A DNA stretch of 64,000 nucleotides, taken from contig JAEPNO010000016.1 of NCBI GenBank assembly GCA_017643365.1, positions 1-64,000 of the forward strand, given 5' to 3'. How positions within the stretch are numbered: the first letter of the stretch is position 1; the number at the start of each line of letters is the position of its first letter. The translations under genes were made by a program, and so were the position numbers. The notes under the pieces are model-generated. The model did not search any database. It saw only the letters and a list, made by a program, of their open reading frames with translations, and was not told the DNA's origin. This DNA comes from Balneolaceae bacterium (lineage in GTDB: Bacteria; Bacteroidota; Rhodothermia; Balneolales; Balneolaceae). Positions 1-64,000 of this stretch are shown here, one piece after another.

Positions 1-180
1 ATCCTTTCCGCATTCTGCCTGTATTCACCTGCTAATGGCGTGCTCGGCCGGGTGATCTTGATTGACGCTACCGGCGTGCGTGCATCCACGGAATCGGTTT
101 TCACCTTGGCATAGCTAATGGCCTTGAGCATCTTGGCGTGTGCGAGGATCAAGGGTATCTTCGACAAGCGGTGTCGTTAT
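1..180 (-). pseudogene. IS110-type transposase fragment (runs off window start)
   Basis: Read on the minus strand from about 165 to 75 the translation contains AHAKMLKAISYAKVKTD followed by SVDART. This resembles the segment of IS110-family DEDD transposases that ends in K-T-D-x-x-D-A. Upstream of this segment the frame meets a stop near 185, and after the DART motif the expected continuation is lost, so the copy looks decayed as well as cut by the window edge. It borders the TA island on its left. The family call rests on one motif and is moderate. Confidence 0.45.
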
Positions 181-184
181 GCTA
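164..184 (+). other. Possible 3' half of an attC-like site
   Basis: The stretch GCGGTGTCGTTATGCTAC resembles the 3' end of integron attC sites, where a L' arm is followed by a G-TTA core. It also aligns with the end of the better site at 828-960 (GTC[GA]TTATG[CT]TAC in both). The 5' half is not recognisable and overlaps the transposase remnant. It would mark the left edge of the first cassette. Weak by itself. Confidence 0.25.
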
Positions 185-258
185 CCTAACTGCTAATTGG
201 TTCTCACACCTTCTTTCGGTACATTAATAGTGTTTTATAAAACTTTATATGTACTTAT

Positions 259-543
259 ATGAATATTTCTATCTCTAAAGATATTGAGCCTCTTTCCGAG
301 TTTCGCAAGAATTCCGCTGATTTCGTAAAACGCTTGAAAAAAGAAAAACAGCCTATCGTTTTAACCCAACACGGGAAAAGTGCTGCTGTCTTGATGGATG
401 TATCTGAGTTTGAACGCATTTCCAAAAAAATGGAAATGTTAGAAGATCTACTTGAGGCAAAACAACAAGTAGAGCAAGGCAATACTTTTACTATGCAAGA
501 AGCAAAGGGCCGAATTGAAGAACATCTTTCTAAATGGAAGTAA
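259..543 (+). CDS. Type II antitoxin, Phd/YefM family
   Basis: This 94-residue protein has the Phd/YefM layout. Its N-terminal DNA-binding half reads PLSEFRKNSADFVKRLKKEKQ, then VLTQHGKSAAVLMDVSEFE, and a helical acidic tail would wrap the toxin. It should neutralise the product of the next gene and repress its own promoter. The reading frame overlaps the toxin start by 10 bases, the usual coupled arrangement with antitoxin first. The gene lies between an IS110-type remnant and an attC-like site, so it is probably a cassette-borne stabilisation module. The DNA looks AT-richer than the downstream core genes. Confidence 0.88.
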   Translation: MNISISKDIEPLSEFRKNSADFVKRLKKEKQPIVLTQHGKSAAVLMDVSEFERISKKMEMLEDLLEAKQQVEQGNTFTMQEAKGRIEEHLSKWK

Positions 544-824
544 TTTTCACCGATCGTTTTCTGACCCGTGTTGAAGAGTGTACAGATTACATTGCATTAG
601 ATGATATTCCTACTGCCATAAAATGGGCTGAGGGGGTTTTTAAGCATTGCGAGCAACTAAGTGCTCAACCGGATAGTGGAAGAATGGTTCCTGAATTTAA
701 CCGAGCAGAAATAAAAGAATTAATTCATGGGAATTATCGGTTGGTGTATGAGCTTAAATCTAGCCGTATTGATATGCTTACCATTTGGCATGTTCGGCAA
801 TCTTTACTTCAAAACCCTCAATAA
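534..824 (+). CDS. Type II toxin, RelE/ParE superfamily
   Basis: This 96-residue basic protein has a ParE-like fold signature. It starts EVIFTDRFLTRVEECTDYIA, has an R-M-V-P-E motif near residue 50, then the strand ELIHGNYRLVYEL and a C-terminal IWHVRQ segment. ParE members poison DNA gyrase and RelE members cleave ribosome-bound mRNA; the sequence alone does not settle which applies, though the RMVPEF and YRLVYEL motifs fit ParE better. It is translated from an ATG inside the end of the Phd-like antitoxin gene. It appears intact. Confidence 0.87.
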   Translation: MEVIFTDRFLTRVEECTDYIALDDIPTAIKWAEGVFKHCEQLSAQPDSGRMVPEFNRAEIKELIHGNYRLVYELKSSRIDMLTIWHVRQSLLQNPQ

Positions 825-827
825 AGG

Positions 828-960
828 TTGTCTAACAAGCGTTTCCCCATGGGGATCTTTGACAAGAGGACCCCGGCAATGGTTGAGGCAAGCTCTATAA
901 TTCTTTTAACTAAAATCTAAGTAGAACCTGCGCCGTTTAAACGCTGGGTCATTATGTTAC
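828..960 (+). other. attC-like recombination site
   Basis: The left end reads GTCTAACAAGCGTTTC, matching the R''-L'' end of many integron attC sites. The right end reads GTTTAAACGCTGGGTCATT followed by ATGTTAC, resembling the L'-R' end (typically ...TTAACGCGGGGCGTTATG). GCGTTT on the left pairs with AAACGC on the right, and TCTAACA pairs with TGTTACA at 6 of 7 positions. The total length of about 130 bp fits the known range. The core G of the R' box appears changed to A and the two arms have unequal spacing, so the site may be decayed. The next ORF starts only a few bases after it, as in integron cassettes. No integrase is visible. Confidence 0.4.
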
Positions 961-963
961 AAA

Positions 964-1239
964 ATGGAATCAGAAATTGAACCGATGTATGTAGAATGTG
1001 GTAGGCATGGAAAGCGCATTGCTTCGGTAGTGTGTTGTCATTTGTTAAAGAATGAAGGAAATAAAGTAGGATTTGTTGAAAACCATAGCCATCCCAATGA
1101 CCTTCAAGCTTGGTGCGAACGATGTGAAAAAGTATTCGAAGAAGAAGGTGGTATGACAAACATCTTTAAAGAGTTTAATGGAATGACTATTGTTTGTGTT
1201 GATTGTTATTCCAAGTCAAAGGCTTACCATTCTTTATGA
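964..1239 (+). CDS. Cys-rich cassette-type hypothetical protein
   Basis: This 91-residue protein has paired cysteines and histidines: C-x2-H near residue 12, VVCCHL near 22, AWCERCE near 50 and VCVDCY near 78. The spacing suggests one or two small zinc-binding knuckles. The pattern (VC-HL, then GFVE, then a D-x-QAWC-x-CE block, then VC-x-CY) resembles a conserved hypothetical family I recall from integron cassettes and scattered genomes; its function is unknown. The ATG sits just after the attC-like site, with almost no leader, as is typical of cassettes. It is not recognisable as a toxin or antitoxin. Confidence 0.75.
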   Translation: MESEIEPMYVECGRHGKRIASVVCCHLLKNEGNKVGFVENHSHPNDLQAWCERCEKVFEEEGGMTNIFKEFNGMTIVCVDCYSKSKAYHSL

Positions 1240-1250
1240 ATACATAATTT

Positions 1251-1340
1251 ATCTCGATCCGAATGACTCGTTCGGAATACCTTTATGAACCACGGGTTCA
1301 TGCGTTTTCTTTGTACTTTTGGCTTAATCCAAAAGTACGA
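1251..1340. repeat. Intergenic palindromic repeat, copy 1
   Basis: First of three related copies (others near 2081 and 2882). It contains a CTCGTTCGGAAT box, a small hairpin TGAACC-ACG-GGTTCA, and a larger hairpin at 1313-1338 with stem GTACTTTTGG / CCAAAAGTAC around a 6-base loop. It lies directly downstream of the Cys-rich ORF. It could act as a transcript end or a REP-like element. Confidence 0.8.
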
Positions 1341-1467
1341 ATAGGTCAATAGGTTGGTTTAGATATGGGACTATTATAGTAATTCAATATTCTTGACTAT
1401 TCTTTCATTCAAATTGCATTACAGCAAGTTTTTGATGAATTTATCTATTGAATGAAATTCTATCATT

Positions 1468-1680
1468 ATGGAAGACACGCTGATTAAAGAATTGTCCCAA
1501 CTCAACAGAAATGAAAAAATAATTCTAGTTGAAGCTTTATGGGATTCAATCGCTGCTGATTCAGATACATTAAGTGTTCCTGAACATCATCAAAAGATTA
1601 TTGAGCAAAGACTTGAGACTATTGATGATGATAAGGCAAACGGGAAGCATTGGGATGAAATTCGAAAAAAATACCTGTAG
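1468..1680 (+). CDS. Putative addiction-module antitoxin component
   Basis: This 70-residue protein starts with ELSQLNRNEKIILVEALWDSI and ends with HWDEIRKKYL. This is the typical profile of the short 'addiction module component' family (TIGR02574-like) that precedes ParE/RelE toxins. The N-terminal helix pair with LWDSI is the hallmark and the charged C-terminus probably contacts the toxin. A toxin gene follows after 6 bases. The pair is flanked by two copies of the palindromic repeat. Confidence 0.85.
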   Translation: MEDTLIKELSQLNRNEKIILVEALWDSIAADSDTLSVPEHHQKIIEQRLETIDDDKANGKHWDEIRKKYL

Positions 1681-1686
1681 CAAACC

Positions 1687-1986
1687 GTGTCAATAAGTCT
1701 GATTCTTACCCCGCATGCTGAAAAGGATTTTGATATAGCTTATGAATGGTATGAGCATCAAGATTCAGGGCTTGGCAAAGAATTCGCTCGATGTGTAGAT
1801 GTTAAAATAGCTCACCTCCATAGAAACCCATTTCATTACCAAATAATAGCAAACAAAGACGTTCGGCGTGCTTTGGTAAGCCGCTTTCCTTACTCCATTT
1901 ACTTCATATCAGAACCGGAATTAATTACCATTTTTGCAATTCTTCATCAGCACCAGAATCCCGAGAACTGGAAATCACGAACATAA
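1687..1986 (+). CDS. Type II toxin, RelE/ParE superfamily (GTG start)
   Basis: This 99-residue protein begins with a GTG codon 6 bases after the antitoxin stop; no closer ATG is available. ParE-like features are LTPHAEKDFDIAYEWYE at the N-terminus, a central VRRALVSRFPYSIYF segment with the basic strand typical of the fold, and a C-terminal IFAILHQHQNPENW ending. The closing 'HxxxxPxxW' is common in ParE proteins paired with the short LWDS-type antitoxins. It appears intact. Confidence 0.87.
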   Translation: MSISLILTPHAEKDFDIAYEWYEHQDSGLGKEFARCVDVKIAHLHRNPFHYQIIANKDVRRALVSRFPYSIYFISEPELITIFAILHQHQNPENWKSRT

Positions 1987-2080
1987 AATCCGGCAACAAC
2001 ACTTAGTTAAAGGAAATAATTAAGTATCTAAGGTTGAGTTTTCAAACGAATTTTCATGTGGCGAAGTCAACAACTATTAA

Positions 2081-2166
2081 TCTCGTTCGGAATGCCTTTG
2101 TGAACCACGAGTTCATGCGCCCTCTTTGTACTTTTGGCTTGACCCAAAAGTACCAAAAGATCTAGC
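2081..2166. repeat. Intergenic palindromic repeat, copy 2
   Basis: It shares with copy 1 the CTCGTTCGGAAT box, the GAACCACGAGTTCATG hairpin (one stem pair lost) and the hairpin at 2128-2153 (GTACTTTTGG / CCAAAAGTAC, loop CTTGAC). It then ends in CAAAAGATCTAGC. It sits about 95 bases after the second TA pair. The remaining gene-free bases from 1987 to 2228 show nothing else recognisable. Confidence 0.85.
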
Positions 2167-2228
2167 TACGAACTATTAAAGCCATAAAATTTATTTGACA
2201 ATGTTCGCATACATGCTAACTTTTAAAT

Positions 2229-2579
2229 ATGCGCGTTATCAAGTTTTACCGAACACAAGCCGGGAATTGTCCTGTCGAAGAGTTCTTGCAAAGTCTACCT
2301 GACAAGTAATTAAAGAAAATAGCCTGGACACTTCGTGTTGTTCGTGATTTAGAACAAGTTCCCACACAGTATTTGAAGAATCTCAAAAGCACCGACGATA
2401 TTTGGGAAATTCGTGCAACGCTTTGAAACAACACTTTTCGATTATTGGGATTCTTTGACGGGTCAAAACTAATTGTTTTAACCAGCGGATTTGCCAAAAA
2501 GACGAATAAAGTGCCCAAACAGGAAATTGAGACTGCCGAAGAACGTAAACGTGATTATTATCAGAGGAAAGAACAATGA
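2229..2579 (+). pseudogene. HigB/Gp49-type toxin gene with two nonsense codons
   Basis: An uninterrupted frame from ATG 2229 would encode about 116 residues of a phage Gp49/HigB-like toxin: MRVIKFYRTQAGNCPVEEFL, then LKKIAWTLRVV, then TDDIWEIRATL and [19 protein letters not shown], and a C-terminal [13 protein letters not shown]. Two in-frame stops break it, TAA at 2307 and TGA at 2424. Both are single-base changes away from likely sense codons (the TGA lies where this family commonly has Gly before N-N/D). No frameshift is needed. The gene ends overlapping the ATG of the antitoxin (ATGA at 2576). The toxin is presumably dead. Confidence 0.8.
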
Positions 2580-2857
2580 GTAAAGATGATTTAGAAATTT
2601 TTATCGATCAGAAAAAAGCAGAGAGTCCAGAGTTTGCCGAAAACTTTGAAGAAGGATACCTCAATTTCAAAATCGGAGTAATTCTTCGGCAGGCCCGTGA
2701 AAATATGGGTGTAACTCAGGCTGATGTTGCCGAGAAGTTGAACACCACGAAATCAGTGATTTCCAGAATGGAGAATCATGCCGAGGATATTAAACTTTCT
2801 ACGCTTACCAAATATGCGAAGGCATTAGGTAAAAAAGTAAAGCTCGAAATTCAATAA
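2576..2857 (+). CDS. HigA-type antitoxin, XRE-family HTH protein
   Basis: This 93-residue protein has an N-terminal extension of about 30 residues followed by a Cro/C1 helix-turn-helix: [20 protein letters not shown], then [20 protein letters not shown], then [15 protein letters not shown]. This layout is typical of HigA-like antitoxins that follow Gp49-type toxins. It overlaps the last codons of the broken toxin gene, so it would be translationally coupled in the original operon. It looks fully intact although its toxin partner is not. Confidence 0.85.
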
Positions 2858-2881
2858 AATAATGATTTAACGTGACGATTT

Positions 2882-2996
2882 ATCTCGTTCGGAATGCCTT
2901 TGTGAACCACGGGTTCATATGTTTTCTTTGTACTTTTCTCATGATAGAAAAGTACCTCCCGAAGGGATGCCTATGGCAAAAAGATCTAGCCGCGAA
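2882..2996. repeat. Intergenic palindromic repeat, copy 3
   Basis: It shares the CTCGTTCGGAATGCC box and the TGAACC-ACG-GGTTCA hairpin with the other copies. Its large hairpin at 2930-2955 has stem GTACTTTTCT / AGAAAAGTAC. The two inner base pairs differ from copies 1 and 2 on both sides, so the stem is kept by compensating changes. An extra CCTCCCGAAGGGATGCC segment follows before AAAAGATCTAGC. It closes the TA island. Confidence 0.82.
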
Positions 2997-3042
2997 TTTA
3001 TCCCCCGCTATTTAGTGGTCGCTCTTTTCCATTCAACTCTCG

Positions 3043-4218
3043 CTAATCTTCTAGCGGTGAAATCGTCATCTTTTCGCCTTTAATGGTGACAATCTCCATT
3101 TCTTGCCGGAGGAAATCTCCGATCTTCATCACGTACTCACAATGATTTTGAAATACATCCCGCGGGAGTTTCCCATTGATGGATCGCAGCGTATCGCCAA
3201 GACTAACGGGAAGTTCAGCGCTTGTTCGATTCACTACCCACAACGAATCGTTGAGCACGCCGGGGATGAATGAAAGTTCAAACGGAACTTCGATTTCGGA
3301 AGTTTTCGTCAAACTGATCTTCTTAGCAGAATAATTGATGTACACATCAAAATGCTCTAAAACATCATTTCCTAACAACGCCTTGCCGTTGCTCGAAAAT
3401 TCAACCGGGATTGTAAATGAAAAATCGCCCAGCGTAACGCCTAGCTTTTTTGTGATCAGGGTGTCGGTCTTCGATCCATAAATTCCTGTAGTAGATCGGT
3501 CGACCACCTTGGTTTCTGTATCACTTTGAAAAGCGGATGCGAATTGAGCCGGAAGCACCAATCCACCGTTATACCCGGCATCAAATAACACACCTTCCAC
3601 TGTTCGCTCGCCTACTTTTAGCTCGATTTCGGGCACTCCGGAGAGTAGTGGTTTCTTAAACTTGATGGAGCTTTGCACCGTTTCTTTTGGAGGACTAAGT
3701 GGAGAATCGGAAAACGTCAATTCCTGATTCTGATAATCAATTTTCCAATGAGCAAGCTTGATCAAATTTGCTCCAATTATCCCATCATCAGCAATGCACG
3801 GGCTGGCAGAAGTTGGTGCATAGTTTAATTTTCCTGCCCCGATATTTCTAAAAAGAACATCCCCAAGTTGCAAAGAATCTAACCTGGTTACTTCAATGTG
3901 TTGACTCACCCCGGCAGCCGTAGAATTCTCTTTGGTAGCGATAGTTTTTAAACCTAGTGAGTCGGCCAACTCTGCTTCAACTTTGCTGTTAAAAGCGCCG
4001 GTATCAAAAATGAACTGGCGCGGCGCGGCATCGGAATTTACCGTTCCTTCAATTACGATCAGCCCTTTTTTGTACTCAAATGGAATCGTTTGCTCGTACT
4101 TCTTTGCTTCAACTGTGCCACCCGTTAGTAGTTTCACATTTCGGAAATAGTTGCACGAAACCGTTGTAGCGATAACAATACCTACAATTAAAACTTTTGT
4201 TGATTTCTTAAACATCAT
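3043..4218 (-). CDS. Retropepsin-like aspartic peptidase lipoprotein
   Basis: This 391-residue protein has a lipoprotein signal peptide (hydrophobic run then TTVSC, lipidated Cys near residue 22). Two aspartic-peptidase-like lobes follow: an FDTG motif near residue 71 and an FDAG motif near residue 212, each followed by a hydrophobic-Gly strand (GIIGANLI, ALLGNDVLEHFDVYI). The C-terminal part (LGDTLRSINGKLPRDVF) resembles a PDZ-like peptide-binding lobe. The T-to-A change in the second motif (DAG) may weaken catalysis in that lobe. It probably acts in the periplasm or on the outer membrane. Substrate unknown. It is divergent from the next gene. Confidence 0.78.
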   Translation of the reverse strand: MMFKKSTKVLIVGIVIATTVSCNYFRNVKLLTGGTVEAKKYEQTIPFEYKKGLIVIEGTVNSDAAPRQFIFDTGAFNSKVEAELADSLGLKTIATKENSTAAGVSQHIEVTRLDSLQLGDVLFRNIGAGKLNYAPTSASPCIADDGIIGANLIKLAHWKIDYQNQELTFSDSPLSPPKETVQSSIKFKKPLLSGVPEIELKVGERTVEGVLFDAGYNGGLVLPAQFASAFQSDTETKVVDRSTTGIYGSKTDTLITKKLGVTLGDFSFTIPVEFSSNGKALLGNDVLEHFDVYINYSAKKISLTKTSEIEVPFELSFIPGVLNDSLWVVNRTSAELPVSLGDTLRSINGKLPRDVFQNHCEYVMKIGDFLRQEMEIVTIKGEKMTISPLED

Positions 4219-4309
4219 TTATTCATTTCTTCTTTATTCAAAATCGGGAATTCATACGCATACTCTTTAAGTTGTTGCTTTAGAATTTCATAACTCGAAA
4301 ACTTAACCT

Positions 4310-5353
4310 ATGAAAATGATCGGATTTATTCTTTTGGGCGTGCTGGCTACTTTTTTGATAGTTGGACTTGGTGTAGGTTGGGGACTTTCGGCCCCACCAT
4401 ATAAAGGCAGTAAGCTTCAAAATTTCGATGGGAAAACCTTCATCAATCGCGAAGGATATCAGAATAAGGGCTTTTCAGATTTGTTGAAATGGATGACTAC
4501 ACGTCGACCCGGTCCGTGGACCGAGAAAACGCTTGCTGATATTGAATTAGGCCCAAAACCTGCAGCTCGAGTTTCCGATTCCACCCAAGTGATTACCTAT
4601 GTAAACCACTCTACGTTTTTGATTCAAACCGACGGACTGAACATCCTCACCGATCCGGTTTGGAGCGATCGGGTAAGTCCGTTTAGTTTTGCAGGACCAA
4701 AACGCATGCGCCCGCCCGGAATTCGTTTCGAAGATCTTCCCGAAATCGATGCTGTGCTCATCAGTCACAATCACTACGATCATCTGGACATTGCCACGCT
4801 GCGGCGCATTAAGGATCGAAACCCCAAAACACGCTTTATCACACCCCTTGGCGTAGATCTTTATCTGAATAAAAAAGGCATTAAAAATACTTTCGCTTTT
4901 AACTGGTGGGAAGGACTTTACCTGAACGATTCCACTTCTGTGGATGCCGTTGAAGCCCAGCATTTTTCATCCCGAGGGATGCTCGATCGCGACAAAACGC
5001 TTTGGGCAGGTTTTGTGATCAAATCGCCAAAAGGGAATATTTACTTTGCGGGAGATACCGGTTACAACGACTTTTTTAAGGAGATTGGCGAGCGTTATAC
5101 TCCTATCAAAACGGCGATTATTCCTATCGGAGCGTACATTCCACGCTGGTTTATGAGTCCGGTTCATGTTGATCCTGCACAAGCCGTGCAAATCCACCAT
5201 GATGTGGGCGCTGAGTTGAGCATCGGGATGCATTTTGGCACTTTTCCTTTGGCCGATGATGGCGAGCAACAGCCGCTTAACGATCTCGAAATTGCACTCA
5301 ATGGCGAGAACTTCATCGTAATAAAAGAAGGAAGCAACGTAGTTATAGAATAA
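4310..5353 (+). CDS. Membrane-anchored metallo-beta-lactamase-fold hydrolase (NAPE-PLD/UlaG-like)
   Basis: This 347-residue protein has one N-terminal transmembrane helix (residues about 4-27) and an MBL-fold domain. Metal ligands are visible: HNHYDH at 153-158, a later YFAGDTGY, and the GMHFGTFP segment near the C-terminus. The order LTDPVWSDRVSP then AVLISHNHYDHLD is typical of the N-acyl-phosphatidylethanolamine phospholipase D/UlaG-like subgroup, which cleaves phospholipid or phosphodiester substrates. The exact substrate cannot be told. It is transcribed divergently from the aspartic-peptidase gene and ends facing the dioxygenase-like gene. Confidence 0.85.
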   Translation: MKMIGFILLGVLATFLIVGLGVGWGLSAPPYKGSKLQNFDGKTFINREGYQNKGFSDLLKWMTTRRPGPWTEKTLADIELGPKPAARVSDSTQVITYVNHSTFLIQTDGLNILTDPVWSDRVSPFSFAGPKRMRPPGIRFEDLPEIDAVLISHNHYDHLDIATLRRIKDRNPKTRFITPLGVDLYLNKKGIKNTFAFNWWEGLYLNDSTSVDAVEAQHFSSRGMLDRDKTLWAGFVIKSPKGNIYFAGDTGYNDFFKEIGERYTPIKTAIIPIGAYIPRWFMSPVHVDPAQAVQIHHDVGAELSIGMHFGTFPLADDGEQQPLNDLEIALNGENFIVIKEGSNVVIE

Positions 5354-5414
5354 CCAACGCTACTTCCTCTCTAACCTAATTATTGGATGTGGTCATCACG
5401 CAATCCAATCTTGT

Positions 5415-6017
5415 TTATAAGTTTTTCCGCAGAATTAAATCACGCTTTCCAACAAGCATTCCGTTTTTGTTCTGCATTTTCATAATTCCGTTGAATCCAC
5501 CTCGTGGTTTAGGATTTTTGAGGTGCTTTGAATTCAAGTTATCACCTCCCTCAAAAAGAAAACTTTCTACGTAATAATAACTTCCATCCGGCTCCAGCAC
5601 GGTTAAATGAATATGCGCAGGTTCGTTTCCATAAAACATGGGGAGTTGTGAAAATATCGTATATTTGCCGTTTTCATCGGTTTTAACCCAGCCTCGAAGA
5701 TATCCGTGGCGCCTTGCCCAGCCGGTTTCATTTCCTTTTTTGGGATACACACCTTCTTCGTTGGTTTGATAAACGTATAAAATCACATCCGAAGCAGGGC
5801 TAGTTTCATCGGGATTGAAAACGGTGCCCGAAATTTTAATTTGAGTTCCTTCCGAGTAAAATTCCGGCAAGGTATCAACAGCGCTTAGCTCTCGATCGCC
5901 AAATTCGAACACGGCTTCACAACCTTCGCATGGGCCGCCCAATAGTTGGTTTTGAGCAATAGTCGCGCTACTTGTCATAATGAATACGACACATAAAATT
6001 GATAGAAATCTGATCAT
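5415..6017 (-). CDS. Secreted intradiol ring-cleavage dioxygenase-like protein
   Basis: This 200-residue protein has a cleavable-looking signal peptide ending around ATIAQ. It shows the protocatechuate-3,4-dioxygenase fold core: ISGTVFNPDETSPASDVILY, then GWVKTDENGKYTI, PMFYGNEPAHIHLTV. The Tyr before GNEP and the two His of AHIH fit non-haem Fe(III) ligands, and another Tyr in the VYQTNEEGVY segment could be the fourth. Extracytoplasmic members are common in Bacteroidota; their substrates are unproven. Its end faces the MBL gene. The upstream outer-membrane gene lies 11 bases away in the same direction, so the two may be co-transcribed. Confidence 0.8.
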   Translation of the reverse strand: MIRFLSILCVVFIMTSSATIAQNQLLGGPCEGCEAVFEFGDRELSAVDTLPEFYSEGTQIKISGTVFNPDETSPASDVILYVYQTNEEGVYPKKGNETGWARRHGYLRGWVKTDENGKYTIFSQLPMFYGNEPAHIHLTVLEPDGSYYYVESFLFEGGDNLNSKHLKNPKPRGGFNGIMKMQNKNGMLVGKRDLILRKNL

Positions 6018-6028
6018 AATTTGCCTTT

Positions 6029-8230
6029 TTAGTTAATCCAATAACTCATTTTCACCACCATTCCTCGGTTTTTGATGCCAAAGCCTTCGGTGTCGTAATT
6101 GTCGTTGTAAACCACAAATAAGTCTGACATCGGTGCGAATCGCCATTGCAAACGGCTATTCACGTTGAAGTTTTCGGCCTGCGTGTTGTATTGCAAAAAG
6201 GTAGTCCAGCTAAGATCCCGTGAAAAACTCACCTCTGCCTGTGGCCCGATTAAATGCAATGTTCGGGAGCCATAATCTTCAGGGAGATCTACTTTATTCA
6301 TCACGTATCGAGCACCGAAATTACCCCAGGGTTGTGCTCTCATATTTAAACTTCCGCTTACAAAAAGTCGGGAACCGTTATAGAATCCGCCATACGACAT
6401 ATTCGTGCTTCCACTCAACATTCCGCGCTCATCCGAATTATACCGTATGTTGATGAAGTTAAAATTATACGATTCCGCCGGAAGGAATTTATCTCCACCA
6501 ATTAAATCGGTTTCATACAACAACCGAACTCTACTATTGCGTAGCCCGATGTAAAGTGACCCCAGATTTTTGGTTTGTAAATCATAATTAAGAGAGCTCA
6601 CGCGATCAATAAAACCGCCGTCGTTTTCATAACTCATCACGGTCCAGGTAGAAAACTCGTGGCTGTTTACCCAGTTACTTTCCGGACGAAAAGTATACCC
6701 AACCCATGGATTCATATATTTATGTCCCACCCGAACCAAGGTATCTCTGGCTGCATCGTACTGAAATGATCTTGCCGAAAACCCAAGCTCGTTGATGAAA
6801 TTATCGCCCAATCGATCCATCGTTATTCCAGAATAAAACGTGCCCGTGTTATACATTACGGTTGCGCCTGCAAAGGCGGCGTCATCGAGGCGATCTTCGG
6901 TTTGCGACCAATGGTAGCGCACATTGCCACGAAGTCGGTTGTCCTTCGAAATGAAATGATATTCTGCGCCCAAAGTCCGATTAAAATCGTTTTCAAAGCT
7001 TCCATCGGCATAGGCATTTTTGTTGGTGATTAACGTTTTAAAACTAGATCGACCCCACACATTTTGCTGGGTGGCAATTATGGTGTAGTTATTTGCATCC
7101 AGCCCGGAAGTTGAACGCGTTTGCACCGACATTGCACCGACTCGCAAATTGTCGTTCACATTACCGGTGAGTCGCGAGCCGAACAAAATGGGCACCACTT
7201 CGCCACCGTTTAGGCCAATTCTCCGAGAGAAAAACGGCTTCACATTCCAGGTTCCGAAACTGGAAAACAAATCGCTGTTTTCTAGGAAAAAGGTGCGCTT
7301 TTCGGGAAACTGAATACTAAAACGGCTCAAATTGGTCACTTGTTGATCTACATCTACCGTCGAAAAATCCGGGTTCACAGTTAAGTCCATTTTGAACTTA
7401 GTACCAACCGGAATTTTAGCCCCCAATCCAACTTCAAAATCACCCGTGTAGGAACTTTCGCTGGAAAAATCTCTGCTCCCCGAAGTGAGTACCGAAGGCT
7501 GAAGAATCACTCGTTGTTTTTTGGGCGGGATTGGTTGGTTTAATTTCATGGTGCCCAAATGACCCAAATCAATCCCCGGAAAACCCTGTGGCACGTGCGA
7601 CCATGTGGAATATTCGTTACGCTTCATATCGTTGCGCACAAAATTGATTCCCCATTCTTCCTTTTCTGGATCGAAATTTATCGACTTAAAAGGAATGGCA
7701 ATTTCAGCCACCCAATAATCGTCGTGTACCGTTACTGCGCTATGCCAGATGTTATCCCAATTCATATCCGGGCGCGTATTCGAGTTTTCTAAACTTACGA
7801 TCCCATCCATTTTTGCCCCGGCAGCATTCACTCCAAAAATAAACCCATTCGTTTTTTGATTGTAGGGATCCAGAACCACACTAAAACCATCACTACTCCA
7901 AAAATATCCCGGATTATCCCGTTTCAACGTGGCTATAACTAGGTCTTCTCGCTTCTGATAATTGATCGCCGCCACGTATAGGTAATCATCGTCGTACATA
8001 ATCCATGCTTCGGTTTGATTCACCGCATAGCCCTCATCACGTGGCCATTTGTTCAAAAACTCGCTGGTTGCCGTGGCGTTGATCCATGCCGATTCGCTTA
8101 TATCGCCATCGATTCGAATTTCAGATTCAATTTTTGAGATACCAAGATTGAAATCGGTAATAATTGGCTGTTCCTGAGCCTTCATAGGGCGGAACATCAA
8201 CACAAATAGAATTAAAAAAACAGTTCGCAT
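6029..8230 (-). CDS. DUF5916 outer-membrane protein with CBM9-like N-terminal domain
   Basis: About 733 residues from the ATG at 8230; a longer frame to 8275 adds 15 residues without signal character. A signal peptide (MRTVFLILFVLMFRPMKAQ) is followed by a carbohydrate-binding family 9-like domain (IDGDISESAW, then EAWIMYDDDYLYVA and FGVNAAGAKMDG). A long C-terminal DUF5916 region has alternating aromatic strands and the FPEKRTFFLENSDLF motif, ending in aromatic residues as in beta-barrels. It is probably an outer-membrane barrel linked to carbohydrate or hydrolase systems; its biochemical role is unknown. It is transcribed away from the sensor kinase gene across a 220-base gap in which nothing clear was seen. 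Confidence 0.83.
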   Translation of the reverse strand: MRTVFLILFVLMFRPMKAQEQPIITDFNLGISKIESEIRIDGDISESAWINATATSEFLNKWPRDEGYAVNQTEAWIMYDDDYLYVAAINYQKREDLVIATLKRDNPGYFWSSDGFSVVLDPYNQKTNGFIFGVNAAGAKMDGIVSLENSNTRPDMNWDNIWHSAVTVHDDYWVAEIAIPFKSINFDPEKEEWGINFVRNDMKRNEYSTWSHVPQGFPGIDLGHLGTMKLNQPIPPKKQRVILQPSVLTSGSRDFSSESSYTGDFEVGLGAKIPVGTKFKMDLTVNPDFSTVDVDQQVTNLSRFSIQFPEKRTFFLENSDLFSSFGTWNVKPFFSRRIGLNGGEVVPILFGSRLTGNVNDNLRVGAMSVQTRSTSGLDANNYTIIATQQNVWGRSSFKTLITNKNAYADGSFENDFNRTLGAEYHFISKDNRLRGNVRYHWSQTEDRLDDAAFAGATVMYNTGTFYSGITMDRLGDNFINELGFSARSFQYDAARDTLVRVGHKYMNPWVGYTFRPESNWVNSHEFSTWTVMSYENDGGFIDRVSSLNYDLQTKNLGSLYIGLRNSRVRLLYETDLIGGDKFLPAESYNFNFINIRYNSDERGMLSGSTNMSYGGFYNGSRLFVSGSLNMRAQPWGNFGARYVMNKVDLPEDYGSRTLHLIGPQAEVSFSRDLSWTTFLQYNTQAENFNVNSRLQWRFAPMSDLFVVYNDNYDTEGFGIKNRGMVVKMSYWIN

Positions 8231-8450
8231 AGCAATAGGGTTAGTTGGGTTTTGCCGTAGATAAAATCCTATCAAGAGATAAATGAGGACTTTCGATTTA
8301 CAGCCAACTAATTTCGACGATGAGCGCTTATTTGCACTTCAATCCTATTTGCAGTGAAAAGCGTTACGCTTGCAGTAAGTTTCGTGTTGTATGCAGAATT
8401 GAGTATTAAAAGATATGTTCGCTCTTGGCAAACTGTTATTTTAAGCCATT

Positions 8451-9539
8451 ATGGTTCGAATACTTCAAAATTACGAAAACACGCCGCAACGCATTTTATG
8501 GCATACCTTGTTCTGGGTGAGTTATGCGGCTATGTATGTGCTCATTTACGGTAGTTTTAGCGACAGTTATCTCCAAGAGCTTCAATGGATGATTACATCG
8601 TTGCCCACCAAAATGATGATCGTTTATTTTACACTGTATTTTATCATCCCTCGGTATTTTCTGGAAAAGAAATACATCACAGCTACACTGATTTCAATCA
8701 TTTCGTTAATTCTTATCTCGGTACTTCAGCGCGTTGTGGATTTCGAAATCTACTACCCCTTATTCAACCCAAGAGGGTTAGGTGATGACTTTTTCTATAT
8801 CCCCAAGATTCTGAAAATTGCACTCGGTATTTATCCCGTTGTTGCTTTGGCGTCGTTTATTAAAATCACCAAGCATTTCTACAACGAGGAAAAGAAATCG
8901 AAGGAGTATCATCAACAAAAGCTGCAAGCCGAGCTTAATTTTTTGAAAGGACAGGTTCATCCGCACTTTCTGTTCAACACGTTGAATAACCTGTATGCCT
9001 TAACGCTCAAAAAGTCGGATTCCTCGCCCGAAGTGGTGCTAAAACTTTCCGATTTACTTAGTTTTATGTTGTATGAGTGCAATTCGCCTACGGTTCCACT
9101 TAGCAAAGAATTGAAGCTGATTGAAGATTACATCGCTTTAGAGAAAATCCGTTACGACGACCGCCTGACCACTGTTTATAATGTGGAGGGTGATATTTCA
9201 GCCGGACAAATCCCACCCATGCTCTTGCTGCCATTTGTAGAAAATGCGTTTAAACATGGCACCAGCGATTCACTTGATAAGGTGTGGGTAGAAATCAACG
9301 TTAAGCTTCGAAACAACGAACTGTTGTTGTCCGTTATGAACAGCAATGGAGTTGAAAAAGCAACAACTCCGGAATTCGAATATCAACAAGGCATTGGTTT
9401 GAAAAACGTAAAACGGCGACTAGAGCTTTTATATAACAATCATTTCGATTTGGCGATCAGCGATACCGACGAAATGTACTCGGTTCAGCTTAGCTTGCAG
9501 ATAGACAAACTCGACCGCCCAAATCCGGATCGGGCATGA
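8451..9539 (+). CDS. LytS/YehU-type sensor histidine kinase
   Basis: This 362-residue protein has about four transmembrane helices in its first 145 residues, then a short coiled-coil (EEKKSKEYHQQKLQAELNFL). A His_kinase domain (PF06580 type) follows with the phospho-acceptor motif QVHPHFLFNTLNNLY near residue 172. The C-terminal ATPase domain has PPMLLLPFVENAFKHG and GIGLKNVKRRLELLY. It should phosphorylate the LytTR regulator encoded next, whose start overlaps its stop by 4 bases. There is no recognisable extracellular sensor domain, so the signal is probably sensed in the membrane. Confidence 0.92.
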   Translation: MVRILQNYENTPQRILWHTLFWVSYAAMYVLIYGSFSDSYLQELQWMITSLPTKMMIVYFTLYFIIPRYFLEKKYITATLISIISLILISVLQRVVDFEIYYPLFNPRGLGDDFFYIPKILKIALGIYPVVALASFIKITKHFYNEEKKSKEYHQQKLQAELNFLKGQVHPHFLFNTLNNLYALTLKKSDSSPEVVLKLSDLLSFMLYECNSPTVPLSKELKLIEDYIALEKIRYDDRLTTVYNVEGDISAGQIPPMLLLPFVENAFKHGTSDSLDKVWVEINVKLRNNELLLSVMNSNGVEKATTPEFEYQQGIGLKNVKRRLELLYNNHFDLAISDTDEMYSVQLSLQIDKLDRPNPDRA

Positions 9540-10255
9540 TGAAATGCTTTATCATAGATGACGAGCCCTTAGCCATTGAGGTGATTGAGAGCCATATTTC
9601 GAAAATCGATCATCTTGAAATTGCGGGAACTTTTCAAAATGCGATAAAAGCTTTTCAAGCCCTGCGCGAAACTCCCGTCGATGTGCTTTTTTTGGATATT
9701 CAAATGCCACGATTAACCGGCATCGAATTTTTGAGAACGCTTAAAAATCCGCCTAAGGTTATCTTTACCACCGCTTACCGTGAATATGCACTGGAAGGTT
9801 TTGAATTAGATGTGGTGGATTATCTATTGAAACCCATTTCTTTTGAACGATTCCTTAAAGCCGCAGATAAATTGTTTGATAACGTCCCTGCTTTAGCCTC
9901 TACAGAAACAGCAACGATCAGTCCACAAGCCCCTCGATATGTGTTTGTGACGTCCGAGAAGAAGAACATCAAAATTTGCCTGGATGAGATCGAATATGTG
10001 GAGAGTAAACGCGATTACATCCTCATAAAAACCTCCAACAAAGAAGTGCTTACGCATCAAACCATAACGTATATGGACGAGAATCTACCTGATGAGTACT
10101 TTTTACGAGTTCATCGGTCGTTTATCATAAACATGAAAAAACTGGAGAGTTGGAATCATCACGAGGTGGAAATTTCTGGCGAAATAATCCCAATCGGTCG
10201 CACCTATAAACGAGAAGCCATCGAGGTATTAACGGCCAATTCTGAAGTGCTATAA
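9536..10255 (+). CDS. LytTR-family response regulator
   Basis: This 239-residue protein has an N-terminal receiver domain with acidic pair IIDDEP at 7-11, phospho-acceptor Asp in VLFLDIQMP (residue 54) and the conserved KP pair in DYLLKPIS. A C-terminal LytTR DNA-binding domain spans about residues 130-235 (KICLDEIEYVESKRDYI, YFLRVHRSFIINMKKLE, IPIGRTYKREAIEVL). The ATG overlaps the kinase stop codon (ATGA), so the two are one operon. LytTR regulators bind pairs of short direct repeats; no such site was identified here. Confidence 0.93.
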   Translation: MMKCFIIDDEPLAIEVIESHISKIDHLEIAGTFQNAIKAFQALRETPVDVLFLDIQMPRLTGIEFLRTLKNPPKVIFTTAYREYALEGFELDVVDYLLKPISFERFLKAADKLFDNVPALASTETATISPQAPRYVFVTSEKKNIKICLDEIEYVESKRDYILIKTSNKEVLTHQTITYMDENLPDEYFLRVHRSFIINMKKLESWNHHEVEISGEIIPIGRTYKREAIEVLTANSEVL

Positions 10256-10326
10256 AATCTACATCCGCCCAAAAATAAAGCTCATCATTTCGTACATTGC
10301 ACTCATAGCAAAAGCGATTGTACCGA

Positions 10327-12597
10327 ATGTCTGAAACCTACCGAGCTCTTACCCGAAAATACCGCCCAAACTCGTTCGAGGATATTGTCTCACAAGATCA
10401 TGTGAGCAACACATTGTTAAACGCCATCAAGCAAAACCGACTGTCGCACGCTTACATGTTTTGCGGTCCGCGAGGGGTTGGTAAAACTACGATGGCTCGT
10501 GTATTGGCAAGGGTTATCAATCAAATTGATTCCAATATTGATGGCGAGTCGTTGAATCAAACGCTCAACATTATTGAGATGGATGCGGCTTCGAATAACA
10601 AGGTTGAGGACGTTCATCATCTGAGGGAAAGTGTTCGCATCCCGCCGCAGAATGGCCGCTACAAAGTGTTTATTGTGGACGAAGTGCACATGCTCTCGAA
10701 AGCAGCTTTTAATGCGCTGCTAAAAACATTGGAAGAACCGCCTGAGCACGCCATTTTCATTTTTGCCACTACTGAGCCGCACAAAGTGCTACCAACTATT
10801 TTATCGCGTGTTCAACGATTTGATTTCAAGCGGATTTCGGTGGATGAAATCGTATCCCGACTTCGTAAAATTGCGCAAGATGAGCACATTCAAATTGATG
10901 AGGAATCGCTACACGTAATTGCTAAAAAAGCAGATGGAGCCCTCCGCGATGCACTTGGCTTGATGGATCAAGCGATTGCCTTTTGCGGTGATCAGATCAC
11001 CCACAACGAATTGCTGCAGGCTCTAAATGTTGTTGGCACGGAGCGGTTGTTTGAGTTTATGAATTGTGTGAAGTCGCGCGATGCCGATGCCGGACTACAA
11101 CTCATCAATACGCTGCTTCAGGAAGGGTATGATATTCAGGAATTTCTGATTGGATTGACCGAGCATTTACGGAATTTGTACATCGCGCATCACAGTCCGC
11201 AGTTGTATTTGGTGGAAGCCTCGGATGACACCAAGGCTCGTTATCAACAAACCGCACAAGATTTTAGTCGCGACGATTTGATGCGTATGATGCATATGAT
11301 CAGCGAAGCACAAATCAAACTAAAAGACGCTAATCAGCCTAGAATTCAGTTCGAAATTACCCTGCTGAAGCTCATCCACATGGAAAAGAGCGAAAACCTT
11401 GCGAAACTTCTTACCGAGCTTGAGGAAGTAAAAAAAAACTTTAGGAGTCAGGGGACAGAGTTACAGAGTGACGAAGTAACAGAGTTACAAAGTAAGGACT
11501 CACAACAAGTCAGGGAGCCGGAACATCCCTCAACAGGCTCGGGAACTGGAACTGAGGGGCAAAGGAACACAGGAACAAAGGAGCAAAGTGAGCTAGTACC
11601 TGAATCGGATAGCGATTTAGAAGTTCCTCATCAAGATGCTGAAATTAGTAGTAGCAGTAGTAATAATGGATTAGAAACTTCGGAAGTAGCAGAGGAGCAA
11701 AGGAATGTCCCCTCGACAGGCTCGGGAACCGGAACTGAGGGGCAAAGGAGCACAGGGACACAGGGGCAAAGGGAGATCCCTCGACAGGCTCGGGAGCCGG
11801 TTTCAGAATTGAATAGCAATCCGGTGGAGTCTGAACAAAATGTCGACCAAAACAACAATGGATTCCATCAACCTGAAGACGAGATAGAAAAAAAGTCCCC
11901 TCTTGAGAGGGGATTTAGGGGTGTGTCAGAAAACACTGACGGAAGCCAAGTTAGTAATGGAAACCCTCCATCCAACGGAATACCAAAGCCAGAGTTAGAA
12001 GCTAAAACGAGTGATTCGGTTATCGATACAGCTCAAATAGTCAATTCGGAACCTGAGTCGCCGGCAACAGATTCCATCATCGATGAGTTTGATATGGTGG
12101 GCGCACCGGCATTGGTTACGGATGTAACTCACCAAGCAAAGAAACTGCATTTAAGCAGCAATGGAAATAATGTGGTTACCGCCGAAGTTAAGGTTGTAGC
12201 TGAGCCTGAAGTGACACGGGACCCCGATCAAAAACTTACTTTTGAAGAAGTCCGAGCGGCTTGGCCAAAGTTTTTAGAAACATTGGGTAATCGTGTTCCA
12301 AAAATTCTGGAATTACAAGTTCAACGTGTGAAGCCAACTGAGCTCAAAGGAATGGAGTTGACGCTGGAGTGTGATAACCCTTTGGCACAACGCATGCTTA
12401 AGGAACAGGAAATGGAATTAACGCCCATTCTAAAGGAACACATCGGCTGCCGATTGCGTTTTAACCCCATAGTAGTGCAAAACACAGAGACCCGACAAAA
12501 GGCTTCAAATCCGTACGAACGGTTTAAAGAAATTCAAGAAAAAGACCCCATTTTGCGTGAATTGGTTGAGCGCTTTGGGGCAGAACTCGAATATTAA
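10327..12597 (+). CDS. dnaX: DNA polymerase III subunit gamma/tau
   Basis: 756 residues from ATG 10327 (MSETYRALTRKYRP); a TTG 9 bases upstream is less likely. The protein is the AAA+ clamp-loader motor: Walker A GPRGVGKT at 47-54, Walker B FIVDEVHML near 116-123, sensor FATTEPHKVLPTILSR. The four-Cys zinc module that normally follows Walker A in bacterial DnaX is absent; the region reads NQIDSNIDGESLNQTLNIIE. The C-terminal tau-like part (about 600-756) is joined by a long hydrophilic linker (about 370-590) that contains translated copies of intergenic repeats. The gene is first of a dnaX-ybaB-recR operon. Confidence 0.95.
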   Translation: MSETYRALTRKYRPNSFEDIVSQDHVSNTLLNAIKQNRLSHAYMFCGPRGVGKTTMARVLARVINQIDSNIDGESLNQTLNIIEMDAASNNKVEDVHHLRESVRIPPQNGRYKVFIVDEVHMLSKAAFNALLKTLEEPPEHAIFIFATTEPHKVLPTILSRVQRFDFKRISVDEIVSRLRKIAQDEHIQIDEESLHVIAKKADGALRDALGLMDQAIAFCGDQITHNELLQALNVVGTERLFEFMNCVKSRDADAGLQLINTLLQEGYDIQEFLIGLTEHLRNLYIAHHSPQLYLVEASDDTKARYQQTAQDFSRDDLMRMMHMISEAQIKLKDANQPRIQFEITLLKLIHMEKSENLAKLLTELEEVKKNFRSQGTELQSDEVTELQSKDSQQVREPEHPSTGSGTGTEGQRNTGTKEQSELVPESDSDLEVPHQDAEISSSSSNNGLETSEVAEEQRNVPSTGSGTGTEGQRSTGTQGQREIPRQAREPVSELNSNPVESEQNVDQNNNGFHQPEDEIEKKSPLERGFRGVSENTDGSQVSNGNPPSNGIPKPELEAKTSDSVIDTAQIVNSEPESPATDSIIDEFDMVGAPALVTDVTHQAKKLHLSSNGNNVVTAEVKVVAEPEVTRDPDQKLTFEEVRAAWPKFLETLGNRVPKILELQVQRVKPTELKGMELTLECDNPLAQRMLKEQEMELTPILKEHIGCRLRFNPIVVQNTETRQKASNPYERFKEIQEKDPILRELVERFGAELEY
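11459..11930 (+). repeat. Intergenic-type repeats embedded in the dnaX reading frame
   Basis: Three repeat types lie in frame in the linker. At 11459-11493 there is a GTTACAGAG-type unit (30 of 34 bases match the reverse complement of the intergenic 21923-21957). Around 11530-11590 and 11710-11770 there are two copies of an ACAGGCTCGGGAAC unit about 88% alike, with a third partial copy at 11777-11800 that matches the intergenic 21896-21919 exactly on the other strand. Near 11898-11922 there is a CCCCTCTTGAGAGGGGATTT hairpin unit. They encode Gly/Thr/Gln-rich text such as GSGTGTEGQR and SPLERGFRGV. Confidence 0.85.
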
Positions 12598-12611
12598 TAA
12601 AAGGACACATC

Positions 12612-12953
12612 ATGGATTTTAATATGGCCGATATGTTCGGCAAAATTCAGGAAATGCAAAGTAAAGTTAAGGAAACACAAGCTCAGCTTGGCGATATCGA
12701 AGTTGAAGCCGAAGCCGGTGGCGGTATGGTTAAAGTAAAAGCCAATGGTTTACGAAAAGTGCTTTCCATCAAATTCGACCAAGATGTTGTGGATCCAAAC
12801 GACAAAGAAATGCTCGAAGATTTAGTGGTGGCTGGCGTCAACAAAGCCATGGAATTAGCCGAGCAGGAAGCCCAGAAAAAAATGCAGGACGCCTACAAAG
12901 GCATGATTCCCGGTGGCATCCCCGGCATGGACCCATCGAAGTTTGGACTTTAA
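12612..12953 (+). CDS. YbaB/EbfC nucleoid-associated protein
   Basis: This 113-residue protein has the YbaB/EbfC pattern: an N-terminal helix (MFGKIQEMQSKVKETQAQL), a central three-strand segment (VEAEAGGGMVKVKANGL, VLSIKFDQDVVD) and a C-terminal amphipathic helix (VNKAMELAEQEAQKKMQ) with a Gly/Met/Pro-rich tail. The family forms DNA-binding dimers and binds nucleoid DNA without strong sequence preference. It sits between dnaX and recR with a short gap on the left, the classic bacterial arrangement, so it is probably co-transcribed with both. Confidence 0.92.
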   Translation: MDFNMADMFGKIQEMQSKVKETQAQLGDIEVEAEAGGGMVKVKANGLRKVLSIKFDQDVVDPNDKEMLEDLVVAGVNKAMELAEQEAQKKMQDAYKGMIPGGIPGMDPSKFGL

Positions 12954-12955
12954 GA

Positions 12956-13035
12956 AATTCAAAATTAAAGATGAAAAATTAAGAATTGCTGACGCACCCA
13001 TTTTTCATTTTTAATTCTTCATTTTTAATTATCAA
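12956..13035. repeat. AT-rich paired-arm repeat between ybaB and recR
   Basis: The left arm reads AAATTAAAGATGAAAAATTA and the right arm, read in reverse, AATTAAAAATGAAGAATTAA, so the two can pair imperfectly. Between them is a short core containing TGACGCACCC at 12990-12999. The right arm runs into the recR start codon, so the folded RNA could influence recR translation. Confidence 0.7.
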
Positions 13036-13638
13036 ATGCAGCTTACCTCAGAATATTTAGAACGGGCGATTGAGCAGTTATCGAAACTCCCGGGTACGGG
13101 AAGAAAATCGGCTCAACGCATCGCTATTCACTTACTTAAACAAAACGATGAGTACGCACTCAAGTTGGCAAATGCTATCATCGACCTAAAGCAAAAAGTG
13201 ATTCGCTGCTCAACTTGCGGCAATGTATCCGATGCCGATCCTTGTAATATTTGCGACAATTCGAAGCGAGAAAACGGGCAGATTTGCGTGGTTGAGGAAT
13301 TCAACGATGTGTACATCATCGAAAAAACAAATGAGTTTCGCGGACGATACCATGTGCTTGGTGGCGTAATTTCACCGATGGATAATGTGGGACCGGATCA
13401 GCTTAAAATTCAGGATCTATTGAAACGCGTTGGTGGCAATGAACACATTAAGGAAGTGATTCTGGCACTCAACCCTGATGCAGAAGGCGAAGCGACATCC
13501 TATTACATAAACAAACTACTTACACCATACGAGGTGAAAGTAACGCGGATAGCCTATGGAATTCCGATGGGAACCGAACTCGAATTTATTGATGAAGCAA
13601 CTCTGAGCCGCGCCTTCACCAGCCGAAGTGCGTTTTAA
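13036..13638 (+). CDS. recR: Recombination mediator protein RecR
   Basis: This 200-residue protein has all RecR landmarks: helix-hairpin-helix LSKLPGTGRKSAQRIAIHLL near residue 15, a four-Cys zinc finger (CSTCGN ... CNICDN) at about 58-75, a Toprim domain (ICVVEEFNDVYIIE ... HVLGGVISPMDNVGP ... ALNPDAEGEATSYYI) and a C-terminal ARGIP-like AYGIPMGTELEFIDEATL. It acts with RecO and RecF in loading RecA at gaps. It is third gene of dnaX-ybaB-recR. Length is normal. Confidence 0.95.
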   Translation: MQLTSEYLERAIEQLSKLPGTGRKSAQRIAIHLLKQNDEYALKLANAIIDLKQKVIRCSTCGNVSDADPCNICDNSKRENGQICVVEEFNDVYIIEKTNEFRGRYHVLGGVISPMDNVGPDQLKIQDLLKRVGGNEHIKEVILALNPDAEGEATSYYINKLLTPYEVKVTRIAYGIPMGTELEFIDEATLSRAFTSRSAF

Positions 13639-13643
13639 GAATG

Positions 13644-13727
13644 CACCACCAAGTGCACAGAGAACACGATGCATAAAACAAAGATTAATGACGCACCCTG
13701 TTATCTCTGTGGTAAATAAACTTTCGT
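13644..13727. repeat. Paired-arm intergenic repeat downstream of recR
   Basis: The left arm CACCACCAAGTGCACAGAG and the right arm TTATCTCTGTGGTAAAT are imperfect inverse copies. They bracket a core that again contains TGACGCACCC (13689-13698), the same 10-mer as in the repeat upstream of recR although the arms are unrelated. The rest of the gap to 13832 holds the leader of the peptidase gene. Confidence 0.6.
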
Positions 13728-13832
13728 AAATAATCATTAAGGAAGTCTGCTGATACTTTTGAAAGCGTTATTTTGAACTAAACTACTAACCTAATCATTG
13801 CGAATCTTCGAGTTATTCGCGGTTTACTAATT

Positions 13833-15707
13833 ATGAAAAAACTGTTCTTATTTATTGTAGTCGGATTGATTTCATCCACTGCCTTTGCCCAACAACATTC
13901 CTATTGGCAGCAGCATGTAGACTACACCATGGTTATTGATGTTGATGTTGAAACGCATCGTTTTACCGGAACTCAAAAAATCGAGTATACCAATAACTCT
14001 CCCGACGTACTCGATCGCGTTTATTATCACTTGTATTTCAATGCATTTCAGCCGGGGAGCATGATGGATGTTCGATCCAGAACCATCAAAGATCCCGACG
14101 GACGAGTTCGTGACCGCATTCTTTATTTAGGAGATGACGATATCGGTTACCACAATATTAAGTCGCTAAAACAAGATGGCCGTGACCTTGAGTTTGAAGT
14201 AGACGGCACCATTTTAGTTGTTGAGCTGAATAAACTAATTCAACCCGGTAAAAAATCTACTTTTGAGATGGAATTCGAAAGTCAGGTTCCTGAGCAAGTT
14301 CGCCGATCGGGTAAACAAAATGCCGAAGGTGTTGAGTTTTCAATGAGCCAGTGGTATCCGAAATTAGCGGAATACGACTATCGTGGCTGGCACCCAAATC
14401 CATATATCGGACGAGAGTTTCACGGTGTTTTCGGTGATTTTGATGTGAAAATTTCCATCGATAAAGATTACGTTCTTGGTGCAACCGGCATCCTTCAAAA
14501 CCCTAATGAAGTTGGGCACGGTTATCAGGATGAAGGCAAAGAAGTTCGTTACCGCGGCGATAAAATCACTTATCATTTTAAAGCAGAAAACGTTCTCGAT
14601 TTTTTCTGGGGCGCCGATCCTGATTTTGTTCACACCACTGCACAAGTTCCTAACGGACCAAAGCTCCACTTTTTCTATCAAGCTGACGAGATCAGCCAGC
14701 AGGCATCCCCTGAAGAAAACGCTAAATACCGCGAATACTGGGAGCAACTTCCTGAGTACTTAGTTGGTGCTTTTGAGTATGCCAATGAGCATTTTGGCGA
14801 GTATCCTTATCCACAATACACGACCATTCAAGGTGGCGATGGCGGAATGGAATACCCGATGGGTACGCTGATCACCGGGGCACGCTCGCTTGGAAGTTTA
14901 GTGGGCGTAAGCGTTCACGAAATGTACCACAGTTGGTATCAGAATGTGTTAGGAACGAACGAATCGTTGTACGAGTGGATGGACGAAGGCTTTACCAGTT
15001 ATGCATCAGCCGAAACGATGGATCACTTGTTCAATCGTGGCTCAGCTTTCCCGTATTCCGGCTCTTACCGTGGGTATTTCAGCTTAGTTGAATCCGGTGT
15101 AGAAGAACCTATGAGCACCCACGCCGATCATTACAACACGAACTTTGCTTATGGTCGCGCGGCTTATAGTAAAGGCGCTGTTTATCTAGGTCAACTCGAT
15201 TACATTCTTGGCCACGACACATTCCGACGCGCTTTCAAAAAATATCATCAGGAGTGGAAACTCAAGCATCCAACCGATCTTGATTTTATTCGCCTGATGG
15301 AAAAAGAGTCGGGCATGGTGCTAGATTGGTATCACGAATACTTTGTTAACACTACCAAAACCATCGATTACGGTGTTAAAGCGGTTGTTGGCGATGCAAA
15401 CTCAACGGTAGTAGAACTTGAACGCATTGAATTAATGCCGATGCCTTTGGATGTTGTTATAGAATACACCGACGGTACTTCCGAGTTGTTTTACATCCCA
15501 TTGCGTATCATGCGCGGCGAAAAACTGGCAGAAAACGACATGAAGCGCACAATACTCGAAGACTGGCCTTGGGTAAACCCAACATACTCGTTTAAGATAC
15601 CGGTGGCGGCTCGTTCAATCTCAACCATTACTATCGATGCGAGCAATCGATTGGCCGACATCGACCAAAGCAACAACACCTTTGATGTACAAGCACTGTT
15701 TGAATAA
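13833..15707 (+). CDS. Secreted M1-family (gluzincin) metallopeptidase
   Basis: This 624-residue protein has a signal peptide (KKLFLFIVVGLISSTAFAQ). Its N-terminal beta domain resembles aminopeptidase N (HRFTGTQKIEYTNNSPDVLDRVYYHLYFN). The catalytic domain has the exopeptidase-like GGDGGMEYPMGTLITG and the zinc site HEMYHSWYQN (His362, Glu363, His366) followed by WMDEGF with the third ligand Glu385. It should cleave peptides outside the cytoplasm. It lacks a T9SS C-terminal sorting domain, so it is probably periplasmic. A strong terminator follows at 15730. Confidence 0.92.
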   Translation: MKKLFLFIVVGLISSTAFAQQHSYWQQHVDYTMVIDVDVETHRFTGTQKIEYTNNSPDVLDRVYYHLYFNAFQPGSMMDVRSRTIKDPDGRVRDRILYLGDDDIGYHNIKSLKQDGRDLEFEVDGTILVVELNKLIQPGKKSTFEMEFESQVPEQVRRSGKQNAEGVEFSMSQWYPKLAEYDYRGWHPNPYIGREFHGVFGDFDVKISIDKDYVLGATGILQNPNEVGHGYQDEGKEVRYRGDKITYHFKAENVLDFFWGADPDFVHTTAQVPNGPKLHFFYQADEISQQASPEENAKYREYWEQLPEYLVGAFEYANEHFGEYPYPQYTTIQGGDGGMEYPMGTLITGARSLGSLVGVSVHEMYHSWYQNVLGTNESLYEWMDEGFTSYASAETMDHLFNRGSAFPYSGSYRGYFSLVESGVEEPMSTHADHYNTNFAYGRAAYSKGAVYLGQLDYILGHDTFRRAFKKYHQEWKLKHPTDLDFIRLMEKESGMVLDWYHEYFVNTTKTIDYGVKAVVGDANSTVVELERIELMPMPLDVVIEYTDGTSELFYIPLRIMRGEKLAENDMKRTILEDWPWVNPTYSFKIPVAARSISTITIDASNRLADIDQSNNTFDVQALFE

Positions 15708-15729
15708 ACAGGCCTGTTAACTTTTTACA

Positions 15730-15760
15730 GGCACAAGGTTAATGCTTTGTGCCTTTTTTT
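15730..15760 (+). terminator. Rho-independent terminator after the M1 peptidase gene
   Basis: Stem GGCACAAG / CTTTGTGCC (one G-T style offset) around the loop GTTAATG is followed by seven T residues. It sits 22 bases after the stop codon. Confidence 0.9.
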
Positions 15761-15783
15761 ATGAACTCACACTAACTCAATTC

Positions 15784-16938
15784 ATGTCAACAAAAGACTA
15801 TGCTTCCTTAGCAATGGAAGCCCACAGAAAACATAGAGGAAAGATTTCGGTTGAGCCGAAATTCGAATTAAACACCAAAGATGATCTTAGCATAGCTTAC
15901 ACCCCTGGTGTAGCTGAACCTTGCAAAGTGATCGCCGAGGACCCTTCCGAAGCGTATAACTTAACTGCAAAAGGCAATTTAGTAGCCGTAGTTAGCGATG
16001 GCTCTGCCGTTCTTGGGCTAGGCAATATTGGTCCCGAAGCCAGTTTACCGATGATGGAAGGTAAGGCGGTTCTCTTTAAGAAATTCGGAAAAGTTGATGC
16101 AGTTCCCATTGTACTGAGCTCGCAAGACACCGAAGAGATCATCCGAGCAGTTGAGCTAATTGCGCCAACATTCGGTGGGATTAATCTTGAGGATATTGCT
16201 GCGCCTCGTTGTTTCGAAATTGAACGTCGCCTTAAAGAAAAGCTCGACATCCCAGTTTTTCACGATGACCAGCATGGAACGGCCATTGTTACTTTGGCAG
16301 GAATGATTAACGCTTGCAGAATCACAGGACGAGAGCTGAAAAATCTACGTGTTGTGATCAATGGCGCCGGTGCTGCCGGAGTTTCAATAGCGTATCTTTT
16401 ATTCGAAGCCGGGGTAAAAGAGGTAATGATGTGCGACAGTAAAGGCATCATCCACAAAGACCGAGATGATCTAAATCCCGTAAAAGAAGAGATTTCCAAA
16501 ATCACGAACTCGATGAACCAAACCGGAGGTTTAGCCGAAGCAGTTGCTAATGCCGATGTGTTTATCGGGGTATCAGCACCGGGCGTACTTACCAAAGAGA
16601 TGGTGGAAAGCATGCGGGATGAACCCATTATTTTTGCGATGGCGAATCCAACGCCTGAAATCATGCCGGATGAAGCTAAAGCTGCCGGAGCTCGTGTAGT
16701 TGCCACCGGGCGTTCCGATTTCCCTAATCAGATCAATAATGTGTTGGCTTTCCCGGGCTTATTCCGAGGAGCGCTTGATGCAAGAATCTCCAATCTAACC
16801 ACCAAGATGTACATCAAAGCGGCAGAAGCCATTGCAGATTGCGTGGAAGAACCGGACGAAGATCACATCATCCCGAGCCCATTTGATGAGCGCGTTCCGG
16901 GTGTGGTTGCCGATGCAATTCGTAATTACGCGGAGTAA
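15784..16938 (+). CDS. NAD(P)-dependent malic enzyme (short form)
   Basis: 384 residues from ATG 15784 (MSTKDYASLAMEAHRKHRGK); a frame to 15742 would overlap the terminator. Malic-enzyme landmarks are LSIAYTPGVAEPC, LGNIGPEASLPMMEGK, the metal-binding NLEDIAAPRCFEIE and VFHDDQHGTAIVTLAG, and a Rossmann site VVINGAGAAGVSIAYLL. It decarboxylates malate to pyruvate, feeding NAD(P)H and pyruvate pools. The C-terminal phosphotransacetylase-like domain of the long MaeB form is absent. The cofactor preference cannot be decided from the sequence. Confidence 0.93.
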   Translation: MSTKDYASLAMEAHRKHRGKISVEPKFELNTKDDLSIAYTPGVAEPCKVIAEDPSEAYNLTAKGNLVAVVSDGSAVLGLGNIGPEASLPMMEGKAVLFKKFGKVDAVPIVLSSQDTEEIIRAVELIAPTFGGINLEDIAAPRCFEIERRLKEKLDIPVFHDDQHGTAIVTLAGMINACRITGRELKNLRVVINGAGAAGVSIAYLLFEAGVKEVMMCDSKGIIHKDRDDLNPVKEEISKITNSMNQTGGLAEAVANADVFIGVSAPGVLTKEMVESMRDEPIIFAMANPTPEIMPDEAKAAGARVVATGRSDFPNQINNVLAFPGLFRGALDARISNLTTKMYIKAAEAIADCVEEPDEDHIIPSPFDERVPGVVADAIRNYAE

Positions 16939-16950
16939 GGTTTTTCGAAA

Positions 16951-16980
16951 TGTAGTGCCAATTCATGAATTGGCACTACA
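16951..16980. terminator. 30-base perfect palindrome between convergent genes
   Basis: TGTAGTGCCAATTCATGAATTGGCACTACA-type perfect self-complement over all 30 bases (two 15-base arms, no spacer). It lies 12 bases after the malic-enzyme stop and 15 before the stop of the minus-strand gene. It has no long T run, so it may be a bidirectional transcript end or a small repeat element. Confidence 0.6.
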
Positions 16981-16995
16981 TGAAATCATCAAAAA

Positions 16996-17562
16996 CTAAA
17001 ACAAGCTCGTTTGTTCTTCGTCGCGGCGTTGGGCTTGCTCGATACTCGGTGATTCGGGCGGGGGTTCGTCGGATAACATTTCGGGGAGAAATCGTTTTTC
17101 GTACATGCGCCGGGCGATACCGTGCAAAGCCTTTTCCCCTCTGGGCGTGATGCGCAAAAAGCCACTATCGTCTTCGGATAAGAAGCCGAAAGTGCGCAAA
17201 TCATTTACAATCAAATAAGCGAGTTTTTCGGTCACTCCGGCGTTCTTTTCAACAAATTCGCGATGTGGAACATCATCCTCAGCCATATAAACTTGGCCAA
17301 GCACATTCAGCTCAATATTGGTGATCGGAAAGCCTTCGCTGCCTTTAGTGAGCAGCATATCCCACGTAGATTGAGAGAAATACAAGCCAAACCACCACTT
17401 CGCTTCTTTCAGCAATTCTTGTGAGTAAGCACATGCAAAATACTGTCCGGGCGCAGCTTTTCGGGGCTCACCTCTGCTCCTAAACATACTCACCATGGTG
17501 GCTAGATCTAGCTCGTAGATGTTAGGTGGGTATTTAAAATGGAAGTCGCTACGCTTATGCAT
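16996..17562 (-). CDS. Conserved hypothetical protein with C-terminal clamp-binding-like motif
   Basis: This 188-residue protein is not one I recognise as a named family. Residues about 80-150 look like a winged-helix region (FPITNIELNVLGQVYMA, then VTEKLAYLIVNDLRTFGFL, then DSGFLRITPRGEKALHGIA). The tail is acidic and Pro-rich and ends exactly in QTSLF, which resembles the beta-clamp-binding pentapeptide Q-x-[SD]-L-F. A role beside DNA replication or repair is possible but unproven. The neighbour on the same strand upstream is not recognised; topA lies upstream across 63 bases. Confidence 0.7.
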   Translation of the reverse strand: MHKRSDFHFKYPPNIYELDLATMVSMFRSRGEPRKAAPGQYFACAYSQELLKEAKWWFGLYFSQSTWDMLLTKGSEGFPITNIELNVLGQVYMAEDDVPHREFVEKNAGVTEKLAYLIVNDLRTFGFLSEDDSGFLRITPRGEKALHGIARRMYEKRFLPEMLSDEPPPESPSIEQAQRRDEEQTSLF

Positions 17563-17625
17563 GATTTATGGTATAAAAATCGTGAGTCGTTCGCTAAAAT
17601 ACTTCCTAGAAACGAGGCAAACAAC

Positions 17626-20166
17626 CTAGCCTTTTTCGGCAATCAACTTAACGGCATCGTCGAGAGTAAACTTCTCCGGTTCAGTGCCTTTAGGCAAACC
17701 GATGTTTTTCTTCCCATGCTTGATGTATGGACCATATCGGCCATCCATCACCTTAATTGCCTGCTCAGTTTCAGGATGTTTCCCCAAGTCTTTCAACTCA
17801 GAACTTTTGCGTGGGGCCGCTTTCATCGCCAGCAATTCTACCGCACGATCCAGTTCAATCGAAAGTACATCATCTCCTTTTGGGATAGATTTGAATTTCC
17901 CATCATGAACCACAAACGGACCAAAACGACCAACACCGGCTTTCACTACTTTTCCATCGCTTGGATGCTCGCCCAGCGTTCTTGGCAATTCGAGTAATTT
18001 GAGGGCGAGATCGAAATCAACATCCTCCGGAGTCATGCCTTTCAGCAAAGAAACACGCTTTGGCTTTTTATTCTCTTCGGTAACTTCGCCCAATTGAACA
18101 TACGGTCCGTATCTACCACTCAACATAAATACCGGCAAGCCTTCTTCAGGATGAATACCTAACGGCTTGTCTTGTTCTTCAGAAAGCTTGATAAGTTCTT
18201 CCAGCTTTTCTGGGGTGATGTCGCTCGGATCCATATCCTGAGGCAGCGAAGTTGAAACTTCCTCATCGCCTTTTTTCATTTTAGCGTAAGGCCCAAAACG
18301 TCCAACCGCAACGGTAATACCTTCTAACCCTTCCAAAGGCAAATCCAATAATTTGGCTTTCTGCGGATCAATTTTGTCTTCCTGTCTTTCTACTTTGGCT
18401 TTTAATCCATTTTCGCCTTTGTAGTAGTCGTCTAAATATTTTACCGGATCTTCGGTGCCATTAGCTACGCCATCCAGTTTATCTTCCAGGTTTGAAGTAA
18501 AATCGCTATCCACTAAATCCGGAAAATGCTCTTCAAGCAATGCGGTTACAGCAAAAGCCGTAAAAGTTGGAACGAGCGCTTTGCCTTCAGCTCGGCAGTA
18601 GTTTCTTGATTGGATAGTGGAAATAACCGCCGCATAGGTTGATGGACGACCCACACCACTTTGCTCTAGTGCTTTCACTAAAGTGGCTTCGGTGTAGCGT
18701 GCAGGGGGTTTAGTTTCGTGCGAGCTAAAATTCAGATCCTGCAAATCAGTAGTATCGCCTTTGGACATTGCAGGTAAAAACTTCTCCTGATTTTCGAGCG
18801 CCGCTTCGGTATCGTCACTGCCTTCAACATAGGCTCTGAAAAATCCCGCAAAGAGTATCTTCTTACCACTTGATCGGAAATCAGCCGAAGTACCATTGTT
18901 CTTTGCAGTGATGGTAACGTTAGTAAACTCGAGTTCAGCTTCCGCCATTTGTGTGGCGATGGTACGCTTCCAGATTAAATCATACAGCTTAAACTCACGA
19001 TCTTTTAATCCGGATTTTTCAGGAACAATAAACTTTGAACCGGATGGACGTATCGCTTCGTGCGCTTCTTGTGCCGACTTTCCTTTGGTGTTGTAATTCC
19101 GAACGCGTTCGAACAAATAATCTTCGCCGTACATTTTAACGATGCCATCGCGAGCTGCATCAATTGCCTGACCTGATAATCGGGTTGAATCGGTACGCAT
19201 GTACGTGATAAATCCTTTTTCGTACAGCTTTTGCGCAACACTCATGGTATCGCGGGCACTCATTCCAAACTTACGGTTCGCTTCCTGTTGCAGGGTAGAA
19301 GTAATAAACGGAGGCGCTGGGTTTCTCTTTTGCGTGCTTACATCTACACTGGTAACCGACCATTCAGCCTGCTTTAAATCTTTCACCAAGCTACCGGCCG
19401 CATCTTCATCCAGCAGAACTACTGAATCCGGTTTTTTGAGCTTTCCGGTATTTTCATCAAAATCTTTACCGCTTGCTACACGCTTACTGTTTATATGGCT
19501 CAAATCAGCCTTAAACTCGTCGTTCTCGCCGATTTTTTGCAGAACTGCTTGTAAATCGTAGTACGTACCGCTTTTAAACTTCATGCGTTCACGTTCGCGC
19601 TCAACCAAAAAATTAACCGCCACCGATTGTACACGTCCGGCTGATAAACCCGGGGAAATCTTCTTCCACAAAAGCGGCGAAACGGTGTAGCCGGCTAAAC
19701 GATCCAAAATTCGTCGCGTTTCTTGCGCATGCACCAAATTCATGTCGATGTCGCGCGTATTCTCCAAGGCATTTTGTACGGCCTCTTTGGTAATCTCGCG
19801 GAAAACCATTCGCTTTACAGGCACTTTCGGCTTTAGCACTTCCAACAAATGCCACGAAATCGCCTCTCCTTCACGATCCTCATCCGTTGCGAGAATCAAC
19901 TCATCCACTTCCTTCAATTTCTTCTTTAATCGAGATACGATCTTCTTTTTATCCGGCGGAGTTACATAGATGGCGTAATATCGATCATCGGGATTGATGC
20001 CCAATGTTGCCCACGATTCCTTTTTATATTTGGCCGGAATATTTTTAGCTGAAGCCGGTAAATCTCGTATGTGTCCCATCGACGAATCTACCTCATACCC
20101 TTTTGGTAGGTATTTTGAAATGGTTTTAGTCTTTGTGGGAGACTCTACTATAACGAGACTTTTCAT
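17626..20166 (-). CDS. topA: DNA topoisomerase I (type IA)
   Basis: About 846 residues from ATG 20166 (MKSLVIVESPTKTKTIS); a TTG two codons upstream is less likely. The Toprim domain has VIVESPTKTKT and ATDEDREGEAISWHL, and the active-site Tyr lies in FITYMRTDSTRLS. SAGRVQSVAVNFLVERERER and GVGRPSTYAAVISTIQSRNY are further type IA blocks. The C-terminus has four repeated Topo_C modules (VGRFGPYAKMK, SGRYGPYVQLG, VGRFGPFVVHD, DGRYGPYIKHG) without Cys zinc fingers. It relaxes negative supercoils. The peroxiredoxin gene lies 13 bases upstream on the same strand. Confidence 0.96.
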   Translation of the reverse strand: MKSLVIVESPTKTKTISKYLPKGYEVDSSMGHIRDLPASAKNIPAKYKKESWATLGINPDDRYYAIYVTPPDKKKIVSRLKKKLKEVDELILATDEDREGEAISWHLLEVLKPKVPVKRMVFREITKEAVQNALENTRDIDMNLVHAQETRRILDRLAGYTVSPLLWKKISPGLSAGRVQSVAVNFLVERERERMKFKSGTYYDLQAVLQKIGENDEFKADLSHINSKRVASGKDFDENTGKLKKPDSVVLLDEDAAGSLVKDLKQAEWSVTSVDVSTQKRNPAPPFITSTLQQEANRKFGMSARDTMSVAQKLYEKGFITYMRTDSTRLSGQAIDAARDGIVKMYGEDYLFERVRNYNTKGKSAQEAHEAIRPSGSKFIVPEKSGLKDREFKLYDLIWKRTIATQMAEAELEFTNVTITAKNNGTSADFRSSGKKILFAGFFRAYVEGSDDTEAALENQEKFLPAMSKGDTTDLQDLNFSSHETKPPARYTEATLVKALEQSGVGRPSTYAAVISTIQSRNYCRAEGKALVPTFTAFAVTALLEEHFPDLVDSDFTSNLEDKLDGVANGTEDPVKYLDDYYKGENGLKAKVERQEDKIDPQKAKLLDLPLEGLEGITVAVGRFGPYAKMKKGDEEVSTSLPQDMDPSDITPEKLEELIKLSEEQDKPLGIHPEEGLPVFMLSGRYGPYVQLGEVTEENKKPKRVSLLKGMTPEDVDFDLALKLLELPRTLGEHPSDGKVVKAGVGRFGPFVVHDGKFKSIPKGDDVLSIELDRAVELLAMKAAPRKSSELKDLGKHPETEQAIKVMDGRYGPYIKHGKKNIGLPKGTEPEKFTLDDAVKLIAEKG

Positions 20167-20179
20167 GAGCAAACAAGGT

Positions 20180-20680
20180 TTATTTCAATGAGCCAATCAG
20201 CTCTTTAAGTTCCTCAGCGTGCGCTTTAGGATTGATTTTTTCGATGACCGCCAAAATAGTACCATCTGTATCAATAACAAAGGCAGAACGTGACGGACCT
20301 GTAAAGGTTTTTCCATACATCTTTTTTTCGACGATGGAATCTGTTGCCGATGCAAATTTGAAATCAGGGTCGGAGGCTATCTTATAGCTGATGTCGTGCT
20401 TGGCAATATAGCGTTTATGCGAGCCGCATGTATCCTTACTAATAGTTAATAAATTATAACCTGCCTTGTCAAACCAAGCAGCATGTTCGGCCAGCGACAC
20501 ATTTTGCTTATCACAACTGGATGTATTGTTCTTCATATATACCGAAACCACCGTTGGGCGATCCAATATTTCGCTGAATTTCATGGTTTTTTCTTCTTCA
20601 CCATGAACCACATCTAATGTGAAATCGGTATTCATGGTCGTGCCTGTCTCAATCATAGTCTTTTTCTTTTTTGATGTCAT
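20180..20680 (-). CDS. Thiol peroxidase of the BCP/AhpC-TSA group
   Basis: About 166 residues from ATG 20680 (MTSKKKKT); in-frame ATG codons on both sides (20698 upstream, 20656 and 20635 downstream) leave the start uncertain. The thioredoxin-fold peroxiredoxin core shows VVSVYMKNNTSSCDKQNVS with the likely peroxidatic Cys in SSC, then LTISKDTCGSHKRYIAKH, YKIASDPD and RSAFVIDTDGTILAVIEKINPKAHAEEL, typical of bacterioferritin comigratory protein. The canonical resolving Cys five residues after the peroxidatic one is replaced (CDKQNV); another Cys is present in KDTCGSH. It is probably a cytoplasmic peroxide reductase, adjacent to an OsmC-type gene. Confidence 0.87.
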   Translation of the reverse strand: MTSKKKKTMIETGTTMNTDFTLDVVHGEEEKTMKFSEILDRPTVVSVYMKNNTSSCDKQNVSLAEHAAWFDKAGYNLLTISKDTCGSHKRYIAKHDISYKIASDPDFKFASATDSIVEKKMYGKTFTGPSRSAFVIDTDGTILAVIEKINPKAHAEELKELIGSLK

Positions 20681-20763
20681 CGGAACAAAGCTAAACACCT
20701 TTATTGCGTCTGAACATCCAATTATTTTCGTTCAGCTCGTCTGCACTGCTCTAGATGACGTTC

Positions 20764-21240
20764 TTAATTTTCTTGAACTTTAACGGTTGATGAATGCTTT
20801 ACCGGAAAATTACAGGAGTTTGCGATAAAGCACATCTTATTCGCTCTGGAATGAATTGAATCGACTTTAGAAACCATTCGTTCCTCTGCAACCGTGACTA
20901 CCGGATGTAAAGTTGCCTCGATAAATTTACCGCTACCGTTGGCAGATTCCTCCATCACTCCTGTGGCTTCATCCTGATAATCAACCACAACCACTCCCTC
21001 AACCGTGCATAAGTGCAAAAACCACAACATATGGCACGATGAAAGTGAAGACAAAAATAATTCTTCGGGGTTATGGCGCGCTGGATCTCCACGAAAGGCG
21101 GGATCAGAAGAGGCTTTAATAATGGTTTTGGTGCCGACCTCGATTTCATGATCTCGCGAAAAATGGGTATAACCGGAGGTTCCCGTTCCTGTGTTGCCCG
21201 TCCACGTTATTTTAGTTGTGTAGTGATGTGTTTTTGGCAT
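20764..21240 (-). CDS. OsmC/Ohr-family organic hydroperoxide protein
   Basis: 158 residues from ATG 21240 (MPKTHHYTTKITWTGN); the longer frame to 21291 lacks support. OsmC features are RHNPEELFLSSLSSCHMLWFLHLC, with the reactive Cys in SSCHM, and a second Cys late in CFIANSCNFPVKH. The family detoxifies organic hydroperoxides, usually with lipoyl or thiol reductants. It neighbours a peroxiredoxin gene on the same strand, suggesting a small oxidative-stress block. The exact substrate is not known. Confidence 0.88.
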   Translation of the reverse strand: MPKTHHYTTKITWTGNTGTGTSGYTHFSRDHEIEVGTKTIIKASSDPAFRGDPARHNPEELFLSSLSSCHMLWFLHLCTVEGVVVVDYQDEATGVMEESANGSGKFIEATLHPVVTVAEERMVSKVDSIHSRANKMCFIANSCNFPVKHSSTVKVQEN

Positions 21241-21326
21241 GTGATAATCGTTTTTAATGAAGCTACGAAAAAGCACTAGAATTTTTGCCAAATCTCAAGT
21301 ACAATGAGTGAACAAATCCAATCGAT

Positions 21327-21635
21327 ATGAATCCTGATAAACGTGTATTCGAATTGATGAAACAATATGGTGGCGATAATTCTACCTCGCGACCGGTTCA
21401 TTTTTACTTCTACTTTCCGGAGGAAGAATCTGCAATTGAGATGGGCGAGCGTTTAAAGAATATGAACTTCGAAATAGAAGTTTCGCCGGCAGCTTTAGGA
21501 GATAAATGGCTTTGTTTCGCCACCCGAACTATGGTCCCGGATTCTGACATCATTGAAGGATTACGAGCTGTCTTCACAAACATGTGCATCAAATTAGATG
21601 GCGAATACGATGGCTGGGAAACTGAATTAATCTGA
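21327..21635 (+). CDS. RraB-like regulator of RNase E family
   Basis: This 102-residue acidic protein has RraB-like features: HFYFYFPEEESAIEMGERL, then a central NFEIEVSPAALGDKWLCFA and ends in LDGEYDGWETELI, matching the conserved YDGWGT ending of RraB. RraB proteins bind and inhibit RNase E in Gammaproteobacteria; the target in this lineage is unproven. It is transcribed divergently from the osmC-like gene and is followed after 4 bases by a small hypothetical gene. Confidence 0.75.
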   Translation: MNPDKRVFELMKQYGGDNSTSRPVHFYFYFPEEESAIEMGERLKNMNFEIEVSPAALGDKWLCFATRTMVPDSDIIEGLRAVFTNMCIKLDGEYDGWETELI

Positions 21636-21639
21636 CGCA

Positions 21640-21864
21640 ATGAAAGACCTCTCGAAATACACGTACATCGAACTCTATGACATGCTCCATCATGTAAACG
21701 AATTCAAATATCCTGAGAAGATTAAGGCATTGCAGGCAGAAATCGAACATCGAAAAGAAATTGGGGAAGTACCCACCGAGCTAGTCCCAAAACCGGATTG
21801 GAGCGCTTTTCGGTTTCGAAAAAAGAAAGAAACAGAAATTAATCCGACACACCCCACTTTGTAA
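21640..21864 (+). CDS. Small hypothetical protein
   Basis: This 74-residue protein starts 4 bases after the RraB-like gene and is likely cotranscribed. It contains a helical YIELYDMLHHVNEFKYPEKIKAL segment ending with LQAEIEHRK, similar in pattern to short YP-containing helical motifs found in scattered bacterial proteins. The rest is a Lys-rich linker. Its last codons (NPTHPTL) run into a repeat region, so the original C-terminus may have been altered by repeat insertion. Function unknown. Confidence 0.6.
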   Translation: MKDLSKYTYIELYDMLHHVNEFKYPEKIKALQAEIEHRKEIGEVPTELVPKPDWSAFRFRKKKETEINPTHPTL

Positions 21865-21962
21865 CTTAGATACTTTGTAACTCTGCAACTCTACCCCGGC
21901 TCCCGAGCCTGTCGAGGGATGCCACTTTGTAACTCTGTAACTTAGTCGCTTTGTAACCCGAT
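21851..21962. repeat. Intergenic repeat sharing units with dnaX
   Basis: It contains several copies of a CTTTGTAAC(T)C unit (around 21857, 21872, 21923, 21949) and, at 21896-21919, a CCGGCTCCCGAGCCTGTCGA-type core. Both are found, inverted, inside the dnaX linker (11459-11493 and 11777-11800). It sits between convergent small-gene and NUDIX coding regions. Confidence 0.85.
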
Positions 21963-21972
21963 TACTCTATTC

Positions 21973-22542
21973 CTAACCAACACCTTCAATCAACAAGTAC
22001 TTCGCGATTGCCGCTACCACCAGCGAATGATCGACCTCACCCGTTTTCACCAAATCCAGAAAGTCTGCTAACGGTAGCACATGCACGTTGATGCGTTCGT
22101 TGCCATCGAGTTGCTGCTCTGCTGTTTTGATGCAGTTTTTTGCAAGATACGTGTGCGTATGATTGGTTTGCATCGCCGGATTTGAACTCACTTTCCCGAG
22201 TGAACTCCATTCTTCCGAGGAATACCCCGTTTCTTCGAGTAATTCTCTTTTTGAGGATTCAAACGGCGATTCGCCCGGGTCGCAAACACCTCCCGGAAGC
22301 TCCAAAGTCAGCACTTCGGTTCCGTATCGATATTGCTCAACCAGTACGATCTTGTTATCTGGAGTAAGAGCAATCACGTTAATCCAATCGGGTGCATCAA
22401 GAATCGAAAAAGTGGCTGCATGATTTTCCGATTCAATCCGCATATCACGCTTTAACACCTTGAAGATATTCGTCGTATATTCCACGTGCTCATCCGTGGT
22501 AACCCATGGTTCAATGTTATAAGGAAATTTCTTTGTACTCAT
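21973..22542 (-). CDS. NUDIX hydrolase (ADP-ribose pyrophosphatase type)
   Basis: This 189-residue protein has a complete Nudix box: GGVCDPGESPFESSKRELLE followed by ETGY, that is G-x5-E-x7-R-E-x2-E-E-x-G. Upstream text VLVEQYRYGTEVLTLELP and downstream NPAMQTNHTHTYLA fit the ADP-ribose pyrophosphatase subgroup. It would hydrolyse nucleoside-diphosphate sugars such as ADP-ribose. Its product clears ADP-ribose, and the next gene downstream across a divergent gap acts on AMP, so both concern adenine nucleotide turnover. Confidence 0.88.
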   Translation of the reverse strand: MSTKKFPYNIEPWVTTDEHVEYTTNIFKVLKRDMRIESENHAATFSILDAPDWINVIALTPDNKIVLVEQYRYGTEVLTLELPGGVCDPGESPFESSKRELLEETGYSSEEWSSLGKVSSNPAMQTNHTHTYLAKNCIKTAEQQLDGNERINVHVLPLADFLDLVKTGEVDHSLVVAAIAKYLLIEGVG

Positions 22543-22600
22543 AGTAAATTATTAACCATCATCGCGCAGAGTTTTGCCATTCATTTTGGATGTGTGAATT

Positions 22601-22641
22601 ATCGACAAAGTGATCCCTCTTACAAAGATTGCTTTGTCGAT
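22601..22641. other. Inverted repeat upstream of amn
   Basis: ATCGACAAAG at 22601 and CTTTGTCGAT at 22632 are perfect 10-base inverse copies with a 21-base spacer, in the divergent leader between the NUDIX and AMP nucleosidase genes. It may be an operator or an RNA hairpin; the function is not known. Confidence 0.5.
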
Positions 22642-22701
22642 ATAATTCCATCCGTTTGAAAATGATGCCTTCTTCTTCGCAATGACTAAAAATTAGATTA
22701 T

Positions 22702-23883
22702 ATGCCCAATTCAATGCGATTAAATCATGCTGATTTCACCTCAAAAAAACAGATTGCCGAAGCTACGGAAAAAGCCTGCGATTTGATGGAAGAAATGTAT
22801 GACCAAGGGATGTATCCCCGAATGATCGTTCATCGCGAGTTTTCCGATCATAACCCAACCATCAAAGGCGAGCTTGCCCAACCAAGTGCATTCCGATGGT
22901 ATTTATTGCGCGAAATGCGACGTCTGCTCAAAAAGAACGCCGATATTGAAATCGTTGCAAAACGAAATGTGATGCCGTTAAATGATCCGCAGTTGTTGGA
23001 TCATACCGACGAGGAAGAGTGGGACTTCACGAAGAAAAAGATGTTTTTGTTTAGTCCCGAACGCACCGATATTTCCCTCGATCGCTTGTATCATTACACC
23101 GGAACCAAGCCTGAAGATTTCCAGCGATACATACTGTTTACCAATTACTCGATGCACGTGGAAGTGTTTTTGGAATTGTATCCTGATTGCGTGAAACCGG
23201 CCAGAGAAGGTGTTCAGATGCCGGCTTATCATCATAAGTTGGGCGAAAATAAAGGTCTCACTCTCATCAACATCGGGGTTGGTCCATCGAATGCAAAAAC
23301 CATCACTGATCACGTGTGTGTACTTCGTCCTGATGCAATGATCATGGTTGGACATTGCGGTGGGCTGCGTAATCACCAGGAAATTGGGGATTTTGTGTTG
23401 GCTAGTTCGTACTTCCGCGACGACAAAGTGCTAGACGAATTGTTCCCAATCGGCAATCCTGTGATTCCGAATTATTTGCTCAATCAGTTTTTAAAAGAAG
23501 TCCTCGACACTCATAATCTTTCCCATCGGATTGGAACCGTGTTTACTACCGGAAATCGAAACTGGGAGTTCTCAGCTAAAGACACTGTGCAGAAGATTCA
23601 CCAATCCCGCAGTCTCGCCATCGATATGGAGTCGAGTACCGTGGCTACGAATGGATTCCGATACCGTGTGCCCCACGCGACTTTACTTTGCGTGAGCGAC
23701 AAGCCCCTGCATGGCAAACCTAAGCTGTCGGGTGCGGCACAAGCGTTTTATCAAAATTCGAAAGAGATGCACCTTAAACTGGTGATCGAAGCTATCGATA
23801 AAATCAAAAGGATGTATCCGAACGGGTTGCCGAATTCAAGCATCCGCGCCTTCAACGAACCACTGATGGGCGGTGGGGAATAA
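22702..23883 (+). CDS. amn: AMP nucleosidase
   Basis: This 393-residue protein has a short N-terminal domain (REFSDHNPTIKGELAQPSAFR) typical of AMP nucleosidases. The phosphorylase-fold domain follows: LTLINIGVGPSNAKTITDH, MIMVGHCGGLRNHQEIGDFV, and the catalytic-site text LAIDMESSTVATNGFRY with CVSDKPLHGKPKLSG. It hydrolyses AMP to adenine and ribose 5-phosphate and so controls adenylate pools. An adjacent inverted repeat may be regulatory. Confidence 0.92.
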   Translation: MPNSMRLNHADFTSKKQIAEATEKACDLMEEMYDQGMYPRMIVHREFSDHNPTIKGELAQPSAFRWYLLREMRRLLKKNADIEIVAKRNVMPLNDPQLLDHTDEEEWDFTKKKMFLFSPERTDISLDRLYHYTGTKPEDFQRYILFTNYSMHVEVFLELYPDCVKPAREGVQMPAYHHKLGENKGLTLINIGVGPSNAKTITDHVCVLRPDAMIMVGHCGGLRNHQEIGDFVLASSYFRDDKVLDELFPIGNPVIPNYLLNQFLKEVLDTHNLSHRIGTVFTTGNRNWEFSAKDTVQKIHQSRSLAIDMESSTVATNGFRYRVPHATLLCVSDKPLHGKPKLSGAAQAFYQNSKEMHLKLVIEAIDKIKRMYPNGLPNSSIRAFNEPLMGGGE

Positions 23884-23985
23884 GGAACATCGAACTCCGA
23901 ACATTGAACTTCGAATGTGAACGCTGAAGTTCGAAAATCAGAGTCTCCTGTCATTCCTGCGAAGGCAGGAATCTGAGGTGTTCTA
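23884..23985. repeat. Two short intergenic repeats after amn
   Basis: A GAACATCGAACTCCGAACATT-type text with partial inverse copies (GAACTTCGAATGT, GAAGTTCGA) is followed by a hairpin at 23953-23972: stem ATTCCTGC / GCAGGAAT, loop GAAG. The latter matches a widely seen TCATTCCTGCGAAGGCAGG intergenic repeat. Confidence 0.65.
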
Positions 23986-24122
23986 TTGCTTGTTCTTTTT
24001 AAATACCCATACTAGCATGTACCATTAAACGAAAATTAATTATTGTTCATCAATAAATAGTTATTGCTTTACGGAATATTATTTAGTTCATTGATTTTAG
24101 TAATTCACTAATCAATGTTCTT

Positions 24123-24758
24123 ATGGGGTTAAAAAACGACTGGACGCTTGCTCACTTTTTGTACTATATAACATGCTTCGTTGTGGTATCTATGATTATT
24201 ACAAGTTTACCAATCTTAGTCATGTATTGGCAATCTGGAGATGCATTAATAACAAGTGTCCCGAAAATTGACCCTTTAGTTCGAGTCAATAATCTTGAAT
24301 TAGAACCTGATGAAATTGAGTCGATGCTAGGAACGCATGCATTACCTATCGAAATATTTACACGAATCGGTGTAATGACGCTTGAAGAAGACCTCTCTGC
24401 ATATAACCAAAAAATCTATGTGGCTCGGCTTTTTAAGTATACTACTCTTTTATGCTTTATGATTTTACTTGCGAGAGTATTAAAAACAGTAAGTGATAAA
24501 AATCCTTTTGATCATTCTAACTCAAAAAGACTTTTAAAAATGGGTGTACTCGTAATGTGTTTTGGACTTTTTGATGTACTATCAAGCTATACATTTGCCA
24601 GCGCACTCAATGAAATTGGTTTCAAATCTGACATCGTATTTAGAACTGTGTATGAGCCATTAGAACCTTCCATTTATGTCGGTCTTGTATTAATCCTACT
24701 TGGCTTTGTTTTTAAAGAGGCCACCCGCATTCATGAAGAGCTTAAACTAACGGTGTAA
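24123..24758 (+). CDS. DUF2975 membrane protein
   Basis: This 211-residue protein has four predicted transmembrane helices (about 14-35, 100-120, 138-160, 180-197) and the sequence KYTTLLCFMILLARVLKTV then NPFDHSNSKRLLKMGVLV, the hallmark of DUF2975 (YoaS-like) proteins. Such proteins are encoded beside a small XRE-type HTH, as here, where the next gene begins 3 bases later. The function is unknown; a membrane sensor-regulator pair is a reasonable guess. Confidence 0.85.
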   Translation: MGLKNDWTLAHFLYYITCFVVVSMIITSLPILVMYWQSGDALITSVPKIDPLVRVNNLELEPDEIESMLGTHALPIEIFTRIGVMTLEEDLSAYNQKIYVARLFKYTTLLCFMILLARVLKTVSDKNPFDHSNSKRLLKMGVLVMCFGLFDVLSSYTFASALNEIGFKSDIVFRTVYEPLEPSIYVGLVLILLGFVFKEATRIHEELKLTV

Positions 24759-24761
24759 GCC

Positions 24762-24968
24762 ATGCCTGTTATTGTAAATCTTGATGTGATGCTGGCCAAA
24801 CGGAAGACGAGTCTTACCGAGCTTTCTGAGAAAGTGGGGGTTACGATGAGCAACCTTTCTATCCTGAAAACGGGTAAAGCTAAAGCAATTCGTTTTTCCA
24901 CACTTGAAGCAATTTGCGAAGTACTCAATTGCCAACCCGGCGATATTCTGGAATACAGGGAGCACTAA
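24762..24968 (+). CDS. Small XRE-family HTH regulator (YozG-like)
   Basis: This 68-residue protein is almost only a helix-turn-helix: LDVMLAKRKTSLTELSEKVG, TMSNLSILKTGKAKAIRFST and LEAICEVLNCQPGDILEY, the typical YozG pattern. It starts 3 bases after the DUF2975 gene. Such regulators are thought to act with the membrane partner. The end overlaps a paired-arm repeat. Confidence 0.9.
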   Translation: MPVIVNLDVMLAKRKTSLTELSEKVGVTMSNLSILKTGKAKAIRFSTLEAICEVLNCQPGDILEYREH

Positions 24969-25043
24969 ACAATATTCAACAAGGAATGTTCAACATTCAA
25001 AGATCTTGTTCACTGTTTATTCCTTGTTGATTATTGAATATTG
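24967..25043. repeat. CAAGGAAT paired-arm repeat upstream of radC
   Basis: Left arm CAATATTCAACAAGGAAT at 24970 and right arm ATTCCTTGTTGATTATTG plus AATATTG ending at 25043 are inverse copies, with a 7-base insert in the right arm. The core is about 30 bases. A related copy in opposite orientation lies at 27917-27981. Confidence 0.82.
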
Positions 25044-25093
25044 AAAAAAATTTGTAAGGAGTTGCTTTGTAAGTGATCTAACATGTAAAAAAC

Positions 25094-25825
25094 ATGTGTA
25101 TTATGCTTGCAAAAACCGAATCCTTTTCTCACGAAGACTACTACAACCGAACCGTTAAAGAGATGCTCCCCGATGAGCAACCTCGCGAAAAACTGCTAAA
25201 TTACGGCGCCGGCTCGCTTTCGGATGCCGAATTGCTTGCCATCTTGCTGCGCACCGGCACTAAAAAAATGAACGTAGTGGAGACTTCACGGGCTTTATTG
25301 GGTCATTTTGGAGGATTGCATCAACTGGTTAAGCGCGATTGGAAAGAATTGGGTGTGATTCCGGGCATCGCCAAAGTGAAGGCCATCACACTCGAAGCAG
25401 CATTTGAGCTGGCGCGACGTATTCAGGTTGCCGAAATGGGTGAGGAAATACAAATCACTTCTCCGGAGACAGCCAGTGCTTTCTTCGGGCCTAAACTACG
25501 TCACCTGAGCCACGAGGTGTTTTACGTGGCCTTCCTCAACAACAAGAAAGTGATGACCGGGTTTCATCAAATTAGCTCGGGTGGGACCAACGCCACCATC
25601 GTAGAACCGGCAGAAGTGTTACGCCAAGCGGTGCTTCACAAAGCCACTTCTATCATCCTTGTACACAACCACCCTTCGGGAGTGTGTAAAGCCTCAACGG
25701 CGGATATCAACCTTACCAAACGAATCGCTGAATCCGGAAAATTGCTCGGCATCCCGGTGGATGATCATATCATAATTGCAGGGTATGAGTTTGTGAGCTT
25801 ACGGACGGAGCGCTTGTTCAATTAA
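25094..25825 (+). CDS. radC: RadC-family JAB1/MPN-domain protein
   Basis: This 243-residue protein has an N-terminal helix-hairpin-helix region (EKLLNYGAGSLSDAELLAI, GVIPGIAKVKAITLEAAFEL) and a C-terminal JAMM domain with VLHKATSIILVHNHPSGVCK and the metal ligands H-x-H-P-S-G, later D in STADINL. RadC's role in repair is unsettled. The start is ambiguous (ATG at 25094 or 25103). Its stop codon lies within the left arm of the following S23 element, so that element may have been inserted at its end. Confidence 0.9.
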   Translation: MCIMLAKTESFSHEDYYNRTVKEMLPDEQPREKLLNYGAGSLSDAELLAILLRTGTKKMNVVETSRALLGHFGGLHQLVKRDWKELGVIPGIAKVKAITLEAAFELARRIQVAEMGEEIQITSPETASAFFGPKLRHLSHEVFYVAFLNNKKVMTGFHQISSGGTNATIVEPAEVLRQAVLHKATSIILVHNHPSGVCKASTADINLTKRIAESGKLLGIPVDDHIIIAGYEFVSLRTERLFN

Positions 25826-26243
25826 GAATTACTCAATTATCAATTAAGAATGAAACTAAGATCAATGAAAGAAAATGTTATCCTAAATAAAACATATACC
25901 TTTGCTGTAAGAATAGTTCGTTTACATTCTCATCTTTGTGAAACTAAAAAACAATTTGAAATTGCGAAACAATTGTTACGAAGTGGCACTTCGATTGGTG
26001 CAAATACTGAGGAAGCAATCGGAGCCGAATCAAAGAAAGATTTTATTCATAAGTTTTCGATTGCATATAAAGAAGCTTGTGAAACAAAATACTGGCTCCG
26101 TCTATTACGTGATTCGGAAATAATTGATAATAAATTAGCTGTATCATTAATAGACGATTGTGAACAAATCTTAGCAATTATCGGGAAAATTAAAATCACC
26201 TCTAGGAAACATTCTTAATTGAATAATTCTTAATTCTTAATTG
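25819..26243 (+). mobile_element. Candidate small element: S23-type ORF exactly between inverted repeats
   Basis: The 34-base arms at 25819-25852 and 26210-26243 are inverse copies at 28 of 34 positions, with identical ends (CAATTAAGAATTA outside, TCAATTAAGAATG inside). The ORF start ATG closes the left arm and its stop TAA lies in the right arm. The element is 425 bases and carries no transposase. It is an inference that it is mobile. Confidence 0.55.
25850..26218 (+). CDS. Four-helix-bundle protein (23S rRNA intervening-sequence type)
   Basis: This 122-residue protein matches the S23/bIVP family pattern: ENVILNKTYTFAVRIVRLHS, IAKQLLRSGTSIGANTEEAI, KDFIHKFSIAYKEACETKYW, LRLLRDSEI. The family forms pentameric four-helix bundles and is found in 23S rRNA intervening sequences; relatives are the Avd accessory proteins of diversity-generating retroelements. 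No reverse transcriptase or rRNA is nearby. An internal ATG at 25865 is an alternative start. It sits alone between radC and argS. Confidence 0.85.
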   Translation: MKLRSMKENVILNKTYTFAVRIVRLHSHLCETKKQFEIAKQLLRSGTSIGANTEEAIGAESKKDFIHKFSIAYKEACETKYWLRLLRDSEIIDNKLAVSLIDDCEQILAIIGKIKITSRKHS

Positions 26244-26283
26244 ATTCACCCTTATCTTTTAAGAAATCCGAATCAATCTCCCA

Positions 26284-27909
26284 ATGACCGAATATTTAAA
26301 AGAAATCCTGTCCGCTTCACTTTCGCAATTTGAACTCGACGAGCATCCCGAAATCCATCTCGAAGCTCCGAAAGATCCAACGCACGGCGACGCCTCCACC
26401 AATTTGGCGATGATGCTTGCAAAACCATTGCGAAATAATCCGCGCGCTATTGCTACACAGATTGTAGAAGGATTGAAGTACGATGATCGCAAAATTGCAT
26501 CCGTAGAAATTGCTGGGCCGGGATTTATCAATTTTCGATACGCCGAAGATTATCTGTTTGATGAACTCCAAACCATCATCAACGAGGGTGCTGAGTACGG
26601 AAAAAGCACTGCTTATTCAGGCAAAAAGATTCAGATCGAGTTTGTGAGCGCCAATCCAACCGGACCGCTAACTGTAGGTCATGGCCGAAATGCAGTTCTC
26701 GGCGACACCGTTGCCCGACTGATGGAATGGACAGGCGCTACGGTTGATCGCGAGTATTACTTCAACAATGCCGGTCGACAAATGCGTGTGTTAGGTCAAT
26801 CCGTTCAGGCTCGCTATTTGGAAGCTTTAGGTAAAGATGCCGAATTCCCCGAAGGTGGTTACGAAGGCGAATACATTAAAGACATTGCCCAAGAGCTGGC
26901 GAATGAAAAAGGTGATTCTTTGGATGATTCCGATTGGACACCCTTCAAAGAAAAAGCTGAATCGGCCATCTTCGCCGACATCGACACAACGTTGAAACGC
27001 ATGAACATCCATATGGATAATCACTTCAACGAACACGATTTATACGAAAACGGCGATATTGAATCCGTGGTAAGTCGGCTTCGCGAAAAGGGTTTGGTGT
27101 ACGATGCCGATGGGGCGACTTGGTTTAAAACCACCGAGTTTGGTAAAGAAAAAGACACGGTGCTCATCAAAAGTACCGGCGAACCGACTTATCGTTTGCC
27201 GGATATCGCCTATCATGCCAACAAACTAGATCGCGGCTATGATTTGTGTATCGATGTGTTTGGCGCCGATCACATAGCAACTTATCCCGATGTGCTTTCC
27301 GGGATTTCGGCACTTGGCTACAATGAAGAGCAAGTGGATGTAATAATCTATCAGTTTGTGACCATCGTAAAAGACGGTAAGCCGTTCAAAATGAGTACGC
27401 GAAAAGCCAATTTTGTGACTTTAGATGAACTCATGGACGAAGTTGGCGCCGATGTCACCCGTTTCTTCTTTTTGATGCGATCACCGAATACCCACCTCGA
27501 GTTCGACATCGCCCAAGCCAAAGAAGCCGGCGAGAAAAACCCGGTGTTTTACCTGCAATACGCGCATGCACGAATTTGCAGTATCCTACGAAAAGCCGAA
27601 GAAGAATACACCTTCGTAAACGACGTACAGTTGAATCTGTTGAAAGAAAATGCGGAGATAGCTTTAATTAAAACGCTATTCAAATTGCCGAAAGCCATTC
27701 AAAGTGCAGCCGAAGCAAAAGAACCGCATAGGTTAATCAATTATTTGAATGATGTGGCTTCCGCCTTCACAACATTCTACCACGATTGTAGGATAATTGG
27801 AGTCGACGCCGATTTAGCACAGGCCAGAATTGCCTTAGCGAAAACTACAGCACAGGTACTTAACAATGGGCTAACTATTTTAGGTATTACAGCTCCGGAA
27901 AGGATGTAA
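26284..27909 (+). CDS. argS: Arginyl-tRNA synthetase
   Basis: This 541-residue class I synthetase has HIGH-like signature SANPTGPLTVGHGRN, the KMSKS-like loop PFKMSTRKANFVTLDEL and the DALR anticodon-binding C-terminus (FYHDCRIIGVDADLAQARIALAK ending in NNGLTILGITAPERM). An N-terminal Add-1 domain precedes. It charges tRNA-Arg in the cytoplasm. Length is normal for the family. Confidence 0.95.
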   Translation: MTEYLKEILSASLSQFELDEHPEIHLEAPKDPTHGDASTNLAMMLAKPLRNNPRAIATQIVEGLKYDDRKIASVEIAGPGFINFRYAEDYLFDELQTIINEGAEYGKSTAYSGKKIQIEFVSANPTGPLTVGHGRNAVLGDTVARLMEWTGATVDREYYFNNAGRQMRVLGQSVQARYLEALGKDAEFPEGGYEGEYIKDIAQELANEKGDSLDDSDWTPFKEKAESAIFADIDTTLKRMNIHMDNHFNEHDLYENGDIESVVSRLREKGLVYDADGATWFKTTEFGKEKDTVLIKSTGEPTYRLPDIAYHANKLDRGYDLCIDVFGADHIATYPDVLSGISALGYNEEQVDVIIYQFVTIVKDGKPFKMSTRKANFVTLDELMDEVGADVTRFFFLMRSPNTHLEFDIAQAKEAGEKNPVFYLQYAHARICSILRKAEEEYTFVNDVQLNLLKENAEIALIKTLFKLPKAIQSAAEAKEPHRLINYLNDVASAFTTFYHDCRIIGVDADLAQARIALAKTTAQVLNNGLTILGITAPERM

Positions 27910-27916
27910 AGAGGTT

Positions 27917-27981
27917 AAATATCCAATAACCAACAAGGAGTTTTCAGTGATCATTGTTTACTCCTTGTTGAATATTGTTTA
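27917..27981. repeat. CAAGGAGT paired-arm repeat downstream of argS
   Basis: Left arm AATATCCAATAACCAACAAG plus GAGT and right arm ACTCCTTGTTGAATATTG are inverse copies. It is related to the copy at 24967-25043 and lies in inverted orientation to it (the long arm is left here and right there). Confidence 0.8.
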
Positions 27982-28058
27982 ATGTATTTGCTTTTCAGTA
28001 TTGATTAAACGATACCTAATACAGTTGTTTGAGATCGAGGTAGTCACATATTTGATCT

Positions 28059-28145
28059 AATTACCACTGAGCTCACAAAAAAACACTGAGGTATCATTAT
28101 TTATCCTCACACATACTCTGAGAACTTAGTGCTCTCTTTGGTAGC
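28059..28145. repeat. Paired-arm repeat before the ChaN/EreA-like gene
   Basis: TACCACTGAGCTCAC / AACACTGAG on the left and CTCTGAGAACTTAGTGCTCT / CTTTGGTAG on the right form imperfect inverse arms around an AT-rich core. It lies between the ends of argS and the convergent minus-strand gene. Confidence 0.55.
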
Positions 28146-28148
28146 CGT

Positions 28149-29261
28149 TTAACGCTCATCAAAAAGTACAGAATAACGTTGTTTCAAATTTGCGTATGCT
28201 TTAATCTGAGTTTGAAACGCTTCCATGCTTTCGCGATTTCCACCCATTACAGGCATTTGGGATAATGTTTCCTCCCAGGTTTTTCCAATAAAAAACAGTG
28301 GATCAAAAGTAGTACCGGTGAGTTCCTCAAATGGAGCTAAAAAGATATATCCATCAAAAATATCTGCTAGTTTAAAATTCTTAGAACAAGCACCGAAAAA
28401 ACTATCATCCTTTAATTTTCCCAGCTCTGATGAGTTTAAATCAATGCCAACCGGTTTTGCATATTTAACTAATGCATCTTCAAGCTTACCATTCGCCGGT
28501 TGCAGTATAAAGGGGTTGTTTCCCGGAAAGTTATAAAACGGAGAATGCAGCAATACCGAATAAACACGATCAGGATAATTCTGATAAAGCACATTTCCCA
28601 AAATATCAGACTCCAATTCGCATTCATTTTCATTTCCGGGACGTAAAATAGGCATTTTATACTTTGTGAAGGCGTGAACCATACCAACCAGAACAAGAGC
28701 CTTTTCACCTTTATCAAGAATTTCGCGTTCCAGCAAAGCTGACCTGTACTCATCTGCAGTTCCGAGGTAAAAAACATCCTCTTCAGAGTTTGGGGGCTCT
28801 CTGCCTTCTACACCACCCCAATTGTATTGGTAGCTAATATTCAGAATGCGAAAAGGACGTTTTCCATTTTCCAACGTTTGATTGAACGCCCACGCTGCTT
28901 CGTATACTTCTTGATATTCTTTGTACGCCCAACCAACGTTGTAGAAAAACATCATATCCCGAACCAATTGCTCATCGTATTTATCGGCAACCAAAAGAGA
29001 ATCTACTTGTGTCTGAAATTCGAAGGCTCCAAATTCCATCCCTATCGTAAACACTCCTGCATCGTATAGCGCCGGTATCGCTGAAGCAACAAATTCTAGG
29101 TTTTCTTTTATCGCATGATCTTCGCCTAGTAATACCAAATCATGTTCTTGAAATACAGAAACTAAATATTTTAGAGGATCTTGAGGTTTTTTGGAATTCT
29201 GACCCATAACTATCTGAGTTAACGATAAAATAAATAACACGATAATTACTGTAATCTTCAT
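28149..29261 (-). CDS. Secreted ChaN/EreA-like superfamily protein
   Basis: This 370-residue protein has a signal peptide (LFILSLTQIVMGQ). The N-terminal core reads DLVLLGEDHAIKENLEFVAS, then ALYDAGVFTIGMEFGAFEFQ, with GE-x-H and MEFG motifs of the ChaN/TraB/erythromycin-esterase-like superfamily, and LVLVGMVHAFTKYKMP supplies a late His. Some members bind haem, others hydrolyse esters or peptides; the substrate is unknown. Its ATG overlaps the stop of the upstream secreted subtilase (ATGA), so the two are translated from one message. Confidence 0.65.
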   Translation of the reverse strand: MKITVIIVLFILSLTQIVMGQNSKKPQDPLKYLVSVFQEHDLVLLGEDHAIKENLEFVASAIPALYDAGVFTIGMEFGAFEFQTQVDSLLVADKYDEQLVRDMMFFYNVGWAYKEYQEVYEAAWAFNQTLENGKRPFRILNISYQYNWGGVEGREPPNSEEDVFYLGTADEYRSALLEREILDKGEKALVLVGMVHAFTKYKMPILRPGNENECELESDILGNVLYQNYPDRVYSVLLHSPFYNFPGNNPFILQPANGKLEDALVKYAKPVGIDLNSSELGKLKDDSFFGACSKNFKLADIFDGYIFLAPFEELTGTTFDPLFFIGKTWEETLSQMPVMGGNRESMEAFQTQIKAYANLKQRYSVLFDER

Positions 29262-32200
29262 TTAATAAGTAGCATTTTTTTGGTTTCAACTTGATCGCCT
29301 ACAGACAAACGATAAAAGTAAACACCGCTTGAAAGTACGTTGGAGTTAAAACGCCGTGAATATACTCCTGCATGTTGTACTTCATTATTTATAAGTGTTT
29401 TTACTAACCTGCCATTGATATCGAACACCTCTAAGCTAACACGAGCATTTTGGGGCACTTGATAAGATATGGTCGTTGCCGGGTTGAATGGGTTGGGGTA
29501 GTTCTGAAAAAGCTGAAAATTGTGTTCGACTTCAATAGAAGTATTTGTAGTAGAATTTCGAGCCACTATTATATCATAAAAGTACGAACCGGAAGATGGG
29601 GCTTCTATTTCTAAAAAATTCAATGTTTTCAGATCAATTGGCTGACCTAATTCTTCAACATGTAGAAACAGTTGGCTATCAGAATTAAACTCGCCATTCA
29701 TATCCCATCTGAGTAAATAACGCCCAGATTTACCCAGCTCAATAACAACTCTTACTGTATCTTTATCCGCTAAAGCAGATCGCCCTTCAAAAACACGTTT
29801 GTTTTTATTTTTATCTAAAAAAGAAACTTGGCTAACTATACTGTTCAGTGATTTTAGCCGAGCAACATCATGAATATCAGCACCTGCACCCGCTTTATCG
29901 TGAAATATCAAGTGTGCTTGATTGTCCAAAATCTCTCCGTTCTGTGATTGTAAAGTAAACTGAATGTGATCCGGTTTGTGATCTGCTTTTTTCCCATAAA
30001 CCTCTGGGTATTCTACTGTCTTTTGAACTTGATTAAAGTTTAATTGAGCATCTTCATTGATTGCCTGCACAAAGAATCCTTGCATTGGAGCAATAAATCT
30101 TCCAGCGGAACCAAGCCCATTGATAGCGTTATAATAGCTAAACCCTGAGGTGCCACCACCAGTACTACTAGCCGGGTTCCACACAGCATAATTTGTAGAT
30201 AGGTTTTCTGATTCATCAACTACTTGATGCCAATCAATAGTACTTGCAAACGGGTTACCAACTAAATTATAACTGAGTGAATCGTGTGTTCCACGAAAAA
30301 GATTTATAGATAGTGAATCTGGCTCCATGCCACTTAACACCAAGGGCTTGCCTCCTTCGAACATATAAAATAAGTACCCCAATCCCGGCATAAATGTAGT
30401 ATCGGTGGAAGAATGGGCCTGATAATCCTGCGTAACTTTGTCAAATACCCAGAGATTAGATTCATCATCCTCTACTTGAAAAGTTGCCCACTCACCACCT
30501 TGTGTATGAAAAAATTCGCTCAAGGTCCTCAAACTCTCGTCTTCAAATGGTGTTGCTATTAATCTCCAACCGGCACTTTCCTCATAAAACGTTCTTGAGT
30601 AAAACAAATCACCGATTATCCCACCGTTTTGCCTTGAAAAGCCTGCTGTATATGATGAATCGGTCATCAAAATAACGTTTGCAGATTCTACATTGATCAC
30701 ACCGGATTCTACGTCTAAATTTTCATATACCTTTATCGTTGAAGCTACATGTATTGTATCGCCCAGGGCATCAATCAATAACTTCTTAAGTTGATTATTT
30801 TCGCCAACTAGTTCTAACGTATCCGAATCCATGCTCCAACCAGTTATAGATAAAATAGCTAAAGAATCTGCAATCAACCCATTTTGAGTCGATAACTCTT
30901 TAAATCCATCGCTTACTGTTAACTTATTACCATTTAATGCTAACGATCCGGAATTTATTCCAAAAGCTACGCTATGAATGTTTACATCTTGATCTAATTC
31001 AATTGAATGTTTTATAACAGCACGGTGATAGGTTGTTGTAGGGGCTACACCATTCTCCCAAACACTACCCGAAGACCAATCTCCGGTGCTTGCTGTCTCA
31101 AATTCTAGTTCGGGTTCACTTTCACTCATCAAAAGTGTAAATCTTTGACTTCCGTTTGTTAGTAACCCTTTATGAGTTAGGGTAATGTTAAAGTTTCCTT
31201 TTTGTGGGTTTTCAATTTTAATTTGCTCAATATTATCAACTTCATTATTGCCAAAAGTAGCTTCGAAATCTGGGTTTGAATGGTCTAAAACCCATGGCAA
31301 AAAAATTGCTCCCTCAGAGTCTTCTACTGTAATGTCCAGGTCATTAACGAGCTTTAAATCAGAAGGATCATTTCCAATTATTGACGGAGTTGCGGCAGGA
31401 TCTGTCCAGGCCACTGTTAACACTAGGGGCCTACTGTTTTGATGATTAAAGGTAAAGCTTAATGATTGCTCATTCATCAAGACTGTATCGATTAATTGAT
31501 TTGAAAGCGCATCCGTACTATTTGCAGAAATAAACCGGATAGCTCGTTCTGTATTTAACATTCCCCAGCCGGTTTTATAATCCGGTCCAGGGTTGCCAAT
31601 ATCATCAGAAGTATGCGCCAATAAAGCTCGCAATGAAGCAGAGGATAAAGTATCGCTATTCAAATCTTGATAATGTTCACGAATTAACGCTACTGATCCG
31701 GCCACAACTGCAGTTGCAGCGGAAGTTCCACCACCGGTTCCATATGAATTATTACTCGATGAGGTTGTTGTAAAAACATGGGTTGGAGCTACAATATCTG
31801 GTTTAATCCTTCCCTCATCTGTTGGCCCAAAGCCAGAAGTTGAAGTAGGTTCGATTGAATCTAAATCATCAAAATCGTTGGTATTACTTTCAACTGCACC
31901 CACCACTAATACGTTTTTAGCTAATGAAGCAGCATTGATAGATTCATAGCCATCAACCCCGCCATCAACTTCACGAACGCTAACAGAATCTTGAACACAG
32001 TTAAACGAAGAATCATATTTCCAATGTGTTATCGGTTGGTTAACCGGGCCTTCACCGCGTTGATTCCCTGCAGCTTTCAAAATTAAATAATCAGGTGCAA
32101 GATATGCTACACTATCCCAATATTGTGCTTGGTTATCGTAATACCCAAACTGAAATGCCTTCGTATTGTCGCTAGATTCTAAAGAGAACCACATCCACCC

Positions 32201-32764
32201 TGGACCACATATATTCGCATTTGTCGTCCAACCCGCAGTTTCGATGTATGGATGTGCAGACGTAAGCAAGCCACTTGAGGCCTCGGTAGCCATTTCACTT
32301 ATATCGTTGTTCCAATTCCAAGCAGAAACACTTGCTTCATTTGCCATACCTCGCGCATTAGGATTTATGCCTGTAGCAATTATTGTACCCACCATGTTAG
32401 TAGCATGATTGTTCTTCGATCCAGCTTCTGAATCTAAAAACGAAACTCGCCCATTGTATTCTTGATGAGTTAGTAGCGGCTTATTCTGATCCCAGTATCC
32501 TATCGTTATACTATCTCCTGAGAGCGCTAATCCGGATTCATTACCAGCCCATACAGCATCAGAGTTAACAGCACTAGCAGCTTCTAAATTTGCTGTCTCA
32601 TAAATAACCGGTAATACATGCTGTTTCTTAACTTTGGTTTTATTTTGAGCCCACTCTGCAAACTCTAGGAGTTTCTTCTTATCCAAAACCTGTGCTTGAA
32701 TGGAGTTTATACTCCCCAAAAAACAGCTTAAAATTAAATAAAGTAATGTCAGCTTATATTTCAT
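29258..32764 (-). CDS. Secreted S8 (subtilisin-like) peptidase with T9SS sorting domain
   Basis: 1168 residues from ATG 32764 (MKYKLTLLYLILSC); the longer frame lacks a signal. The triad fits Asp92 (GYWDQNK), His120 (NNHATNMVGTI) and Ser348 (GGGTSAATAVVAG), with oxyanion Asn in AAGNQRGEG. A middle region has G8-like beta strands, and the C-terminus has QNYPNPFNPATTISYQVPQ and GVYFYRLSVGDQVETKKMLL, a T9SS type A sorting domain. It would be exported by T9SS and act at the cell surface or outside. It is followed by the ChaN/EreA-like gene with 4 bases of overlap. Confidence 0.92.
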   Translation of the reverse strand: MKYKLTLLYLILSCFLGSINSIQAQVLDKKKLLEFAEWAQNKTKVKKQHVLPVIYETANLEAASAVNSDAVWAGNESGLALSGDSITIGYWDQNKPLLTHQEYNGRVSFLDSEAGSKNNHATNMVGTIIATGINPNARGMANEASVSAWNWNNDISEMATEASSGLLTSAHPYIETAGWTTNANICGPGWMWFSLESSDNTKAFQFGYYDNQAQYWDSVAYLAPDYLILKAAGNQRGEGPVNQPITHWKYDSSFNCVQDSVSVREVDGGVDGYESINAASLAKNVLVVGAVESNTNDFDDLDSIEPTSTSGFGPTDEGRIKPDIVAPTHVFTTTSSSNNSYGTGGGTSAATAVVAGSVALIREHYQDLNSDTLSSASLRALLAHTSDDIGNPGPDYKTGWGMLNTERAIRFISANSTDALSNQLIDTVLMNEQSLSFTFNHQNSRPLVLTVAWTDPAATPSIIGNDPSDLKLVNDLDITVEDSEGAIFLPWVLDHSNPDFEATFGNNEVDNIEQIKIENPQKGNFNITLTHKGLLTNGSQRFTLLMSESEPELEFETASTGDWSSGSVWENGVAPTTTYHRAVIKHSIELDQDVNIHSVAFGINSGSLALNGNKLTVSDGFKELSTQNGLIADSLAILSITGWSMDSDTLELVGENNQLKKLLIDALGDTIHVASTIKVYENLDVESGVINVESANVILMTDSSYTAGFSRQNGGIIGDLFYSRTFYEESAGWRLIATPFEDESLRTLSEFFHTQGGEWATFQVEDDESNLWVFDKVTQDYQAHSSTDTTFMPGLGYLFYMFEGGKPLVLSGMEPDSLSINLFRGTHDSLSYNLVGNPFASTIDWHQVVDESENLSTNYAVWNPASSTGGGTSGFSYYNAINGLGSAGRFIAPMQGFFVQAINEDAQLNFNQVQKTVEYPEVYGKKADHKPDHIQFTLQSQNGEILDNQAHLIFHDKAGAGADIHDVARLKSLNSIVSQVSFLDKNKNKRVFEGRSALADKDTVRVVIELGKSGRYLLRWDMNGEFNSDSQLFLHVEELGQPIDLKTLNFLEIEAPSSGSYFYDIIVARNSTTNTSIEVEHNFQLFQNYPNPFNPATTISYQVPQNARVSLEVFDINGRLVKTLINNEVQHAGVYSRRFNSNVLSSGVYFYRLSVGDQVETKKMLLIK

Positions 32765-32836
32765 CAACTTTAACGTAGTACCCCATCGTTGCGTTGAATT
32801 ATAGTAAATCAACTGCGAATAAACTTATGACTGAGG

Positions 32837-32908
32837 GAAAATTATAAAGAGATACACCTTCAAATTGCAAAGCTTGTACTCAAGGCAAGTTATCCGCCAG
32901 GCGATCAA
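32837..32908 (+). pseudogene. GntR-family regulator N-terminal remnant
   Basis: The plus-strand frame reads ENYKEIHLQIAKLVLKASYP followed by PGDQ. This matches the start of GntR winged-helix domains (IxxQIAxxILxGxYPPGDxLPS). A stop precedes it and the expected LPSVREL continuation is replaced by unrelated text, so only a fragment survives. Confidence 0.55.
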
Positions 32909-32955
32909 CAGAAGATAAGCTCTAACATTAAAAATATTAGTGTTTTATATCACTT

Positions 32956-33762
32956 CTACTTCGGCAATAACCTGGTAAAACAAACAATCCCACGAGTGAT
33001 TTGTTTATCTACCTGAAACCCACATTGACTGAACAGATCGTTGCTTTCGCCTTTGGTCCAGAATTTGATTCCGCCCAAACCAATCGATTCCTGAAGCAAT
33101 CTCCCGTACCATGCATCACTTTTGATAAGATGCATCACAAAGAAACTCCCGTCCTTTTTTAGCACACGGTTGGCTTCGTGCAACACCCGAGTTGGCTCAG
33201 AAAGCTCGTTCAATGTTCCACCCATCACTATTCCATCGAAGGTTTTGCTAAAGAACGGCATTTCTCGTCCATCGGCACGAACCAGATAAATATTTGTCTC
33301 GTCGGCTTCGGCTTTCATGCGGGCTTCTTCCAACATTTGGGTAGAAAAATCCAACGCTACGATATCCGCTTCCGGCTGAGCTGCTTTCAACGCCCGTGCA
33401 TACAACGCCGTTGAAGCACCCAAATCCAGATACACGCCACCAGCTTTTGGCTCCGTCCATTCGATCAATAATTCGTGTTCTTTTTCAATAGGAAAGTCTT
33501 CGCCGGTAAGTAGAGATAGCGATCGTTTACGCCACAATTCTTCGTAGATGGTAGCCGTCAGTTTCCAGTGATTGGTACTGGATGCGATGGTTGAAAAAGC
33601 CGGGTCTTTTTCCATCATATCAATGATGTTGTTTTTAACCCGATATTCGTCGCCATCGGTGGTGGCAAAAGATCCGTTAAAAGGAAGGGATAAATTTGAT
33701 ACTTCTTCGGGAATGTGGATTCCGATGCGCTCGTTAGCCGGCGATTTTAATTCTAAACTCAT
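32956..33762 (-). CDS. Class I SAM-dependent methyltransferase
   Basis: This 268-residue protein has a SAM-binding core: motif I VYLDLGASTALYARAL, then ADIVALDFSTQMLEEAR, YLVRADGREMPFFSKTFDGI and NELSEPTRVLHEANRVLKKD. The order and the GTLNELSEP segment fit the Methyltransf_11 group. The N-terminal 90 residues contain a short beta region (FATTDGDEYRVKNNIIDMM) resembling the Trm112p-like head of methyltransferase-linked proteins. The substrate is unknown. It is the third gene after dnaN and the SAM hydrolase. Confidence 0.8.
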   Translation of the reverse strand: MSLELKSPANERIGIHIPEEVSNLSLPFNGSFATTDGDEYRVKNNIIDMMEKDPAFSTIASSTNHWKLTATIYEELWRKRSLSLLTGEDFPIEKEHELLIEWTEPKAGGVYLDLGASTALYARALKAAQPEADIVALDFSTQMLEEARMKAEADETNIYLVRADGREMPFFSKTFDGIVMGGTLNELSEPTRVLHEANRVLKKDGSFFVMHLIKSDAWYGRLLQESIGLGGIKFWTKGESNDLFSQCGFQVDKQITRGIVCFTRLLPK

Positions 33763-33816
33763 AAATTTTGATCTGTTTGAACAGCCTTACGTTCTCAGCA
33801 GTATCGTGTTTCGTGC

Positions 33817-34605
33817 TTATTTTTGAAGCACCAACGATATCTGTGCACCCTTATCAACACCTAACATCTGCGCAGCATTTCCTTTGTTGATGCCCACTTC
33901 CAACATCCCCGAGCTTCCAATGAATGCGGCAGGCTCGCCCGGTTCAACATCCCCAAAAGTATTTACCATGTGATCGATAATGGTATTGCCCACATACACG
34001 CGCACTTTTCGTCTACCTGCGGTTTCTTCAAGTAAGCTTTCAGAAATATTTGTGATCAGATTTCCGAATCTATCGATGTGAATCACCCATCCTTGCACAC
34101 CATCTTTATCTCCGATTGGAACTGCCCAGTGATAGGAAACCAGATCTTTGATCGGCTCACCAAGTTGTTTAATGTCCACGCCTTCGCTTAAATGAGCAGC
34201 AACCGGACTAAAAATATCTCGACCGTGAAATGTGCGCGATCGATCTTTCAACCAGTATTCCGGCTTGTTCAGTTTGTACGCTTTGTACTTGAACTGGTTG
34301 GTGATGAGCGAAAAAATTCCGTTATCCGGTCCAACAAAATATTGATCGTTTATTTTTAGGGCGATGGGATGGCGATCCGTTCCCACACCTGGGTCAACCA
34401 CCACCAAATGTACGCTACCTTTTGGGAATTGGAAGGCTGCATTTCGGATTACCCAAGCACCCGCCATAATATCTTGCGGCGGGATTTCGTGCGAAATATC
34501 AATTAATCGAGAAGTTGGAGTGATGCCGAGCATCACCGCTTTCATGACACTTACGTAGTGATCCTGTGTTCCAAAATCAGTGGTAAGAGTGATTATCCGA
34601 CTCAT
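33817..34605 (-). CDS. SAM hydroxide adenosyltransferase (DUF62 family)
   Basis: This 262-residue protein has the DUF62 signature ITLTTDFGTQDHYVSVMKAV, SRLIDISHEIPPQDIMAGAW, HLVVVDPGVGTDRHPIAL and VGPDNGIFSLI, with a C-terminal GWVIHIDRFGNLITNI. The family splits SAM to adenosine and methionine using water, and relatives form fluorinase or chlorinase. The start overlaps the dnaN stop by one base (TAATG), so the two are coupled. Confidence 0.92.
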   Translation of the reverse strand: MSRIITLTTDFGTQDHYVSVMKAVMLGITPTSRLIDISHEIPPQDIMAGAWVIRNAAFQFPKGSVHLVVVDPGVGTDRHPIALKINDQYFVGPDNGIFSLITNQFKYKAYKLNKPEYWLKDRSRTFHGRDIFSPVAAHLSEGVDIKQLGEPIKDLVSYHWAVPIGDKDGVQGWVIHIDRFGNLITNISESLLEETAGRRKVRVYVGNTIIDHMVNTFGDVEPGEPAAFIGSSGMLEVGINKGNAAQMLGVDKGAQISLVLQK

Positions 34606-35720
34606 TAAGCATAGCTATTCAACATCACCGGCATCACCAGCATGAGAATATCTTCCGACTCGTCGTCTGAGGTTGGTTTTACGATTCCTGCTCGATTTGG
34701 GGATGAAAACTCGAAGCTTACTTCATCATCATCGATGTTGCTTAACACATCACCCAAGTACTTTGCATTGAACCCGATTTCCATGCTTTCATTGTTGTAC
34801 TCACAATCGATGGTTTCTTTGGCTTCGCTGCTCATATCTAAATCTTCTGCGCGAATGGTGAGTTTATCTGCATCCAGCTGTAGACGAATTTGACGAGTAG
34901 TTGAGCTCGAGAAAATCGCTACACGTTTCACTGTCGAGAGCATTTGATCTTTACTGATCGTGAGGAATTTGTTGTTGTCGCGAGGGATTACCGAATCGTA
35001 ATTTGGGTATTGCTCGTTGATCAAACGTGTAATCAAAATGGTGCTTCCGCTGTGGAATCGAGCGTGATCTTGAGTTACTGTTACTTTGCAATCGTCGCCT
35101 TGCACTGTTTTTTGGATCAAGCTGAGTGCTTTATCAGGAATGATGAAATTCACATCGTTCGCTGCTTTAATTTCTTTGTTGGTGTACTTCACCAAACGAT
35201 GCCCATCGGTTGCCACAAACTTACTTTCTTCTGTTCCAATCTGGAAATACACACCCATCATAGCCGGACGCAAATCATCGCTACTAACGGCAAATAACGT
35301 TTTGTTGATGGCTTTGTGAACCAACTCAGTGGTTGTTGAAATCACCGTGCCTTCATCTAAATTCGGCACTTCAGGGAATTCTTCGGCCTCATCGCCAACC
35401 AGCTTATAGTTACCTTTATCGGTGCGGAAGTTGATGTTTTTACGATCATCTACATCAAAGAACACCGTGATGTTGGGCAGTTGACGAAGAGTTTCGAGTA
35501 ATCGTCGAGCAGGGATTGCTACCGCGCCATCTTCTTCGATATCAGCATCGATGCTTTGAACAATCGAAATTTCTAGATCGGTGGCGGTTAGTTTTAACTT
35601 GCCATCTTCGCTCTTGAATAAAATAGTTTCCAAAATTGGTAAGGTAGCCTTCGAAGGCACGGCTCCAATCACCGCTGAAAGGCCTTTGTTGAGTTCGCTG
35701 CTTGAGACCGAAAATTTCAT
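34605..35720 (-). CDS. dnaN: DNA polymerase III beta clamp
   Basis: 371 residues from ATG 35720 (MKFSVSSSELNKGLSAVIG); 38 residues more would be read in a longer frame without family support. Three repeats of the clamp fold are visible, ending in MLVMPVMLNSYA, and LPILETILFKSEDGKLKLTA and ATDGHRLVKYTNKE are typical beta-clamp text. The protein forms a sliding ring for polymerase III and other clamp-binding proteins. Its gene here is not next to dnaA, and it leads an operon with the SAM hydrolase. Confidence 0.95.
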   Translation of the reverse strand: MKFSVSSSELNKGLSAVIGAVPSKATLPILETILFKSEDGKLKLTATDLEISIVQSIDADIEEDGAVAIPARRLLETLRQLPNITVFFDVDDRKNINFRTDKGNYKLVGDEAEEFPEVPNLDEGTVISTTTELVHKAINKTLFAVSSDDLRPAMMGVYFQIGTEESKFVATDGHRLVKYTNKEIKAANDVNFIIPDKALSLIQKTVQGDDCKVTVTQDHARFHSGSTILITRLINEQYPNYDSVIPRDNNKFLTISKDQMLSTVKRVAIFSSSTTRQIRLQLDADKLTIRAEDLDMSSEAKETIDCEYNNESMEIGFNAKYLGDVLSNIDDDEVSFEFSSPNRAGIVKPTSDDESEDILMLVMPVMLNSYA

Positions 35721-35908
35721 AAAATTTATGTCAGAATTAGTTGTTTCGGGCAATTTTTCCCAAATCTTGCCCTTTCTAAAAGTTGTGCTTATACTAAGAA
35801 ATCCTCGTTCCCGTTGCAATACAATACGAGCCAAAAAAACCGCTTAACAAAAGCAATTATCCTATCGATACAGCTCTACTATTTTTTTAAGATTTCAACT
35901 GCTATTTG

Positions 35909-36991
35909 ATGAATCGTTTTTTAACTGCGCTTCTGGTTTTATTTGGCCTTTCTACCTCAACTCTTGCCCAAAGTGCGTTATCGAAATATGGCAATGATTT
36001 TCTCTCGGTAGGTGCCGGCGCCAGAGCGTTAGGAATGGGTGGCGCACAAACAGCTTTAACGAATGATGTTACTTCAGGCTATTGGAATGTTGCCGGCTTA
36101 GCTTCGCTTGATCACCCTGAGTTTATTTACATGCACTCCGAGCGTTTCGGCGGCATTGTAGGCTACGATTATGGCGCTGCTGCTTTCCCGTTAAAATCAC
36201 AGGATGGAGTTTTTGGGATCAGTTTTTTCCGCCAAGGTGTAGATAATATCGCGAACACGCTTAATGCATGGGATGCCGATCGGGGCGAAAACGGCGGACC
36301 TAAAGAAGATGCAGAATCGTATATCACGCGGTTTTCTGCTGCGGATGTCGCCATCTTACTTTCCTATGCCAAAAACTACAACGATCGTATTTCGATTGGG
36401 GGTTCTGCGAAAATTATCAACCAGCGGCTTGGACCTTTCGCAAACGCCTGGGGCTACAGTTTGGATGTTGGTATTTTGATGAAAACCGGTTTTGCTGATT
36501 TCGGGGCTTCGATTCAGGATGTTACCACGATGCAAAAAATGTGGACGGTGAATGAGGAAGAATTCGAAGGTTTTGAAGAAGCTTTTGGCGATTCCATTCC
36601 AACCGGACAAAATGAATACGTTTTGCCCTCGGTTCGGCTAGGTGCGGCAAAAAAATTCTCAGTTTCCGATTTCGATTTCGCGGCTGCACTTGATTTTAAC
36701 CTGCTCTTCGAAAATCGTCAGGCTTATTACTTGAATATGGGCAGAATGAGTATCGAACCGCATGCTGGCGTTGAAACCACCTATAAAAACCGAATTACAC
36801 TTCGTGCCGGTCTCACTGATTTTATCGACGATCCCGTTTCTGGGTTTTCAGTTTCTCCAACGCTGGGTTTGGGGCTCAAAGTTTCTGATTTCTACCTCGA
36901 CTATGGATTCGCCAGCTTTGCCGGGGCGTCAAGCACACTCGGCTACACCCATCGAATTTCGCTCAAGTTTGAGTTTAGGAAGTCTGACTAG
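35909..36991 (+). CDS. PorV/PorQ-like outer-membrane protein
   Basis: About 360 residues from ATG 35909. A signal peptide (LLVLFGLSTSTLAQ) is followed by FLSVGAGARALGMGGAQTAL, the strong PorV/PorQ (UPF0164) hallmark, and WNVAGLASLDHPEFIYMHSE. The remainder is amphipathic beta-strand text for an outer-membrane barrel with a C-terminal aromatic ending. PorV in T9SS helps deliver and attach secreted cargo at the cell surface; which role this paralog plays is not clear, but T9SS-tagged cargo is encoded in this window. It is divergent from dnaN. Confidence 0.85.
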   Translation: MNRFLTALLVLFGLSTSTLAQSALSKYGNDFLSVGAGARALGMGGAQTALTNDVTSGYWNVAGLASLDHPEFIYMHSERFGGIVGYDYGAAAFPLKSQDGVFGISFFRQGVDNIANTLNAWDADRGENGGPKEDAESYITRFSAADVAILLSYAKNYNDRISIGGSAKIINQRLGPFANAWGYSLDVGILMKTGFADFGASIQDVTTMQKMWTVNEEEFEGFEEAFGDSIPTGQNEYVLPSVRLGAAKKFSVSDFDFAAALDFNLLFENRQAYYLNMGRMSIEPHAGVETTYKNRITLRAGLTDFIDDPVSGFSVSPTLGLGLKVSDFYLDYGFASFAGASSTLGYTHRISLKFEFRKSD

Positions 36992-37029
36992 GTTAGATGT
37001 TTTTAGTCGTAACGATAAATCTACAAAGC

Positions 37030-37347
37030 TTAAACTTCAGCTAGTTTACTGGAAATAAACTCATTCAAGCTTTTTCCCTCTTTCTTTGCTTTCAAATAAA
37101 CGTTACGGTGTACTTCTTTAGGTAAACGAAGCATTAATTTTCCGGAAAATGGTTTGTCGGGTTCTTCACCTCGCTCTGCACAGAATTCTAAATAATCATC
37201 TACAGAATCTTTGAATGCTTTTTGAATTTCCTCAACTGTTTTTCCTTGAAATGTAACTACATCGTTAAGGTCTACAATTTCACCATGTAGTAATCCGGCT
37301 TCTTCATCCAACTCTACCTTTCCATGATATCCTTTGTATTTCAACAT
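37030..37347 (-). CDS. hicB: HicB-family antitoxin
   Basis: This 105-residue protein has the HicB fold: YKGYHGKVELDEEAGLLHGE then TFQGKTVEEIQKAFKDSVDD. A C-terminal ribbon-helix-helix-like tail reads LRLPKEVHRNVYLKAKKEGK followed by SLNEFISSKL. It binds and inhibits HicA and probably binds the palindrome upstream of hicA. It follows the toxin gene by 3 bases, the reverse of usual antitoxin-first order but normal for hicAB. Confidence 0.92.
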   Translation of the reverse strand: MLKYKGYHGKVELDEEAGLLHGEIVDLNDVVTFQGKTVEEIQKAFKDSVDDYLEFCAERGEEPDKPFSGKLMLRLPKEVHRNVYLKAKKEGKSLNEFISSKLAEV

Positions 37348-37350
37348 ATC

Positions 37351-37611
37351 TTACACCTTAATTCTTGCTTGTATTAAAAACTTTCTCATCGACTTGAGTG
37401 CTCCTTTATCGGTTTCTTTTTTAGGATGAGGTCGATGAAATACAGCTCGACATCCATTCAAATATATTCGAACTCTCGAGTCACTACCTTCTGAAAGTTC
37501 AGCTCCTAAAGCTAAAAGTAACTTTTCAATTTCACTCCATGCTACATCCGAACGAATAGGAACATCAAAAATAGCCTCTAATGTCTTTTGATGTTTCTTT
37601 CGTAAATTCAT
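37351..37611 (-). CDS. hicA: HicA-family mRNA-interferase toxin
   Basis: 86 residues from ATG 37611 (MNLRKKHQKTLEAIFD); the longer frame to 37698 overlaps miaA and is unlikely. The dsRBD-like fold appears as SDVAWSEIEKLLLALGAEL, RVRIYLNGCRAVFHRPHP then KGALKSMRKFLIQARI. The catalytic His fits the HRPHP segment. It degrades mRNA when unbound by HicB. The gene runs opposite to and directly upstream of miaA. Confidence 0.9.
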   Translation of the reverse strand: MNLRKKHQKTLEAIFDVPIRSDVAWSEIEKLLLALGAELSEGSDSRVRIYLNGCRAVFHRPHPKKETDKGALKSMRKFLIQARIKV

Positions 37612-37630
37612 AGTATCAAAATATGATACT
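37612..37630. promoter_or_regulatory. Palindrome at the hicA start, candidate HicB operator
   Basis: AGTATCA and TGATACT are perfect 7-base inverse arms around a 5-base spacer. The site lies directly upstream of the hicA start codon on the minus strand. HicB repressors bind such palindromes; binding here is inferred only. Confidence 0.6.
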
Positions 37631-37684
37631 AATTTTAGATTATTACAATTAGATTTTATTGTCCATACATTCATCCAAAAAAAC

Positions 37685-38590
37685 ATGCGAATCATCATCC
37701 TTGGTCCTACAGCATCCGGAAAAACGGAGCTTTCTATTCAGCTCGCTGAGGACTTGGAAACGTCTATTATTTCGGCGGATTCTCGGCAGTGCTTTTCGAT
37801 GATGGATATCGGAACGGCTAAGCCATCCAAACAGGAATTAACTCGTGTACGACATTTCAATATCTCGAACCTTTCGTTGGATGGAGACGACAGCGCCATT
37901 AAGTTTAATCGACGTGCGGAGGTGTGGGAAAATGAGATTTTATCAAATTCTGAACATGTGATTTATGTCGGTGGAAGCACCCTACACCTTACCGGCTTGA
38001 TTCAGCCTTTCAGCGATATTCCTGATTCTGATCCGAAGAATATTGCAGTACTCAATCAACGAATTGAAGACGAAGGCATTGAATCGCTGTTTGAATTACT
38101 TAAAAGCATCGATCCCGAGTACATCCCAAAAATGGATGGAATGAACCGTCAGCGTATTATTCGCGCGCTCGATGTATGGATGCAAACCGGAAAACCATTC
38201 AGCAGTTTTCATAACAATGATAAGCTAAAACCCGATGAAGACTCCATTGTCTTCGGGCTCCAACATCCCCGCGAAAAGCTGTATGCTCGCATCAATAAAC
38301 GCGTAGATTTGATGATACAAGCCGGACTCGAAAACGAAGTGGAACAGATTTTAGACTCCGGATTTTCTCCCGATTTACAGGCGCTTCAAACCGTTGGATA
38401 TCGGGAAGTGATTGCGCATCGAAATGGGGAGTTTGATCGAAAAACTATGATCGAAAAGATCAAAACAAATACCCGAAGATACGCTAAACGGCAACTTACC
38501 TGGTTTCGGCGTTGGGAGTTTATTCACTGGTTGGATGCAGATAAAATGACTACCAAAGAATTGATGGAAAAAATACAGTCAACTCTTTAG
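37685..38590 (+). CDS. miaA: tRNA dimethylallyltransferase
   Basis: This 301-residue protein has the P-loop IILGPTASGKTELSIQLA, then IISADSRQCFSMMDIGTAKP, VIYVGGSTLHLTGLIQPFSD and the RRYAKRQLTWFRRW motif, all classic for MiaA. It adds a dimethylallyl group to A37 of tRNAs reading codons starting with U. The start is 74 bases from the divergent hicA gene, so the two share the regulatory region. Length is normal. Confidence 0.95.
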   Translation: MRIIILGPTASGKTELSIQLAEDLETSIISADSRQCFSMMDIGTAKPSKQELTRVRHFNISNLSLDGDDSAIKFNRRAEVWENEILSNSEHVIYVGGSTLHLTGLIQPFSDIPDSDPKNIAVLNQRIEDEGIESLFELLKSIDPEYIPKMDGMNRQRIIRALDVWMQTGKPFSSFHNNDKLKPDEDSIVFGLQHPREKLYARINKRVDLMIQAGLENEVEQILDSGFSPDLQALQTVGYREVIAHRNGEFDRKTMIEKIKTNTRRYAKRQLTWFRRWEFIHWLDADKMTTKELMEKIQSTL

Positions 38591-38643
38591 CAGCTAACCG
38601 TTTTAACCCTTATTTTCTGCACTCACTTAAAATCAGCTCCACT

Positions 38644-38889
38644 ATGTACAAAGCCAAAGTAAACGTAACGCTCCGTCCGTCGATCCTTGATCCCAAAGGT
38701 AAAGCAGCGCATCACGCCCTCGAAAACTTAGGACTTAATCAAGTTGAAAAAGTTCGCATTGGGAAATTTATTGAGCTTGATGTAAATGCGGATTCTGAAG
38801 ATGCTGCAAAAGCTGTTGTTGAGCAGGCATGTGCTAAACTACTGGCCAACGAAGTGATGGAAGACTTTACGATCGAAATCGAATCTTAA
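38644..38889 (+). CDS. purS: Phosphoribosylformylglycinamidine synthase subunit PurS
   Basis: This 81-residue protein begins MYKAKVNVTLRPSILDPKGK and continues HHALENLGLNQVEKVRIGKF then CAKLLANEVMEDFTIEI, a complete PurS. PurS dimers bridge PurL and PurQ in the small-subunit form of FGAM synthase. It is followed by a ClpS-like gene and purQ; purL is not seen in this window. Confidence 0.94.
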   Translation: MYKAKVNVTLRPSILDPKGKAAHHALENLGLNQVEKVRIGKFIELDVNADSEDAAKAVVEQACAKLLANEVMEDFTIEIES

Positions 38890-38900
38890 GAATTAGATCA

Positions 38901-39209
38901 ATGCAAGCTTTCGAAGATCTTCTGATGCAGATAGATTCCAACACCGAATCCGAAACGGAGGAAGTAGTTGATGAAAGCATTGCTACGCCTTGGCGTGTGA
39001 TTTTATACGATGACGACATCCATACGTTTGAAGAAGTAATTGCCCAATTGATGAAAGCAACGGGTTGTAGCCTCGCAAAAGCAGAGGAACTAACCTGGAA
39101 AGTGCACAACGAAGGCAAGGCCATCGCTTATGAAGGCGATTTTGAAGAATGCCTGAGAGTGGATAGTGTGTTAAAAGAAATTCAACTAGTTACAGAAATA
39201 AAAGGATAA
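38901..39209 (+). CDS. clpS: ClpS-family adaptor protein
   Basis: This 102-residue protein has an acidic N-terminal tail and the ClpS core PWRVILYDDDIHTFEEVIAQ, MKATGCSLAKAEELTWKVHN and EGKAIAYEGDFEEC, matching N-degron adaptors that hand substrates to ClpAP. Its ligand-binding DDD-x-H-T-F region is intact. It sits between purS and purQ with 11 bases on its left and 1 base on its right, so it is cotranslated with purine genes, an unusual place for an adaptor. Confidence 0.92.
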   Translation: MQAFEDLLMQIDSNTESETEEVVDESIATPWRVILYDDDIHTFEEVIAQLMKATGCSLAKAEELTWKVHNEGKAIAYEGDFEECLRVDSVLKEIQLVTEIKG

Positions 39210-39210
39210 C

Positions 39211-39909
39211 ATGGCAACATTTGGCGTAATCGTTTTTCCCGGCTCGAACTGTGATCACGACGCATATCATGCAATGAAACACGTACTCGGGTGCGAAACT
39301 AAGTTCCTATGGCACAAAGATACCGACCTTAGCGGCATCGATTTTTTGATTGTGCCCGGCGGATTTTCTTATGGGGATTACCTCCGATCCGGAGCTATCG
39401 CCCGATTCTCGCCAATTATGCAGGAAGTGGTGAAATTTGCCGAAAAAGGCGGTCCTGTGATGGGAATTTGTAACGGTTTTCAGATTTTACTCGAAGCCGG
39501 ATTAATTCCCGGTGCCATGATGCACAACCACCAACTTCGCTTTGTATGCAAAAACGTTTTTATCCGTTGCGAAACTACCGATTCGTTGTTTACCGGCTCA
39601 CTTGAAAAAGGTCAGGTTTTTGATATTCCTGTTTCTCATGGCGAAGGAAATTACTTCATCGATCAAGATGGATTGAAATCACTTCAGGATAACGATCAGG
39701 TGCTTTTCCGTTATTCGGATGCAAAGGGCGAACTTACCGAATCGGCCAATTTCAACGGATCGATCGACCACATTGCCGGCATTACCAACACAGGCCGAAA
39801 TGTACTTGGGATGATGCCACATCCAGAACGAGCTATGGAAAAAATTCTTGGCTCTGAAGATGGAAAACCTATTTTTGAATCCATTCTGAATTCCTTGTCA
39901 GTAGCTTAA
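39211..39909 (+). CDS. purQ: Phosphoribosylformylglycinamidine synthase subunit PurQ
   Basis: This 232-residue class I glutamine amidotransferase has GVIVFPGSNCDHDAYHAMKH, LIVPGGFSYGDYLRSGAIAR, the nucleophile Cys in VMGICNGFQILLEAGL, and the His/Glu pair in GMMPHPERAME. It provides ammonia for FGAM synthesis with PurS and PurL. Start codon follows clpS by one base. Length is normal. Confidence 0.95.
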   Translation: MATFGVIVFPGSNCDHDAYHAMKHVLGCETKFLWHKDTDLSGIDFLIVPGGFSYGDYLRSGAIARFSPIMQEVVKFAEKGGPVMGICNGFQILLEAGLIPGAMMHNHQLRFVCKNVFIRCETTDSLFTGSLEKGQVFDIPVSHGEGNYFIDQDGLKSLQDNDQVLFRYSDAKGELTESANFNGSIDHIAGITNTGRNVLGMMPHPERAMEKILGSEDGKPIFESILNSLSVA

Positions 39910-39930
39910 GTTTTCATACCTTAGGCACCT

Positions 39931-40701
39931 ATGGAATCACATGCCGATACATCACTAACTCTGCACAGCAAGGGGCTGGTTAAGCGCTACCGCAAGCGAA
40001 CGGTGGTGAACGATGTATCCATCAATGTAAACCAAGGCGAGATTGTTGGTTTGCTCGGCCCTAATGGCGCCGGTAAAACTACCACGTTTTATATGATGGT
40101 TGGGCTGGTTACTCCAAATGACGGCGATATCTACTTAAACGACACGCGCCTTACCGGAATGCCCATGTATAAACGGGCTAGGTTGGGGATGGGATATCTT
40201 GCTCAGGAAGCTTCTGTATTTAGAAACCTTACTGTTCGCCAAAACCTGGAATCAATTTTACAGTTCCTATCCTACAGCAAAGCAGATATTAAAGAACGCT
40301 GTGACCGCCTGATAGAGGAATTCTCGCTGCAAAAAGTAGTGAACAGCAAAGGTTATAGCTTAAGCGGTGGTGAGCGGCGTAGAACCGAAATTGCACGAGC
40401 ACTGGTAACCAATCCTAAATTCATTTTGTTGGATGAACCATTTGCCGGCGTTGATCCCATCGCAGTTGAAGACATTCAAGAAATTGTATCCAAACTGACC
40501 AAGCAGAATATCGGGATATTGATCACCGATCATAACGTGCACGAAACCTTGGCGATAACTGATCGCGCATATTTGATGTTCGAAGGTAAGATTTTGATGG
40601 AAGGAGATGCTGATGCGTTAGCAAATGATGAAAACGCTCGAAAATTGTATCTTGGCGAGACATTTAAACTTGATCGATATATAAACCAATCAGAAAAATG
40701 A
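39931..40701 (+). CDS. lptB: LPS export ABC transporter ATP-binding protein
   Basis: This 256-residue ABC ATPase has Walker [22 protein letters not shown]-loop [20 protein letters not shown], signature [19 protein letters not shown], Walker [20 protein letters not shown] and the switch His in [17 protein letters not shown]. The text is characteristic of LptB, the motor of LptBFG that pulls LPS from the inner membrane. lptF/G are not in this window. The rhodanese gene overlaps its stop by 4 bases. Confidence 0.94.
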
Positions 40702-41018
40702 AAGAAGTTACTGTACAGGAATTAAAAGAAAAGAAAGAAGCCGGAGATGACTTTTTCCTACTGGATGTTAGGGAAGGCTGGGAATACGAGGTTTCGAACA
40801 TCGAGGGCGTTCATATTCCATTGGGAGAACTTCCCGACCGAATTTCTGAGCTAGAGGATCAGCGTGATGCCGAGTTCATCGTAATGTGTCGCTCGGGTGG
40901 TCGAAGTGGAAAAGCTGCTGAGTTTTTAACTGCACAGGGATTTTCGAACGTTCACAACCTTAAAGGTGGAATGACCGCCTGGGGCAAAGAAATCGACCCA
41001 AGCGTTCCTGTTGCTTAA
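40698..41018 (+). CDS. Rhodanese-like domain protein
   Basis: This 106-residue single rhodanese domain has [19 protein letters not shown], the active-site loop [18 protein letters not shown] with the catalytic Cys, and [15 protein letters not shown] at the C-terminus. It would carry sulfur as persulfide from a donor to an acceptor; the partner is unknown. The ATG overlaps the lptB stop. Its end overlaps the end of rho on the other strand by 4 bases. Confidence 0.9.
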
Positions 41019-42262
41019 ACCAGCGCTGCTATCTGATTTAAAAGCTCTTGATTACTTTCAGTATTCTTGAGCACTTTTAACAAGCCTAGCATCGACTCTC
41101 GCGGAGATTTCTTTAGCAGATATCGTCGCACCATATTTCGCTCTTCGAGGGAATCCGTTATGAATTTATCTTCATTTCGGGTTCCCGAAGCGGTGATATT
41201 AATCGCCGGATAAATTCGATCGTTGGCTAGTTCACGATCGAGCACCAGTTCCATGTTTCCGGTTCCTTTAAACTCTTCGAAGATCAAATCATCCATTCTT
41301 GAGTTTGTTTCTATCAAACAGGTTGCAATGATAGTAAGCGATCCGCCACCTTCGATTTTACGGGCAGAGCCAAATATCTTTTTAGGGATTTCTAGAGCTC
41401 GGATATCTAAACCACCTGAAAGAGTACGACCAGAGTTTGATTGAACGGCATTGTATGCTCTTCCTAAACGCGTAAGTGAATCAATCAGAAGTACAGCGTC
41501 TTCGCCCATCTCAGCTTTACGCTTAGCGTAGCCAAGGGCCATTTCGGTAATACGAATATGGCTGTTTGTCTTTTTATCGTTTGAGGATGCGAATACTTCG
41601 GCATCTGTTGATCGAATGAAATCGGTTACTTCTTCCGGACGCTCATCTACTAAAAGCACACTCAAGTGAATGTCGGGATTATTTTGTGCTACAGCGTTTG
41701 CAATCTGCTTTAACAAAACGGTTTTACCGGTACGAGGAGGCGCTACGATTAATGCACGCTGACCTTTACCAATGGGTGATACCAGATCGATAACACGCAT
41801 TTCGATATCTTCGGCTTGCTCACCCATCTTAATCCAATCAACAGGCATGATAGGAACTTGTCGTTCAAATCTCGCGCATTTTGTCCACGCCTCAAGCGGC
41901 TGACGATTGATGAAATCGATAGAGAACACGTGCTTATTCCCTTGATGATCTTCTTCGAACTCACCTTCGAGAATTAGACCTTGTCGAAGCTCTAGCGCTT
42001 TAACTTCTTCCGGTTTTAAGAACGGATCTTTAGGATTGTACGAGAACTCATAATCCAGCTTGCGAATAAATCCCCAGCCTTTTTCATTAATCTCAAGTAC
42101 GCCTGCATATCTCCCGGCTACACCCTGGTTGTTATTCCAGTAGAATTTGGGGATAAAAACATTGCCGCCCTTGTTTCGGTTTCTGTTTTTATTGTTCCGG
42201 TTCTTATTGTTATGATTCCGGTTTTTATTTTTGCCGTAGTTCTTTCTGTTATTTCTAGCCAT
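41015..42262 (-). CDS. rho: Transcription termination factor Rho
   Basis: This 415-residue protein has the RNA-binding cold-shock-like domain (GVLEINEKGWGFIRKLDYEF) and the ATPase: LIVAPPRTGKTVLLKQIANA, LSVLLVDERPEEVTDFIRST, LLIDSLTRLGRAYN, GGLDIRALEIPKKIFGSARK and a C-terminal MRRYLLKKSPRESML-like block. The usual N-terminal helical Rho-N head is replaced by an Asn/Lys/Arg repeat (about residues 1-34). It terminates transcripts by pulling RNA. It is transcribed minus, ending face to face with the rhodanese gene. Confidence 0.95.
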   Translation of the reverse strand: MARNNRKNYGKNKNRNHNNKNRNNKNRNRNKGGNVFIPKFYWNNNQGVAGRYAGVLEINEKGWGFIRKLDYEFSYNPKDPFLKPEEVKALELRQGLILEGEFEEDHQGNKHVFSIDFINRQPLEAWTKCARFERQVPIMPVDWIKMGEQAEDIEMRVIDLVSPIGKGQRALIVAPPRTGKTVLLKQIANAVAQNNPDIHLSVLLVDERPEEVTDFIRSTDAEVFASSNDKKTNSHIRITEMALGYAKRKAEMGEDAVLLIDSLTRLGRAYNAVQSNSGRTLSGGLDIRALEIPKKIFGSARKIEGGGSLTIIATCLIETNSRMDDLIFEEFKGTGNMELVLDRELANDRIYPAINITASGTRNEDKFITDSLEERNMVRRYLLKKSPRESMLGLLKVLKNTESNQELLNQIAALV

Positions 42263-42338
42263 GAATGGAATTATCGAATTTCAAGTCTCCTAATTGGAAA
42301 AGCAGTATGTGACGGTACTTTGATTTAAAAAGGAGAGC

Positions 42339-42371
42339 GAAAAAAGGGGGTGCAGATTAAACTCTGCACCC
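42339..42371 (-). terminator. Rho-independent terminator for the TPR gene
   Basis: Perfect 9-base stem GGGTGCAGA / TCTGCACCC (plus-strand 42348-42356 and 42363-42371) with a 6-base loop. On the minus strand a T-rich run follows. It lies about 48 bases after the stop of the TPR gene and upstream of rho. Confidence 0.88.
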
Positions 42372-42418
42372 GTTTTCAGAAGATGGGAAAAGATACAAAT
42401 GTTTTAACTGATAGCAAA

Positions 42419-43759
42419 TTATCTAACAGTTGTAGATTCATTTATCCAGCTGTAACAACTATTTAATGAATTGTCTACACGTACACTTTGACCTTGTTCG
42501 TAACCAAGAGTGAAAAATTTATCCTCGGTGGTTGGGGTTACTGCTTCGTAAGTTGCCATTTGGCTATTCACTGTGTTGGTAGTTGAAGCATCAACCTGCT
42601 TAGCTTTGTTCAAATAGTCGATAACTAACCAATAAACAACTTTATCGAATGGTTCAAGTTTACGATCTGAAGTACAGCTGGTAACAGCCTGACCGTATAG
42701 CGCAGCTTTTTTGATGTAAGCTAATCCATAATTAGGATCTACCGCAATGGCCGCTTCGATGTAGCGCTTAGCAGCTCGTAAATTGCCCATTGAAACGTTT
42801 ACATCTGAAAGATCGATATTGATCTCTTTCTTGTCTCTGTCGTTAGTTGCTTTATCTAAAGCTTCGCTATAAAGTACAGCAGCAGCTTCATACTCTGCGT
42901 TCCCTTTTTCAACATCTGCTAGTTTTAAGGCAGAATCGAATGTTGGGTTTAACTCATGAATTTTTTTCAGTGTTTCAATAAGCTCAGCCTGCATATCTAA
43001 TGCTTCATAGGCATCTGCCACACATTCTAAATCAGATAATGAATTTGGGTTTGCTTCTAGTTTGCCACCACAAAACTCTAATCGTTCTTCCGGCGAAGAA
43101 AAAGCATCGTCAAGCAACTCATCAAAAAATGCTTGAATTTCAGCATTTGCGAATGGACGAGCTGTATCAATAGTTTCGATTAACTCGTCTTTTCGAGAAT
43201 CATCACGAGAAATATTGTCAACCATCACGCGGATATAATAGCCATCAGCTAAAGTGGTGGTTTGCTCAGGATTCATTTCAAACATTTTCTCGAAATCTGC
43301 ATATGCTTTTTGCAATCCATTTTCGATGTTATTGTAGTTTTCTAAATAGAATCTACCCCTACGTTGGTATAGCTCGTATTTATCAACTTCTTCGTCGGTA
43401 AATTCTTCGAACATATCTGCGAAAATCATCTGTGCAGAATCCAGATAGGCTTCCTTTTCACTTGGGTCGCTCTTGGATAATCCAATTTCGGTGTAAATTC
43501 GAATGAACCTGTTGTATTGTGATTCCAACTTGAATCGTCCTTCAGGAATCCCCTCAATCGAACGTGGCTTTTTACATAGCATCCACCGCCCGTAAGTTAA
43601 TGCGAATGGATAGTCACCATTAGAATAATTTCCTTGAAAAATGGAATAAGCAGCTATTTCCTGCATTCCTTGTGGTGGATTCGGATTACAATCTTCTTGG
43701 GCCTGTAATCCTGAGGCACCAACCAACATAATCCCTAATATTGTATATAGTACTTTCAT
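42419..43759 (-). CDS. Secreted TPR-repeat protein
   Basis: This 446-residue protein has a signal peptide (LYTILGIMLVGASGLQAQ). Several tetratricopeptide-like units follow, such as LADVEKGNAEYEAAAVLYSE ALDKA, LRAAKRYIEAAIAVDPNYGL and AYADFEKMFEMNPEQ. The pattern suits a periplasmic or outer-membrane protein-binding scaffold. The C-terminal 60 residues are not repeated. The function is unknown. It is the last gene of the minus-strand run from glgB, with a terminator behind it. Confidence 0.75.
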   Translation of the reverse strand: MKVLYTILGIMLVGASGLQAQEDCNPNPPQGMQEIAAYSIFQGNYSNGDYPFALTYGRWMLCKKPRSIEGIPEGRFKLESQYNRFIRIYTEIGLSKSDPSEKEAYLDSAQMIFADMFEEFTDEEVDKYELYQRRGRFYLENYNNIENGLQKAYADFEKMFEMNPEQTTTLADGYYIRVMVDNISRDDSRKDELIETIDTARPFANAEIQAFFDELLDDAFSSPEERLEFCGGKLEANPNSLSDLECVADAYEALDMQAELIETLKKIHELNPTFDSALKLADVEKGNAEYEAAAVLYSEALDKATNDRDKKEINIDLSDVNVSMGNLRAAKRYIEAAIAVDPNYGLAYIKKAALYGQAVTSCTSDRKLEPFDKVVYWLVIDYLNKAKQVDASTTNTVNSQMATYEAVTPTTEDKFFTLGYEQGQSVRVDNSLNSCYSWINESTTVR

Positions 43760-43825
43760 TGCTCTGTTATTTATTCGTTAGTTCGGTATATAAACTCGGC
43801 TTGTATTTCAATTATTACTTTAAAT

Positions 43826-45124
43826 TTATCTAAGCTTTGGACGAACGAACATTAGTTCTGTTAAATTAACCGACATCCCTACGGTCCAAATGCGTTCTTT
43901 AAATAAATTATTATCGGTTGTTCCTCTAAATCCATATTGGAAACTAAAGTCCACGAAAGAAGCAACCTTCGAAGGTATTCCAAATCCTGTATTTAACCAA
44001 AGTGTTTCAATGTTTTGGTCAAGAATATTTAGATGTCCGGTGTCGTAAGATATACCTGCAGCATATTTAAAACCCGATAAAAACGTATCTAAATTTTTTC
44101 TATACGGATGGTATTGTCCACCAAATCCGATTTTTTTACGATCGTTCATTAGTTCCTGTGAACTTGGATCTAATGTGTTAGAAAAGTCCGACCATTTCTG
44201 TAACTCAGCTTCAACAGCAAGATTAAATAGATTACTTGGTGAGTATCCGATGCCGAAAGATGCTTCCATTGGCATGTCGATATCGCCATTTTGATCTTCA
44301 GCTCCGTTAATGGTTACTTCTTGCTCGGCGCCGCGCACATTTTTAATTGCGCTGAATGTCCTTTTCGCATCTATGGTGTAGGGCAGATTTAAAGTACCAC
44401 CAAAAGAAAACGTGTCTGTTTCTCTTAAAACACTTTTGAAAGTACCGGTAAACCCAAATCGTTGGGCAAATGCATTTCCGTTATAATCGATTTCTTGCGA
44501 ATGATCAGCAAAACCTGACACGTTAAAATCGAGTGCTTCGGAGTTTTTAAGAGTTAAGAACGCAATTGAAGGAGCATACCCAATCGAAAAGTTTTCACCC
44601 AATTTAAATGCAAAGCCTACTTCGAACTTATTAATGCCACCAAAGCTCTGTACTTCGTTGGTGTACTCGAGCTCAGTATTTGCTGTAGAATTAAACGTTT
44701 TTGTATTTACGGATTTAAAATTGGCACGAGTTACAGGATACATTCCCACCGACATTCCAATTTTACCCGGCTTTAATGGGAAAAGCAGATGCAAATAACC
44801 AGTTTGTAAATTAACATTGGTGCCAGTTGAAGCAGAACTTTCCACTTCAGCTCGGGTTAACTGCAGCCCTGTAGAAGCTTGGCTATAAAAAGTACTTGCC
44901 CAAAGTCCGGGATTTGCCAAACTACTGGTTTCGCGGTTTATATTGGTTAAACCTAAAATGCCTTGAGCTTTAAGCCCTGCAGAAGTCACATCAACGGGAT
45001 AACCCACCCCAATGGATGAATAAATAGAACCGCCACGCGCCTCGGCAGAGTTGCCGGTTTGTGCGGTTACATTCGTTGACAGTAAACAAACAATAAGTAG
45101 TATCGGGAATACAAGGTTTTTCAT
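43826..45124 (-). CDS. Outer-membrane beta-barrel protein (OmpP1/FadL-like)
   Basis: This 432-residue protein has a signal peptide (VFPILLIVCLLSTNVTAQ). The start RGGSIYSSIGVGYPVDVTS and the amphipathic strand text (LQTGYLHLLFPLKPGKIGMS, GMYPVTRANFKS) resemble FadL/OmpP1-like or PorV-like barrels. The C-terminus ends LMFVRPKLR rather than in an aromatic residue. The function is unknown; transport of hydrophobic molecules is possible. It is 4 bases downstream of the DUF4270 gene. Confidence 0.7.
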   Translation of the reverse strand: MKNLVFPILLIVCLLSTNVTAQTGNSAEARGGSIYSSIGVGYPVDVTSAGLKAQGILGLTNINRETSSLANPGLWASTFYSQASTGLQLTRAEVESSASTGTNVNLQTGYLHLLFPLKPGKIGMSVGMYPVTRANFKSVNTKTFNSTANTELEYTNEVQSFGGINKFEVGFAFKLGENFSIGYAPSIAFLTLKNSEALDFNVSGFADHSQEIDYNGNAFAQRFGFTGTFKSVLRETDTFSFGGTLNLPYTIDAKRTFSAIKNVRGAEQEVTINGAEDQNGDIDMPMEASFGIGYSPSNLFNLAVEAELQKWSDFSNTLDPSSQELMNDRKKIGFGGQYHPYRKNLDTFLSGFKYAAGISYDTGHLNILDQNIETLWLNTGFGIPSKVASFVDFSFQYGFRGTTDNNLFKERIWTVGMSVNLTELMFVRPKLR

Positions 45125-45128
45125 CGTA

Positions 45129-46352
45129 TTACTCCTCGCTTTCCAGATTAAAGATTATGATTTTTGGAGCATTAGCTGCATCAGCGGTTACATCAAAAAA
45201 GGAGCTGAAGGAAAGATAACCCGAATTTTGGCCGGCGTATAGATACACCTCTGTAATATCGGTATCTGCAAAAATACTGGCGTTAAAAAGTTCAGTAATA
45301 TCGAATCGATATTTCCCTTCATCATAAGATGCAGTGGAACTAATGGTATTAAAGCCAAGATCATAAGCAATGTCGTTTGATGGCCCTAATTGGATTCTAA
45401 ATGGTGGGGTTTCAAAGCGCTCCTCATTTTCAGTAAGCGAATTCTGAAGCGCATTTTCGTTAGCTGTTAATACCAATTCAGCTCGCACAAAATTATTGTT
45501 ATCTAAATTTTGGGCAATATCGGTAAAATTGAACTGCAGATATTGATCGTAAAGATTTGACAATACCACATTATTAGCTGGTGCTGTGCCTCCGGTAATC
45601 TCTATGTCGGTTGCCCAATCAAGCATGATGTTTGTTGTTGTGTCTTCATCTGCCGGGTCGATTAATAATAATCGTGAAGTACTAATTCGAGCATAAATAA
45701 TTTCATTAGCGTCGTCTTCAGGCACAATGGCTAAACCAAAATCTTCGTGTCGATATACAGAATCGCGATTTGCATCATCGTTATTATAAAACCGGATGAA
45801 ATCTGATTTCCAATTTCCGCTCAGTTCTAGTTCTGCAAATCCTGTTGTATCAAAATCTGCTAAAGTAAATTCACCTACTTGTTGCTCAATAGGGCCGCCA
45901 TCACTTTCAACAACAGAAACTTCATCACTCCTTTTAAAAGCAGATCCTCTCCAAAAATCAGCAACCCGTAATACTTTAAATCTAGCTTCTCGATCCTGTC
46001 TGCCGTAAATATTTTCGATATCAATATTAAGGCGAAGCAATGCTTTTGTATCCATAGGTAGGTCGCCAATATCGCCTTGAATTATTGAAGGTTTAAATAA
46101 TGCCATTGCATTGATCTCACCTAAAATAGGATCGTTAAAAGCACCCGTTGCAGAGTATATAAGTTTCCCTAAGTAAGGGTCAACCGACTTGATGGGTAAC
46201 TCTGAAACCATTATGGTATCGGCTACAATTTCTGATTCGTTGATAAATCCGGCGCCAACTGTTCCGCTCTCTTCACAGGATAACAGGATAAATGATAACA
46301 GTATAGAAAATACAAGCTGCCTTGATTGGGCAGCTTTGTTTTTATTAATCAT
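45129..46352 (-). CDS. DUF4270 lipoprotein
   Basis: This 407-residue protein has a lipobox (FILLSCEESG, Cys at 26) and the DUF4270 layout: GTVGAGFINESEIVADTIMV then EINAMALFKPSIIQ, LRLNIDIENIYGRQDREARF and a C-terminal IYLYAGQ-like strand ending. In Bacteroidota this family lies next to the short glycogen/starch synthase gene, as here. It is probably displayed on the outer membrane; function unknown. It lies 20 bases after glgA and 4 bases before an outer-membrane barrel gene. Confidence 0.82.
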   Translation of the reverse strand: MINKNKAAQSRQLVFSILLSFILLSCEESGTVGAGFINESEIVADTIMVSELPIKSVDPYLGKLIYSATGAFNDPILGEINAMALFKPSIIQGDIGDLPMDTKALLRLNIDIENIYGRQDREARFKVLRVADFWRGSAFKRSDEVSVVESDGGPIEQQVGEFTLADFDTTGFAELELSGNWKSDFIRFYNNDDANRDSVYRHEDFGLAIVPEDDANEIIYARISTSRLLLIDPADEDTTTNIMLDWATDIEITGGTAPANNVVLSNLYDQYLQFNFTDIAQNLDNNNFVRAELVLTANENALQNSLTENEERFETPPFRIQLGPSNDIAYDLGFNTISSTASYDEGKYRFDITELFNASIFADTDITEVYLYAGQNSGYLSFSSFFDVTADAANAPKIIIFNLESEE

Positions 46353-46372
46353 TAAGTAAAAATCTTGATGTT

Positions 46373-47176
46373 TTATTCTTTTTCGGCAATTTGTCGATAA
46401 TAATCGGCGAACTTGCTGGAAACGTCTTCCGGCGATCCTTGAATTTGCTTAGGTGTAATTCCTAATTCTTTGAATATCTCATCAAATTCATTACGAAGGT
46501 AATTACCCGTTACAACATGATCGCTAAACATGAGACCAAGCTTTAGCAAATCAACCTTTCCATCGTCGGTTAGCTCTTTTATGTTTATGTCTTCTGGCAG
46601 CCCAAGCAATTCCAAAATTTTAGAAGAATCTCCGTGCCCTTCATTTTCAGGGTGGTGCAAATTGTAAACGATTTGCGTGTTCTTGAAGATTTCTTCGTCT
46701 TTGTATTTAGTTTTAACTAACAATGGAATTAAACCGGCAGGCCAATCGTGGCAGTGGATAATATCCGGCTGCCAACCGAGCTTCATAACTGTTTCGAGCA
46801 CACCTTTATTGTAGAAGGCTAAACGTTCTGCGTTATCCGGGTAAAATTTCTCTGTTTTCGGATTAATGAACATCCCTTTACGCTTGAAATAGGTGTCGTT
46901 ATCGAGAAAATACACCTGCAATTTCGCATTCGGGATACTTGCCACTTTAATTTTCATGCTCTCGCAAGTGTCGCCAACTTCAACTTCAATTCCTGAGAGC
47001 CGAATTACTTCATGAAGACGGTTACGGCGGTCGTTAATAGTACCGTATTTTGGCAATAATATTCGAATTTCAAATCCTTTGTCCTGAAGAGACGCCGGTA
47101 GGAACCTCAACAAATCGGCGGTATAAGTCATTCTTGCAAATGGAGATATTTCTGCCGCCGCGTATAAAATTTTCAT
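46373..47176 (-). CDS. glgA: Short glycogen/starch synthase (GT5 N-terminal domain only)
   Basis: This 267-residue protein has the GT5 N-terminal domain: YAAAEISPFARMTYTADLLR, then PDIIHCHDWPAGLIPLLVKT and VYNLHHPENEGHGDSSKI. The second Rossmann domain with the KTGGL-like catalytic text of full-length GlgA (about 480 residues) is missing. In other Bacteroidota similar ~270-residue glycogen synthases occur near DUF4270, so this may be the normal form there. It is part of a glgB-malQ-comA-glgA block. Confidence 0.83.
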   Translation of the reverse strand: MKILYAAAEISPFARMTYTADLLRFLPASLQDKGFEIRILLPKYGTINDRRNRLHEVIRLSGIEVEVGDTCESMKIKVASIPNAKLQVYFLDNDTYFKRKGMFINPKTEKFYPDNAERLAFYNKGVLETVMKLGWQPDIIHCHDWPAGLIPLLVKTKYKDEEIFKNTQIVYNLHHPENEGHGDSSKILELLGLPEDINIKELTDDGKVDLLKLGLMFSDHVVTGNYLRNEFDEIFKELGITPKQIQGSPEDVSSKFADYYRQIAEKE

Positions 47177-47182
47177 AAATAA

Positions 47183-48004
47183 TTAGTTCTCTTTGTTTGA
47201 GATTGTATTCTCTTTGATTACCTGATCGAGTTCGCTGTTTTCATCCAGCGAATAAAAATCCATTAGAGTATCGCTGCGTAACCCAAGTCGAAGGGTTTCG
47301 AGTGGAATTACTTCTTCGGGTTGGATATTCCCAAGATTTACATTGCTACCGTATTTACGGATGAACCAAACTTGTTGCTCTTTCTTAGGAGCTTCAAAAA
47401 TTAGTTTTTCAACCGGAATTTGATCGGTAATTTCTTCAATTAAGCCTGATCTGACTTCGCCGTTGGGTCTGAAAACACCAACTGTTCCACTTTCGCGCGC
47501 TTCACAAATCACTTTGTAAGCACCGGCTTCTAATTCTTTTTCAATTACTTTTACCCACTTGTAAGGCGGAATAACCTCGTTTGGGTTTTTCGACCCAACT
47601 TCTGAAAGCACACGGTAATCTTTACTCAGATCTCGAATGATTTGCTGCTTCTTATCGTCCGATATCCAAATGGTACCGTTCGAAACTTCAAGGCAATCAA
47701 TTTCATATTTGTCGAGCAACTTTGTGTATGCATCTAATTGATTTCGAAGCATATATGCTTCGAAAAGTGTGCCGCCTAAATAAACAGGAATACCGGCCTG
47801 GCGATAAACATTTAGCTTATCTTCGAGTCTTGGGGTTACATAAGACGTTCCCCAACCAAGTTTTACAACATCAATATAGTCGGCGCAAACATCACAAAAA
47901 TCTTCCGTTTGGCGAACACTGTACCCTTTATCAAGAACAAGGGTAACCCCTTCTGATCTTGGTTTTTGTGTGCGCTTTGGTAAATTATTAAGCGAAAAAG
48001 GCAT
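47183..48004 (-). CDS. Phosphosulfolactate synthase-like protein (ComA family)
   Basis: This 273-residue TIM-barrel protein has ComA-family text: GVTLVLDKGYSVRQTEDFCD, YIDVVKLGWGTSYVTPRLED, KLNVYRQAGIPVYLGGTLFE, DCLEVSNGTIWIS and YKVICEARESGTVGVFRPNG. ComA enzymes add sulfite to phosphoenolpyruvate giving phosphosulfolactate. The role in this lineage is unknown; sulfonolipid or sulfolactate formation is a possibility. It is placed between malQ and glgA in the glycogen block, with 6 bases to glgA. Confidence 0.85.
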   Translation of the reverse strand: MPFSLNNLPKRTQKPRSEGVTLVLDKGYSVRQTEDFCDVCADYIDVVKLGWGTSYVTPRLEDKLNVYRQAGIPVYLGGTLFEAYMLRNQLDAYTKLLDKYEIDCLEVSNGTIWISDDKKQQIIRDLSKDYRVLSEVGSKNPNEVIPPYKWVKVIEKELEAGAYKVICEARESGTVGVFRPNGEVRSGLIEEITDQIPVEKLIFEAPKKEQQVWFIRKYGSNVNLGNIQPEEVIPLETLRLGLRSDTLMDFYSLDENSELDQVIKENTISNKEN

Positions 48005-48060
48005 AAATCTTAAATTTTGAAAGCATGGAATATACTCAATTAACCGCTTTTATTAAAGGC

Positions 48061-49566
48061 TCAGCTTTCAGAGGATATTTTTCTGTTAGAAAGATCAATT
48101 AATTCGTTAATTCGATGCTTCTCAACCTGGTGTAACATCTCGTTTGTATATCTCCATAACCAGTTGCCTGAAGAAGTACCCGGGAAGTTCATGCGATGCT
48201 CGCCACCCAAATTCATAAAATCTTGAAGTGGGAATATCGCTTGATCTGAAACCGAAAGCATTCCTAGTCGGATAAATTCCCAATTAATCTGATTCCCATC
48301 CGATTTGGTGTACACTCGCGCATGATGCTTTTCTTTTTCCGGTGCCTGATTGTACCACCCGATAGAAGTGTCGTTGTCATGCGTTCCGCTGTAGGCCACG
48401 CTATTTTGCGGATAATTATGAGGCAAAAAGCTGTTGGTTGAGTCTGCATCGAAAGCAAACTGAATAATTTTCATGCCAGGAAAAGCGTATTTATCGCGCA
48501 GCTTTTCAACACCTTCGGTAACAAATCCTAAATCTTCAGCAATAATTGGCAGCTCGCCACATTCTTTTAGAATGGTATCGAATAATTTTTCGCCCGGACC
48601 ATCCACCCATCTACCGTTAATTGCCGTGGTTTCATCTGCATTAACTTCCCAATAGGCATCAAAACCACGAAAATGATCTACACGGATGGCGTCGCATTGG
48701 GTAAACATATGTTTGAAACGTTTAACCCACCAAGAAAAACCATCTTTCTCTAACTCTGCCCAATCGTACTGAGGATTACCCCAAAGCTGGCCTGTTTCGC
48801 TAAAATAATCCGGTGGAACACCTGCAACCAGGGTTCGATTGCCCTGCTCATCAACAGCAAAATACTGGGGACTTGCCCACACATCTGAACTATTATGATC
48901 TACAAATATGGGGATATCCCCTACAACGCGGATGTTTTTAGTGTTGGCGTATTGCTTAAGCGCCATCCATTGGTTGTAGAATTCGTATTGCAACCAGTTG
49001 TGGAGTTTGATGTCGGCACTGAACTTCTTTTGATACTTTTTAATTGCTGCCGGTTTACGTTGGGCAATGTCTTCATCCCAAGTATTCCAAGGCTGCATTC
49101 CATGATGCTTACCACATGCCATAAACAAGGTATAATCGTCGAGCCAGTGCTTGTTTTCCTTTTTAAATGCTTTAAATTTTTTCTCCTCTACGCTATCAAG
49201 GTCACTGTAAAAACGTTCGCACGCGAGATCAAACAATACGTCTTTATTTTTAAAAGCATCTTCGTAATTAACCTCTAGACGAGAAGGCAATTCTGCTTTT
49301 TTAACTTCTTTGGCTGTTAGTAATCCTTTTTCGACTAAAACATCCGGGCTGATCAAATATGCATTACCGGCGAATGCCGAGTAGCTTGCATACGGAGAAT
49401 TACCATAACCGGTTGGTGTTAATGGTAAAACCTGCCAAATGGTTTGTTGCGTTTGCTCTAAAAAATTGATGAATTCTCTTGCCTCATACCCAAAATCACC
49501 GATCCCGTATTTTCCTGGAAAAGATGTTGGATGTACCAATGTGCCGCATGAACGGGGAAATCTCAT
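48061..49566 (-). CDS. malQ: 4-alpha-glucanotransferase (amylomaltase)
   Basis: This 501-residue GH77 enzyme has SCGTLVHPTSFPGKYGIGDF, QTIWQVLPLTPTGYGNSPYA, the catalytic region AIRVDHFRGFDAYWEV with the nucleophile Asp, and the acid-base Glu in IIAEDLGFVTEGVEKL, plus SGTHDNDTSIGWYN. It transfers glucan segments between chains in glycogen or maltodextrin metabolism. Length is the usual bacterial type. It follows glgB by 7 bases. Confidence 0.95.
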   Translation of the reverse strand: MRFPRSCGTLVHPTSFPGKYGIGDFGYEAREFINFLEQTQQTIWQVLPLTPTGYGNSPYASYSAFAGNAYLISPDVLVEKGLLTAKEVKKAELPSRLEVNYEDAFKNKDVLFDLACERFYSDLDSVEEKKFKAFKKENKHWLDDYTLFMACGKHHGMQPWNTWDEDIAQRKPAAIKKYQKKFSADIKLHNWLQYEFYNQWMALKQYANTKNIRVVGDIPIFVDHNSSDVWASPQYFAVDEQGNRTLVAGVPPDYFSETGQLWGNPQYDWAELEKDGFSWWVKRFKHMFTQCDAIRVDHFRGFDAYWEVNADETTAINGRWVDGPGEKLFDTILKECGELPIIAEDLGFVTEGVEKLRDKYAFPGMKIIQFAFDADSTNSFLPHNYPQNSVAYSGTHDNDTSIGWYNQAPEKEKHHARVYTKSDGNQINWEFIRLGMLSVSDQAIFPLQDFMNLGGEHRMNFPGTSSGNWLWRYTNEMLHQVEKHRINELIDLSNRKISSES

Positions 49567-49573
49567 AAATTAA

Positions 49574-51778
49574 TTACTTCTTAGGTTTTAGTATTACTCC
49601 GGCTAATGGGGGTACCGTTAATTTTATGCTAGCCTTTTGATTTTGCCATTCGCCTGGCACTGCTTTCAGCACCGTATCGCCTACATTGCTTCCGCCATAG
49701 TACTCCGAATCGCTGTTCATAATAATTTCATACTCGCAGGCTTCAGGTACACCAACTTGATATTCGTAATGCACGGTTGGAGTAAAGTTAAGAACGGTTA
49801 TTAAAAAGTCTCCGGTATCTTTTGCCCTTCGAACAAATGAAACGATACTATTGTCGGCATCATTAAAATCAATCCACTCGAAGCCTCTCCAGTCAAAATC
49901 GTTTTCGTACAGTGCTTTCTCTGTTTTAGCCAGAGAGTTTAAATCGCGAATAACTTTTTGCACTCCCTGATGTTGCTCCCAATTTAATAAATGCCAATCA
50001 AGCGACTTTGACTCGCTCCACTCTGCCCATTGGCCGAACTCGCATCCCATAAACAATAATTTCTTGCCGGGGTGTGCATACATATAAGTGTAGAGTAATC
50101 GTAAATTCGCAAACTTTTGCCAATCGTCGCCGGGCATTTTAGCGAGCATTGAATTCTTCATGTGCACTACTTCATCGTGCGAAAATGGAAGTGTAAAATT
50201 CTCGCTAAAGGCATAAATCAATGAAAAAGTAAGCTCACCTTGATGATATTTCCGATACAATGGATCTTTTTCGATGTACGCAAGCGTATCATTCATCCAG
50301 CCCATATTCCATTTGTAGTCGAAACCGAGACCTCCGGTTTGTGTAGGCCGAGAAACTCCACCCCACGATGTCGACTCTTCTGCAAAAGTAATGGTGCCGG
50401 GAAAGTGCTCGTGCACAGAATCGTTGAATTTGCGGAGAAAATCGATGGCTTCAATATTTTCGCGACCGCCATATTTATTTGGGATCCATTCGCCTTCTTC
50501 GCGCGAATAATCCAGATATAGCATTGAGGCAACTGCATCAACTCGCAAACCATCAATATGGAATTTATCACACCAGTATAGTGCGTTCGAAATAAGGAAA
50601 TTATGCACTTCGGTTCTGCCGAAATTAAAAATACAAGTGCCCCAGTCTTTGTGCTCACCTTGTCGTGCATCTTCATGCTCATAAAGTCCGGTTCCATCAA
50701 AACGGCGCAATCCATGATCATCTTTTGCAAAATGAGCAGGCACCCAATCAACTATAACTCCGATCCCGGCTTTGTGGCACTCATCCACGAAATACATAAA
50801 ATCGTGCGGCGTACCAAAACGGCTAGTCGGTGCATAATATCCTGTAATTTGATAACCCCAAGATGGATCGTACGGGTGCTCTGCAATCGGCAACAACTCA
50901 ATGTGCGTATATCCTAAATCTTTAACATAAGGCACCAATTCGTGAGCCAGTTCGCGATAGGATAAATACTCTGAATCGCCGCCCACTTTTTTACGCCATG
51001 AGCCTGCATGAACTTCGTACACCGAAAGTGGTTTATCTAGGGCTTGGCGTTCTTCTCTGGATTTTACCCACTCATCATCATTCCAATTGTAGCCTTCAAT
51101 ATCAAACACTTTAGAGGCTGTTTCGGGGCGCAATTGTGCATAAAATGCAAATGGATCGGCTTTTAACAATGGCGGATCCTGCACCGGCGATTTAATTTCA
51201 TATTTGTACTCATCACCTTGGGTTACTTGCGGGATAAAAATCTCCCACAAACCCTGATCGTGATATTTCCGCATGCGATGAACACGTCCATCCCAATTAT
51301 TGAATGGTCCTACAACAGAAACACGTGTTGCACTCGGCGCCGAAACTACAAAATGAATCCCTTTCACCCCATCCACTTCTTTGGGATGAGCGCCCATAAA
51401 TTCATAGGCTTTTTTGTGATTTCCTTCGCCCCACAACTGCAGATCAAAATCGGCGATCATTCGATCGAATGCATAGGCATCATTTATTTCGAATTCTTCT
51501 CCGCTATGCGGCTTGATACTTAATGAATAAGGCGCCGGGTTTTTCCTACGCGGAAATACATACTCGAACAATCCTTCTGGCGAAACTCTTTGCAATTCAA
51601 CCGGCTTGGTGTTCCCAATTTTTACAAACACCAATTTTGCTTCCGGCCTGAATACCCTGAGCACTAATTTCTCTGATTTACCCTGCTTTATATTGTGAAA
51701 CCCTAGTACCGAAAAAGGATCCCCGTGAGACCCATTCGAAATTGATTCAATTTCTTCTTTATTGAGCGTGTACGTCAT
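49574..51778 (-). CDS. glgB: 1,4-alpha-glucan branching enzyme
   Basis: About 734 residues from ATG 51778 ([16 protein letters not shown]); a longer frame to 51802 is less likely. The N-terminal CBM48 regions ([21 protein letters not shown]-like, [20 protein letters not shown]) are followed by the GH13 core: [55 protein letters not shown] and [16 protein letters not shown]. The enzyme forms alpha-1,6 branches in glycogen. It leads the minus-strand block glgB-malQ-comA-glgA. Confidence 0.96.
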
Positions 51779-51875
51779 AATATTGTTAGTTGAAGGGGGC
51801 AAAAGATAATAAAATATCCGGTAAACGTTTACCTGCTAAATGCGTGATGATACACACTAATGGTTTCGTTATTTT

Positions 51876-53108
51876 ATGTGCATGAACATATCCGGTTTTA
51901 TAGCTCGTCGCTATCTATTTTCCCGAAAATACATCTCGCTAATTTCTACCCTTACTTATATAAGTATTGCGGGCGTTACCATAGGCACAGCCCTTTTAAT
52001 TGTAGTCTTATCAGTATTTAATGGCTTTTTTGATGTCGTTAAATCACTATTGTTATCCTTCGATCCGGATGTGCGCATAGAATCAACCCAAAGCAATACG
52101 TTTTTATATTCTGATTCACTCCGACAGCAACTCGAGGACATCCCGGAAATTCAGCTAATCTCACCTTTTGTAAGAGGCAAAGCTCTTCTTTCTAATGGTG
52201 ATGACGCTAATAAGGTTGTTGAGGTTAAAGGCATCGACGAAGCTACCTTTATCAATATGGTGAACATCGAACAGAGCATCACATCGGGAGTGTATGATTT
52301 AGAAGTTCGAAATCGCAAACCGGGCATAGTTGTGCACGAGCAACTGCGATCAGAATTATTTTTGAACATGGGTGATGAAATTGCATTGCTAAGTGCTGCC
52401 GGCATGCGCAAAGCCCTCACTCAAATCACCGTGCCTCGCTCTTATCAATTTGATGTGCGCGGTGCTTACTTAGTACAATCGATTGCCTCTACTCCCAGCG
52501 TGTACGTAGAAATTGATGCCGCGCGACGTTTATTCAACGCTCGCAAACAAGTAACAGGTATCGATCTAAAATTAACCAACAGTGAAGCTGCTGAGAATCT
52601 AAAAAATACACTTGCAGCTGAACTTGGTCCTGAATACAAAATCTCGACTTGGTACGATTTACAAAAGCCTTTGTACGATGTTATGTATCTGGAAAAATGG
52701 GGCGCCTACATCATTTTAATGATTATTGTAGTGGTTGCCGTGCTTAATATCATTGGCTCGCTAACTATGATTGTGATTCAAAAGCGGCGAGACATAGGCA
52801 TTTTAATGTCGATGGGTTTTTCATCCGGCCGAATAAAATCCATTTTTAGAAAGCAAGGACTTTTCATTGGCATGATTGGCTGTGGCATTGGTGGTTCACT
52901 GGGCTTTTTACTGTGTTGGCTGCAACAGCAATATGGGTTAATCAAACTATCGTCAGCCTTTATTATTGATGCCTACCCGGTAGATATTCGTTTGTTAGAT
53001 GTACTAATTATTCTGGGTGGCAGCTTATTACTTTGCCTTGCTGCAAGCTGGTTTCCATCTAAGCAAGCGTCTGCAATTCAACCCGCAGAAGCAGTACGGT
53101 ACGAGTAG
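51876..53108 (+). CDS. FtsX-type ABC permease (LolC/LolE-like)
   Basis: This 410-residue membrane protein has an N-terminal transmembrane helix (TLTYISIAGVTIGTALLIVV then LSVFNGFFDVVKS), a large periplasmic domain (about 55-265), and three C-terminal helices beginning YIILMIIVVVAVLNIIGSLT and including the RRDIGILMSMGFSSGRIKSI motif typical of LolC/E and FtsX-like permeases. It would release lipoproteins from the inner membrane with a LolD ATPase, which is not in this window. The start may be 51876 or 51882. Confidence 0.88.
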   Translation: MCMNISGFIARRYLFSRKYISLISTLTYISIAGVTIGTALLIVVLSVFNGFFDVVKSLLLSFDPDVRIESTQSNTFLYSDSLRQQLEDIPEIQLISPFVRGKALLSNGDDANKVVEVKGIDEATFINMVNIEQSITSGVYDLEVRNRKPGIVVHEQLRSELFLNMGDEIALLSAAGMRKALTQITVPRSYQFDVRGAYLVQSIASTPSVYVEIDAARRLFNARKQVTGIDLKLTNSEAAENLKNTLAAELGPEYKISTWYDLQKPLYDVMYLEKWGAYIILMIIVVVAVLNIIGSLTMIVIQKRRDIGILMSMGFSSGRIKSIFRKQGLFIGMIGCGIGGSLGFLLCWLQQQYGLIKLSSAFIIDAYPVDIRLLDVLIILGGSLLLCLAASWFPSKQASAIQPAEAVRYE

Positions 53109-53112
53109 ATTT

Positions 53113-53370
53113 TTAGTGACTAGATCTAAAATACTAGCCTTATCCTAATAAAAAGTCATCCAGAACCGCCGGTTGGCGGTGAAGGATCTGCACAATGCTA
53201 TCTGTGGTTAGATATTCCATTGTGAAGACTCCTCGATTCCTCGGAGTGACTAGTTCTAAATGCTAGCTTTATCCTAATTAACAAGTCATCCAGAGCACAG
53301 CGAAGGATCTGCACAATTCTATCCGTGGGTAGATATTTATTCGTGAAGACTCCTCGGTTCCTCGGAGAAA
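53113..53370. repeat. Tandem repeat array, left part (units 1 and 2)
   Basis: Units of about 125 bases start with AAAGTCATCC, contain GAAGGATCTGCACAAT, a GTGGTTAGATAT-like box and end with GTGAAGACTCCTCGATTCCT then CGGAGTGACTAG. The array starts with the tail of another unit near 53117. Unit 1 covers about 53148-53275 and unit 2 about 53280-53370. Confidence 0.88.
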
Positions 53371-53371
53371 G

Positions 53372-53728
53372 TCACTTAAATTTCTCTATATATTTCTGAA
53401 AGTATGGGTCTTCCAAAATCTTCTTTGGTGGCCATTCACCTACTATTTCCTTATTCAAAAACTTCCATCCGGGATTAAAATTATTAATCAATGAATCTTT
53501 CCATTTTCTTGACTTCCCCTTGATTCTTTTTTCAGCGGCTATCGCTTCTATCATTGTTGGAAACACATCATAAAAGACTAAATTATAACAATAGTTTTTC
53601 CCTGCAAAAGTCTCGGGTTTCCCTCTTTCCAGATAATGCTCTACAACCCTTCTAGGTAAATTATTTGAAGCCCCTGTATAAAGTACACTTCGGGATGGAT
53701 TGGTGGTTATGTATACAGCAAAGTCCAC
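53372..53728 (-). CDS. GIY-YIG nuclease domain protein (UPF0213-like)
   Basis: This 118-residue single-domain protein has the GIY-YIG pattern as FAVYITTNPSRSVLYTGASN followed by NLPRRVVEHY, then the catalytic NYCYNLVFYD and IEAIAAEKRIKGKSRKWKDS with the metal-binding Glu in AAEKRIK. The fold cuts DNA in homing enzymes and UvrC, but many small family members have no known role. It lies inside a tandem repeat array, with array units on both sides; unit 2 ends at its stop codon and unit 3 begins 29 bases after its start. Transmission together with the repeats is possible. Confidence 0.87.
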   Translation of the reverse strand: MDFAVYITTNPSRSVLYTGASNNLPRRVVEHYLERGKPETFAGKNYCYNLVFYDVFPTMIEAIAAEKRIKGKSRKWKDSLINNFNPGWKFLNKEIVGEWPPKKILEDPYFQKYIEKFK

Positions 53729-53756
53729 TATTTACAATAATAAACTATTAGTTATT

Positions 53757-54095
53757 GAACAAGTCATCCTGAACCGTCGGCTGGCGGTGAAGATCTACAC
53801 AATGCTAACTGTGGTTAGATATATATTCGTGAAGACTCCTCGATTCCTCGGAGTGACTAGATCTAAAAAACCAGCTTCACACTAAATTAAAAAGTCATCC
53901 AGGGCGCAGTGATGTATCTGCAAAATGCCGACTGTGGCAGATACTCAATTGTGAAGACTCCTCGGTTCCTCGGAGTGACTAGATCTAGAAAACCAGTTTC
54001 ACACTAAATTAAAAGTCATCCAGAGCGGAGAGATGGATCTGCACAATGCTATCTGTGGCTTGATACGCATTTGGGAATACTAATCGGAGAGGCTG
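53757..54095. repeat. Tandem repeat array, right part (units 3 to 5)
   Basis: Units 3 (about 53757-53885), 4 (about 53889-54005) and 5 (about 54010-54095, truncated) share the AAGTCATCC start, GATCTGCACAATGCTA-like middle and AGACTCCTCGRTTCCTCGGA ending of the left part. The 3' half carries a GTGACTAGATCTARAAAACC box with a TTCACACTAAATT tail in this part. The gene-free stretch from 53729 to 54109 holds only this. Confidence 0.88.
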
Positions 54096-54109
54096 AAATA
54101 AAAACTTGA

Positions 54110-55795
54110 TCACCCTTCATTGTAAACATCGGGCAAATCATTTTCGTAGAGGATTACATCGCCGGGCGTAGCTTTTTCTCTTGCTAGTTCATTTGCAGCA
54201 AATAAATCATCCACCACAAATACATGATCTGTGTTTTCTTGCACGCTTTCAATTCCTTGCTTTATAGGCTTCGAACGTTGCTCGCCAACCAAAATCACCA
54301 CATCAAGATTTGCAGCCCCAATAGCTGTGCCGAATTTGAAATTTTCTTCGGCTTCGATTTCACCTAACTCTACCATTCCCGGTGTAATAATCATCCGGTT
54401 TCTGTTCTTAAACTGACCCAATATCTCAACTGCGTTTTTTGCCCCCACCGGATTGGAGTTGAAGGCATCATCAATGATAAAAAGTTCGCCGGCTTTCTTT
54501 AACTCTAACCGATGCTCAATTGGTTCGATGCTTTGTGCGGCTATTGCCATGGTTTTTGGTCGGATATCGAAATGATGTGCCACACCAATTGCGAGCATCA
54601 TGTTCTGAACATTATGCGCACCTAGTAGTTTGGTTTTAAACTCATAAATTTCGCCGTCAAACTTTGCCTCGAACCGCGTTCCCGAAGTGTCGTAACTAAT
54701 TTTTTCGCCCCGGATTTCACCATTTTGCAATCCAACTAGTATACGCTGAATATCACTTCGTCCTTCGCCCATGATTGCAACTCGTTCATCATCCGCATTG
54801 AGAACAGCCACCCCGCCTTCGCCTAAATTTTCAACAATAGTTCCTTTTTCTTTGGCGATTACATCTTGCGATCCGAACGTTTCTAAATGAGCCAGCCCAA
54901 CGTTACTCACCACCGATACATCGGGCTTGGCGATATCACAAAGTTCCTGAATATTTCCGGCGTATCTCGCGCCCATCTCTAGGATCAAAATCTGATGATG
55001 TGCTTGCAGATCGTTGTTAATCACTTTACAAATGCCCATTGGGGTATTAAAACTACCCGGAGTGTAGCAAACCGAGTATCGCTCCTTTAGCAAGTCTTTG
55101 ATCATAAACTTGATGGAGGTTTTTCCATAACTACCGGTAATGGCAATTACTTTAAGGTGAGGCATTGCCGCCAATTTTTTTCTAGCCTTCTTTTTAAAAC
55201 CTTCTTGAATGCTTCGCTCAATAGGTTTAGTGATATTCCCTGCAAATAATACCGAAAATGGGATTAGCAACGCACCTATCACCCAACCGAACACTAATAA
55301 AACTACATCAAAACTGAGTAGCCCTGGATCATAAGTTGGGGGAATCATCCACAAAAAAGGTATGTACCCAGTGTATGCCCAAATCATGAAAAAAACGGGT
55401 AAAAACAGATTTAAGATTGCCAGCGGTACCATCAACCGCTTAATCCGACTTGTAAACACCAATGGCTTTTTAATTTGATCGGCTTTGTACCGTTTCACGC
55501 TCCCAAACCAGAAAATCCCCCAAACAAAAAGAGCCAATGTTAATGCGGTATTTGTGATGGCTACTTCAAGCCATTCGAAACCAATCACCAAGATGAATAA
55601 TAAAATATTGTAGAGTGCCAGGTCACCGGGAATAACTTTTTGCTCCCAGTGGCCGCGCAACCACTGCCAATATTCGTTGTGCTTGTAGCCTACCTGTTGA
55701 AAAACGTGAACAAAAAAGCGTAATCTGGTCCAGCAATATCTGGCAAGGATGAACGAAAATAATACCGAAAGCGCATCTAAAAAGAGGTAATACAA
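54110..55795 (-). CDS. Mur ligase family protein with N-terminal membrane domain
   Basis: This 561-residue protein begins with about 5-6 hydrophobic helices (residues about 1-185), which MurF enzymes do not have. The rest is a Mur ligase: ATP site VIAITGSYGKTSIKFMIKDL, then YTPGSFNTPMGICK, ILEMGARYAGNIQELCDIAK, VLNADDERVAIM, LLGAHNVQNMMLAIGVAHHF, EHRLELKKAGELFIIDDAFN. It resembles MurF, which adds D-Ala-D-Ala to UDP-MurNAc-tripeptide. The start codon is TTG at 55795. The role of the anchor is unknown. Confidence 0.82.
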   Translation of the reverse strand: MYYLFLDALSVLFSFILARYCWTRLRFFVHVFQQVGYKHNEYWQWLRGHWEQKVIPGDLALYNILLFILVIGFEWLEVAITNTALTLALFVWGIFWFGSVKRYKADQIKKPLVFTSRIKRLMVPLAILNLFLPVFFMIWAYTGYIPFLWMIPPTYDPGLLSFDVVLLVFGWVIGALLIPFSVLFAGNITKPIERSIQEGFKKKARKKLAAMPHLKVIAITGSYGKTSIKFMIKDLLKERYSVCYTPGSFNTPMGICKVINNDLQAHHQILILEMGARYAGNIQELCDIAKPDVSVVSNVGLAHLETFGSQDVIAKEKGTIVENLGEGGVAVLNADDERVAIMGEGRSDIQRILVGLQNGEIRGEKISYDTSGTRFEAKFDGEIYEFKTKLLGAHNVQNMMLAIGVAHHFDIRPKTMAIAAQSIEPIEHRLELKKAGELFIIDDAFNSNPVGAKNAVEILGQFKNRNRMIITPGMVELGEIEAEENFKFGTAIGAANLDVVILVGEQRSKPIKQGIESVQENTDHVFVVDDLFAANELAREKATPGDVILYENDLPDVYNEG

Positions 55796-55919
55796 GGGCT
55801 GTCTATGTTATGGTTTTATGATGAATGTTGACTATCTGAGGGATAGTTCGACTTTCTTTTTTGTGGGTGGTATATTCTGCACGACTAAAATTGAAGCTTA
55901 ATACAGCACAAATAAATAT

Positions 55920-56927
55920 ATGAAATTAATTATCCCAATGGCGGGTAGGGGTACCCGTGTACGTCCGCATTCTCATACTGTTCCAAAACCATTATTACCA
56001 GTAGCCGGAACCATGATTATTGAGCGGCTTGTTGAAACTTTTATGCGAACGCTTGACCGGGAAATCACCGAGATCGTTTACATTCTAGGTCCGGATTTTG
56101 GCCGTCAAATTAAGGAAGAGTTAAATGAAATGAGTGCTCGCCATAATGTAAAAGCAACGTTCAGGGTTCAGGAAGTTGCTCTTGGTACCGCCCACGCTGT
56201 TGATTGTGCTCGCGAAGACTTAGACGGCGAAGTGATTGTAGCTTTTGCTGATACGCTTTTCGACAGCAAAGAGAAATTCAATATCGAAGATGCCGATAGT
56301 GTAATCTGGTTAAAGAAAGTTGAAGATCCTTCTCGATTTGGAGTAGCCGTTTATGAGGGCGATCGAATTACGGGATTTGTTGAGAAGCCCGAAGAATTTA
56401 TATCTGATCTGGCGATAATCGGTGTTTACTATTTTAAAGATGGAGAAGGTTTGAAGGCCGAATTAACACGAATTATGGACGAAGACATTAAAGGTCCGGG
56501 TGGTGAGTACTTTTTAACTGAAGCCTTGGATAATATGATCAATCACGGCAAGGTGTTTAAAACTGCTACGGTTGATGAATGGCTCGATTGTGGGACATTA
56601 CCTGCTTGGTTAGAAACAACCGGCGAAATTCTTGCGAAAGAAAATCATGCTTTTGATGCTTCCGCCTATCCCGGTTCTACGATTATAGCGCCAGTATTTA
56701 TTGGCGAAGGCGTAACTATCGAAGGCAGTACCATCGGGCCCAAAGTTTCAATCGAAGCCGGAACTGTTATCAAAAACTCTACCATTTCGAATTCCATTAT
56801 TCGGGATAATGCCACTGTTGAGAACACTGAAACTACCGGTTCTACCATAGGCGCACATTCTCTCGTTAGCAATGTGTCCGGTAAAATTGATATTGGCGAT
56901 CACTCTTCAGTGAGTATCGAAAAATAA
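55920..56927 (+). CDS. Sugar nucleotidyltransferase with left-handed beta-helix tail
   Basis: This 335-residue protein has the nucleotidyltransferase signature LIIPMAGRGTRVRPHSHTVP with KPLLPVAG, then VALGTAHAVDCAREDL, FVEKPEEFISDLAIIGVYYF and GGEYFLTEALDNMI. A C-terminal left-handed beta-helix with hexapeptide repeats (IAPVFIGEGVTIEGSTIGPK, VSIEAGTVIKNSTISNSIIR) begins near residue 255. It resembles glucose-1-phosphate thymidylyl/uridylyltransferases; the substrate cannot be fixed. A terminator lies at 56942. Confidence 0.88.
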   Translation: MKLIIPMAGRGTRVRPHSHTVPKPLLPVAGTMIIERLVETFMRTLDREITEIVYILGPDFGRQIKEELNEMSARHNVKATFRVQEVALGTAHAVDCAREDLDGEVIVAFADTLFDSKEKFNIEDADSVIWLKKVEDPSRFGVAVYEGDRITGFVEKPEEFISDLAIIGVYYFKDGEGLKAELTRIMDEDIKGPGGEYFLTEALDNMINHGKVFKTATVDEWLDCGTLPAWLETTGEILAKENHAFDASAYPGSTIIAPVFIGEGVTIEGSTIGPKVSIEAGTVIKNSTISNSIIRDNATVENTETTGSTIGAHSLVSNVSGKIDIGDHSSVSIEK

Positions 56928-56941
56928 TTTACTTTTCACTT

Positions 56942-56972
56942 AAAAATAGCGGGAACACGGCCCGCTATTTTC
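56942..56972. terminator. Bidirectional-looking terminator hairpin
   Basis: AAATAGCGGG and CCCGCTATTT are perfect 10-base inverse arms around a 7-base loop AACACGG, with A and T runs on the two sides. It lies 15 bases after the nucleotidyltransferase stop. Confidence 0.88.
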
Positions 56973-57033
56973 ACTATAAGCACGATACTCTAATGATTTT
57001 TATATTCCTGTAGTGGTTTTCCACGGGATAATT

Positions 57034-58200
57034 ATGCGTTGTACCCTTTTATTATTCTTACTAATTGTATTCGGATCTGAATCTGTGCTGGCTCAAAATG
57101 ATAATTTTAGAGCCTATCGGGATAGCGTTCGGCAAGCACAGGAAGCATTTAATTTGCAATATTCTTCCGCCAACGGATCAAATCAAGCACAGGCGTTCCA
57201 AACACAGTTTTCGGCAGAATTCGAAGCCTTTAAAACTGAAATGGTGCAAAAATGGGGTGACTTCAAACAACGCACTAATACCGAATGGGTTGAATATTTT
57301 GATGAAGGAAACGCCCGTGTAGAAGTTGACTTCATGCTTGATCGTGTTTCGTTAGAAGTGCTGGTTGATAGATCGCAGAACACCGAGCAACGCGTTGCCA
57401 GCCTACCCAGGATGCTCATCGAAACCATTCAAAGCCAAGGCTCAGAGTTTGGTTTTGAAGCAGCCCAAGGCGATTACTCTCCCGTTTTAAACCGGCCTGT
57501 ACTTTCTAATCAATTAACAAAACGCGTTAGCGAGTCTAACACCGATTACGCACTTCGTATCATCGAAAACAACCAGCCATCGGTTCGGCAAATAAATGGT
57601 GCAGATGGTACAGAGCGTGCGGTTTTAACACTTACTTTTGATCTTTTACCCGATGCCCTACGTGAACGCGCTAAACGTGTACAAAGTTTTGTTTTCAAGT
57701 ACTCCGATCGATACAACCTTTACCCATCGCTAGTATTTGCCATTATTCATACTGAATCCTTTTTTAACCCAATGGCACAATCCGCAGATAACGCAATCGG
57801 GTTAATGCAGCTAACGTCTGCCGGTAACGGGGCCGAGGCTTACCAAGCAGTGTACGGCGGTAATGACTTGCCATCCGACGAATTTTTATTCGATCCGGAA
57901 AACAATATCCAATTAGGATGCGCTTACATCAATCTGTTGCTAAACACTCACTTGAACGATATTAACAACGATCTCACTAAACAGTATTTGGCCATTGCCG
58001 CTTACAATACGGGCTCTTCGAATGTGTTTCGCGCTTATGATCGCAATGGCTCAAAACCTCGTGCAATTCGTAAAATTGAATCAATGACTCCCCAAGAGAA
58101 TTACGAATTTCTGATCCAAAATTTACCTTCCGAAGAAACGCGCACCTACCTAAAAAAGGTTGTAGAACGGTCGCAGCTCTACGATAGTTGGGGCGAGTAA
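57034..58200 (+). CDS. Lytic transglycosylase (MltC-like)
   Basis: 388 residues from ATG 57034 (MRCTLLLFLLIVFGSE); a GTG start at 57013 is less likely. A signal peptide ends near VLAQ. A helical first domain resembles DUF3393 of MltC. The catalytic SLT domain reads YPSLVFAIIHTESFFNPMAQ with the catalytic Glu, then SADNAIGLMQLTSAG, and QYLAIAAYNTGSSNVFRAYD. It cuts peptidoglycan glycan strands. No lipobox is visible (VLAQ instead), so it is probably soluble periplasmic. Confidence 0.92.
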   Translation: MRCTLLLFLLIVFGSESVLAQNDNFRAYRDSVRQAQEAFNLQYSSANGSNQAQAFQTQFSAEFEAFKTEMVQKWGDFKQRTNTEWVEYFDEGNARVEVDFMLDRVSLEVLVDRSQNTEQRVASLPRMLIETIQSQGSEFGFEAAQGDYSPVLNRPVLSNQLTKRVSESNTDYALRIIENNQPSVRQINGADGTERAVLTLTFDLLPDALRERAKRVQSFVFKYSDRYNLYPSLVFAIIHTESFFNPMAQSADNAIGLMQLTSAGNGAEAYQAVYGGNDLPSDEFLFDPENNIQLGCAYINLLLNTHLNDINNDLTKQYLAIAAYNTGSSNVFRAYDRNGSKPRAIRKIESMTPQENYEFLIQNLPSEETRTYLKKVVERSQLYDSWGE

Positions 58201-58224
58201 CTCATACCCACTTATATCAAACAC

Positions 58225-58917
58225 ATGATAGCATTAGTAACCGGCGCTTACCGCGGCCTAGGTCTGGAAACCGTAAAACAACTAGCCGAACAGAAATATA
58301 CCGTAGTTTTAACGGGTAGAAATACTGACAAGGGAGAATCGGCGGCTTCAGAATTTCGTGATCAAGGTCTCGATGTCTACTTTCACCGCTTAGATGTGAA
58401 CGACCAATTTGAGATCAACGAACTGCACGATTATATGCTCGAGAAATTTGGGGTTTTGGATGTGCTTGTAAACAACGCCGGCATCCATTACGATACCGGT
58501 CATGATGTTACCAATCCAAATTGGAACATTGTACAAGAAGCCGTTGAAACTAATTTCATCGGTGCTTGGAAACTTACCGTTGCCATGCTTCCTCTTATCA
58601 AAAAAAGTGCTACCGGTAGGATTGTAAATGTTTCGAGTGGAGCAGGTTCTTTACAAGACATGAGCCCCGGAACGCCTGCTTATTCAACCTCAAAAGCTGC
58701 CATGAACGTGCTAACCATTCAGCTGGCGGAGGCGTTAAAACCTGAAGGAATTAAAGTGAATTCTGTATGCCCGGGTTGGGTTCGAACCGACATGGGTGGG
58801 CAAGCTGCACCACGCTCGGTTGAAGAAGGCGCAACCGGAATTGTTTGGGCGGCAACGCTTAACCAAAACGGACCAACTGGTGGGTTTTTCAGAGATGGAA
58901 AGCCAATCGCCTGGTAG
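58225..58917 (+). CDS. Short-chain dehydrogenase/reductase
   Basis: This 230-residue SDR has the Rossmann start ALVTGAYRGLGLETVKQLAE, VLVNNAGIHYDTG, catalytic Ser in GRIVNVSSGAGSL, Tyr and Lys in PAYSTSKAAMNVLTIQLAEA, and VNSVCPGWVRTDMGG. The layout is like plant- and animal-type carbonyl reductases (NADPH type). Substrate unknown. It is 24 bases after the transglycosylase gene and may be cotranscribed. The 225-base gap behind it shows nothing clear. Confidence 0.9.
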   Translation: MIALVTGAYRGLGLETVKQLAEQKYTVVLTGRNTDKGESAASEFRDQGLDVYFHRLDVNDQFEINELHDYMLEKFGVLDVLVNNAGIHYDTGHDVTNPNWNIVQEAVETNFIGAWKLTVAMLPLIKKSATGRIVNVSSGAGSLQDMSPGTPAYSTSKAAMNVLTIQLAEALKPEGIKVNSVCPGWVRTDMGGQAAPRSVEEGATGIVWAATLNQNGPTGGFFRDGKPIAW

Positions 58918-59142
58918 TGTATTTCTGTATATTTAAATTGGCATAAATCTTCCCCCAAAAGCATTCAAACTTGGCTTTTCACTTTGAAGACTGCGTATAA
59001 TTACGAATCTACTTTTCAGTTTTACGGGGCGGGGGGACGTTGGATTGTCATCTTAAATGAATCTTCAGAATAGGGGAATTATCATAGCTATGAGAATTGG
59101 CGGACTACGCTCTGTAGTAACCATAATTCAATTTACAAAGCT

Positions 59143-60765
59143 ATGAAAATACGTTTACAATCTTCTCGATTAGGGGTAGGCCTCTTGTGTGGTCTTTTTA
59201 TTTTTTTATTTACAACCCAAACTTTTGCTCAACCCGATTTACCCAATTCCTACAATGTCCCTGAACAGGCATTAAGTGTAGAGGATATCACCGGAACACT
59301 CCATGGGTTTTCAATTTTTGGTGATCAACCGTACGACAATGCTGGAAAAAGCGTTGCCTCGGGAGATATAAATGGTGACGGATACGATGACATCATTATA
59401 GGCGCATTTCACGCCGACGTTGGCGACAGCACGGACGCCGGAAAAACCTATGTCGTTTTTGGTTCCGCAAATGGAGTAGATCATGAATTTGATTTATCAA
59501 CTCTGGATGGCTCGAATGGCTTTACAGCTAACGGGGTAAGAATGACAAGTGAATCAGGGCATTCGGTTTCTTCCGGAGATATTAATGGCGACGGATATGA
59601 CGACGTTATTATTGGAGCATGGGGTGAATATGTAACCAACGCTACCGGTAATACATTCGTAATTTGGGGAAAGGCAAGCGGTTATAGCGCAAGCATCGAT
59701 CTTAAAAATGCTGATGCAAACTCCTTTTTTACGATAAATGGAATCGATTTTCAAGATCGTGCCGGTTATTCGGTAGCAAGCGGAGATGTAAATGGCGATA
59801 GCTATGACGATGTTATAATTGCAGCTCAAGGGGCTGATCCGGACTCAAGAAATTTTGCTGGAGAAACCTATATTGTATACGGAAAAAGCAGTTCGTTTGG
59901 AACTAGTTTTGATCTATCGTCGCTTGATGGCTCCAACGGTTTTACCTTAGAAGGTATAGATGGTAATGACGTATCAGCTACAACGGTTAGCTCTGGCGAT
60001 GTTAATGGCGACGGTTATGACGATGTTATAATTGGTGCCTACCAAGCCCGACCTGGTGGGCGCGCATTTGCCGGAGAAGCTTACGTTTATTTTGGTAAAG
60101 CAGTAGCCGACAGTGCAAATATTATCCTTTCAGATATTGATGGAACCAATGGATTTCAACTAAACGGGCACCTGGCTAATGACCTTTTCGGCTTTCACGT
60201 TAGTAATGGAGATATAAATGGCGATGGGTATGATGACGTGTTCGTTCTAGCGTTTCATGCAGATCCGAATGGCCAAGAAAACGCCGGAAAAGTTTATGTT
60301 ATTTTTGGGAAGGCTTCCGGCTTTAGTTCATCTATTGAAGTGTCGGCTTTAAACGGAACTGATGGCTTTACTCTTGAAGGCGCAAATGCTAATGATAATG
60401 CCGGTTATAGTCTTGAAGCGGCAGACATTAATGGAGATGGCTATGAAGACCTTTTTATAGGTGCCCAAAGTGCAACTGTTAATGGAAAATCGGCTGCTGG
60501 AGAGATGTATGTGTTCTTTGGGAAAGCCTCGGGATACGATGCTACCTTTCCTTTGTCTTCAATCAATGGCGTGAATGGGTTTAAGATTACCGGAAGTGAT
60601 TTCAACCAAAATATTGGTCATTCACTCGCAGGTGGCGACGTAAATGGCGACGGATATAATGATGTAATTATTGGAGCCTACCAATCAAACGCCGGAAGTG
60701 ATGCAGGTGCTGGGGTTGTACACGTATTTACAAATACCCGAAAGCAAACCATTACGGGTAGCTAA
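59143..60765 (+). CDS. FG-GAP (integrin-alpha-like) repeat protein, N-terminal part
   Basis: This 540-residue part has a signal peptide (LLCGLFIFLFTTQTFAQ) and seven FG-GAP blades with Ca-binding D-x-N-G-D motifs: near nt 59369, 59577, 59785, 59998, 60210, 60423 and 60636 (GDINGDGYDDIIIG and similar), spaced about 210 bases. Seven blades form a beta-propeller. The frame stops at TAA 60763, directly before a domain homologous to part of the S8 peptidase C-terminal region. The following ORF is in the same frame, so this looks like the first part of a longer T9SS cargo. Confidence 0.85.
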   Translation: MKIRLQSSRLGVGLLCGLFIFLFTTQTFAQPDLPNSYNVPEQALSVEDITGTLHGFSIFGDQPYDNAGKSVASGDINGDGYDDIIIGAFHADVGDSTDAGKTYVVFGSANGVDHEFDLSTLDGSNGFTANGVRMTSESGHSVSSGDINGDGYDDVIIGAWGEYVTNATGNTFVIWGKASGYSASIDLKNADANSFFTINGIDFQDRAGYSVASGDVNGDSYDDVIIAAQGADPDSRNFAGETYIVYGKSSSFGTSFDLSSLDGSNGFTLEGIDGNDVSATTVSSGDVNGDGYDDVIIGAYQARPGGRAFAGEAYVYFGKAVADSANIILSDIDGTNGFQLNGHLANDLFGFHVSNGDINGDGYDDVFVLAFHADPNGQENAGKVYVIFGKASGFSSSIEVSALNGTDGFTLEGANANDNAGYSLEAADINGDGYEDLFIGAQSATVNGKSAAGEMYVFFGKASGYDATFPLSSINGVNGFKITGSDFNQNIGHSLAGGDVNGDGYNDVIIGAYQSNAGSDAGAGVVHVFTNTRKQTITGS

Positions 60766-60774
60766 GGTTTTAGA

Positions 60775-62181
60775 ATGCTGGGCACCCACATGAACGGAAA
60801 AGTATATGACGATCTGCTCTCTCGTTTCTGGACCCAAGGCTTCACAAATTCTGATGCCCCAGCGTTCGGTTCTAATGTTTGGAGTTGGGATGTTACCAAT
60901 CAACAATGGACCACACTCGCAAACCAAGAAACGGGTGAATTAGCTACAGGAACCGGTTTTTTGACCTACATGTACACCGACGATGACAACAATGGAACCG
61001 ATGATGGTTTCCCAAAAACTTTAAGTGCACCAGGTTCTTTCACCAGCCTTAACAATTACGATGCTATCGTAAACACAGGTGTACAATACATTTTTAACGA
61101 TCTTGACGATACAGACTTCTATTTAGCCGCCAATCCATACAGCAAGGCCATCGATTGGGATGCGGGATCGGGCTGGACTAAAACCAACCTCAGCGAAACG
61201 ATCTACATTTGGAGCGATTCTGCTTCAACCTGGTTAACATGGAATGGAGTTACCGGAAGCAAGCCAAATGACGGTGTATTAGATGGCGGTCAGGCCTTTT
61301 TTGTACAAGCAAGTGGTGGAACGGGCACGCTCTACACTCAAGAAACAGTGCAGACGGATAACAACTCGTTTTACTTAAAATCGAAATCAGATCAACCTTT
61401 TGTTTCGATCAGATTGGATGCTGATGCCGAAAATCTTTCATCCAGCGCATTTATTACTTTTACTGAACAAGGATTGACAACAAGAGATCCTTTAGATGGA
61501 TTAGCACTTAATCCATTTTCTGAGGATTTCCTGCAATTAGGTTTCGAAGAAGTAACCAGCAACGATGTATTGTCCATTCAGTCATTACCGCTTATCAGCG
61601 GACAGAGATTCACATTACCGCTTTCGCTAACGGGTAGAAATGTGTCTGATAATGCAACATTTACACTTTCCGAAATGCAAAATGTACAAGCAGACTGGAG
61701 TTTTTATTTACTGGATGTTGAAAGTGGAAAGCAAATAGAAATATCCCCGAATTCGCCGGTTGATTTGACAGTTGACACTTTTAAGCAGCCCGTAAATTCT
61801 TTTGCTTCAGGAAATATGGTTACGAACCTCAAAGGTAAAGGTATTACGTCGAGATATCACCTAATCATAGAAACGGGCACTGTATCTAGCGAAAACCCGA
61901 CGGATGACACTCCCAAGAATTTCGAGCTAAATCAAAACTATCCAAACCCGTTTAACCCATCTACGGTTATTGGATATGCGATCCCTGAGCAAACAAGTGT
62001 TTCGATTACAGTGTATGATATGCTAGGGCGAGTTGTGGCCACACTAATCAATAACAAAACCCATGAGGCCGGAGAATACGAAGTTCAATTTGATGCGGCC
62101 GGGTTATCTTCCGGGGCTTACATCTACCAACTTACGGCTGGAAACATGGTACTTACCAAAAAACTGATGTTGATTAAATAA
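60775..62181 (+). CDS. C-terminal part with T9SS type A sorting domain (same frame)
   Basis: This 468-residue part starts at ATG 60775, 9 bases after the TAA of the FG-GAP ORF and in the same frame. It has no signal peptide. It starts in a domain resembling one in the S8 peptidase (GFRMLGTHMNGKVYDDLLSR versus GWRLIATPFEDESLRTLSEF) and ends with NYPNPFNPSTVIGYAIPEQT and GAYIYQLTAGNMVLTKKLML, a T9SS sorting domain. By itself it cannot be exported, so it is probably the broken end of the upstream gene or reached by readthrough. Confidence 0.82.
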   Translation: MLGTHMNGKVYDDLLSRFWTQGFTNSDAPAFGSNVWSWDVTNQQWTTLANQETGELATGTGFLTYMYTDDDNNGTDDGFPKTLSAPGSFTSLNNYDAIVNTGVQYIFNDLDDTDFYLAANPYSKAIDWDAGSGWTKTNLSETIYIWSDSASTWLTWNGVTGSKPNDGVLDGGQAFFVQASGGTGTLYTQETVQTDNNSFYLKSKSDQPFVSIRLDADAENLSSSAFITFTEQGLTTRDPLDGLALNPFSEDFLQLGFEEVTSNDVLSIQSLPLISGQRFTLPLSLTGRNVSDNATFTLSEMQNVQADWSFYLLDVESGKQIEISPNSPVDLTVDTFKQPVNSFASGNMVTNLKGKGITSRYHLIIETGTVSSENPTDDTPKNFELNQNYPNPFNPSTVIGYAIPEQTSVSITVYDMLGRVVATLINNKTHEAGEYEVQFDAAGLSSGAYIYQLTAGNMVLTKKLMLIK

Positions 62182-62207
62182 TCAACACATCAACGTTAAC
62201 AACAAAA

Positions 62208-62234
62208 GGCATTCGATTTCGGATGCCTTTTTTT
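62208..62234 (+). terminator. Rho-independent terminator after the T9SS gene
   Basis: Stem GGCATTCG / CGGATGCC (one T-G pair) with a 4-base loop ATTT is followed by seven T residues. It lies 26 bases after the stop codon. Confidence 0.88.
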
Positions 62235-62241
62235 ATGATTC

Positions 62242-62643
62242 TTACTTAATCACCGAAATCACACCATCAAAATTGGCGATGATGTAATTACTAACCCCGC
62301 CCGGCGAGTCGTCGTTGATATCCCACTTGAAATCGGCACCACCGATTAAGATATGATCGCAATTAAATTCCATGGCTGTTTGCGCAATCGTAAAGCCCGG
62401 CTCCCCAATTTTAACTTCTAATTGTGGGGTTACTTTTCCTTGGGCTTCTTCCTCGAACAGGTATTTGGCCATTTCAACAATTCCCAAAGCCACATCCTCG
62501 CTGTCTTCAGTATTCGCCACGACCAGAATTATTACTTTTGGTTTTTTATTTAACTGAGCAGCCAACCTACCGGCATATTCAACTGCTGCACTAGCATACT
62601 TTGTACCGTTTGTTGCAATCAACCATTTTGAAGGAAAAACCAT
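62242..62643 (-). CDS. Universal stress protein-like (UspA) domain protein
   Basis: This 133-residue alpha/beta protein has a UspA-like layout: WLIATNGTKYASAAVEYAGR, then VIILVVANTEDSEDV, TPQLEVKIGEPGFTIAQTAM and CDHILIGGADFKWD, ending in GGVSNYIIANFDGVISVIK. The G-G-x-S-N-YI ending fits the ATP-type phosphate loop G-2x-G-9x-G[S/T] only partly, so ATP binding is uncertain. It probably acts in the cytoplasm. It faces the end of the T9SS gene. Confidence 0.78.
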   Translation of the reverse strand: MVFPSKWLIATNGTKYASAAVEYAGRLAAQLNKKPKVIILVVANTEDSEDVALGIVEMAKYLFEEEAQGKVTPQLEVKIGEPGFTIAQTAMEFNCDHILIGGADFKWDINDDSPGGVSNYIIANFDGVISVIK

Positions 62644-62738
62644 AATCGAAGAATAAAATTTTTAACTAATACACAGAAAGTACGAAATCCTAAACAACAC
62701 AATGAAACCGAATGTATTCATTCCTATCTTTTAGGTCT

Positions 62739-64000
62739 ATGAATTTTGTACACGAAATACCAAAACAACATCTTCAGGTTTTTGAAATCATCCGCGATGC
62801 AGGGCAAGAGCTCAAGCAGCCCGTGTTTGTTGTAGGTGGATACGTTCGCGATTACTACTTAGATCGCTTGAAAGAAGAACCCGACATCGATTTTGTTACA
62901 CTCGGCTCGGGAATTAAATTAGCGCAAAAGGTACATGCTAAACTGCCCGGCTCCAGCTTGTCGGTATTTAAACAATTTGGTACGGCAATGGTTAAGATAA
63001 ATGATCTTGAGCTTGAATTTGTGGGCGCTCGAAAGGAAAGTTACCGCCGCAATTCCCGTAAGCCCATTGTTGAAGACGGCACCTTGCAAGACGACCAAGA
63101 ACGTCGCGACCTTACCATAAATGCAATGTCGTGGTCGCTAAATGCAGAAGATTTCGGAGTGCTGAACGATCCCTTTGGCGGACTCGCCGATCTAGAAAAG
63201 AAATGCATTCGAACCCCCATCGATCCCGACAAAACCTTCGACGATGATCCACTTCGGATGCTCAGAGCGGTGCGTTTTGCCAGCCAACTTGGCTTCGATA
63301 TTGCCGACGAAACGTTTGAATCGATCGAGAAAATGGCGCCGCGACTTGAGATCATTTCGAAAGAGCGCATTCTGGATGAAGTAAATAAAATCGTGCTTTC
63401 TGAAAAGCCATCTATCGGTTTTGGCTTACTATTTAAATCGGGTTTGTTGAAACAATTTTTCCCCGAAATGCACAATTTGCATGGCGTTCAGGAAGTAAAT
63501 GGTCATCGTCATAAAGACAATTTCTGGCACACACTCGAAGTGCTCGACAATGTAGCCGAGGTTAGCAACGATCTTTGGTTACGATGGGCGGCCATCATGC
63601 ACGACATCGCCAAACCACCAACCCAGCGCTTTGAGCCGGGTATCGGATGGACTTTTCACGGACACGACGCTTTGGGAGCAAAATGGGTGAAACGCATTTT
63701 TCGTCGGATGGGTCTTCCGTTGGATGAGCGCATGAAATACGTGCAAAAATTGGTTCGCTTGCATCTTCGTCCCATTGCTTTGGTTTCTGATATTGTTAGC
63801 GACAGTGCCATTCGCCGTTTGATTTACGAAGCCGGAGAAGACATTGAGGATTTGATGACGCTTTGCCGCGCCGACATCACCAGCAAAAACGAATACAAAG
63901 TGAAACGGTATCAAAACAACTTCTCTAGGGTAGAGCAGAAGATTGTGGAGGTTGAAGAAAAAGACCGCATGCGCAAATGGAAGAATCCGCTTACGGGCGA
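62739..64000 (+). CDS. CCA tRNA nucleotidyltransferase / poly(A) polymerase family (partial at window end)
   Basis: The frame from ATG 62739 continues to the window edge (about 420 codons). The nucleotidyltransferase domain has PVFVVGGYVRDYYLDR and the DxD as EPDIDFVTLG, then RRDLTINAMSWSLNAEDFGV, FDDDPLRMLRAVRFASQLGF. An HD domain follows: HRHKDNFWHTLEVLDNVAEV and AAIMHDIAKPPTQRFEPG. The order fits the CCA-adding or poly(A) polymerase class II proteins with HD. It adds CCA to tRNA 3' ends. The C-terminus is not seen. Confidence 0.93.
   Translation, partial: MNFVHEIPKQHLQVFEIIRDAGQELKQPVFVVGGYVRDYYLDRLKEEPDIDFVTLGSGIKLAQKVHAKLPGSSLSVFKQFGTAMVKINDLELEFVGARKESYRRNSRKPIVEDGTLQDDQERRDLTINAMSWSLNAEDFGVLNDPFGGLADLEKKCIRTPIDPDKTFDDDPLRMLRAVRFASQLGFDIADETFESIEKMAPRLEIISKERILDEVNKIVLSEKPSIGFGLLFKSGLLKQFFPEMHNLHGVQEVNGHRHKDNFWHTLEVLDNVAEVSNDLWLRWAAIMHDIAKPPTQRFEPGIGWTFHGHDALGAKWVKRIFRRMGLPLDERMKYVQKLVRLHLRPIALVSDIVSDSAIRRLIYEAGEDIEDLMTLCRADITSKNEYKVKRYQNNFSRVEQKIVEVEEKDRMRKWKNPLTG

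Follow-up and report, generated by a model that had tools for sequence, protein, structure and literature searches.

The analysed window, a stretch of 64,000 nucleotides from a Balneolaceae bacterium, contains a dnaX gene whose linker translates octamer arrays, three CCCTCGACAGGCTCGGGAAC CG units, and one CCCCTCTTGAGAGGGG hairpin (Table 1). A sequence-only reading of the window had claimed that three families of repeats are translated inside the DnaX linker, and all units were indeed found there in the reading frame. The CG family, however, which had been described as two full copies and one partial copy, comprises three units in the linker. Copies 1 and 2 are 183 bp apart, and the 66-nt block around copy 2 is 89% identical to the block of copy 1. 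The CG unit occurs in the linker in two different frames, which points to an insertion of DNA rather than of a selected peptide. The octamer array has no stop codon in any of the three frames of the forward strand but a TAA in each of the three frames of the reverse strand, and the hairpin is open in four of its six frames. The octamer arrays consist of 8-nt units in tandem and are not palindromic, and the CG unit is mainly found nested within them. Both are separate, less well explained repeats beside the hairpin. As had been noticed before, octamers and one CG unit also occur, inverted, between two ordinary reading frames. By direct reading this composite provides the stop codon (TAA, 21862-21864) of a small ORF starting at 21640, and it ends just short of a convergent NUDIX-type ORF.

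Table 1. The dnaX gene, the repeats of its linker and the inverted intergenic composite, in window positions
Feature	Position	Strand	Reading
dnaX (DNA polymerase III gamma/tau)	10327..12597	+	ORF; Pfam DNA_pol3_delta2, DNAX_ATPase_lid, DNA_pol3_gamma3
Octamer array, GTTACAGA type	11452..11493	+	translated as TELQSDEVTELQS
CG unit, copy 1 (CCCTCAACAGGCTCGGGAACTGG)	11527..11549	+	frame PSTGSGT
Octamer array, RCAAAGGR type	11559..11592	+	repeat and ORF reading
Short octamer array, RCAAAGGR-related	11689..11706	+	repeat reading
CG unit, copy 2 (CCCTCGACAGGCTCGGGAACCGG)	11710..11732	+	PSTGSGT frame as copy 1
Octamer array, RCAAAGGR type	11742..11775	+	dnaX linker
CG unit, copy 3	11776..11800	+	other frame, IPRQAREP
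Hairpin AAGTCCCCTCTTGAGAGGGGATTTAGGGGTGTGT, palindrome and GGGGTG tag	11893..11926	+	translated as KSPLERGFRGVS
Composite of octamer array, CG unit (21896-21918) and octamer array	21851..21962	-	intergenic; inverted relative to dnaX

The window holds further repeats of other kinds. An 81-nt repeat is present three times at intervals of about 800 bp (1267-1347, 2082-2162, and 2884-2964; family D5), the copies being 78-86% alike. A block of several intergenic repeats of about 120 nt with GTCATCCAGAGCGCAGCGAAGGATCTGCACAATGC extends from 53115 to 54100 (D3, D4, D6, D10), and seven coding repeats of 213 nt with the FG-GAP/integrin-like pattern GD(I/V)NGDGYDDVIIGA from 59362 to 60689 (D1, D2).

Counted from a common start, DnaX has 755 residues here and 639 residues in the sister species of the same genus (G002), and the comparison with a close relative that had been proposed earlier thus yields a difference of about 116 residues, which is owed to the linker. 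At this point the sister dnaX carries an octamer array of its own (ELQSDxVPEVQSGE), and it has neither a CG unit nor the hairpin. Therefore, the octamers in dnaX appear to predate the CG units and the hairpin. A 27-mer of the hairpin is absent from the entire genome of the sister and present in 38 of the 129 genomes of the order, all belonging to one family and to eight of 39 genera. The long DnaX linkers of other genera of the order are of plain low complexity, with no palindromes seen in them, and dnaX is thus not a general sink for such sequences.

The genome to which the window belongs (3.77 Mb) was searched for each unit with reversed patterns as controls, and the coding context of the copies was judged on individual genome stretches. 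With up to one mismatch the hairpin is found in 14 places (reversed control: 0), the CG unit has eight matches (0), and the octamer pair has 85 (10). All three families recur outside dnaX and are found between genes instead of being confined to the linker, in agreement with the idea of insertion put forward in the sequence-only reading. Three of the eight CG units of the genome lie within one 476-bp stretch of dnaX, for which the chance is about 1e-6 after correction. These counts bear on the possibility that the disordered linker has simply drifted into low complexity and resembles intergenic repeats by chance. The linkers of DnaX are long and weakly conserved, and the plain composition of the other long ones in the order would fit such drift. 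Nevertheless, the hairpin shares an exact 27-mer with intergenic copies, the reversed hairpin and CG patterns have no match at all, the CG units are clustered, and the same hairpin is present in purD and hsdM. Drift is refuted by the repeat counts and the exact intergenic identity, and we regard it as practically out of the question.

In purD the hairpin is read in frame (VAST-NTPLNPLSRGDF-STMDINFD) with a net gain of 24 nt compared to G002 and the family. In hsdM it adds KSPLEKGFRGVSE, and 12 residues (36 nt) are absent from the solved homologue 3lkd. The ilvN gene of the same genome (L044, C22:33455) is ruled out as a further in-frame insertion because its stop codon is supplied by the hairpin. 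Three protein genes have thus gained in-frame sequence from the hairpin, and a fourth is terminated by it. The proposed spread of small palindromic elements with the reading frame kept accordingly holds in part. It is supported for the hairpin, which resides in dnaX, purD, and hsdM, is missing from the sister genome, and is restricted to a minority of the genera. This support does not extend to the octamers, with their tandem structure and the sister's own array at the same point, nor to the CG unit with its mainly nested occurrence. No target-site duplication was seen by eye in the listed hairpin copies, which include no exact pair of empty and filled sites.

The exact 30-mer of the hairpin was found in 87 GTDB stretches from several phyla (Balneolaceae, Ignavibacteria, Melioribacteraceae, Phycisphaerae, Gammaproteobacteria, and others), many of which adjoin a DUF559 gene. 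About 30 DUF559 (PF04480) ORFs were found in these stretches and in related loci, typically preceded by the hairpin and followed by its inverse, and one such element is encoded in the genome under study (C18:1640). The sequence of the dnaX hairpin is the terminal repeat of these elements, a link that is absent from the earlier account of the dnaX repeats. The full-length form consists of a palindrome with an inward GGGGTG-type tag, the DUF559 gene, and the tag and palindrome in inverted orientation, while the dispersed form is a single end alone of about 34 nt. Three near-identical elements (L093, L162, L253) share the left end AGTCCCC next to unrelated outside sequences; their right end is not sharp. 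MITEs have the terminal inverted repeats in common with an autonomous element; the solitary hairpin equals one end of the DUF559 element, but it is not a deletion derivative with both ends. Another DUF559 gene of the genome under study is flanked by a second palindrome, CCCTCTCCTNNAGGAGAGGG, which likewise is found in 14 places of this genome.

To score flanks in an unselected sample, 114 DUF559 genes of the order were chosen by their DUF559 score alone, and 250 bp on each side were inspected for perfect, GC-rich stems of 7 bp or more. Hairpins on both sides were found at 70 of 110 DUF559 genes compared to none of 30 dnaX genes, none of 18 purD genes, one of 39 ORFs of the window, 4 of 19 RAYT genes, and no shuffled sequence. 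About a third of the DUF559 genes have no detectable hairpin on one or both sides. Across the phylum, with embedded copies included, 14 of 24 DUF559 genes are flanked on both sides. The palindrome class differs by DUF559 subtype, and the distances between the DUF559 proteins correlate with those between their hairpins (Mantel r=0.27; highest value in 1000 permutations 0.128), to which shared ancestry contributes. The predicted covariation of stem and tag sequences was not significant (0.572 compared to 0.561, sd 0.007), and the enrichment of the tag motif inside (50/136) over outside (25/134) is weak, at about twofold. In the order, DUF559 is present in 36 of the 38 genomes with the hairpin and in 38 of the 91 genomes without it; within the family the numbers are 36 of 38 compared to 29 of 54 (p=1.5e-5). 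The sister species G002 has three DUF559 genes without this hairpin, and these genes carry other hairpins.

REP sequences, which are short palindromes with a tag (PMC3733652, PMC6006769), could offer a conventional explanation: the hairpin would belong to an ordinary REP system and be moved by a Y1 (RAYT/TnpA-REP) transposase, and RAYT genes are present in the genome under study and in its relatives. However, the palindrome that surrounds its RAYT gene is another one, AAGGACTTCAGTCCTTCG, RAYT genes have hairpins on both sides only a third as often as DUF559 genes (p=0.0008 for the fractions given above), and the recurrent neighbour in the 87 exact-hairpin stretches is DUF559, which was the neighbour searched for there. 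The AAGGACTTCAGTCCTTCG palindromes and the low flanking rate disfavour RAYT as mobiliser of the hairpin, and we consider this origin very improbable. A link of RAYT genes to the CG unit was also sought, and there was no consistent match. The RAYT gene at L278 (C44:160078) lies amid several copies of AAGGACTTCAGTCCTTCG and represents a parallel REP-like system.

DUF559 is not confined to stand-alone genes. Based on Pfam it is found in frame within LeuRS (L239, L403), within HsdR (L241, L398) and HsdM (L404), within MetH between the B12 domains (L394), and within type IIG/ISP enzymes (L240, L387), and it is joined to HemF (L243), HemD (L247), and a PurL-type glutaminase domain (L401). At L243-L248 four genomes have it joined to the HemF N terminus and two to the HemD C terminus, and these junctions perhaps represent one insertion site in a haem operon. 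In LeuRS about 170 residues are inserted between residues 235 and 238 of the T. thermophilus enzyme, and the enzyme is otherwise complete. Several of the genomes with an embedded DUF559 are single-contig assemblies (G043, G216, G240, G330, G403), and misassembly is therefore an unlikely cause. The catalytic motif is intact in all 35 embedded DUF559 domains compared to 124 of 141 stand-alone ones, although detection by profile favours the intact ones. The LeuRS site is polymorphic across genera, being either empty or filled with DUF559. In the family of G175, where 30 LeuRS loci were compared, the loop mostly has 31 residues, and in the few loci that contain DUF559 it has 172-232 residues. Some LeuRS loops (L428, L438, L420) carry other translated intergenic repeats, one of them with GAGCTTGTCGAAGCA, a relative of the CG unit, and in the loop of L428 a GTCATTCCGAGCGAAGCGAAGGAATC sequence is translated that resembles the repeats of about 120 nt at 53115-54100 of the window. 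Pfam scans of the LeuRS, MetH, HsdR, HsdM, and IIG hosts revealed no splicing (Hint) domain, and the host proteins would thus retain the insert. Within essential proteins, DUF559 elements reside in loops and are read in frame, with neither a stop codon nor a splicing domain.

These hosts also allow a reading without any mobile element, in which DUF559 would be a functional fused domain and the palindromes would be nearby terminators or slippage products. Among the hosts are several restriction-modification proteins (HsdR, HsdM, type IIG), to which a nuclease could be of help, and hairpins 3' of genes can be terminators. Yet the insertion is also found in LeuRS, MetH, HemF, HemD, and PurL, which have no known use for a nuclease, and most genera have an empty LeuRS site. 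In addition, the hairpins are present both upstream and downstream of DUF559 genes and, at embedded domains, on both sides within the reading frame. A fused domain of this kind is, in our opinion, quite improbable.

The structure of a hairpin-linked DUF559 protein was modelled with a pLDDT of 91. The best matches of the model are 3hrl and the domain of the homing endonuclease I-Bth0305I (TM 0.66/0.80, probability 1.00), followed by a weaker match to Vsr. 3hrl is itself DUF559-like by profile (E 9e-25), and a profile search independently found 3r3p, a "mobile intron protein" (E 8.5e-4). According to the model, I-Bth0305I is thus the nearest experimentally characterised fold match of DUF559. The residues D55, E66, D68, and H72 are invariant in DUF559. 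Model, profile, and alignment together assign a Vsr-like nuclease fold with conserved acidic and histidine active-site residues to the family.

The palindrome that is dispersed in the genome also forms the inverted ends around a DUF559 gene, and both forms are found in frame in conserved genes. Therefore, the hairpin in dnaX is probably a solitary, non-autonomous relic of the end of a DUF559-linked element. We infer that DUF559 drives the movement of the hairpin. As a putative nuclease similar to Vsr and I-Bth0305I it would recognise its own class of palindrome and cut the DNA, and the element, or one of its ends, might then be copied into the break during repair. Insertions would survive selection between genes; within genes they would do so if they fall into a loop and are read in a frame that is among the four of the hairpin without a stop codon. 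The octamer arrays and CG units would be other repeat families that are tolerated in the same disordered linker. The order of events could also have been the reverse, the palindromes having existed first and spread by other means and DUF559 being a homing endonuclease gene that invaded existing palindromic repeats. Such a history would fit the excess of solitary palindromes over DUF559 genes (14 places compared to five to six genes in this genome), the fold match to a mobile-intron homing endonuclease, and the LeuRS loop, which is occupied by DUF559 in part of the genera and in others by short translated repeats of a different kind. It is more difficult to reconcile with each DUF559 subtype having its own palindrome class and related proteins having related palindromes, with the co-occurrence of the hairpin and DUF559, and with three elements sharing one sharp left end in different surroundings. 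Palindromes preceding DUF559 are thus conceivable but rather unlikely. Concerning the wider claim that DUF559 elements form an unrecognised class of autonomous mobile elements, in which a Vsr/EDxHD nuclease would spread its own gene together with the cognate palindromes and would reside in essential genes as an unspliced extra loop domain, we see about equal reason to accept and to doubt it. If true, the enzyme that has been lacking for small palindromic repeats in coding genes would thereby be provided.

Since the Rickettsia palindromic elements (RPE) it has been asked how palindromic elements of small size get into essential coding genes and are maintained there. RPEs are described as elements of 105-146 bp (PMC2229807) that reside in frame in unrelated conserved genes and add a stop-free peptide (PMC10969869, PMC2229807). 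The sequence-only reading had invoked them for dnaX. The analogy is justified for the in-frame residence of the hairpin in the unrelated conserved genes dnaX, purD, and hsdM, and it fails in other respects. The hairpin is much shorter, with its about 34 nt, and tied to DUF559 genes, and it is found in Balneolaceae, Ignavibacteria, and others while RPEs are Rickettsia-specific. Furthermore, it has a candidate enzyme, whereas a mobilising enzyme is not named in the consulted passages of the RPE reviews. With ordinary genes and RAYT genes as controls, the comparison links the hairpin of dnaX, purD, and hsdM to a single small family of nucleases. DUF559, a family of unknown function, thereby gains a likely role, and the question of mobility becomes testable in the laboratory. 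In addition, the LeuRS and methionine synthase genes of some Bacteroidota carry a whole additional nuclease domain without any indication of splicing. In the open-access literature we found nothing relevant on DUF559 together with palindromes, on nuclease insertions in LeuRS, or on translated palindromes of Bacteroidetes.

REP/RAYT systems are similar in that a short, GC-rich, tagged palindrome is dispersed mostly between genes, inverted copies flank one small enzyme gene, and each enzyme subtype has its own palindrome class. They differ in the enzyme, which is here PF04480 DUF559 with its Vsr-like fold and not a Y1/HUH transposase (PF01797), and in the in-frame presence of the element and the enzyme gene inside essential genes. 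The EDxHD (Vsr-like) homing endonucleases, such as I-Bth0305I, are the closest match in fold and sequence outside DUF559, and DUF559, as a putatively selfish nuclease gene, resides like them at recurrent sites in conserved genes. In contrast, DUF559 is not part of an intron or intein, is flanked by palindromes, and is unspliced as far as can be judged from the sequences. With inteins the elements share a nuclease domain in frame in essential proteins at a polymorphic site, but no Hint domain accompanies DUF559 and the host protein would keep the insert. The DUF559 element is thus placed outside RPE, REP/RAYT systems, and inteins because it lacks a defining feature of each. By analogy, it is best described as an element with a REP/RAYT-like layout, an RPE-like residence in frame, and an enzyme resembling the homing endonucleases.
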